Shown: positions 1 to 34,726, counted from the stretch's first letter. The stretch is DNA of 34,726 bases from Candidatus Binatia bacterium (GCA_025057295.1 JANWXO010000006.1:1-34726); one strand, 5' to 3'. A program made the numbers and translations. The notes: generated by a model not told the origin, from the letters alone.

Positions 1-1176
1 CGTTTACCGTTGAATTTGGGCATTGTGCTCGATCGCAGTGGGTCGATGTACGACGAAAAACGCCTCGACTATGTGATCGAAGCAGTAAAATATCTGGTTC
101 AGCACCTCGGTCCTGAGGATCGGGCTGCTATTGTAGCGTTCGCCGATAAAGCTGCGGTTGTGGCGACTGCCGATCAACTCCTGCAGGATAAAGGGCGTGT
201 GTTGCGTGCCATTGATGACCTCGATCTTTTAGAGATCGGCGGTGGAACGCAAATGGCGCTGGGAATGGAGGCTGCACTGGCAGAGGTAGAAAAAAATTAC
301 TCGCCAAACCGCTTGAACCGCCTCTTGCTCCTCACTGATGGGCAGACCTACGAGGAGCGCAGATGCTTGGACTTGGCTCGCCACCATCGTGACCGCATAT
401 CCTGTAGCACCCTAGGGGTCGGGATCGAGTTTAACGAAAAGCTGCTCATGGAAATGGCAGAAGCGAGCGGGGCGAATTACCACTTCATTGGCGACCCAGC
501 CTCGATTCCGGATATCTTCTCCCGTGAGCTTGCAGGGCTGCGCAATATAGCGCTGACGAATGCGCGCCTCGAGGTACGGCTCAGCGCAGGGGTGCAGGTG
601 AAGGAGGTTTTTCGCGCCAGCCCGCAAATCTATGCGGTGAAAGAGGCAACGCCAGATGCCCAGCGTGCCTTGACCGTGCCTCTCGGGGATTTGGAGGCGG
701 GAGTGCCGAGCGCGGCTCTGCTCGTTTTAGTTTTACCCCCGCGCAAGCCAGGGCGGGTCCGTATTGCGCAGGCGACGCTTTGCTACGACACCCCGGAGGT
801 GAAGGGGCTGCGCGAAAATACCGAGGCGGTCGTCGAGTACACCCTTGACCGCACAATGGTGGGGAAGGCCAATGCGTACGTTATGAACCTTGTTGATCAG
901 GTGAGCATCGCCAAGCTGCAGAGTCAGGCCGAGGCTGCTCTGGCAGCAGGGAATGTCGAGCGAGCGACCCGCTTGCTTGGCAACGCTATTGCTGGCACCC
1001 AGCGCTTGGGGAATACCAAAGCCACGCAAGCCCTCGTGTCCCTGCAAAACGAGGTCAAGAAGACACAAAGCTTGGCTGGGCGGGCAGCGAAAACCCAACT
1101 GCTCACCGCGCAAGCCACGTTACGCAAAACGCAACTGCTCGATCCTGCGAGCGTCAGGGCTACGTTGCAGGAGTAA
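1..1176 (+). CDS. VWA (von Willebrand A) domain protein, 5'-truncated by window edge
   Basis: Frame is open from base 1 (RLPLNLGIVLDRSGSM...); MIDAS motif DRSGS; DGQTYEE; C-terminal KTQ-rich tail. The ORF-track start at 10 (TTG) is probably internal. Confidence 0.85.
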   Translation, partial: RLPLNLGIVLDRSGSMYDEKRLDYVIEAVKYLVQHLGPEDRAAIVAFADKAAVVATADQLLQDKGRVLRAIDDLDLLEIGGGTQMALGMEAALAEVEKNYSPNRLNRLLLLTDGQTYEERRCLDLARHHRDRISCSTLGVGIEFNEKLLMEMAEASGANYHFIGDPASIPDIFSRELAGLRNIALTNARLEVRLSAGVQVKEVFRASPQIYAVKEATPDAQRALTVPLGDLEAGVPSAALLVLVLPPRKPGRVRIAQATLCYDTPEVKGLRENTEAVVEYTLDRTMVGKANAYVMNLVDQVSIAKLQSQAEAALAAGNVERATRLLGNAIAGTQRLGNTKATQALVSLQNEVKKTQSLAGRAAKTQLLTAQATLRKTQLLDPASVRATLQE

Positions 1177-1224
1177 GAGTCGTCATTGTCCTAGCGCGCT
1201 GAAATAGAGCAAGGAGGTCGTGTC

Positions 1225-1800
1225 ATGATCCGCTGTGCAGAGTGCGGCCACGAGAATATGGATGGTCTTGAATATTGTGATGCTTGTGGCGCAAAACTCT
1301 CCCTCTCGGCTGCTCCGACGGTCACGCCTGCGCCGGCGACATCTGAGAGTGCGGGGGCACCTGAACCGCCTCCGACCACTGCTGAAAGTGAAAGTGCTGC
1401 CCCACCAGCTCCTCAACCGGAAGCAGCGCCGGTGAGCGCTCCTGTGCAACCGTCCCCGGCCCCTGCAGCGATTCAAACCGCCAAGCTCATAATCGTCCGC
1501 GGTGGGACGGTAGGCAAGGTCTTTCCCTTACAAGTGGGGGATAATCTGATCGGTCGCTGGGACCCGGATTCAGGCGCCTTCCCCGACGTGGATCTGGAAG
1601 CGGATGATCCTGAGGCGCGCATCTCGCGCAAGCACGCGATCATTCGTGTCAGCGATAAAGTCGAGATCGAGGACATCGGGAGCCTGAACGGCACGTTTGT
1701 CAATCGTGGTCCTCGCCTTGAGCCCGGAACTCCTGTGACTCTCAAAGATGGCGATGAGATCATCGTCGGCAAAACCTTCTTTAAGCTCTCTTTGGTCTGA
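1225..1800 (+). CDS. Zinc-ribbon + FHA domain protein
   Basis: N-terminal CAEC..CDAC zinc ribbon, Pro/Ala-rich linker, FHA core IGRWDPDSG...ISRKHAII...SLNGTFVN; RBS AAGGAGG upstream. Confidence 0.9.
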   Translation: MIRCAECGHENMDGLEYCDACGAKLSLSAAPTVTPAPATSESAGAPEPPPTTAESESAAPPAPQPEAAPVSAPVQPSPAPAAIQTAKLIIVRGGTVGKVFPLQVGDNLIGRWDPDSGAFPDVDLEADDPEARISRKHAIIRVSDKVEIEDIGSLNGTFVNRGPRLEPGTPVTLKDGDEIIVGKTFFKLSLV

Positions 1801-1836
1801 GCTGACTCGCTACTGCGGCGAGGACTGGGGTGGGAG

Positions 1837-3510
1837 ATGAATGGTGAGTTGTTCTGCGACCATTCTCCTGCCAGAGAGGATACTCCGGTCATCTGCCCGG
1901 AGTGCGCTTCCGAGAATCCGGCCGAGGACACCTACTGTGTTGTCTGCGGTGCGGCATTGGCTGGTGATACTACCACACTCGTTCCGCTGGCGCTGGGAAC
2001 GGTCCTTGCCGAGCGCTATGTGATCGAATCGGTGCACTCCTATGGCAGCGAGAACCGCTATGTAGGCCGACGGTGCGATGGGACCTCTGGGCGGGTGCTC
2101 GTACGCGAGCGCGAACGCGAGGAGGCTGCCCTGTGGCGTGCGCTCGTGACACGCGCGGCTAGCCTCGCGCATCCGGCTATTGTGGTGCCCGAGGACTATT
2201 TCGAGCTCGCCGAGCGCGGTTATCTCGTCTGTCCGGAAGTGCCAGGGATCCGTTTGACCGAGCGGATAGGACGGACCACCGAACGTGAGGCGGTGGCCTG
2301 GGGGGTACAACTCTGTCAGCTGCTGGGCTTTCTGCACCGGCACGAGCTGCTCTGTCTTGAGTTCCCGCCAGAGTGGCTGGTGCTGAGTCGCGAGGGACGT
2401 CTCTGCTTGACGCACCTCGACGTGTTGACCGGAAAGAGTTCAGCGCCCGAAGAGAGGATCCTCACCGATGGCTACGCTGCCCCCGAGACGTATAAAGCCA
2501 CGGCTGTCGACGAGCGGTCCGAGGTCTTTGCCGTAGCGGCTCTCTTGTACACCCTGCTGGTCGGTAAACGTTTGCCGGTGGAGGGGTGGGCAGTGCAGCC
2601 TGAGCTGCCGGTTTTCTACCCAGACAAGGTGCTTTCTCCACGCCTGGAACGGGTCCTGCGCAAGGCGTTAGCGTACGATCCGCAGGAACGTTACGAGAGC
2701 GTCGAGGTGTTGAAGAAAACCCTGCTGGCCGTCAACCAGCATGTGCGCGTGCGCTCGGCCTGGCTCAGTGACGTTGGGGAAAAGCGCGACCATAACGAAG
2801 ACGCGGTGTTGCTCAAGGAGTCGGTGCGGAGCACGGTTGCTGGGGCTGAATTCGTCGGACTCTACATCGTCTCTGATGGTATGGGTGGAGCCGCAGCAGG
2901 AGAGGTGGCGAGTGCGTTAGCAGTACAAACTATTGCTGAGCACGTTGAGCAGAGGTTCCCTCATGGATACGGGATGAGCGACGGAGAGCGGGAAGCATGT
3001 CTGCGCGAGGCGATCGTAGCCGCCAACGCGGCGATCTACGAATACGGCAAGGAGCATCGCGAATCTGCGGGCTTAGGGGCGACAGTGGTAGCTGCTCTGA
3101 TCTGCGGATCTCGGTGCTCCCTTGCCTGGGTTGGTGATAGTCGGGCGTATCTGTGGGAGCGTGGACACTTGCAGCAGCTGTCGCGCGATCATTCCCTCGT
3201 TGCCCGCTTGGTCGAGATCGGCCAAATCAGTCCGGCGGAGGCGCGGACCCATGAGCACCGGCATCTCCTCATTCGGTCTTTGGGCAGTAAGGAACACGTC
3301 GTGGTGGACTCCTTGAGCCATCCTCTTGCGCGTGGAACGAAACTGTTGCTCTGTAGCGATGGCTTGACCACCCATGTGGAGGACCAGGTTCTCAGCGATA
3401 TTCTCAGTCGTCATCGTGATCCCGGCGACGCAGCGTTAGAGTTGGTCGTGGCGGCAAATGCAGGGGGAGGGAGCGATAACATTTCTGTGGTAGTGGTCTT
3501 TTACGAGTAA
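1837..3510 (+). CDS. Zinc-ribbon / kinase-like (pseudokinase) / PP2C-type phosphatase fusion
   Basis: CPEC..CVVC ribbon; kinase-fold-like middle (GYAAPE, DERSEVFAVAALLYTLLVG) lacking catalytic motifs; PP2C motifs HNED, SDGMGG, GDSRAYLW, CSDGL, GGSDNISVVVV. Confidence 0.88.
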   Translation: MNGELFCDHSPAREDTPVICPECASENPAEDTYCVVCGAALAGDTTTLVPLALGTVLAERYVIESVHSYGSENRYVGRRCDGTSGRVLVREREREEAALWRALVTRAASLAHPAIVVPEDYFELAERGYLVCPEVPGIRLTERIGRTTEREAVAWGVQLCQLLGFLHRHELLCLEFPPEWLVLSREGRLCLTHLDVLTGKSSAPEERILTDGYAAPETYKATAVDERSEVFAVAALLYTLLVGKRLPVEGWAVQPELPVFYPDKVLSPRLERVLRKALAYDPQERYESVEVLKKTLLAVNQHVRVRSAWLSDVGEKRDHNEDAVLLKESVRSTVAGAEFVGLYIVSDGMGGAAAGEVASALAVQTIAEHVEQRFPHGYGMSDGEREACLREAIVAANAAIYEYGKEHRESAGLGATVVAALICGSRCSLAWVGDSRAYLWERGHLQQLSRDHSLVARLVEIGQISPAEARTHEHRHLLIRSLGSKEHVVVDSLSHPLARGTKLLLCSDGLTTHVEDQVLSDILSRHRDPGDAALELVVAANAGGGSDNISVVVVFYE

Positions 3511-3524
3511 CGCGGAGCCCGGCT

Positions 3525-5918
3525 ATGCCCCGCAATGAGAATGGACAACTTGAGCCTGGCACCTTGCTTGCCGGGCGATATCGCATCGAACGGTTTCTCG
3601 CCGGCGGCGGCATGGGTCTCGTGTACCTCGCGCATGACCTGCGACTGGCAGACCGTCGCTGTGCCATCAAGGAAATTTTTGATCGCTTTACCAATACGGA
3701 GGAGCGTGCGCGGGCGATCGAATATTTTCACCGCGAGGCAGACACCCTCGCGCAACTCAAACACCCTTCGATTCCCGCCATTTTTGATCGCTTTGGGGAA
3801 GGCAATTGTCACTACCTCGTCATGGAGTTTGTCGAGGGCACGAACCTCGAAGAGGAGATCGCGGCCCAGGGAGGTGCGCTGGCGGAAGGGCGGGTCATCG
3901 ACATTGCTCGTGAACTCTGCGACGTGCTTGCCTATCTGCACAGTTTCCGCCCGCCGATCATCTATCGGGACATGAAGCCGGGGAATGTGATCCTCACCCC
4001 CAGCGGTCGGGTCGTGCTCATTGACTTTGGTATCGCACGGATCTTCTCGCCGCAAGGCAAAGCAACATTAATCGGTACTCCCGGCTTTGCGCCCCCCGAG
4101 CAGTATAGTGGAACGGTCGATGAGCGCTCCGACATCTACAGCCTGGCGGCCACGTTGCACTATTTGCTCACCGGTCGTGATCCCGAAAAGAACCCTCCGT
4201 TTTCGTTCCCTCCCGTGCATGCTCTCAAACCTGATGCGTCGCCGTTTTTGGCCGGGGCGATTGACAAGGCCTTGTCCTACAAGATGGAGGAACGGCCGCC
4301 GAGCGCTACCGCCTTTAAGGAAATGCTCCTGTATGGGCGGGGGTTGGATGGAGCACGGGCGCAGGCTGCGGCGTCGAAAGCGGCAACCCAGCCTCTGGAA
4401 CCCTTAGCAGTGCCGACGCTCGTGGCTCCAGCCCCACAGCGGCGCCGGAAAAGACGTTGGGCACGTGCGGTACTCCTCTTGGGCCTGGTCGTTGGGAGTG
4501 TCTATGGGGTATATACCCATCCCCAGCTGGTCGACCCTGAATATTTGATGCGGATCGGAGAACGTATCCCGTGGCAGCGTCTCGAGGCGGTCCTCCCGGA
4601 ATGGGGGCGGACGCGGTTACGCACATTTGTGGAGAACCTGCCGTGGGAGCGTGAGAAGCGCTTGCGAGCGCTCCGGGCAGACCCTGTCGCAGTCGTCTCG
4701 TTGAAGATCCTGCATACCTCGCGCGATGGCACTCCGCTCCCTCAGCAGAAGGCCTCCTATAGAGAGGACGAGGTGCAATATCTCACCTGGGAAGCAGTGC
4801 TCAAAAATCGCCTTGCTGGTCTCGAAGGGGCAAAGTATGAGCTCGAAGGGCGGTTCTTCGATCCCGAAGGAGGGGTAGCGGGCAGGAGCGCTGCTGGACG
4901 CTTTGTGCGCCCAGAGGAGGAACAGGTCGAACTGCGAGGGATTACCTTGCTCGAAGGGTTGAAAGAGCGGGCGAAAGGGGATTACCAGTTCGAACTCTAC
5001 CTTGGGGAACGGAAATTGGCCAGTCACACGGTGAGGATCGAGCCAACGCCAAAGGTAGAAGTCAAGCAAGAGCGACAGCCGGCAGAAGTGAAAGTTGCGG
5101 ACGCTCACCCTCCTGTTACTATTCCGGTACCCTCCCCCCCGCCGGCAGCTGTAGAGGCAGAGCGGAAGCGGCTCGCTGAGGAGGCGAAACGCGTTGCGCT
5201 GATTCAGGAGCGGAGCAAGAAGCCGCTCGAACTCAAAACGATTCGCTTCGTCAATACCGACAAGCAGGGCAAACGGTTGTCTCAGCCGACCGACAGATTT
5301 AGCGCTTCAGAGGTGCGTTTTGTGGCTTGGGAGGCGGTCTTTCGCAATCGTTTATACGAGCTCACTCCTTCGTATCACCGGGTTGAGGCCACGTATTACG
5401 GACCGAATGGCCAACCGCTCGGGACTGTGCAGGATGGCAAGGAGGTCCCCGCAAACAGTGCCGAGGCGACCTTCACCGGCCGCATCGGCAATACCAAAGG
5501 CGGAGCGTTTGTCCCTGGTACCTACCGCGTCGATTTCTACGTCAACGGTTGGCCGTTATCGTCTAAAGAGTTTGTCGTGGAAGACGACCGCGATGTGGGA
5601 CGCCTGTTGCGCCATCACGTTGGCAGTATGCTCGGCCTTGTGCCTGGACGCGAGGTCCCTCTGGAGATCACCTTCCGTCCCCGTGGGGACGGAAGCCTGC
5701 AAGGAGACTTGATCATCCACGAACCGGGGTATGGAGTGGCTCCGCTCGAAGGGCAGACGGATGGGTTCCGTATTGAGTTTCGCAGTCCTATCGGCCGGGA
5801 GACGTACCATTTTCAGGGATGGCGTGAAGAGGGCCGCCTGATCGGGACCTATACGGTCTCCCCCTCCGGGGCTGGTGGACGGTGGTCTGTACGGATTGGT
5901 GGCGGATCTGCGTCATAA
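3525..5918 (+). CDS. Membrane-anchored Ser/Thr protein kinase with duplicated extracytoplasmic domains
   Basis: GRYRIERFLAGGGMGLVYLA, AIKEIF, YRDMKPGNVIL, IDFGIA, APPEQY, DERSDIYSLAATLHYLLTG; one TM segment (RAVLLLGLVVGSVYGVY); repeated WEAV(L/F)(K/R)NRL ectodomain. Confidence 0.92.
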   Translation: MPRNENGQLEPGTLLAGRYRIERFLAGGGMGLVYLAHDLRLADRRCAIKEIFDRFTNTEERARAIEYFHREADTLAQLKHPSIPAIFDRFGEGNCHYLVMEFVEGTNLEEEIAAQGGALAEGRVIDIARELCDVLAYLHSFRPPIIYRDMKPGNVILTPSGRVVLIDFGIARIFSPQGKATLIGTPGFAPPEQYSGTVDERSDIYSLAATLHYLLTGRDPEKNPPFSFPPVHALKPDASPFLAGAIDKALSYKMEERPPSATAFKEMLLYGRGLDGARAQAAASKAATQPLEPLAVPTLVAPAPQRRRKRRWARAVLLLGLVVGSVYGVYTHPQLVDPEYLMRIGERIPWQRLEAVLPEWGRTRLRTFVENLPWEREKRLRALRADPVAVVSLKILHTSRDGTPLPQQKASYREDEVQYLTWEAVLKNRLAGLEGAKYELEGRFFDPEGGVAGRSAAGRFVRPEEEQVELRGITLLEGLKERAKGDYQFELYLGERKLASHTVRIEPTPKVEVKQERQPAEVKVADAHPPVTIPVPSPPPAAVEAERKRLAEEAKRVALIQERSKKPLELKTIRFVNTDKQGKRLSQPTDRFSASEVRFVAWEAVFRNRLYELTPSYHRVEATYYGPNGQPLGTVQDGKEVPANSAEATFTGRIGNTKGGAFVPGTYRVDFYVNGWPLSSKEFVVEDDRDVGRLLRHHVGSMLGLVPGREVPLEITFRPRGDGSLQGDLIIHEPGYGVAPLEGQTDGFRIEFRSPIGRETYHFQGWREEGRLIGTYTVSPSGAGGRWSVRIGGGSAS

Positions 5919-5936
5919 GAGAGGGCTATGTGAGGT

Positions 5937-6809
5937 ATGGAACTCTCGCGTGAGCGACTGGTGCTCTTCGCTGGAGCGGGTCTGCTGGGCGGGATCGCTG
6001 GATGGGCAGCTGCGGATCCCTTGGCAGCTGTGGGGAATGTCTATCTCCGTGCCCTCCTCCTCGGTGCTGTGATTGGTATTTTTGTCGGCGTCTTTATCAG
6101 TGCCATTGAGGGGCTGAGTGTCGGCCACAGAAATCAGACTTGGGAGGGCATCAAGCTGGGTTCGCTGGCTGGGTTTCTTGGTGGGGCGGGTGGACTGTGC
6201 CTGGGCGAGTTGGCATTTGGCATGTTTGGTGGTTTAGGGGGGAGGATTCTGGGCTGGAGCATCTTCGGGCTTGCTGTCGGATTGGGAGCGGGGTGGGTTG
6301 GGCGCTCGCCTGCGCGGCTGCGCAACGGCAGCCTCGGGGGTTGCTTGGGCGGGGCGATCGGCGGTGCCCTCTATCAGAGCGTCACCGCCTTATTCCCTCA
6401 AACCGCCGGACGTGGTGTCGCTCTGGCGTTGCTCGGCGCGGCGATTGGCCTGGGTATCGGGTTCGTCAGCGAGGTGCTCAAGCGAGGCTGGTTTATGGTG
6501 ATCCGCTCGCAAAGCCGCAACGCACGGGAGGGAAAAGAGTACCCCTTGGTCAAAGCGAAGACGACGATCGGGCGCGCTGAAGAGAGCGATGTCGGTTTGT
6601 TCGGTGATCAGTCGGTTGCCAACCTGCATGCGGTTGTAGAACGGCAGAAAGGAAAATTTATCCTTTTGCGGGGCGAGGGGCTCGTGCGGGTCAACCACGT
6701 CCCTGTGACACAACCGGTCCAACTCAAGAACGGCGACCGCGTCGAGATCGGTGGGACCCTGTTGCTCTTCCGCGAACGGGCCGGGAAGGGCTCATACAGA
6801 ACCTCATAG
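5937..6809 (+). CDS. Multi-TM glycine-rich membrane protein with C-terminal (degenerate) FHA domain
   Basis: Gly-rich hydrophobic helices over residues ~1-190, then TTIGRAEESDVGLFG...NGDRVEIGGTLLLF FHA-like fold. Confidence 0.8.
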   Translation: MELSRERLVLFAGAGLLGGIAGWAAADPLAAVGNVYLRALLLGAVIGIFVGVFISAIEGLSVGHRNQTWEGIKLGSLAGFLGGAGGLCLGELAFGMFGGLGGRILGWSIFGLAVGLGAGWVGRSPARLRNGSLGGCLGGAIGGALYQSVTALFPQTAGRGVALALLGAAIGLGIGFVSEVLKRGWFMVIRSQSRNAREGKEYPLVKAKTTIGRAEESDVGLFGDQSVANLHAVVERQKGKFILLRGEGLVRVNHVPVTQPVQLKNGDRVEIGGTLLLFRERAGKGSYRTS

Positions 6810-6876
6810 TGTTCAGCGTGCTGAGCGCGTCAGGCATGCTTGTCTCATAGAGCGGAAATCTGAGGAGAGAAAAACA

Positions 6877-8454
6877 GTGCGTTGGCGATATTACCCGTCA
6901 GAACTATCCCGCGCGAAAAAGCCGGATCTATACGTATCGATCTTCGCTGCACTGCTGTGGTATGGGCTCGTTGGCTTCGGTTCCTTCTTCCTGGGACTGA
7001 CTCTGACCCGTGCAGCAGAAACGGTTGTGGTGTCGCTCACCAGTCCGCATCTGGATAATTTTGCCAATGGGGGAGCGGTGGGACTCTACTTTAGCGCCAC
7101 CGACCGGCACGGCCAGCCGGTTGCTCAGTTGAGGCCGGAGAATGTGGAGGTACTGGAGGATGGACAGAAAGTGCAGGTGGTCGATTTTCGAGGGGAGGAG
7201 CAAGGACGGCCGGTGGATATCGTGGTGGTGTTCGACATCACCGAGAGTATGGGACCCTTTATCGAAGGAATGAAGGAGGCCACGATCGACTTTGCCGACC
7301 GCCTTGTAAAAGCGAATCGTGATTATCGCCTCGGGTTGGTGACCTTTGAGGACTACGTGACGCGGGACGATACGACCTTCACGCGGAGTGCGCGCGAGTT
7401 TAAGAGCTGGGTGGGGGCGCTGCAAGCTGCAGGCGGAGGGGATATCCCGGAGAACTCCCTGGACGCGCTGGAGGTGGCCAGCCGTTTTCCCTTTCGGCCC
7501 GAAGCGCAAGCTGTCATCATTCTGATTACCGATGCGCCCAACCATTTCCGTGGCGATGGATCGGAGAAGAACAATCCCTACGGGCGGGAAGTGACGCAAC
7601 GGACGGCTGACGAGGTGCTGGAGGCCCTGCAACGGGCACGGGTGAGCGTCTACGCTGTCGCACCACCGCCGTTTGTGGCGCCCGACTTGCACAAGCTCGC
7701 GCGGGAGACGGGAGGGCGGCACTACAACATCGTCAGCGAGGGCAGACGTTTTCCAGAACTTATCGGTGAGATTGGGCGCTCGCTCGCTTCACAATACTTC
7801 CTGACCTACCTCAGCCCGCGGCCAGTCGAAGATGGCACCCGGCGAGAGATCACCCTCCGCATCACTCATCCCAACGGCGAGGGGGAGGCGCGTACCGCCT
7901 ATCAAGTCCGCGGGGTTGGTGGTGCACGCGTCGTGGCCCCAAGCGCTGTTCCCGGTGTCCCGACTTCTGATGGGCTGATTACCTACCAATGGTGGAATGT
8001 GGTTATTCCGCTCCTTGCGGGCGCCTGCCTGCTCTTGTTAGCCCGGGTCCGCCTGAGCGAGCTCCCTGCCGAGATCCGCAGTCTGGTCAACCCGCTAACC
8101 GGATGGAGTGGTGGCGCAGCAGCGGCGGTCGCGCCAGAGAAACCTGCTCCCTATGCACGCTTGATCCGCCAAAGCTCCTTCGACCAGGTGCCTCGTGAAA
8201 TCCCCTTGAGCCGGGACGAGATGGTCATTGGGCGTGGGGAGGAATGCGATGTGATTATTCCCCATGCGTCCGTTTCACGCGAGCATGCACGGGTGAAGAA
8301 ATTACGGCCCGGTTACGTGCTGTTCGATTTGCAGAGCAAAAACGGCACCTATGTAAATGGCCGACCTATCGTCGAGAACCTCCTCAAGGATGGCATGCAG
8401 GTCCGGATCGGAGAAGTGGAGTTTGTATTCTATGGTCCACAATCCCCTTCCTGA
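6877..8454 (+). CDS. VWA - TM - FHA domain protein
   Basis: ORF opens at 6751 but likely starts at GTG 6877 with upstream GAGGAGA. MIDAS-like DITES; TM VVIPLLAGACLLLLARV; FHA IGRGEECDVIIPHASVSREHARV...SKNGTYVNG. Confidence 0.88.
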   Translation: MRWRYYPSELSRAKKPDLYVSIFAALLWYGLVGFGSFFLGLTLTRAAETVVVSLTSPHLDNFANGGAVGLYFSATDRHGQPVAQLRPENVEVLEDGQKVQVVDFRGEEQGRPVDIVVVFDITESMGPFIEGMKEATIDFADRLVKANRDYRLGLVTFEDYVTRDDTTFTRSAREFKSWVGALQAAGGGDIPENSLDALEVASRFPFRPEAQAVIILITDAPNHFRGDGSEKNNPYGREVTQRTADEVLEALQRARVSVYAVAPPPFVAPDLHKLARETGGRHYNIVSEGRRFPELIGEIGRSLASQYFLTYLSPRPVEDGTRREITLRITHPNGEGEARTAYQVRGVGGARVVAPSAVPGVPTSDGLITYQWWNVVIPLLAGACLLLLARVRLSELPAEIRSLVNPLTGWSGGAAAAVAPEKPAPYARLIRQSSFDQVPREIPLSRDEMVIGRGEECDVIIPHASVSREHARVKKLRPGYVLFDLQSKNGTYVNGRPIVENLLKDGMQVRIGEVEFVFYGPQSPS

Positions 8455-8476
8455 CCGATGGCAAACCACTGCGTCT

Positions 8477-9133
8477 TCACAACCGCACGCTGATGGTAAA
8501 TCCATCGCGCAGCGGCACTAAGGTGGTGAAAAACTCTGGATCTGCCCAGACCATTTGCGTGAAGCGACGGATACCTACAGTAGAGGCAGCGGTATCCTCT
8601 TTGTCCACGACGCGGCCGAACCACAGCATGTTATCGACGATGAGAACCCCTCCTGGAGCGAGTTTGTCGCGAATCGCCGGAAACGCGTCCGGATATTGGT
8701 GTTTGTCAATGTCCATATACAGCAGATCGAACGGCCCGGGTGTTTGGTGTAGGACCTCGATGGCATCTCCGACGTGAAAACGGACCAAGTCGAGCAGACC
8801 GGCACGGCGGAAATACTCTTGCGCCTGCTCGCTATTCCTGCGGTCTCCGTCGGTGTGATGGATTTCCCCGCCGCCCAGGCGGTGGACCGCTTTCGCAAAC
8901 CACATCGTCGAGTAACCGTAGCCGGATCCTAGCTCAAAGATGCGGGTCGCCTTGCGGATCAGGGTGATCTGGTAGAGAAAGCGACCGACGACCGGACCGA
9001 TAATGGGGAAGTTCCGCTGTGCGGCCACTGCTTCCATCTCGGCAAGCAGAGGATCGTTATGGGTAGAGAGTTGTTCGATGTATGCCTTGATCTCGGGCTG
9101 CAGAAAAGCGGCGAAGTGCATCAGCTGCTCCAT
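8477..9133 (-). CDS. SAM-dependent O-methyltransferase (class I, caffeoyl-CoA OMT-like)
   Basis: IFELGSGYGYSTMWFA SAM-binding motif; LLYMDIDKHQYPDAF; GGVLIVDNMLWFGRV. Confidence 0.9.
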   Translation of the reverse strand: MEQLMHFAAFLQPEIKAYIEQLSTHNDPLLAEMEAVAAQRNFPIIGPVVGRFLYQITLIRKATRIFELGSGYGYSTMWFAKAVHRLGGGEIHHTDGDRRNSEQAQEYFRRAGLLDLVRFHVGDAIEVLHQTPGPFDLLYMDIDKHQYPDAFPAIRDKLAPGGVLIVDNMLWFGRVVDKEDTAASTVGIRRFTQMVWADPEFFTTLVPLRDGFTISVRL

Positions 9134-11170
9134 TCAGCGGTATAGTTCTTCGTCTGGCAAGGGTTGATCTGGGAGGCGGATATGGGGGTACAAGGAAGGG
9201 GTACCGTGCCGACCGAGGAGGAGAAAGTCAACCGGGAGAAAGGGCACGGGGACCTCCACACCCACGTAGGCGCTGCGCTGATCGCTGCCAAACGCTACGC
9301 GCGTACCGAGCAACTCCTTCGGTAAAGTCCCGCGCACATCCACGCCAGAACCCCCGACACTCCCTGACAGGTAGGGCAGGGTACGCCAACCGTTCTGTTC
9401 GTTCTTTTCGCGCTCACTGGTCAGTGTCAGATCGGTAGCCACCGCACCTTGGGCCAGCAGAGCGAGATCGCGCTTCCCCCGCGCCGCTGCCTGTTCGTAC
9501 CCTTTTTCGCGGAACCGGAGCCAAAACCCCTCCCACGCTGCCTGTGGCACGGTGTAGATCTTTGTCCGTGGTCCGTGATCGCTCTGCAAACGTAAGGCGA
9601 GCTCTCCGCCCGGGAGCAGGGTAATGCCCTCCTCGCTCAGCTCAACATTGTTGGCATCCCCATCGAAGAGCTCGGGTTTTAACGCCAGGCCTCTAGGGCC
9701 GACAAGGTCAGGATTTTCTTGCAAGAAGGCTTTGCTCAAGCGCAGGCCCCGGTTTTCAGGGAGCTGCAGCGCGCGCAGCTGAGACGTTGCCTGTCGCGCC
9801 GCTTTGGTATTGGGATAGTGCTGCAGCAAAGTCCGCAGGTAGGATTCCTTCTGCCCGTGGTGCTGGCTCTGGTGAGCCAGCTGGAGGAGCGCTTCACCAG
9901 CTCGCTCCTGCACGCGTTCCACCTCCTCGCTTTTGCCTGCCAGCTGGTAGTACGTGATCGCCTTGTCGAGCTGCCCCTCTTTTTCGTACGCGTTTGCGAG
10001 GACTTCGTAGACGTGTGGAGCGCGCTCCTCAGGAGGAGTGGCGCGCAGGTATTTTTCGCCTTCGGCAATGACTCGTTGTCGCGAGACGGGATTGCCGGTC
10101 AGAACGTGAAACAGCTTGGCGCTAGTTTGCACCAGAGTTAATACTCCGAACGTTGCCGCACCGACAAGACCTTCGGTCGCGACCTGGGTGCCGGCGACGA
10201 TGAAATTGTCTTTGACGAAGCCACTGCCTGGCAGAATATACTTGAGAGTTTCCTTGTCGTGTTCCCACTGTGCTGCACGCAGGTTGGCAAGTGGGTCTTG
10301 GGGAGGAGGAGTGGCCTCTTTTTGCCGGACACTGGCCTCGACGCGGGCCAGCCCAGCACGAGCCGCGGGGGATGTTTCGTCGATCAAGAGCGCCAGGTGG
10401 TAATGAAAATTCGCGCTCCAATAATCCTGTTGTTGGAGCGCGGCCTCCGCACGGGCAAGCTCGGTCTCCAAGAGGGCGCGGTTGCGTCGTGTCTCGAGAG
10501 CAGCCACCTGCTTCTGTACCTCAGCCGCGCGAGGGTGTGCAGGGACACGACGCAGAAATTCCTTATAGAGAACAAGCGCCTTCCGTTCACGTGGGCTCGG
10601 GCCGTTGCTGTCGCTCCATTCGGAAAAGATCCCTTGTGTTGCCTCCGGGCGTGGACCGCGCGGGGTACCGAAAAGCAGGCTGCCAACGTCAAAGGTCGCC
10701 AACAGCCAGTTAAACTGCCGACCGAGACGGGTACGCTTGGCATCGGCAAGCAAGCGGTCGGCTTCTGCCAACAGCTCCTCTGGCGTCGCGTTCAATAGCT
10801 CCGTCTCTAATGGGTCTTGTGCTGCCCGCGCCTGCGGCAGGAGCGCCCGCACATGAGGCGTGACCCCGGTCTCTGGCTCTCCTCGGGCGGTCAGGGTGGC
10901 ATCGTATTGCGACAGTTCCTGCACCTGTCTTTCTACTGCCGCAAAGTTTTGCAGATATGCATCGGTAATCGCATGAGCGACTTTCTTCCCCACCGCGTCC
11001 GGGAAGTAGCGGTCCGGCGGCTGTGGCGCGGTAAAGGGGGTGTAGGTAGGCAGGAAGTCGTTCAACGTGTGGGCCAGTGGGTCCGCAAACTCCTGGGCCG
11101 TAACCGGGGCGGTTGCCCACGAAAAGAGAAAGAGGCAAGGCAGAAGATATAGGAGGTTTGTCTTTCTCAT
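9134..11170 (-). CDS. Exported protein, TPR-like, function unknown
   Basis: Signal peptide MRKTNLLYLLPCLFLFSWATAPVTAQ with RBS AAAAGGA before ATG 11170; helical TPR-like repeats (YEVLANAYEKEGQLDKAITYYQLAGKSEE). Confidence 0.75.
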   Translation of the reverse strand: MRKTNLLYLLPCLFLFSWATAPVTAQEFADPLAHTLNDFLPTYTPFTAPQPPDRYFPDAVGKKVAHAITDAYLQNFAAVERQVQELSQYDATLTARGEPETGVTPHVRALLPQARAAQDPLETELLNATPEELLAEADRLLADAKRTRLGRQFNWLLATFDVGSLLFGTPRGPRPEATQGIFSEWSDSNGPSPRERKALVLYKEFLRRVPAHPRAAEVQKQVAALETRRNRALLETELARAEAALQQQDYWSANFHYHLALLIDETSPAARAGLARVEASVRQKEATPPPQDPLANLRAAQWEHDKETLKYILPGSGFVKDNFIVAGTQVATEGLVGAATFGVLTLVQTSAKLFHVLTGNPVSRQRVIAEGEKYLRATPPEERAPHVYEVLANAYEKEGQLDKAITYYQLAGKSEEVERVQERAGEALLQLAHQSQHHGQKESYLRTLLQHYPNTKAARQATSQLRALQLPENRGLRLSKAFLQENPDLVGPRGLALKPELFDGDANNVELSEEGITLLPGGELALRLQSDHGPRTKIYTVPQAAWEGFWLRFREKGYEQAAARGKRDLALLAQGAVATDLTLTSEREKNEQNGWRTLPYLSGSVGGSGVDVRGTLPKELLGTRVAFGSDQRSAYVGVEVPVPFLPVDFLLLGRHGTPSLYPHIRLPDQPLPDEELYR

Positions 11171-11207
11171 AGAGACACATCCTTTTGAGCTCTCGAGCAC
11201 TGCCACT

Positions 11208-12326
11208 TTAACGGCTTAACCGTCCAATTCTCGCCATGTAGGCCTGCAACGCTTCCAGTTTGCCCCGTGCCTCGTGCTTTTCCAGAGTTCCCTCTTCCTG
11301 AGCAACGACGGCGTAGAGGCGCAACGCTGCGCGGCCAAGTTCCTCAAACGTCAAGGGGTCGAACTGTAGACTCTGCGGATCGTGCTGGGCGACGTATTCC
11401 CGTGCCAGGGTGAAGTAGAAATCCCCGAACTGGATTTGATAGCGGGGACGATTCTTGCTTTCCTGGTGCTTGGTGATCAATTGGCTGTAGGCGAGCACGA
11501 CACTTTCATTGCCGTCTTCGAGGCGGTGGCGGTTGAGTTCGAGGAAGGCGACTTTCGCATAATCTACTCGTTCTTCCTCTTCCCGCGCCAGGATCTCGTA
11601 GGGAGTCCCGTCGTATTGGTGCTGTAGTTCCTGCCACGCTGCGATTTGCTGGTCGAGAGCTTGCAGATAGGTCACCGGGGTCGGTGCGTCGATTGGGGTT
11701 TGTTTGAGAGCCTGAAAGCGGCTGAGCGCTTCTAGGGCTGTGGCTGCTTGTCGAGATAAGCCGTTCTGACTCTGGGAGACGAGACGGTAGTGCTCCATTG
11801 CCTGCTCGTAATTGCGTAACTTTTCATACGCCTGCCCACGCACGAAGGCGAGCAGGAACGGATCGCCTTGAGGGTGGGCTGTTTCGTACTCCTGTAAGCG
11901 AAGCAACGTGGCTTTGTACAGGTTCATGCCGGTCCCATCGTGCGGTGCAGGAAAACGATAGGTGTCGCGACTGGCGGCACGCTGCAGCACGGCGGCCAGC
12001 TGCTGAAGATCGACTGCGGCGTTCTGTGGGGGCGGGGAGGAGAAATCGGTCGTCTTGCGAGTAGGGGGAGGAGCCGAGATGCCAGAAGTCGGAGCAGTGC
12101 TCCTCGACGTGGACGGTGGAGGTGATGGTGCCGCGGAGGAAGAAGTCTCTCCCCGCCAGCGTGTCCCTGCACAGCTAGCGAGCACGACGACGGTCGTCAC
12201 GCTCAAGAACACAACCCTAGCTGCTGGGGGAAGTCTTCTTGTTCCGCAAAACCAGCACATGCGTGATCGATCGGAAGGTATCGCTTCCTCACACGCCCCA
12301 AGCATCGACCACCCTGACGCGCTCAA
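11208..12326 (-). CDS. Probable lipoprotein, TPR-like, function unknown
   Basis: Lipobox-like VLASC; repeated helical sequence (AFVRGQAYEKLRNYEQAMEHYRLV). Start may be ATG at 12260. Confidence 0.7.
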   Translation of the reverse strand: MSASGWSMLGACEEAIPSDRSRMCWFCGTRRLPPAARVVFLSVTTVVVLASCAGTRWRGETSSSAAPSPPPSTSRSTAPTSGISAPPPTRKTTDFSSPPPQNAAVDLQQLAAVLQRAASRDTYRFPAPHDGTGMNLYKATLLRLQEYETAHPQGDPFLLAFVRGQAYEKLRNYEQAMEHYRLVSQSQNGLSRQAATALEALSRFQALKQTPIDAPTPVTYLQALDQQIAAWQELQHQYDGTPYEILAREEEERVDYAKVAFLELNRHRLEDGNESVVLAYSQLITKHQESKNRPRYQIQFGDFYFTLAREYVAQHDPQSLQFDPLTFEELGRAALRLYAVVAQEEGTLEKHEARGKLEALQAYMARIGRLSR

Positions 12327-12440
12327 ACCTTAGAGCGAAAGCGCGACGGTGTCAAACCTCCCTCCTCCCTGTTTGCACCTCGAGGGCGACGAGTGCGCGC
12401 TCTTGTCTCCACCGCCGTCGCGCGTTATACGAATGCAGCA

Positions 12441-13460
12441 ATGGCATCCACCCCGTCAGCCCTTGCGTTTCCTCGCCCGGAAGAGATTCTCGCCCGCCTA
12501 GAAAAAGACCCGCCCGTTCCCTTGTACCTTTTTTACGGGGATGAATCGTTCCTCATCGAACGGGCAATTGCGGTAGTGCGCCAGCGTCTGGGTCCCGCAG
12601 TTGCGGTCCGTGTATTCCACGCCGGGCAAGATGCAGTGACAGCAGTGCTGAACGTGTGGGGGGTCCCGTCTCTCTTTGCTCCCAGGACTTTAGTCGTGCT
12701 GAAAAACGTAGAGCAGCTCAAGGCCGCGGAAAGAGAACAGCTCGCTGCTGCAGCAGCTCGGTGCGATGCGACGCACCCCCTAGTCATGAGTGCGCAGGGA
12801 CGGGTGGACCTGGAGCAAAGTGTCTTCGCCCTCTGTACCAAGAAGGGGGTAGCGGCAGAGTTCCGGCCGCTGTTGGCACAACAGGTACCGGCGTGGGCGC
12901 AGCGCCTAGCTCAGGAACGGGGAGTGCGCCTGCGTGAGGAAGCCGCCCATATGTTGAGCGAGTTGATCGGTCCAAACCTGTTTGCCCTGGCGGCAGAGAT
13001 CGACAAGCTTGCAGCGTTTGTGTTTCCACAGCGCGAGATTCCTGCCGAAGCAGTGGAAGCCTGCACTGGCAGCCTGTCCCACCACACGGTTTTTGACCTC
13101 GCCGATGCAGTCGGGCAGCGCGATCGCCAGCGGGCGAGCCTACTGTTGCAACGAGTATTGGTTGATGAACGTGGAGGGGTGCCACTCTTGCATGCGCTTG
13201 TCGGGCATTTCCGACGACTCTGGCAGGTGAAAGAATTGGCCGAGGAGGGGGGAGCGGAAGGCCACATCGAGCGAGCTGTGGGAGTGCGAGGGAACCGTCT
13301 GCGAGCTCTGCGCGATCAGGCGCGTCTCTATACGCGGTCTGACCTGCAGCGGTTTTTCCACCGTACCGCTGTGCTGGACGTCAAGCTGAAATCCACCCGT
13401 ACTCCCCCTCTAGCGTTATTGCAAGCGTTCATTTTGGAGATGTGCGAGCGGCCGAGATAA
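12441..13460 (+). CDS. holA: DNA polymerase III subunit delta
   Basis: PVPLYLFYGDESFLIERAI, LVVLKNVEQL, QERGVRLREEAAHMLSELIGPNLFALAAEIDKLA, LRALRDQARLYTRSDLQRFFHRTAVLDVKLKST. Confidence 0.88.
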   Translation: MASTPSALAFPRPEEILARLEKDPPVPLYLFYGDESFLIERAIAVVRQRLGPAVAVRVFHAGQDAVTAVLNVWGVPSLFAPRTLVVLKNVEQLKAAEREQLAAAAARCDATHPLVMSAQGRVDLEQSVFALCTKKGVAAEFRPLLAQQVPAWAQRLAQERGVRLREEAAHMLSELIGPNLFALAAEIDKLAAFVFPQREIPAEAVEACTGSLSHHTVFDLADAVGQRDRQRASLLLQRVLVDERGGVPLLHALVGHFRRLWQVKELAEEGGAEGHIERAVGVRGNRLRALRDQARLYTRSDLQRFFHRTAVLDVKLKSTRTPPLALLQAFILEMCERPR

Positions 13461-13474
13461 CGAAGGAGAGAAGA

Positions 13475-13921
13475 GTGGAAGAGAAAGCCGCCAAAGCCAC
13501 CGAAGTGCAACTCCGGTTTGCCTTTCTCACCGAGACCACTCCCGTCCCCCTTGCGCACGGAGAGCCTGCGCCTACTCTAGCGCTCGAGTCACGGCAGAGA
13601 GTGCGGCGTCCTCATGCCCATCCGCCACCGCAGACACTGGGAGAGGTGTTGACCACGGCGCACGCTGTGTTGTTGGAGGCTCCCCTTGCCGATGTCAATG
13701 CGCAGTTGCTCGTGCTCTTGGAATTTTGCGAAGCGGCACTGACGCGGGCACTCGATGTGGTCGCCCTGCGTCCCGGCATCCCGCTGTCAGACGAAGAGTA
13801 CCGGAGCGTGCGAGGGATCGGGCATGCTCAGTGGTTGCTGGCAGAGGCCCACGGGAGCCGTGAGGCGATGCAAGAGCCGCCTCGTGCCAAGAGATCCAAG
13901 CGGACAAAGAGTGCGGTGTGA
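13475..13921 (+). CDS. Hypothetical protein
   Basis: GTG 13475 preceded by AAGGAGAG; ORF immediately downstream of holA; basic C-terminus. Confidence 0.5.
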   Translation: MEEKAAKATEVQLRFAFLTETTPVPLAHGEPAPTLALESRQRVRRPHAHPPPQTLGEVLTTAHAVLLEAPLADVNAQLLVLLEFCEAALTRALDVVALRPGIPLSDEEYRSVRGIGHAQWLLAEAHGSREAMQEPPRAKRSKRTKSAV

Positions 13922-13960
13922 GAGGGAAACTCGAGCGGAGGAAACCAGGCTTCCCTTGTG

Positions 13961-14578
13961 CTATTGCCTGCTGGCGAGCAACTGCCCGAGTGTGTCTTTT
14001 AAGGGGAGCTCCTCACGGAGAGCGGCCAGGCTGTGGGCTACCGTTTCGATCCCATGGGTAATGACTTCGGGGTTGTCTGCACATTCCAATGCTTCGGCGA
14101 GTCGGATGCCGGCGAGGGTCAGTAATGGTTCGTGTCCGCCGGCTGTGTTGGCGGTGCTGAGGGAGAAGAAGCCATACTGGGTGGCACGAGTGTTATAGAG
14201 GTGCAAGAGATCGGCTTGGGTGTCGGCCAATTCTTCGGCGTCCTCCGGTGCACATGCACTCCGGGCAAAGGTCGGGATGATCGTCCCGACTAGTGCTGCC
14301 ATAAACGAGTTCCGTAATAGCTGTGCAGCATGGGCAGGCAGCGCCACCTGAAACGCGGCTGCAGCGATGCGGTCGCAGGCGTGCAAAAGGATGATGAGCA
14401 ACTCGGCAGTGGCGGCCTGAGACTTGAGGGCGCTCGTGAACGGGTCTTTTGCGAGTTCCTGAGCAACCGCTGTGCACGCCTGCAGGCGCTGCCAGGCGCG
14501 TGCCACTAAGTCGAGGAGCGCGTTACCGAGTTGCTGCACCGCCTGGACTGCGGGCGATTGTGTCGGATCGGGTTTCAT
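13961..14578 (-). CDS. Hypothetical helical protein
   Basis: ATG 14578 gives a plausible N-terminus (MKPDPTQSPAVQAVQQLGNALLDLVARAW); the longer ORF extension is basic and overlaps the divergent gene. Confidence 0.5.
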   Translation of the reverse strand: MKPDPTQSPAVQAVQQLGNALLDLVARAWQRLQACTAVAQELAKDPFTSALKSQAATAELLIILLHACDRIAAAAFQVALPAHAAQLLRNSFMAALVGTIIPTFARSACAPEDAEELADTQADLLHLYNTRATQYGFFSLSTANTAGGHEPLLTLAGIRLAEALECADNPEVITHGIETVAHSLAALREELPLKDTLGQLLASRQ

Positions 14579-14600
14579 GTAAGACACTGGCCATGGACCA

Positions 14601-15992
14601 ATGAGGCTATTGCGCATGTTGCCGCAAACCCTCTCGGAGAGCAACCGGACACCAGCGATGGGGATGCAACAGGGGAAGGAAAGGTGCCGCCGTAAGCGGT
14701 CGCTCGCGCGCCGCGTCCGACTTGGCCGTTTCTTGATCGTGGCGCAGATGGTGGTCCGCATTTATGGTGGCTACAAGTTGATTCAGCTTTGGGGTCGGTT
14801 CGTCTCGGACAAGAACCTTGCTGCTCACTACGCCCGGCATCACCGCCGGAGTGCCGAGCTGATTTACCGTACTGCTCTGCGGCTCGAAGGATGGTTCGTC
14901 AAAGCGTGTCAGTTCATCGGTTCGCGGGCCGATATTTTGCCGCAGGAGTATATTGATGTGTTGTCGCGCCTGCACGACCGGGTACCCCCGCGGCCGTTTG
15001 CCGTCATACGACAGCGGGTAGAAGAAGAGCTGCGCAGGCCACTCGCCGCAGTCTTTGCATCCTTTACTCCTGAACCGATCGCTGCGGCGTCGCTCGCGCA
15101 AGTTCATGCCGCGACGCTCCATGATGGACGACGAGTAGCTGTAAAAGTCCAGTATCCCGATATCGCGGCTTTGGTAGAGCTGGATTTGCGCAACGTCGCG
15201 TTCTTTATTGACTGGTTGGCATGGTTGGAACCACGCTATGACTTCCGTTTCGTCATCCGCGAGCTGCAGCGCTATATTCCTTTAGAGCTCGATTTTCTCC
15301 GAGAAGGACGCAACGCTGAGCTGGTGAGCCGTAACTTCGCCGCCCGGGGTGACACACGGGTGGTTGTGCCACGCATTTACTGGCAATACACCACTCCACG
15401 GGTGTTGACGATGGAGTTCATGGAGGGGATCAAGATCACCGAGGTTGAGACACTGCGTCGTGCCGGGATCGATACCCGTGCGGTCGCGCAGCTGCTTACC
15501 GAGGTGTATTTGCAGCAGATCCTCTTGGACGGCCTCTTCCATGCTGACCCGCATCCGGGCAATCTCCTGGTGCAACCAGGGCCACGAATAGTCTTTTTGG
15601 ACTTTGGCTTGACCAAAGATCTGCCCCCGGAGTTTCCCGCAGAGATGGCGCGTCTCGCCACAGCGATCGTCATGCAGGACGCGGATGCGATCGTTGCCTC
15701 CTTTCGCCGTCTGGGGTTCGTGACCAAAAACGGCAGCGCGGAGAGCTTGCTGGTCTTGGGAGAAGCGCTCCTGGGACATTCTGTCAAAGAGAATAAGGCG
15801 TATGCTGACCCGACGATGGTCGAGCACTTTAATCGAGAGCTGGCGCAAGCCTTGCGCAAGGATCCGATCGTCGAGGCCCCAAGCGATCTCGTACTTGTGG
15901 GCCGTGTCATGGGGCTGCTCAGCGGGGTGGGAAAACAACTCGGGTCGGAGGTGAATGTGTTCGCTACTTTATTGCCGTATCTGGTCAAATAA
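14601..15992 (+). CDS. ABC1/UbiB/AarF-family atypical protein kinase
   Basis: KACQFIGSRADILPQEYIDVLSRLHDRVPP (KxGQ-like), AAASLAQVHAATLHDGRRVAVKVQYP, LEFMEGIKITE-like, GLFHADPHPGNLLV, FLDFGLTKDLP. Confidence 0.93.
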   Translation: MRLLRMLPQTLSESNRTPAMGMQQGKERCRRKRSLARRVRLGRFLIVAQMVVRIYGGYKLIQLWGRFVSDKNLAAHYARHHRRSAELIYRTALRLEGWFVKACQFIGSRADILPQEYIDVLSRLHDRVPPRPFAVIRQRVEEELRRPLAAVFASFTPEPIAAASLAQVHAATLHDGRRVAVKVQYPDIAALVELDLRNVAFFIDWLAWLEPRYDFRFVIRELQRYIPLELDFLREGRNAELVSRNFAARGDTRVVVPRIYWQYTTPRVLTMEFMEGIKITEVETLRRAGIDTRAVAQLLTEVYLQQILLDGLFHADPHPGNLLVQPGPRIVFLDFGLTKDLPPEFPAEMARLATAIVMQDADAIVASFRRLGFVTKNGSAESLLVLGEALLGHSVKENKAYADPTMVEHFNRELAQALRKDPIVEAPSDLVLVGRVMGLLSGVGKQLGSEVNVFATLLPYLVK

Positions 15993-16053
15993 AAACCCCG
16001 ACAGGGTAATCACCGGAGAGGTGTCCCGTTGGTGCGCACGGGCTGTCGGGGTT
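15988..16053 (-). terminator. Intrinsic terminator, minus strand
   Basis: AACCCCGACAG (15994-16004) / CTGTCGGGGTT (16043-16053) 11-bp stem; on the minus strand followed by TTTATTTG; no T-tract on the plus-strand side. Confidence 0.7.
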
Positions 16054-16110
16054 GCGGTGGTGCCTGGATGCCTCCAAGCGGCCACCCGAGAGCTTCTTGG
16101 GCACGTCGGC

Positions 16111-16152
16111 CTAGGAGGCCACCACCTCACAGATCACCGTAGTCGCGTGCAT
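16111..16152 (-). CDS. 13-aa small ORF MHATTVICEVVAS with perfect extended Shine-Dalgarno
   Basis: AAGGAGGTGATCC-AGC-ATG CAC GCG ACT ACG GTG ATC TGT GAG GTG GTG GCC TCC TAG; SD at 16156-16168. Confidence 0.45.
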   Translation of the reverse strand: MHATTVICEVVAS

Positions 16153-16313
16153 GCTGGATCACCTCCTTCCTCGGCGCACCCATCGCGGGTCCAGAAGCCG
16201 CTCAGCCAGGAACCGGCCGCCGAATTGCCGGCCCGAGGCCTGGTCCGCTCGCGTCCTGCCGGATTACAGGAATCGGAGCGCAAGGGGCCTGTGTCTACCC
16301 GACCAGCCTCGTC

Positions 16314-16342
16314 AGTGTACCCTGAAAATGCTTTTTGGTCTA
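16314..16342 (-). promoter_or_regulatory. Sigma70-like promoter for minus-strand RNA
   Basis: -35 TAGACC (16337-16342), 17-nt spacer, -10 TACACT (16314-16319). Confidence 0.45.
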
Positions 16343-16427
16343 GCGCGACGCGGAAAAGGAGCGACACCGACTCTGGCCTTGCGCAAAGACACCCTGAATC
16401 CTATATAGGGAACACGTTTTCTAGTGT

Positions 16428-17324
16428 ATGCCATACTTTCACGCGCTTGCTGTTTTTGAAGTTCGAGAGTCTTCCGTAGAGGCGGTGGACCGTGCTATGA
16501 CAGCGCTCCTCAAGGCTGTTCGCCACCCTCGGATCGTGTTCTACGAACATGATGTCGGTGGAGAGCTGGAGCTCTCTCCACCTGCTAAGGCGACCTATTT
16601 CCCGGTGTTTGCAGATTTCGATGTCGAAGCACAAAATGAGGAGCGAGCCGCAGACCTGGTAGAAGAGGTTCTGGAAGACCTGTCAACCGATACGGTGCAG
16701 TTTTTTGCTGTCGGGGTGACGCCGGGAGAGCGGCGGGTCGTACAGAAAGTCTCACCGGAGGAAACACGCAGACCTGAACCAGGGGGACGTGCAGAGCGTG
16801 GCGAGAAGAGGCGCCGGTCCCGCGGCCGCGGAAAGCAACGGCAAGCTCCGCAAGGGGCTGAGATGCTGCAAGAAGAAGCTCCTGTGTCCGCGGCGGAAGG
16901 AGAAGCTGCTGCACCTGGAACCTCGGCAGAAACACCTGTGGCCGCGGCACCCGAACCGGCTCGTGCGGAAGCTCAGCCCGTAGCGGGTGCCCACGCAGCT
17001 CCTCCCCAACCGGTGGGATCGGCTGAGGGAGAAATCCTTCTGCCGCCACGCAGTTCGCCGTCCATGCACGTCACCCTGTCTGTGTCGTTTCATGTGGCTG
17101 AATTGCTCCCGCAGTTTAACGGGTCAGCGCTGCCTGAGCAGCAGGAGCTGCTCGCCTTGGCCATGGCCGAGGCTCAACGTCGTTACCCTGAGCTGCCAGT
17201 TGGGCTCACTCCAGACTCTGAGCTTGTCGCTCATCCGTGGGGCGAGACCATCCTGACGCTGACGTGGCGCTATGACGTGCCGGTCCCTTCGGCTGTAGAA
17301 ACCACACCGAGGGAGGAACAATGA
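16428..17324 (+). CDS. Hypothetical protein with charged, Ala/Pro-rich linker
   Basis: Long ORF MPYFHALAVFEVRESSVEAVDRAMTALL...; basic RGEKRRRSRGRGKQR segment; overlaps the CoA-transferase start by 4 nt. Confidence 0.7.
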   Translation: MPYFHALAVFEVRESSVEAVDRAMTALLKAVRHPRIVFYEHDVGGELELSPPAKATYFPVFADFDVEAQNEERAADLVEEVLEDLSTDTVQFFAVGVTPGERRVVQKVSPEETRRPEPGGRAERGEKRRRSRGRGKQRQAPQGAEMLQEEAPVSAAEGEAAAPGTSAETPVAAAPEPARAEAQPVAGAHAAPPQPVGSAEGEILLPPRSSPSMHVTLSVSFHVAELLPQFNGSALPEQQELLALAMAEAQRRYPELPVGLTPDSELVAHPWGETILTLTWRYDVPVPSAVETTPREEQ

Positions 17325-18535
17325 CGCTCCCACCCATGTTGGCTGAGTGTCGGGTGCTCGACTTTACCCAATACCTTGCTGGTCCAACTGTTACCCGGCT
17401 GATGGCAGAGATGGGCGCCTATATCATCAAGGTCGAACAAGCCCCCATGGGGGACCCCTCTCGCTTGCTGCCGGTGATCAAGAATGGCCGGAGCGCCTAT
17501 TTCGTCCAGCAGAACCGTGGCAAGAAAAGCTTGTGCCTCGATTTCGACCGCCCTGAGGCCCTGGCGCTGCTGCATGAGCTGGTCACCACAGTCGATGTTG
17601 TGGTGGAAAACTACGGTCCGGGCGTGTTAGAGAAACGGCGCCTCGACTACGACTCGCTCAGGCGCATCAACCCTCGTATCATTATGGTGTCGATTTCTGC
17701 CTTTGGTCGTCAGAGTCCGCTCGCCCATAAGGTCGGCTATGATCTGATTGCCCAAGCGTTCTCCGGTATCATGCACATGACCGGTGCCCCGGACGGTCCG
17801 CCACAGTTCGTTGGCTTAGGAATGGCTGATGTCACCAGTGGAGTGCACGCATTCGCAGCGTTGGGCTACGCCTTGTATTACCGCGAGAAGACGGGCATCG
17901 GGCAGCGCATCGACATGGCCATGGTCGATGCCCTCTATCACATGCACGAGGTCAACGTGCAGGCGTACACGACGAGTGGTGGGCAATTCATCCCGGCCCG
18001 CTTTGGATCCCACCATCCGTTGATCTGCCCCTGTGGGACCTTCAAAGGTCCCCAAGGCTGGATCGTGATCTTAGTGCTGGATCGGCAATGGCCAAGCTTC
18101 GTACGCGCGATGGGAAAACCGGAATTGCTGGAGGACCCGCGCTTTGCAACGGGCGCAGACCGAGGGAAAAATCAGCGAGAGCTCATCGCACTGATCGAGG
18201 CGTGGTTGCAATCGTTTCCCAGCGACCAAGCGGCGCTGCAGGTGCTGGAGGAGTACCGCATTCCGTCCGCCCCGGTGTTGTCGGTCGTCGACACGCTGTC
18301 CCATCCCTACTTCCAGGCGCGCAAGATGGTGCGCACCGTGCCTGATCCCCTCCTGGGCGAGGTGACGATCCCGGGCTTTCCGCTCAAATATTCTGCGTTT
18401 CCTGACCTGCTCGAGTTGCAGGCGCCTTTACTTGGCGAACATAACGCCGAGGTGTTGCACAGGCAGTTGGGATACACCACCGAACAAGTTGCGCAGCTAT
18501 ACCATGCTGGTGTACTGTTTGCAGAACCCAAATAG
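17321..18535 (+). CDS. CaiB/BaiF (family III) CoA-transferase
   Basis: RVLDFTQYLAGPTVTRLMAEMGAYIIKVEQAPMGDPSR, QNRGKKSLCLDF, VVVENYGPGVLEKRRLDYDSLRRINPRIIMVSISAFG, VGYDLIAQAFSGIMHMTG. Confidence 0.95.
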   Translation: MTLPPMLAECRVLDFTQYLAGPTVTRLMAEMGAYIIKVEQAPMGDPSRLLPVIKNGRSAYFVQQNRGKKSLCLDFDRPEALALLHELVTTVDVVVENYGPGVLEKRRLDYDSLRRINPRIIMVSISAFGRQSPLAHKVGYDLIAQAFSGIMHMTGAPDGPPQFVGLGMADVTSGVHAFAALGYALYYREKTGIGQRIDMAMVDALYHMHEVNVQAYTTSGGQFIPARFGSHHPLICPCGTFKGPQGWIVILVLDRQWPSFVRAMGKPELLEDPRFATGADRGKNQRELIALIEAWLQSFPSDQAALQVLEEYRIPSAPVLSVVDTLSHPYFQARKMVRTVPDPLLGEVTIPGFPLKYSAFPDLLELQAPLLGEHNAEVLHRQLGYTTEQVAQLYHAGVLFAEPK

Positions 18536-18599
18536 GGCCCGGTGGGGCTACAGTTAGGGTCGGGCCAGGGGAAGTGCCGGTTGGGATACGAGGGACGCT

Positions 18600-19760
18600 G
18601 TGCAGAAAAGCGAGACGCGCATACTGACGACCCATGTGGGCAGTCTGCCGCGCAACCCGATCCTGACAGACTTGCTCTTGCGTCAGGAGCGGGGAGAGGC
18701 AATCGATCTCGGCGAACTCGAACGCCAAGCGGAAGCCGCTGTCCGCTACGTGGTGGAGAAGCAACTGGAGGCTGGGATTGACATCGGCAATGACGGCGAA
18801 CAACCGCGCGTTGGCTTTCAAACCTACGTACCGCAGCGGATGCGCGGGTTCGGTGGGGAAAGCAAGCGCCCCACCCCGCAGGATCTGCGGGAGTTCCCTG
18901 GGTTCGCCAAGGTATTGCAGTCCCGTGGCATCATGCGGGCAAAAGTGTTCAACGCCCCCCAAGCGGTCGCTGCGGTACAGTACGAGGATCTGAGCGGGGT
19001 ACAGCATGAGTGCTCCCTCTTCCGGCGGGTGACGGAGCAGCTTCCTCAGCACTTCACTGAGTGTTTCATGACTGCTGCAGCTCCTGGGATTATCGCGACC
19101 ACGATGCTGAACGCCTATTACGATTCGCACGAGCGCTATGTCTTTGCACTGGCGGAGGAGATGAGGAAGGAGTACGAGTACATCCATGCGCAAGGCTTCA
19201 TCCTGCAGCTCGACGCGCCGGACTTGGCGATGGAGCGCACGTTTTTATTCCAGGAGAAATCCCTTCGGGAATTTCAGCAGATTGTCGAGATGCACATCGC
19301 GGCGCTGAACACGGCGATCCGTAATATTCCGCCAGATCGGGTGCGACTGCACGTCTGCTGGGGGAACTACGACGGACCACATACCCACGATGTGCCGCTC
19401 GAGGCCATTCTTCCTCTCCTGTACCAGGCCAAGGTCGGGGCCCTCTCGCTAGAGATGGCGAACCCGCGCCACCAGCACGAATACAGGCTGTTCAAGACAT
19501 ATCCTTTGCCAGACGCGATGGTGCTGATCCCAGGTGTCATCGATTCGACTGTCAATTACGTGGAGCATCCAGAGGTTGTCGCCGACCGCATCTGTCAGGT
19601 GGTAGAGGCGGTGGGAGATCGGAGTCGAGTGATCGCGGGGACCGACTGCGGCTTTGGCACCTTTGCTGGTTGGGAGATGGTTGCCGAGGATGTTGTCTGG
19701 GCCAAGCTGCGGGCGTGTAGCGAAGGCGCACGCCTTGCCACCCAGCGCTTATGGGGATAG
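18600..19760 (+). CDS. Cobalamin-independent methionine synthase C-terminal-like (MetE/UROD superfamily) protein
   Basis: TTHVGSLPRNPIL, DIGNDGEQPRVGFQTYV, RLHVCWGNYDGPHTHD (HxC), LSLEMANPR, GTDCGFGTFAGW (metal-ligand Cys). Confidence 0.88.
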   Translation: MQKSETRILTTHVGSLPRNPILTDLLLRQERGEAIDLGELERQAEAAVRYVVEKQLEAGIDIGNDGEQPRVGFQTYVPQRMRGFGGESKRPTPQDLREFPGFAKVLQSRGIMRAKVFNAPQAVAAVQYEDLSGVQHECSLFRRVTEQLPQHFTECFMTAAAPGIIATTMLNAYYDSHERYVFALAEEMRKEYEYIHAQGFILQLDAPDLAMERTFLFQEKSLREFQQIVEMHIAALNTAIRNIPPDRVRLHVCWGNYDGPHTHDVPLEAILPLLYQAKVGALSLEMANPRHQHEYRLFKTYPLPDAMVLIPGVIDSTVNYVEHPEVVADRICQVVEAVGDRSRVIAGTDCGFGTFAGWEMVAEDVVWAKLRACSEGARLATQRLWG

Positions 19761-19935
19761 GGCAGATGCCTGACAGAGAGAAGCGAGGCGGTTGATCGGT
19801 TGTGCGTGACTCCTGCATCGTCTGCTCTTCAAAGCGGCGATGGCAGTGTGCTAGAGTAAGACCCGTGTCTGTGAGAACATTTCCTTCATTCCCTGAGACT
19901 GGCAAGCACTACTCCGCGGTGCAGAGGATTGGTCG

Positions 19936-20451
19936 ATGCTGACGAGTTTGCTCGGGATCCTGCGCAAGATGCCAACACTCGTGCTCTTCGCGACGCTAGC
20001 GGTCATCCTCTATTTCACCCAGGGGGAGCAGCCTCCTGTAGAAGAAGGGCCAAAATTTCGCGATCCCGAGGAACGGAAGGAGCTGCAGCTGCCACGGGAT
20101 CTCCCTCCTGGGACCAACCCCTCCGTCGTGGCGTGCGTGCAGAGAGTCGATTCCCAGCTCTCCAATGGCTTGTGGGCTGATATCTACTACGGCATGGAGG
20201 TGCGCCTCGATGGCAAGATGGTGACGGTGAAGGTCACCGAAAAATGGCAGGGTCTCTCCGAAGACAAGCGCAAAACGGTGACGAACCTGGTGGTGGACAC
20301 CTGGGTGGAGAACGGCAAGGCACTCCAGGTGCTCCGGAGCAAAGAGGAACTGGAAGAAGTGGTGATCAAGCGTCTCCCGGACGATCAAACCGTTGCATCG
20401 TGGAAGCCTGCCACCGGCGTGCAGCTTTTCTCTCCACAACGAGAGGCGTAG
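19936..20451 (+). CDS. Hypothetical protein with N-terminal membrane anchor
   Basis: Hydrophobic [19 protein letters not shown] then soluble domain; separate ORF upstream of mtnA. Confidence 0.65.
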
Positions 20452-20461
20452 CAAAAGCCAC

Positions 20462-21613
20462 ATGGACAGGGGGGTCTCCCTACCGCTTCCTACTGTTTCG
20501 CGAGAATCTACCCCCGTGGGCGAGTTTTTTACGATTCGTTGGCAGGACGGCGAAGTGGTCATGCTCGATCAGCGCTTGCTGCCGACGAGAGAGGTCTACC
20601 GTCGCTACCGTGACTACCGAGCCGTTGCGCGCGCGATCACGCGCATGGTGATCCGGGGGGCGCCCGCGATTGGTGTCGCTGCCGCTATGGGTATCGCTCT
20701 CGGAGCGCGGCAGTTGCAGCGGATTACCGATCCGGCCGCCTTTGAGCGGCTGTGTCAGCAATTTGCGGCGACGCGACCCACAGCGGTCAATCTCTTTTGG
20801 GCGATCGAGCGCATGCGACATGCATATGCACAGGTGCGTGCCTGTGGGCGGCGGGCGATCTGTGACCGCCTGACACAAGAAGCCCTAGCGATCTACGAGG
20901 AGGATGTCGCGGCCAACCGCCGCATGGGACAGTACGGTGCGACCTTGATTCCACCGGGAGCGACGGTCCTGACCCACTGCAATGCTGGGGCGCTGGCGAC
21001 TGCTGGGTATGGAACCGCTTTGGGAGTGATCCGCGCGGCCTGGGAGCAGGGCAAGCAGATTGCGGTGATCGTGCCGGAGACACGGCCATTCCTACAAGGT
21101 GCGCGCCTGACGGCATGGGAACTCGTTAAGGAGGGCATCCCTGCGACTCTCGTCACCGACAGCATGGTGGGGTACTTCATGCAGAAAGGGAAGATCGACT
21201 GTGTCGTGGTTGGGACAGACCGGACAGCGGCGAACGGTGACGTCGCAAATAAAATCGGTACCTACACCACAGCGGTCCTCGCTGCACGGCATCGGGTGCC
21301 GTTTTATGTCGCCGCCCCAACCTCGTCGATCGACTTGCTCTGCCCAACCGGGGCGCAGATCCCGATCGAGGAGCGTGCAGCCCGCGAAGTGACCCATATT
21401 TTGCGACAGCAGATCGCCCCCGCAGGGGTTCGCGTGGCCAACCCGGCTTTTGATGTGACTCCCCATGAATTGGTGAGCGCCATTATCACGGAAGAGGGAA
21501 TTGCGCGTGCCCCGTTTGCGCAAAGCTTACCGCTCCTGGTGCAAAAGGGGAAAAACAACAGGCAAAGACGAGAGATGGCTGTGACAGAACAGGCAGAAAG
21601 AACGGACGGTTAG
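20462..21613 (+). CDS. mtnA: S-methyl-5-thioribose-1-phosphate isomerase
   Basis: [107 protein letters not shown]. Confidence 0.95.
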
Positions 21614-22698
21614 CTGCTTTGCTGCGCCCGCCAGAGGATTTCTGCCACGAGCTGTCGATGAGTGAAGGCATCGATCGGTGGTTGTGGGTGTCGCGCTTGG
21701 CGGATGCGATGTTGGTGTTTGAGGGCAGAGAGCCGTTCTAGTGCTGCGGTCAGACGGTGGGACGAGAGCTCTCCGCGCTGGAGGGCTTCGACGCATGCCT
21801 CGCGTGCAGCGAGCGCGAGCTCGGCATGGTGACACAACAACAGGAGATCAGCTCCAGCTTTGAGTGCCGCGAGCGCAGCCTGGGTGATCGTGGAGTGTCG
21901 AGCAATCGCCCCCATCTCTAGATCGTCGCTCACCACTACCCCGCGAAAGCCAAGGGTATGGCGCAGTACCCCGCCGATGATGACGGGGGAAAGGGTGGCC
22001 GGAAACAGTGGATCGAGCGCTGGATAGAGGACATGCGCAGTCATCACCATTTCGAGCTGTTCGGCAATGGCGCAGCGGAAAGGGAAAAGGTCGATGCGTT
22101 CGATCTCGTCTTTGGGACGTTCATCCCGTGGTAGATCCTCGTGTGAATCTACCAGGGTCGCTCCATGACCAGGAAAGTGTTTGCCGCACGGAATCACGCC
22201 TGCCTCGCGCAGTCCACGTGCCAGTGCGCATCCTAGCTGGGCAACCTGCTGAGGGTCAGCAGCAAACGCGCGGTCACCAATAACGGTATTCCCCGTGTTG
22301 GTCAGGACGTCCAGGACCGGGGCAAAGTTAATATCGACCCCGACGCTCCGGAGTTCACACCCCATCGCGAAGCCCACCTGGTATGCGAGGGCGACCGACC
22401 CTGCCTGTCCCAGTAAACGGGCGGGGGGAAAGTGGGTAAAGGGTGGGGCCAGTCGATGCACTCGGCCTCCTTCGTGGTCAAGCGCGATGAAGGGGGGATT
22501 TTGCGGATCGAGAGAGTGCAGTTGCGCGCACAGCTGGGAGAGTGCGTCCGGATTGGTATAATTCCGCCGCAACAGGATGATGCCCCCCGGACGCAGGTCG
22601 TCCAGTAAGGAGCGTGTCTGATGGTCCAGCACCGGATGGGGGATGCCAACCATAAAGAGTTGGCCAATGTGCTCTCGGCCGTACACAGCAGGAATCAT
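21610..22698 (-). CDS. nagZ: Beta-N-acetylhexosaminidase (GH3)
   Basis: [75 protein letters not shown]. Start taken as ATG 22698; ORF extends to 22935. Confidence 0.92.
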
Positions 22699-23025
22699 AG
22701 CAGCGGAGAGGTGGAGGAGAAAATCACTGCTTGGCACGGCCCCTACTGGACAAGCGGAAGAAAAGTGTGCTATCTGCTCGCCCGGTGATGTCCCACTCAG
22801 CCTCTCAGAAGGAAACGCAGAGGCTTTAGCAAGGTGAACCGAGACAAGCCGCGAGGCGGCGAAATGGCCGACCATACAGGAGGCTGGGAGACAGCGCCAG
22901 AAAGAAGACCGCTTGGATCCAGGCGATCGGACCAAGACGGACGGCAGTAGGCTGAGAGCGGCCAGCCGCGGAACCGCACAGCACGGGGTTATACAGGCTC
23001 TCTCCTTTGTCTCTCCTTGCCTGCC

Positions 23026-23060
23026 AAGCCCTCTGGTCCGGTGCCAAAGGAGGGCTTTTC
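23026..23060 (+). promoter_or_regulatory. Hairpin sequestering the panB ribosome-binding site
   Basis: AAGCCCTC (23026-23033) / GAGGGCTT (23050-23057) with inner TGG/CCA; contains AAGGAGG SD and is followed by TT, ATG at 23061. Confidence 0.45.
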
Positions 23061-23885
23061 ATGCAGACCCGCGCGACGAAAGTGACGGTCCCAGAAATCC
23101 AGCGCCTGAAAGCTGTCGGGCAAAAGATCACGGCGTTGACAGCATACGACTACCCTTTTGCGCGCATCCTCGATGAATGTGGCATCGATATCTTACTGGT
23201 CGGTGATTCGGTCGCGACAGTCGTCCAGGGGATGGAGACGACGCTCCCCGTCACCATGGAAGAAATCGTCTATCACCTCAGGCTGGTCTCGCGGGCAAAA
23301 CCACGTGCTCTGGTAGTAGGGGATATGCCCTTCCTCTCTTATCAGGCGGGCATCTGTGAAGCGATCGCCAATGCAGGACGGTTGCTCAAAGAGGGCGGGG
23401 CAGAGGCGGTAAAGCTCGAAGGTGGAGTCAATATCGCACGGGTGATAAAGGCGATTGTTAACGTCGATATTCCTGTGATGGCGCATATTGGCTTGACCCC
23501 GCAGTCGGTGCACCGTATGGGCGGATTTAAGGTGCAGGGAAAAAAGTCTGGTCGCCAGCCCGGTGCCCGCGAGCGCCTCCTCGAAGACGCTTACGCTGTG
23601 TGTGAAGCCGGGGCTTTTGCCGTCGTCTTGGAAGGAATACCGATGGACCTTGCTCAAGAGATTACCGAGAAGATTCCTATTCCTACGATCGGCATTGGCG
23701 CCGGTCCGTATTGTGATGGGCAAATCTTGGTCATCCACGATATTCTCGGGCTGACCGAACGTTTTGCCCCGAAGTTTGTCAAGCGCTATGCCGACGTGCG
23801 GGGGGTCATTGCCCACGCGGTGAGCACGTATATTAGCGAGGTGCGCAGCGGCGCATTTCCTTTGGATGAACATTCTTTTCACTAA
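23061..23885 (+). CDS. panB: 3-methyl-2-oxobutanoate hydroxymethyltransferase
   Basis: [101 protein letters not shown]. Confidence 0.97.
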
Positions 23886-23953
23886 TAGGGGGGCCAGGAA
23901 TAGGGGGGACAGGGCGGAGGAAGGGGAAGCAAGCCTCTGTTGGGACATGGGAT

Positions 23954-24796
23954 ATGGAAATCATCACCTCGATTCGCGAGATGCAGCGCTGGTCCGAGGC
24001 GCGGCGACGAGAGAGAAAAATCATCGCCTTCGTGCCGACCATGGGATTTCTGCACGAGGGGCACCTCAGCCTCGTGCGCGAGGGGAAGAGACGGGGAGAT
24101 GTGGTCGTCGTGTCTATTTTTGTCAATCCCATTCAGTTCAATCAACCGTCAGACTTCGCTACCTATCCGCGCAACGTCGAGCAAGACCGACGGATGCTCG
24201 AGGCGATTGCCACCGACGTCCTCTTTCTTCCCGAGGCCGCAGAGATGTATCCACCCGGTTTCCAGACCACGGTCGAAGTGGAGACGGTGAGCCGACCGCT
24301 GTGCGGTGCGTTTCGTCCTGGTCATTTCCGCGGGGTCGCGACCGTGGTGACGAAGCTGTTCAATATCGTGAAGCCGCACCTGGCGCTCTTTGGCGAGAAG
24401 GATTTTCAGCAGTGCGTGGTGATTCGCCGTATGGTCCAAGATCTCAATTTCGATCTGGAGATCATAACCATGCCGACAGTCCGAGAACCTGACGGATTGG
24501 CGATGAGTTCCCGTAATGCCCGCCTCAGCCCGGCAGAGCGCCAAAGCAGTCTTTGCCTCTCGCGGGCGTTACGGAAGGCGCAGGAGGTGGTCCGTCAGGG
24601 AGAACGCCGTTCTGCCGTGATTTTGCAGGTGGTAAGAGACGAAATTGCCAAGGAACCACAGGTGCGCATCGAATATGCCACCCTTGCGAACCCTGAGACC
24701 TTGGAGGACGTTGCGGAGGTTGCTGGTCCGACCCTGCTCGCGCTCGCTGCCTGGGTGGGCGAGGTGCGGCTGATCGATAATTGTATCCTGCAGTAG
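23954..24796 (+). CDS. panC: Pantothenate synthetase
   Basis: FVPTMGFLHEGHLSLVREGKRRGDVVVVSIFVNPIQF, YPRNVEQD, RPGHFRGVATVVTKLFNIVKPHLALFGEKDFQQ, REPDGLAMSSRNARL. Confidence 0.97.
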   Translation: MEIITSIREMQRWSEARRRERKIIAFVPTMGFLHEGHLSLVREGKRRGDVVVVSIFVNPIQFNQPSDFATYPRNVEQDRRMLEAIATDVLFLPEAAEMYPPGFQTTVEVETVSRPLCGAFRPGHFRGVATVVTKLFNIVKPHLALFGEKDFQQCVVIRRMVQDLNFDLEIITMPTVREPDGLAMSSRNARLSPAERQSSLCLSRALRKAQEVVRQGERRSAVILQVVRDEIAKEPQVRIEYATLANPETLEDVAEVAGPTLLALAAWVGEVRLIDNCILQ

Positions 24797-24853
24797 GAGA
24801 GCACTCCTCACTACATCTCTAGCCTGCTCCCTTCTGCTTGTTAGGGCTTGGTT

Positions 24854-25324
24854 ATGGCAAAACCTGCCACGGACGAGAAGACGGTTTGTGTCAACCGCAA
24901 AGCCCGGCACGACTACACTATTGAAGAGACATACGAGGCCGGGCTGGTGCTGACGGGTGGCGAGGTGAAATCCCTCCGCGAGGGACGGGCCAATTTAAAA
25001 GACAGCTATGCGCGCGTCGATAAAGGTGAGGCGTTTCTTCTCAACGCTCATATCGGCACGTATCAACCTGCGCATTATTTCAACGTGGACCCGACGCGGA
25101 CCCGCAAATTGCTCATGCATAAGAGGGAGATTTTGCGTTTGATGGGCAAAGTGCGAGAACAGGGGTTGACCCTCATCCCGTTGCGCTTATACTTCAAACA
25201 GGGCCGTGCGAAAGTCGAGTTGGCCCTTGCTCGCGGGAAAAAGGTCTACGACAAACGTGCTGCTCTGCGTGAGCGTGAAGTCAAGCGAGATATTGCGCGG
25301 GCGCTGCGGCGGGGGAACACGTAG
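24854..25324 (+). CDS. smpB: SsrA-binding protein
   Basis: VNRKARHDYTIEETYEAGLVLTGGEVKSLREGRANLKDSYARV, RTRKLLMHKREI, LTLIPLRLYFKQGRAKVELALARGKKVYDKR. Confidence 0.97.
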   Translation: MAKPATDEKTVCVNRKARHDYTIEETYEAGLVLTGGEVKSLREGRANLKDSYARVDKGEAFLLNAHIGTYQPAHYFNVDPTRTRKLLMHKREILRLMGKVREQGLTLIPLRLYFKQGRAKVELALARGKKVYDKRAALREREVKRDIARALRRGNT

Positions 25325-25368
25325 GAATGTATGGAAGCTCTTTCGTCCCTCCGTGTCGCGAGCTGTAT

Positions 25369-25718
25369 GGGGGCGATCTGGGTTCGACGGGGGTTGGAAA
25401 GCCAAGGCTGCATGCCGGGATGCTGTCACGCCCGTAAAAGACAGCCTGCAAAATTAACTGCAGACAACGCTGAATACGCTCTGGCTGCCTAAGCGCGGCC
25501 GGCGCCTGGCTAGTTCGAGCCCGTAGGGCTGGCTGAGGCGACGCAAATCGGGATAGGTCCTGCATCAGGCCGAGGGAAGCAGGACCGAACTCCAACTCGG
25601 CTAGCGACGGCGCATCCTGCTCATGGGAGTCGCCGGGGCGAGAGAAAAACATGAGCTACGCATGTAGAAGCCTATGGGGGACCGCTCTCGGACGCGGGTT
25701 CGATTCCCGCCGCCTCCA
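25369..25718 (+). ncRNA. ssrA: tmRNA (one-piece); tag peptide ADNAEYALAA
   Basis: 5' GGGGGCGATCTGGGTTCGACGGGGG, tag reading frame GCA GAC AAC GCT GAA TAC GCT CTG GCT GCC TAA, 3' GCGGGTTCGATTCCCGCCGCCTCCA; acceptor GGGGGCG/CGCCTCC; CCA apparently not encoded. Confidence 0.95.
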
Positions 25719-26026
25719 TCTTTCCATAGTACAGACACAGACCGTCCTGATTCCCGTTCCCGCACGACGGCATCCGTTGGGTCTTCTGGCTGGGAGGCTT
25801 CGCACCCCTCAGAGATGGCCTGAGATGGGGCGCTCCACTCCGGCGCGTGGCCGCACGGGCGCGGTTCTACCGCAAAGCGATGCTCCACTCCCAGCCGTAT
25901 GTTCGCGCTACACGCCGAGGCAAGAGCGAGGATGCAGAGCTCCAGCGTCACGAACCGTAAAGTTCTTCAGCCGACAGCCGATTCCCAGATTCAGCTCGTA
26001 AATCAGTGTGGCAAAGGAGCCGATCT

Positions 26027-26362
26027 ATGAATCTCAAACTGCTTCTCATCGTGCTGGCTGCGACATTCTTCTGGTCCACTACTGCATTTCCTGACTCTTT
26101 CGGCGCCAGATACGATTCCCAGTCAGGGAACTGGTACCACTGGCAGCGGAGTCCTTCTGGAGAGACCACGGTGAAGGGACATAACTTTTCTACCGGATCC
26201 TCTTGGACGACCACGATCGAACCAGATGGGGATATGAGAGGAAGAGATTCGCGCGGCAACTATTGGCGGTACAACGAAAGCACCGGTAGCTATTTCAACT
26301 TTGGCACGGGCGAGACCTGTATCGGCAAAGGATTCAGTCGGACATGTTCGGGCGGGAGGTAA
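26027..26362 (+). CDS. Small secreted protein, aromatic/Gly-rich, unknown function
   Basis: RBS AAAGGAG before ATG 26027; signal peptide MNLKLLLIVLAATFFWSTTAFP. Confidence 0.65.
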   Translation: MNLKLLLIVLAATFFWSTTAFPDSFGARYDSQSGNWYHWQRSPSGETTVKGHNFSTGSSWTTTIEPDGDMRGRDSRGNYWRYNESTGSYFNFGTGETCIGKGFSRTCSGGR

Positions 26363-26735
26363 TCCAAAATATCGCCAACCGAGGAATGCCACTGCGGCCC
26401 TCGTACTCGAGCATCTTTCTGCGAGTCGCTCCGTTGCTGGTGCTCTTGTGTGTAGCGGCATGTACGAGCAGCTATCGATTTCGCACCGGCCCAGGCATGC
26501 ACTCTCACGTTGCTCCCCTGGAAAATCGGGATCACAATCTCGTTTTTGCCTGCGGATCTGCAGGAATGGGGTGGACTTCGTGACAGGGAACTGTGTTTCC
26601 CCTGGGGGGGAACAAGTCAATCCCTACAACCTGTACCCTCCTTTTGTGGCACCACTCCCCAGCCCGTCACCAAGTGACACCATTATGCGGTGTCAGGGAC
26701 GAGCCGTTGACTTTGTGACCGGCCGCTGTCTGTGA
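26344..26735 (+). pseudogene. Small lipoprotein-like gene split by an apparent frameshift
   Basis: Frame 1 (26344-26583) carries lipobox LLVLLCVAAC; the other frame to 26735 carries repeated ..VDFVTGNC / ..VDFVTGRC motif. Frames could join near the T5 run at 26542-26546. Confidence 0.4.
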
Positions 26736-26820
26736 GCAGGCCACTGGCTTCTCCAGGTACATTCAAGATTTCCCTGCCTAGGCCGATTCTTGCCGGAGAA
26801 GGGGCAATGGAGGAGTGCCG

Positions 26821-27273
26821 ATGACACGAGACTTACTTTTCATGAAGACTCTTGCAGCCGAAAATCCTTCCCTGGCAATGTGTTTCCACACCTTCTACGA
26901 CACTGCTGAGGCCCGCGGGCTTGTCCTTACTCTTCCTGCCCGACCAGAAACCTGCTCGATCATGCTCAAGTCCAGGCCAGAGGAGGGAGGGCTGAACTTC
27001 GGCTGGTTCGGCTATCATCCTATGACCGGACTGCCGATCTTCCGTACCTACGGTATTGCCAAATATGGAGGTCAGGTGGGCGAAGAGTACTTGTACCGAC
27101 TGGCCGCTCTGTTGCAGGCAGAGGTCTACCCGACAAAAAACCCCTTCTACATGACTGTGAAGCGAAAGGCAGACACTGGCTGGGTCTTCCTCTCTATCGA
27201 GGAAGTGCTTCGCGTCCAAGACCAGTGGCTCGCCCTGATCGAAGCCACCCGCGCACGGTTTGCCGCAGCCTAG
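26821..27273 (+). CDS. Hypothetical protein
   Basis: ORF with RBS GGAGGAG; GTG 26815 or ATG 26821 start. Confidence 0.55.
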   Translation: MTRDLLFMKTLAAENPSLAMCFHTFYDTAEARGLVLTLPARPETCSIMLKSRPEEGGLNFGWFGYHPMTGLPIFRTYGIAKYGGQVGEEYLYRLAALLQAEVYPTKNPFYMTVKRKADTGWVFLSIEEVLRVQDQWLALIEATRARFAAA

Positions 27274-27348
27274 TCAGAGAAGATCAGGGAATCTATGGGT
27301 GGTGTTTGTCTACATCGGCAGCACGTCATGAGAGGTGACCAGGGAAGA

Positions 27349-27370
27349 GGAGTGACATCTAGGTCACTCC
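27349..27370. terminator. Possible hairpin between convergent genes
   Basis: GGAGTGAC-ATCTAG-GTCACTCC, 8-bp perfect stem; no immediate T-tract. Confidence 0.35.
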
Positions 27371-27560
27371 CCTGATTGCACTGTTCCTTTTTCGACGGTG
27401 ACTTACAGCTCCTGCCAGCCGGCGTGTTTGGTCACCGACTTCATCAGCTCAGAGTTTCAATCTGCTCCCTTCGTCTCGGCTTAGCCATGCTGCGGCGATC
27501 GCTGTTGTCAGTTTCTCCGTTTCTAACCTCCCAATGCTCACCCTAAGTATGGTCTCAACA

Positions 27561-28118
27561 CTATAACTCCCAGTTCCCGAAAGCCCGGTACCCGCTGTAG
27601 CCATACCCACATCCACATGCCCCACAGTTCGGACACACGATCCACTCACACTGGCCACACTCGGGATCGACCGCGTTGTCCAGGTCACGGCTGCAGCGCC
27701 AACAGGTGGCGGTTCGCGGAACTCGGGGAACACGGCGAAGAGGAGGATCTGCTTTTATCCCCAGCTCTCGCAGAAAGCGGACGCGTCTCTGTTCGGTGAG
27801 TTGTTTCCGCAATGTGTCATGCCTCCGCTCGTATTCCTGTTGAAGATGACGCAAATGGTTCTCGGCCAATCGCCGTTCGTCGTACGTCGGGAGACGTTCG
27901 ATATATTCTGGCGCGTATTGGTAATCGGACGACTGTCCGAGTATCGCCTCTTGCCACGCACGGTAAGAATCCTCGAAGACTCTCCAGTCTGCACACTGCA
28001 CTAACGCAATCATCCCGTCGCGGCCGTATTTGTTCCCTGGCCAGCTGCGATCGAAAACAACCCAACCATGCTGCCTGTGGTACCCCCACCATACGTGTGG
28101 TTGATGAGCGTTCTTCAT
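27561..28118 (-). CDS. Hypothetical protein with C-terminal Cys-rich zinc-ribbon-like domain
   Basis: CWRCSRDLDNAVDPECGQCEWIVCPNCGACGCGYGYSGY: multiple CxxC knuckles. Confidence 0.65.
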   Translation of the reverse strand: MKNAHQPHVWWGYHRQHGWVVFDRSWPGNKYGRDGMIALVQCADWRVFEDSYRAWQEAILGQSSDYQYAPEYIERLPTYDERRLAENHLRHLQQEYERRHDTLRKQLTEQRRVRFLRELGIKADPPLRRVPRVPRTATCWRCSRDLDNAVDPECGQCEWIVCPNCGACGCGYGYSGYRAFGNWEL

Positions 28119-28142
28119 ACCACTATCCCTTTCTTTGGAAGC

Positions 28143-28170
28143 AAAACAGCCGACCTTTTGGGGTCGGCTG
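28143..28170 (-). terminator. Hairpin plus T4 in the 5' leader of the zinc-ribbon gene (terminator/attenuator)
   Basis: CAGCCGACC (28147-28155)/GGTCGGCTG (28162-28170), 9-bp stem; minus strand continues TTTTGC, 25 nt before the ATG. Confidence 0.5.
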
Positions 28171-28672
28171 TCAGGTTGCTGTGTTACAGAGCGGAGTCTA
28201 CCACTTCATGGTGTTACGCCGTCCACTTGCGATATTCCCTCTATTGCTCCCTCCTGTTGATAGATTGCATAGCTTGCCTAGGGTTAGCCAGGTTCGATCC
28301 TACGTCGAATTTGCAAAACTTTTGCACCTTAATCACGTATGCACACGAAACCATCCCGACACAAACAAGTTCAGTTGTGAAAGTTGAGGGGGACGAATAA
28401 TACACAAATGAATTCGTTATTTGTCAAGCCCGGTCGTGATCGCAAGCCAGCTTCTACCGAACCTATGGACAGCTGCGGTCCACGCCGGTCTGGACGCGGT
28501 GGCAGTACTGATGAAATGTCGGTCCACTCCCTGGAGCACCCCAAAAAATGGCTGCGGCGGAGCTTCCTTACCATATCGGATGACCCTGTGTCCGAACGGG
28601 CAGGACTGGAAGACGGCGAAGATCGGCGCAACAATGGCAATCTATTTCCTGGTAGGGAGGACGGCTGCACCT

Positions 28673-29731
28673 ATGGGATTTCGCTTCTTTCGGCGGGTGA
28701 AGCTGGCGCCGGGGATCACCCTGAACCTCAGTAAGTCGGGAGGATCTTTGTCCTTCGGACCGCGCGGTGCAAAACTCACCATCGGTCCACGCGGACAGCG
28801 CGCGACGGTGGGAATTCCCGGAACCGGGATCTTCTACACCACCACGTTCGGGAAAAATCGGAGACAGAAAGCACCCGAGGAGCAGCGTACGACCCCAACG
28901 GTCCGTCCGGCGGATCGCCTCACCTTGGGCTTTTTCAAGCGTCTCATTACGCCGGATGATCACGAGGCGCTGATCGACGGCTGGCGTGAGCTGACGCTGG
29001 GCCGCGAGGAGAAAGCGCTGGATCATCTGCGCGACGCGGCCCATCTCGCCGATGGCGCTTTTCTCGTGGGGATTTTGGCGCTCAAGCGTGGCGATTTGTC
29101 CCAGGCGGCTGCACACCTCCAAAACGCGGTCCAGCGCGCGGACGAACTCGGACAGCTTTTTGCCCGCTATGGGATCGCTGCGACCGTGAGTATAGAGGTG
29201 ACCCAGGAGGTGTCCGCCCATATCGGACCTGATATCCGCGGGGTCCTGTTGGCTCTAGCTGAAACTTATCAAGCGCAAGGGCAGCTCACGGAGGCCATTG
29301 CCTGTTTGACACGGTTGCGCCAGCTCGAGCCCGAGGATGTGGTCGTGAAATTGTCCCTCGCCGAGCTGTTGTGGGACGTGCGGCCTGACGACCGCGGCAC
29401 TTACGAAGAGATTCTGCAACTCGCTGAAGGGGTGACGAACGACTCGCCCATTCACGCTGCTTTGCTGCTGTATAAGGCGAAAGCCCTGCGGGCGTGTGGC
29501 CTCCGTGATGCTGCCTTGGCACTATTGGTGCAGCTGCGAACTCGCAAGAAGGATCGGTCGGATGAGCTACTGCGAGCGATCCGCTACGAACAGGCGCTGC
29601 TGTATGACGAATCAGGAGAGGAGCGGCGTGCTCGCGCCGAGTTCGAGAAATTGTACGCTGAAGCGCCGGATTACGAGGACGTAGCCCAGCGATTAGGCAT
29701 GCGTCCTACCCCTGGAGGGAGTGCAAGATGA
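28673..29731 (+). CDS. DUF4236 domain protein with TPR-like C-terminal region
   Basis: MGFRFFRRVKLAPGITLNLSKSGGSLSFGPRGAKLTIGPRGQRATVGIPGTGIFYTT is typical DUF4236; ATG 28673 has GGGAGG upstream; the longer ORF from 28421 is not supported. Confidence 0.82.
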   Translation: MGFRFFRRVKLAPGITLNLSKSGGSLSFGPRGAKLTIGPRGQRATVGIPGTGIFYTTTFGKNRRQKAPEEQRTTPTVRPADRLTLGFFKRLITPDDHEALIDGWRELTLGREEKALDHLRDAAHLADGAFLVGILALKRGDLSQAAAHLQNAVQRADELGQLFARYGIAATVSIEVTQEVSAHIGPDIRGVLLALAETYQAQGQLTEAIACLTRLRQLEPEDVVVKLSLAELLWDVRPDDRGTYEEILQLAEGVTNDSPIHAALLLYKAKALRACGLRDAALALLVQLRTRKKDRSDELLRAIRYEQALLYDESGEERRARAEFEKLYAEAPDYEDVAQRLGMRPTPGGSAR

Positions 29732-30192
29732 AGCTGCGGACGGCACGGCATCTGATAGCCTTTCCCCTTCTCGTACTGGTCTGTGTGGCGGGGTGTGGAC
29801 CCGAGGATCGCGAGCAGAGAGAAGAGCGTGCTGCCCTACAGCGGCAGATCACCGCTCTCACCCGCACGGTCGAGGAGATGCAGGAGCGGGTGAACACCCT
29901 ACAGAGCAGTATGCAGCGGAATCTCAGTGAATTGTCTGCTCTCAGGGCTGAGGTCGAGCGGCTCCGCGAGCGGAGTGTTGTTGCCTCGGCACCCGCTGCC
30001 GGGGGGCCGGAGCAGGCCTCTCCGCCGCTGGCCCCAAGTGTCCCGCAGACCCACCCGACCGTGTGTGCCCAGGTATGGAAACTGATCGGCCAGGGAAAAG
30101 ACCAAGTAACCATTGCACGTACGGTGAACGTCTCGCCGGACGTAGTGCAGGCGTGCGAACGGCAGGTGGGACGTGCACGCTCGCGGCGCTGA
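29728..30192 (+). CDS. Coiled-coil lipoprotein with HTH-like C-terminus
   Basis: Lipobox LVCVAGC; heptad-like region; C-terminal LIGQGKDQVTIARTVNVSPDVVQACERQV; overlaps the previous stop. Confidence 0.65.
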   Translation: MKLRTARHLIAFPLLVLVCVAGCGPEDREQREERAALQRQITALTRTVEEMQERVNTLQSSMQRNLSELSALRAEVERLRERSVVASAPAAGGPEQASPPLAPSVPQTHPTVCAQVWKLIGQGKDQVTIARTVNVSPDVVQACERQVGRARSRR

Positions 30193-30210
30193 GGAGCTGC
30201 GACCATATAG

Positions 30211-30693
30211 CTAGGGGGGGATGGGCGCAGGTTTTGCAGGTGAAGACCGGGCTTTATTGCGCATGTTCACGTAGGTCGCGATCAGGCCCGGGAGATCAAG
30301 AGGGGACTCGGTCTCGCGGATCTTGCCGCCGGCTGGAATGAGCTGGTCTGAGCCTCCAGGGGTGATGACGATGTAGCGGCCGCCCAACAGCCCCTTCGTC
30401 TGAATGGAGGCGATTGCATCCTCTTGTAAACGAATTTCCGAGCGCAGGTTTAACCGCACCCGCGCCCGGCCATCGACGAGTTCGATGCCAGTCACCTGGC
30501 CGACAGGGACGCCGGCGATCTCGATCCCTGAACCAGGATCGAGTCCACTGGCGTTGGTAAAATCGGCATACACCGCATAGGTTCCTCCATAGCCCAAAGT
30601 CACTTCTCCCATCTCGGTGAAGAGGTACCATAGCGAGCCGATGCCGAGGAGAAGGAACCCGACAACCCCGGCCCATGTGCCGATGCGCTGCAT
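30211..30693 (-). CDS. MlaD/MCE-family protein
   Basis: Single TM then YAVYADFTNASGLDPGSGIEIAGVPVGQVTGIELVDGRARVRLNL...IQTKGLLGGRYIVITPGG. Confidence 0.9.
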   Translation of the reverse strand: MQRIGTWAGVVGFLLLGIGSLWYLFTEMGEVTLGYGGTYAVYADFTNASGLDPGSGIEIAGVPVGQVTGIELVDGRARVRLNLRSEIRLQEDAIASIQTKGLLGGRYIVITPGGSDQLIPAGGKIRETESPLDLPGLIATYVNMRNKARSSPAKPAPIPP

Positions 30694-30750
30694 GGGTACT
30701 ACTGTAGCAGGCCACGAGGTGACCCCCAAGGCCGGTTGGACTCCTTCTGC

Positions 30751-31398
30751 TCAACGCCGTCGTGGAGGCGGTCCCGCCGGCGAGAGCGGCGGTGGGTCTG
30801 AAGAGGGAAGGGAGGCCAGCGGTTTCCGAGCGACGAAGATGTGAGCATCACTGCCTACTGTGGCGATGCCGTTCTCAGGAACCTCCAGATTGAAAGCGAT
30901 CTCGACGTCGCTGAGCACGACGTCGCTCATCGCCGGGAGGTTTTGCAGCAGGCCGTGCGGGTCGTGGAAAATAGCGATAGGATCGCCAGGGTCGATCGTG
31001 CCGTCTTGGTTGGCTCCGGCTTGGTCGAGGAGGAACACCACGGTCAGACTCCCAGCTGCTAAGTTGGCAACATGAAAGGTTCGATCGTCCTCGACAGACG
31101 CAACTTCAGCATCACGAAAGTCCCGAAAGACGCCAGGGTCGCGCAGATCGACAAAAACGAAGACGACCAGCGGCCGGAGGGAGGGCGGGCGTGTATTAAA
31201 GATGTTCCCCCGTACCGTTGTCTCCTCGACCGGACGAGCCCCACTCACGCCCCCACCGGTCTGGGCCCCGAACCGGAGCGTCGGAGGATCACCCCCGATG
31301 CGGAGAGTGCCGTCCTCCGTGCTCGTCCCCAACTCGAGCTCGTTGCCACATCCGCACCAGAACAAAAAGAGCACCACCCACACCACACCCCAAGCCAT
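30751..31398 (-). CDS. Probable lipoprotein, unknown function
   Basis: N-terminal hydrophobic segment ending FLFWCGCG; no family recognised. Confidence 0.55.
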   Translation of the reverse strand: MAWGVVWVVLFLFWCGCGNELELGTSTEDGTLRIGGDPPTLRFGAQTGGGVSGARPVEETTVRGNIFNTRPPSLRPLVVFVFVDLRDPGVFRDFRDAEVASVEDDRTFHVANLAAGSLTVVFLLDQAGANQDGTIDPGDPIAIFHDPHGLLQNLPAMSDVVLSDVEIAFNLEVPENGIATVGSDAHIFVARKPLASLPSSDPPPLSPAGPPPRRR

Positions 31399-31528
31399 AC
31401 CGCCCTGCCTCTCGCCTCTGTGTAAAACAAATTTGCGAGACCGTCAAAAGGAGGCTGTGCTGCTCTCTTGCGCACCGGGACGTTTCCCCGTACAACGAGT
31501 AACCCACGCAACGAGGCGCCCGGTACGA

Positions 31529-32431
31529 ATGGAACGGACACATGTGGTCAAGAACATCGCGAGCCAATTGTTCGTCGCTGTCACCCTGATGGCTCTCCCC
31601 GTGCGGCTGCTGCACGCGACGGAGACGGCGCTTGTGGCCCGCGGTCGCTACATCTTTGCCCTTGCCGGTGGGTGTGGCTGTCATACAGCCGAGAGGGGGC
31701 CGGTGAATGCCGGAGGGCGCCCTCTCAAGACTCCCTATGGAACTTTCTACGGGACCAATATCACTCCAGATCCGACATATGGCATTGGCGGGTGGACGGA
31801 CCGCCAAGTGATCGACGCGATCCGTCTCGGGACACGTCCAGACGGTACAGTGATGAGCCCGGTGATGCCGTATCCCGCCTTCAGCGGCATGAGCGATGAA
31901 GATGTCACGGCCTTGGTGGCCTACTTGCGCACCGTGCCGGCAGTCGCTCGTGCGAATACGCCGCACGAGACCGCTCTTCCTTTGTTCAACCTGTTGATGC
32001 GCGTATGGCGGTGGGTCTTCTTTGCTCAACCACATCCCCCGGCAACGGCTCCCCGAGAGGGGGTAGAACGCGGCCGCTATATCAGTGAACACATCGCACA
32101 CTGCCAGGAGTGTCACACGCCACGCACGGTGTTTGGCACCCTCGATCGCTCTCGTTACCTAGCCGGCAACCCCGACGGCATCGACGGGGAAGTGACCCCG
32201 AATATCACGCCGGACAGGGAGACTGGTATTGGGGACTGGAGCGAGAACGATATCGTCACCCTCTTACGCGAAGGTTTCCTGCCCAATATGGACAACGTAC
32301 AAGGGTTAATGGCGCTCCTGATTGATGGTATCCCTGCAGGAGGGTACAAAGATATGACCGAGGAGGACGCGCGCGCTGTCGCGCGGTATCTGAAGCAGGT
32401 ACCGCCGGTGGTGCATCGTGTGACCAGGTGA
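31529..32431 (+). CDS. Cytochrome c with two haem-binding sites
   Basis: Signal peptide-like start MERTHVVKNIASQLFVAVTLMALPVRLLHA; GRYIFALAGGCGCHTAERGP and GRYISEHIAHCQECHTPR; paired NITPD motifs. Confidence 0.85.
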   Translation: MERTHVVKNIASQLFVAVTLMALPVRLLHATETALVARGRYIFALAGGCGCHTAERGPVNAGGRPLKTPYGTFYGTNITPDPTYGIGGWTDRQVIDAIRLGTRPDGTVMSPVMPYPAFSGMSDEDVTALVAYLRTVPAVARANTPHETALPLFNLLMRVWRWVFFAQPHPPATAPREGVERGRYISEHIAHCQECHTPRTVFGTLDRSRYLAGNPDGIDGEVTPNITPDRETGIGDWSENDIVTLLREGFLPNMDNVQGLMALLIDGIPAGGYKDMTEEDARAVARYLKQVPPVVHRVTR

Positions 32432-32448
32432 GTGAGATGGAGGGTGAC

Positions 32449-32934
32449 ATGAGGAAAATGGTTCTACTGCATCTCGTCGTGGCGATTTTGCTGGCTGGTC
32501 TGCGCGGCAGTCACGGACTCGCGCATGAGGGACATTCAGCCCGGCTCCCCGATGAGCAGGCGGACGTGATCGGCTTTCGTACCTACTTGATGGCGAATAT
32601 TGGCGATAATGCCAAGGAACTGAACGATAAGCTCAAGGCCGGCGCTGTCGCTGCGGCGAAAGTCAACGCGCAGGCCATTGCCTTGCACGCTACCCGTATT
32701 CCGGCCCTTTTCCCTGCAGGGAGTGTATCGGGGACATCGCGCGCAAAAGAGGAAATCTGGCAGCAGTGGGACGATTTTGTCAAAATCTCGCGGCTCTTGC
32801 AGGATGAGGCCTCGCAACTCGGCGTAACCGTTGCAAACGGAAGCGCGGAGGCGGCAAGCGCACAAGCGAGGAAAGTGTTCGCCGCGTGCAAGAGTTGTCA
32901 CGATCAGTTCCGCAAGCCGGAAGAGAAACAGTGA
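32449..32934 (+). CDS. Cytochrome c' family protein
   Basis: Signal peptide; four-helix style sequence ending CKSCHDQFRKPEEKQ. Confidence 0.88.
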   Translation: MRKMVLLHLVVAILLAGLRGSHGLAHEGHSARLPDEQADVIGFRTYLMANIGDNAKELNDKLKAGAVAAAKVNAQAIALHATRIPALFPAGSVSGTSRAKEEIWQQWDDFVKISRLLQDEASQLGVTVANGSAEAASAQARKVFAACKSCHDQFRKPEEKQ

Positions 32935-33042
32935 GCACGTCTCCCTCCCGCTGCGGAGCGGGAGCTGCACGCCTCCAGGCAAGGCCTTCTTTTTTTGCGC
33001 GGCTTGATTCCTGCGCTGCCAGGTTTAGGATGGCAGTCTTAG

Positions 33043-34726
33043 ATGGCTCTTTCCATTTTTTCCGCTCTGCGGTGTGTCGCCCTCAGCCTGTTGCTGTTGG
33101 GTTGGCTAGCAACGGGTGGTGGTGCTCAGGAAGAGGAGGCGGTCTTCAGTCACGACGAGCCGCCCCCGGCTTCTGACCGGCTCGGCGACACAGTTGCTCC
33201 GGCTCACCCGGCGACGACGTACTGGAGGGTCGGCGTCACTATGACTCTCCCCACCGCCACTCCCGGCACACGGGTGCAGATGCTGTTGCCCCTCTCCGAT
33301 GGCCGTCAAAGTGTGTTGATCCGCCATACGAGCGCAGAGGGGATCCGTTACCGCGAAGAGACCGACGGACTCAATCTCTGGGGCCGTTGGGAGGTCGCCG
33401 ACTCTGGCAAGCTCCCCCGTCAGATTGCCTACAGCTACACGGTGCAGATTGTGGACCTGCGTACTGCCATTCCAACCGTGCCTTTCCCTGTTGCTGCCTC
33501 TGGGGGTGAGCAGTATCTCCGTCCTTCTCCTCTGATCCAGAGCGATGCACCGCAGGTGCAAGCCCTGGCCAGACGCCTTACGCACGACAGTCCGGATGTT
33601 GGTCAGGCGGTCAGAGCGCTCTACCACTATGTCGCTGCGCTGCGCGCTCCCGATTCCGGGAGGGAGAAAAACGATGCCCTCTCGGTTTTGCGCTTGGAGC
33701 GGGGCGGGCGGATGGGAAAAACCCGCGCCCTCGTTGCCCTGTTGCGTGCCGCCGGTATTCCTGCACGAGTTGTCGGGGGGATGCAGCTTGGTGATACCGC
33801 TCAGAAGCGCACAACGATCGCCTGGGCCGAGGCGCTGGTGGGCGATACCTGGGTCCCGTTGGACCCCGCCGGTGGACATTTCGCCTGGTTGCCCAACTCT
33901 TACCTCGCTCTCTACCGCGGCGATCTGCCGTTGCTGACCCATACGCGCCAAACCGCGGTGACATATTCGTTTTCCATTCGCCAGCTCACCCGCACTGCCG
34001 CCTTTGCCACTGAACCCTTGGCCCTCAATGGACCTCCTGGAGAACACCGAGCCGAGGGATATGAAAGCGCAGCTGTCCATACTCGCGCTGTGTATGTCGA
34101 GCGGCCACGCGCCAATGTCGTGTTGATTCACGATCGTCCCCTCCCGCAGGAGCTGGTGGCACAAATGTTGGCAAGTGCCCAAGAGGCACGCCTGAACCTG
34201 GCCGTGCTCAGCCTAGGGGCCGTGTCGCAGGCTGCGCGGGAGCATTACCTCTACTCGCTGGTGAGCAATAACCTCACCCTCATTCGCGAAGCCCATGTCC
34301 TGCTGGTCGACACGGCGGACACCGCCGGGCTGTATGCCTTACTGAAGCAGGGAGAGGTGGGGCTCGAGGTGCGTGAGTTGCACATGGTCGTGGCTTGTGC
34401 CGTCGCCTCGCCGGTGGGAAAAATCTTGGCGGCTGTCCTCCTCCGACTCCTCGAGCCTGCCGACATTGTCCTCATTCCTTATGAGCCACGGGTAGTGCAG
34501 TTATGGGATATTGCCCGTACCGCGCTTCTGCATGGCGTCGCCCTCAACGACGCGCTGATCCAGCACTATCCTCAGGCGACGCGTGTGACTCCCCTCACCA
34601 TCGGCACGCTCGGTTGGTGGCGACAGCGAGTGGTGGCCTTGTGGGTGGCGGCAGTCCGCATGCATGTAGCGTTGCCGGCGCTGAACCTCATCCTCGTCCT
34701 CCCACTGATTGTGTTTTTCCTCGTCA
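33043..34726 (+). CDS. Inactive transglutaminase-like / 7TM protein (3' truncated by window edge)
   Basis: Manual translation from ATG 33043: signal peptide, transglutaminase-like LVALLRAAGIPARVVGG and TWVPLDPAGG, hydrophobic segments at the end; open to the window end. Confidence 0.75.
   Translation, partial: MALSIFSALRCVALSLLLLGWLATGGGAQEEEAVFSHDEPPPASDRLGDTVAPAHPATTYWRVGVTMTLPTATPGTRVQMLLPLSDGRQSVLIRHTSAEGIRYREETDGLNLWGRWEVADSGKLPRQIAYSYTVQIVDLRTAIPTVPFPVAASGGEQYLRPSPLIQSDAPQVQALARRLTHDSPDVGQAVRALYHYVAALRAPDSGREKNDALSVLRLERGGRMGKTRALVALLRAAGIPARVVGGMQLGDTAQKRTTIAWAEALVGDTWVPLDPAGGHFAWLPNSYLALYRGDLPLLTHTRQTAVTYSFSIRQLTRTAAFATEPLALNGPPGEHRAEGYESAAVHTRAVYVERPRANVVLIHDRPLPQELVAQMLASAQEARLNLAVLSLGAVSQAAREHYLYSLVSNNLTLIREAHVLLVDTADTAGLYALLKQGEVGLEVRELHMVVACAVASPVGKILAAVLLRLLEPADIVLIPYEPRVVQLWDIARTALLHGVALNDALIQHYPQATRVTPLTIGTLGWWRQRVVALWVAAVRMHVALPALNLILVLPLIVFFLV

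What the first reader, a model, noticed from the sequence alone, without database searches (positions are those of the whole stretch)
1837..3510. Pseudokinase-PP2C fusion next to an active kinase
The kinase-like middle keeps fold landmarks (GYAAPE, DERSEVFAVAALLYTLLVG) but lacks the Gly-rich loop (SYGSENRYVG), the HRD catalytic loop (LLCLEFPPEWLVL instead of HRDxKPxN) and DFG (THLDVLTG). The PP2C half retains metal/catalytic motifs. The pseudokinase may be an allosteric or docking domain controlling the phosphatase towards the adjacent kinase.
Basis: partly seen in the sequence, partly recalled or inferred. Interest (0 to 1): 0.6.

Follow-up and report, generated by a model that had tools for sequence, protein, structure and literature searches.

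The report
Pseudokinase-phosphatase fusion in signalling operon
This gene of an uncultured bacterium fuses a dead-looking protein kinase to a protein phosphatase that keeps its catalytic residues, next to a working-looking kinase and phospho-reader proteins; the same arrangement recurs in cyanobacteria and Deinococcus, so the dead kinase is probably a kept control or docking part and not a decayed remnant.

Summary
The kinase domain lacks the VAIK Lys, HRD Asp and DFG Asp in the window; across 41 family members the Lys and DFG Asp are lost in all. The PP2C acidic residues are invariant. The domain is not decaying: about 50 Binatia genomes carry it, dN/dS is 0.07-0.28, and it has a single origin. 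It sits in a fixed operon: vWA, zinc-ribbon FHA, pseudokinase-PP2C, active kinase, FHA.

The same gene set, with a still more degenerate pseudokinase that Pfam barely sees or misses, lies on cyanobacterial and Deinococcus plasmids. The vWA partner is ArnB-like. Its C-tail carries about three KTxx[L/I/M] motifs in all three phyla, the sort of pThr site FHA domains read.

Best reading: a writer/reader/eraser switch around a vWA hub. The pseudokinase is a non-catalytic docking or allosteric domain, related to the operon's own kinases, that aims the phosphatase at this complex. Pseudokinase status and conservation are shown; docking and direction of control are inferred. New variant of a known kind.

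The parts
1837..3510 (+). Gene of the zinc ribbon - pseudokinase - PP2C fusion, 557 aa
   Evidence: ORF; domains; conserved in ~50 Binatia genomes
1894..1959 (+). Zinc ribbon, residues 20-41, CxxC-x10-CxxC
   Evidence: PF13240 23.9 bits, just under its cut-off; four Cys invariant in 41/41
1984..2748 (+). Pseudokinase domain, residues ~50-304
   Evidence: PF00069; PknB phmmer E 4e-11; AlphaFold + Foldseek; alignment to adjacent kinase
2041..2067 (+). Degenerate Gly-loop YGSENRYVG; E72, N73, Y75 invariant in 41/41
2098..2109 (+). beta-3 LVRE in place of VAIK-E: Lys replaced by Arg (R 36/41, A 5/41); the following Glu invariant
2353..2376 (+). Catalytic-loop CLEFPPEW in place of HRDxKPxN
2413..2421 (+). 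HLD in place of DFG; metal-binding Asp absent 41/41, an acid at the Gly position in 40/41
2479..2487 (+). Conserved APE (41/41)
2767..3498 (+). PP2C domain, residues 311-554; NED, DGMGG, GDSR, SDGL and G-D-N motifs invariant
   Evidence: NF033484 232.5 bits; invariance 41/41
10..1176 (+). ArnB-like vWA protein (5' end cut off by the contig edge)
   Evidence: PF00092; PDB 4FX5 E 1.5e-10 over residues 5-341, VWA2 5A8J E 1e-5
1060..1143 (+). vWA C-tail with three KTxxL motifs (KTQSL, KTQLL, KTQLL)
   Evidence: three motifs also in each cyanobacterial and Deinococcus vWA examined
1225..1800 (+). ArnA-like zinc ribbon + FHA protein
   Evidence: PF00498 52.7 bits; zinc ribbon 20-22.8 bits, under its cut-off; GR, SRKH and NG pThr-binding residues read from sequence
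3525..5918 (+). Ser/Thr kinase with intact motifs (AIKE, YRDMKPGN, DFG); juxtamembrane ATQPLEPL
   Evidence: co-occurs with the fusion
5937..6809 (+). Hydrophobic N-terminal region plus C-terminal FHA protein of the operon
   Evidence: PF00498 35.7 bits; synteny
6751..8454 (+). vWA-FHA protein, found next to the operon in family f1 (true start uncertain)
   Evidence: PF00498, PF00092, TIGR03436; synteny

Best explanation
The gene encodes the eraser of an operon-encoded phosphothreonine switch. The adjacent kinase phosphorylates KTxx[L/I/M] sites in the C-tail of the ArnB-like vWA hub, and probably its own juxtamembrane TxxL site. The FHA proteins read them. The Stp1-type PP2C removes them. The fused pseudokinase cannot transfer phosphate by the usual mechanism. 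It is a kept kinase fold, related to the operon's kinases, that serves as a docking or allosteric domain and holds the PP2C in this complex, either by pairing with the active kinase or by binding its substrates. The zinc ribbon, like that of archaeal ArnA, docks on the vWA hub. Shown by sequence: domain order, loss of K and DFG-D, intact PP2C motifs, active-looking neighbour, operon, conservation, repeated motifs. Inferred: who phosphorylates what, docking, and the direction of control.
For: K and DFG-D are lost in 41/41 while the fold is kept (APE invariant) and PP2C motifs are invariant. dN/dS of the pseudokinase is 0.07-0.28 in 12 close pairs. In 148 Binatia genomes the fusion is in 50 and the operon kinase in 49, the few mismatches being contig breaks or an incomplete genome as far as examined. 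Synteny vWA / ZnR-FHA / (kinase) / fusion / kinase / FHA holds wherever the contig extends. The pseudokinases form one clade, 100/100, with the operon kinases rather than 15 other Binatia kinases, 98/93. The same operon with a degenerate kinase-like domain before PP2C is on cyanobacterial and Deinococcus plasmids; hhalign of those domains to the Binatia pseudokinase gives E 4e-14 (Deinococcus) and 2e-8 (cyanobacteria), scores 96 and 63 against at most 23 in shuffles. KTxx[LIM] tails: mean 2.9 in Binatia, 3.0 in the other phyla, 0.27 in shuffles. The vWA protein resembles ArnB relatives 4FX5 and 5A8J; ArnA has a zinc ribbon that binds ArnB and an FHA that binds its phosphorylated C-terminus (PMC6509490, PMC12852372). 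A conserved AKTx[ED]L motif sits in the f9 pseudokinase insert, 30 of 32.
Against: No interaction, ATP binding, phosphorylation or phosphatase activity is measured. The f1 fusions lack the AKTxEL motif of f9, so that site is not essential to the design. Cyanobacterial and Deinococcus fusions lack the zinc ribbon, which sits on their kinases instead, so the zinc-ribbon docking step is not universal to the phosphatase. Nothing in the data says whether the pseudokinase activates, inhibits or merely tethers the PP2C. The f9 lineage keeps the HRD-position Asp.
Confidence: 0.5

Rival explanations
1. Nucleotide sensor: the domain still binds ATP/ADP without Lys and DFG Asp, through the beta-3 Arg and the acid at the DFG-Gly position as proposed for DYD pseudokinases and POMK, and gates the PP2C by energy state.
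For: Arg at beta-3 in 36/41 and an acid at DFG+2 in 40/41; the described DYD family has K to R, no alpha-C Glu and an Asp at that position modelled to salt-bridge the Arg (PMC12599244). The alpha-C Glu position reads Leu in the window alignment.
Against: Genus g3 has Ala at beta-3 with Asp kept, so the pair does not covary; the Gly-loop is replaced by an invariant ENxY; the catalytic-loop Asn is mostly Ser (30/41).
Confidence: 0.25
2. Catalytically active atypical kinase, or a kinase fold with another transfer activity (AMPylation, glutamylation), making this a bifunctional writer/eraser.
For: The HRD-position Asp is kept in 33/41 and Glu in 8; SelO and SidJ show pseudokinases can have new chemistry (PMC12599244). 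A 2025 PP2C survey suggested kinase-PP2C proteins may have both activities (PMC12088040).
Against: No Lys, no DFG Asp in 41/41, no Gly-loop; no single catalytic residue is common to the Binatia, cyanobacterial and Deinococcus versions; an active-looking kinase is encoded next door.
Confidence: 0.08
3. Evolutionary remnant: an old kinase-phosphatase fusion whose kinase half is decaying without function.
For: The pseudokinase half evolves faster than the PP2C half (identity to the window protein 33-56% against 47-69%) and is still more degenerate in cyanobacteria.
Against: dN/dS 0.07-0.28; 37 of 255 positions near-invariant, including the new ENxY motif; kept as an open frame in nearly all of ~50 genomes.
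Confidence: 0.07
4. The phosphatase acts in a different pathway and the operon neighbourhood reflects co-regulation only, for example part of a TerY-P-like stress or defence island.
For: vWA, PP2C and zinc-ribbon kinase are the TerY-P components (PMC11090510), and the cyanobacterial and Deinococcus copies lie on plasmids.
Against: FHA genes are constant here and not part of the TerY-P definition; no restriction or Ter genes among the window genes scanned; near-universal presence in one Binatia family.
Confidence: 0.1

Closest known systems
Archaeal ArnA-ArnB switch (Sulfolobus; zinc-ribbon FHA ArnA, vWA ArnB, kinases ArnC/ArnD, phosphatase PP2A)
   Same: vWA hub with several C-terminal threonine sites, a partner with N-terminal zinc ribbon and C-terminal FHA, reversible phosphorylation (PMC6509490, PMC12852372, PMC10470591); the window vWA protein matches ArnB-type structures 4FX5 and 5A8J; same CxxC-x10-CxxC spacing as ArnA C21/C24/C35/C38.
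   Different: Here kinase and phosphatase are in the same operon, the phosphatase is PP2C and not PP2A, it carries its own zinc ribbon and a pseudokinase; no archaellum genes.
TerY-P triad (TerY vWA, PP2C, kinase with zinc ribbon)
   Same: vWA, PP2C and Ser/Thr kinase together; zinc ribbon on the kinase in the cyanobacterial and Deinococcus versions.
   Different: FHA reader constant here; PP2C fused to a pseudokinase; zinc ribbon at the N-terminus; no Ter or restriction genes seen; PADLOC hits only generic kinase models.
DYD and other described bacterial pseudokinase families (PMC12599244)
   Same: Loss of VAIK Lys with Arg in its place, no alpha-C Glu, an acid at the third DFG position.
   Different: Fused to zinc ribbon and PP2C; not from Actinobacteria or Firmicutes; the review describes no phosphatase fusion (PP2C is not mentioned).
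Kinase-PP2C fusions of Pseudomonas and D. radiodurans (2005 survey PMC1262709; 2025 survey PMC12088040)
   Same: Kinase fold and PP2C in one polypeptide.
   Different: Those were reported as kinases, with PP2C N-terminal to the kinase in Pseudomonas; here the order is kinase fold then PP2C, and the kinase fold is inactive by sequence.
KKP kinase-kinase-phosphatase module (PfkA, PfkB, PfpC; PMC11341870)
   Same: Operon of Ser/Thr kinases, PP2C and FHA; in Binatia family f9 two active-looking kinases flank the PP2C gene.
   Different: Both KKP kinases keep HRD/DFG and carry a cold-shock or FHA domain; no vWA and no pseudokinase reported; prophage-borne toxin-antitoxin.
NCBIfam NF011149 / PRK14559 (serine/threonine phosphatase, 642 positions; over its cut-off in Synechococcus elongatus or another of the control genomes)
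   Same: Its PP2C end and a second stretch match the window protein.

Membership tests
Pseudokinase (Hanks-type kinase fold lacking catalytic motifs) | Kinase fold by sequence profile and model | tested here: met
   PF00069 40.9 bits > 31.7; hhalign to active kinases E 4e-43; AlphaFold pTM 0.67, Foldseek to Stk1/PknB
Pseudokinase (Hanks-type kinase fold lacking catalytic motifs) | Loss of VAIK Lys and DFG Asp | tested here: met
   Absent in 41/41
Pseudokinase (Hanks-type kinase fold lacking catalytic motifs) | Loss of HRD Asp | tested here: inconclusive
   Glu in 8/41 including the window; Asp at this position in 33/41
Pseudokinase (Hanks-type kinase fold lacking catalytic motifs) | No phosphotransfer activity | not testable with these tools
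   needs biochemistry
DYD pseudokinase family | beta-3 Lys to Arg and Asp at third DFG position | tested here: met
   R 36/41; D 35/41, E 5/41
DYD pseudokinase family | DYD motif proper (first Asp kept) | tested here: not met
   First position G/Q/H/S in 41/41
DYD pseudokinase family | Actinobacterial or firmicute, membrane-associated | tested here: not met
   Hosts are Binatia, Cyanobacteria, Deinococcus; membrane segments were not specifically predicted
Stp1/IreP PP2C phosphatase | Model score over the curated cut-off and acidic metal motifs | tested here: met
   NF033484 232.5 >= 230; motifs invariant
Stp1/IreP PP2C phosphatase | Phosphatase activity | not testable with these tools
   needs biochemistry
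TerY-P triad | vWA + PP2C + kinase genes together | tested here: met
TerY-P triad | Zinc ribbon (or OB-fold) at the C-terminus of the kinase | tested here: not met
   Zinc ribbon on FHA and PP2C proteins in Binatia; N-terminal on the kinase in cyanobacteria and Deinococcus
TerY-P triad | vWA of TerY type | not tested
   only Pfam vWA and ArnB-type structural relatives were seen
ArnA-ArnB module | vWA protein of the ArnB three-domain type | tested here: inconclusive
   phmmer to 4FX5 (E 1.5e-10, residues 5-341) and 5A8J (1e-5, vWA part only)
ArnA-ArnB module | Partner with N-terminal zinc ribbon and C-terminal FHA | tested here: met
   FHA PF00498 52.7 bits; zinc-ribbon hits below the Pfam cut-off but with four Cys in ArnA spacing (and sequence)
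ArnA-ArnB module | FHA binds the phosphorylated vWA C-terminus | not testable with these tools
   conserved KTxx[LIM] tail motifs only
KKP module | Cold-shock-domain kinase PfkA and FHA kinase PfkB | tested here: not met
   No CSD or FHA on the window kinase

The most novel reading that the evidence does not exclude
A widespread but unrecognised family of PP2C phosphatases carries a built-in pseudokinase that targets them to an ArnA/ArnB-like phospho-switch in bacteria. Zinc ribbons shared between reader, writer and eraser compete for the same face of the vWA hub, and the pseudokinase acts as a decoy kinase that brings the eraser wherever the writer goes.
Probability: 0.25. Interest if true: 0.75.

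Novelty: new variant of a known kind. Interest (0 to 1): 0.56.

Why it matters
Bacterial pseudokinases are abundant but hardly any has a known job. Here is one with a built-in readout (the PP2C it is fused to), a candidate partner kinase and a candidate substrate with short repeated sites, in organisms that include the genetically tractable Deinococcus radiodurans and Nostoc relatives. It makes 'what does a bacterial pseudokinase do to its partner enzyme' directly testable. It also suggests that the archaeal ArnA-ArnB switch has a bacterial counterpart with its own kinase and phosphatase, and that the middle part of many 'PP2C domain-containing' proteins has gone unannotated.

Tried and rejected
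Full-length AlphaFold model from 7 sequences: pLDDT 45, pTM 0.31, not used beyond secondary structure. The domain-only model is medium confidence, with the activation-loop and alpha-G regions below 50, so active-site geometry was not read from it. A first profile comparison of the cyanobacterial middle domain with a six-sequence kinase alignment was not significant; with fuller alignments and shuffle controls it was. Covariation of beta-3 Arg with the DFG-position acid was looked for by eye and is not strict. PADLOC matches (PD-T4-6, mad6) were judged generic kinase hits. A phylum-wide search of 395 genomes found no further fusion: the other high-scoring places are PP2C alone or matches that run through stop codons. 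Whether the cyanobacterial/Deinococcus and Binatia fusions have one origin is unresolved: cyanobacteria and Deinococcus group together, 100/98, and joining Binatia to them is neither favoured nor rejected (AU p 0.41). The tree does not settle which operon kinase gave rise to the pseudokinase (AU p 0.19 for joining it to the downstream kinase alone). Using a plasmid locus as centre for a genome search is not supported. Literature searches found no description of a pseudokinase-PP2C fusion or of this operon, but the library holds open-licence papers only.

Full report
WHAT IS THERE. Window 1837-3510 (+) encodes a 557-aa protein. Its parts are a zinc ribbon (residues 20-41, CxxC-x10-CxxC), a kinase-fold domain (~50-304) and a PP2C phosphatase (311-554) that passes the Stp1/IreP NCBIfam cut-off, 232.5 against 230 bits. 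The kinase part passes the Pfam Pkinase cut-off (40.9 against 31.7 bits) and matches M. tuberculosis PknB (E 4e-11). An AlphaFold model of the domain built from 13 sequences is medium confidence (pLDDT 68.9, pTM 0.67); all listed Foldseek matches are kinases (Stk1, Aurora, PknB; E ~1e-11, TM ~0.54).

IS IT A PSEUDOKINASE. Against the adjacent operon kinase the register is clear: GGGMGLVY/YGSENRYV, AIKE/LVRE, Leu in place of the alpha-C Glu of HREA, YRDMKPGN/CLEFPPEW, DFG/HLD, while the APE segment is kept. In 41 family members the VAIK Lys is never present (R 36, A 5). The DFG Asp is never present (G 29, Q 6, H 3, S 3), but an acid occupies the third position in 40. The HRD Asp is Glu in 8, including the window, and Asp in 33. 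The catalytic-loop Asn is S 30, N 5, G 3, A 2, W 1. The positions that became fixed instead are E72-N73-x-Y75 in the Gly-loop, E91 after beta-3, and G-Y/F-x-A-P-E. The PP2C motifs NED, DGMGG, GDSR, CSDGL and G-D-N are invariant. The adjacent kinases in the same loci keep YRD-K-N and DFG.

IS IT KEPT OR DECAYING. The fusion is present in 50 of 148 class Binatia genomes: 11 of family f1 and 39 of family f9. Two further hits in that list, G016 and G166, are PP2C only. It was not seen outside the class in a sample of 395 genomes of the phylum. Relatives with names are mostly Candidatus Binatia/Binatota MAGs. dN/dS in 12 close pairs is 0.07-0.28 for the pseudokinase and 0.07-0.22 for the PP2C. The pseudokinases form one clade (100/100) on a long stem, nearer to the operon kinases than to 15 other kinases from the class (98/93), with the exact sister unresolved. 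This is a single old event, then purifying selection.

THE OPERON. Where contigs extend far enough the order is constant: vWA; zinc ribbon-FHA; (f9 only: a second active-looking kinase); zinc ribbon-pseudokinase-PP2C; active-looking kinase; hydrophobic region-FHA; (f1: vWA-FHA). In the window all are on the + strand with short gaps. The operon kinase is found in 49 of the same 148 genomes. The mismatches are G118 (kinase only), G085 (its contig ends inside the kinase gene) and G117 (53% complete).

BEYOND BINATIA. A tblastn search of plasmids found PP2C proteins of Trichormus, Tolypothrix, Nostoc, Gloeothece and Deinococcus that align from inside the pseudokinase through the PP2C. Their neighbours are vWA, FHA and, in most, a kinase with HRDIKPDN or HRDIKPEN and DFG. 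Pfam names no kinase domain above cut-off in them. Profile comparison with column-shuffled controls shows that the middle domains are kinase-like: Deinococcus against the Binatia pseudokinase E 4e-14, cyanobacteria 2e-8, scores 96 and 63 against at most 23 in shuffles; both score higher to the pseudokinase than to the active kinases. The residues lost differ by lineage: Deinococcus keeps an Asp in TDLDP, cyanobacteria appear to keep one in FFDL, and the beta-3 Lys appears as Arg in all three (read from alignments and less certain than in Binatia). No catalytic residue is common to all. That is what a non-catalytic role predicts. Whether the fusions share one origin is open.

THE HUB. The window vWA protein matches the ArnB-type structures 4FX5 (E 1.5e-10, nearly full length) and S. 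acidocaldarius VWA2 5A8J. Published work shows that ArnA has an N-terminal zinc ribbon that binds unphosphorylated ArnB and an FHA that binds its phosphorylated C-terminal threonines, set by kinase ArnC and phosphatase PP2A (PMC6509490, PMC12852372). The window FHA protein has the same layout and the same Cys spacing. The vWA C-tail carries KTQSL, KTQLL and KTQLL in the window; 34 Binatia tails average 2.9 such [KR]Txx[LIM] motifs, seven cyanobacterial and Deinococcus tails have three each, and shuffles average 0.27. The +3 residue after pThr is the usual FHA selectivity position (general knowledge). Related TxxL sites recur between the kinase domain and the membrane segment of the operon kinase, and in f9 within the long insert of the pseudokinase N-lobe (AKTx[ED]L in 30 of 32).

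HOW IT MOST LIKELY WORKS. Kinase writes, FHA reads, PP2C erases, around a vWA hub. The fused pseudokinase is a non-catalytic kinase fold that positions or gates the PP2C in that complex, most simply by pairing with the active kinase or by binding the same substrate tails. The zinc ribbon probably docks on the vWA protein, as in ArnA. The steps shown are anatomy, conservation, co-occurrence and motifs. Partner choice, docking and sign of control are inference. The main rival is a nucleotide sensor using the beta-3 Arg and the DFG-position acid, as modelled for DYD pseudokinases; the missing strict covariation and the altered Gly-loop weigh against it without excluding it.

KNOWN OR NEW. Kinase-PP2C tethering was reported in 2005 for Pseudomonas and D. 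radiodurans and counted in a 2025 PP2C survey that took it as possible dual activity. A 2025 review of bacterial pseudokinase families does not mention PP2C. TerY-P, KKP and ArnA-ArnB share parts but each fails a defining feature or could not be fully tested. I rate it a new variant of a known kind: known domains and a known type of switch, in a combination and with a conserved pseudokinase-phosphatase that I could not find described. The literature library is incomplete, so this rests on absence in what was searched.

Noticed in passing
L084-L109 (family f9 operons), e.g. L085:5574-7310: In f9 a second intact Ser/Thr kinase (YRDLKPGN or YRDLKPAN, DFG) lies directly upstream of the fusion gene, so two active-looking kinases flank the pseudokinase-PP2C gene; f1 lacks it.
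   Followed up: partly
L084-L118 fusion proteins (f9): The f9 pseudokinase has a ~100-150-aa low-complexity insert between beta-3 and alpha-C carrying a conserved (D)PxGPxAKTx[ED]L island, a likely phosphothreonine/FHA site; f1 lacks it.
   Followed up: partly
L119, L120, L122, L125 (cyanobacterial plasmids), L121, L124, L126 (Deinococcus plasmids): The vWA-FHA-PP2C-kinase operon is carried on plasmids; in D. wulumuqiensis (L124) it lies next to lexA and pprA of the DNA-damage response.
   Followed up: partly
L120, L121, L122, L124, L125, L126: The zinc ribbon is on the kinase in cyanobacteria and Deinococcus but on the FHA and phosphatase proteins in Binatia: the same ribbon type is found on writer, reader or eraser.
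   Followed up: partly
L126:5672-6615 (D. radiodurans DRR11): The FHA gene is annotated as two pieces (hypothetical protein, then an 88-aa FHA protein); possibly a frameshift or annotation split.
   Followed up: no
L017 / G010:C67:2872-4599 (MPMI01000029.1): The fusion reading frame is broken inside the PP2C domain in this MAG; sequencing error or pseudogene.
   Followed up: no
G000:C479:7374-9027: The same genome has a second adjacent pair of Ser/Thr kinase and PP2C on another contig (Pkinase 150 bits; PP2C 38% identical to the window one).
   Followed up: no
window 5937-6809: The FHA domain at the end of this hydrophobic protein appears to lack the usual SxxH and NG pThr-binding residues (VANLH, VNH), so it may be a degenerate FHA.
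   Followed up: no
window 9134-11206 and 11208-12326 (-): Two long minus-strand ORFs (690 and 372 aa) with no Pfam match at 1e-4.
   Followed up: no
window 28421-29731: ORF with a DUF4236 domain joined to TPR repeats.
   Followed up: no
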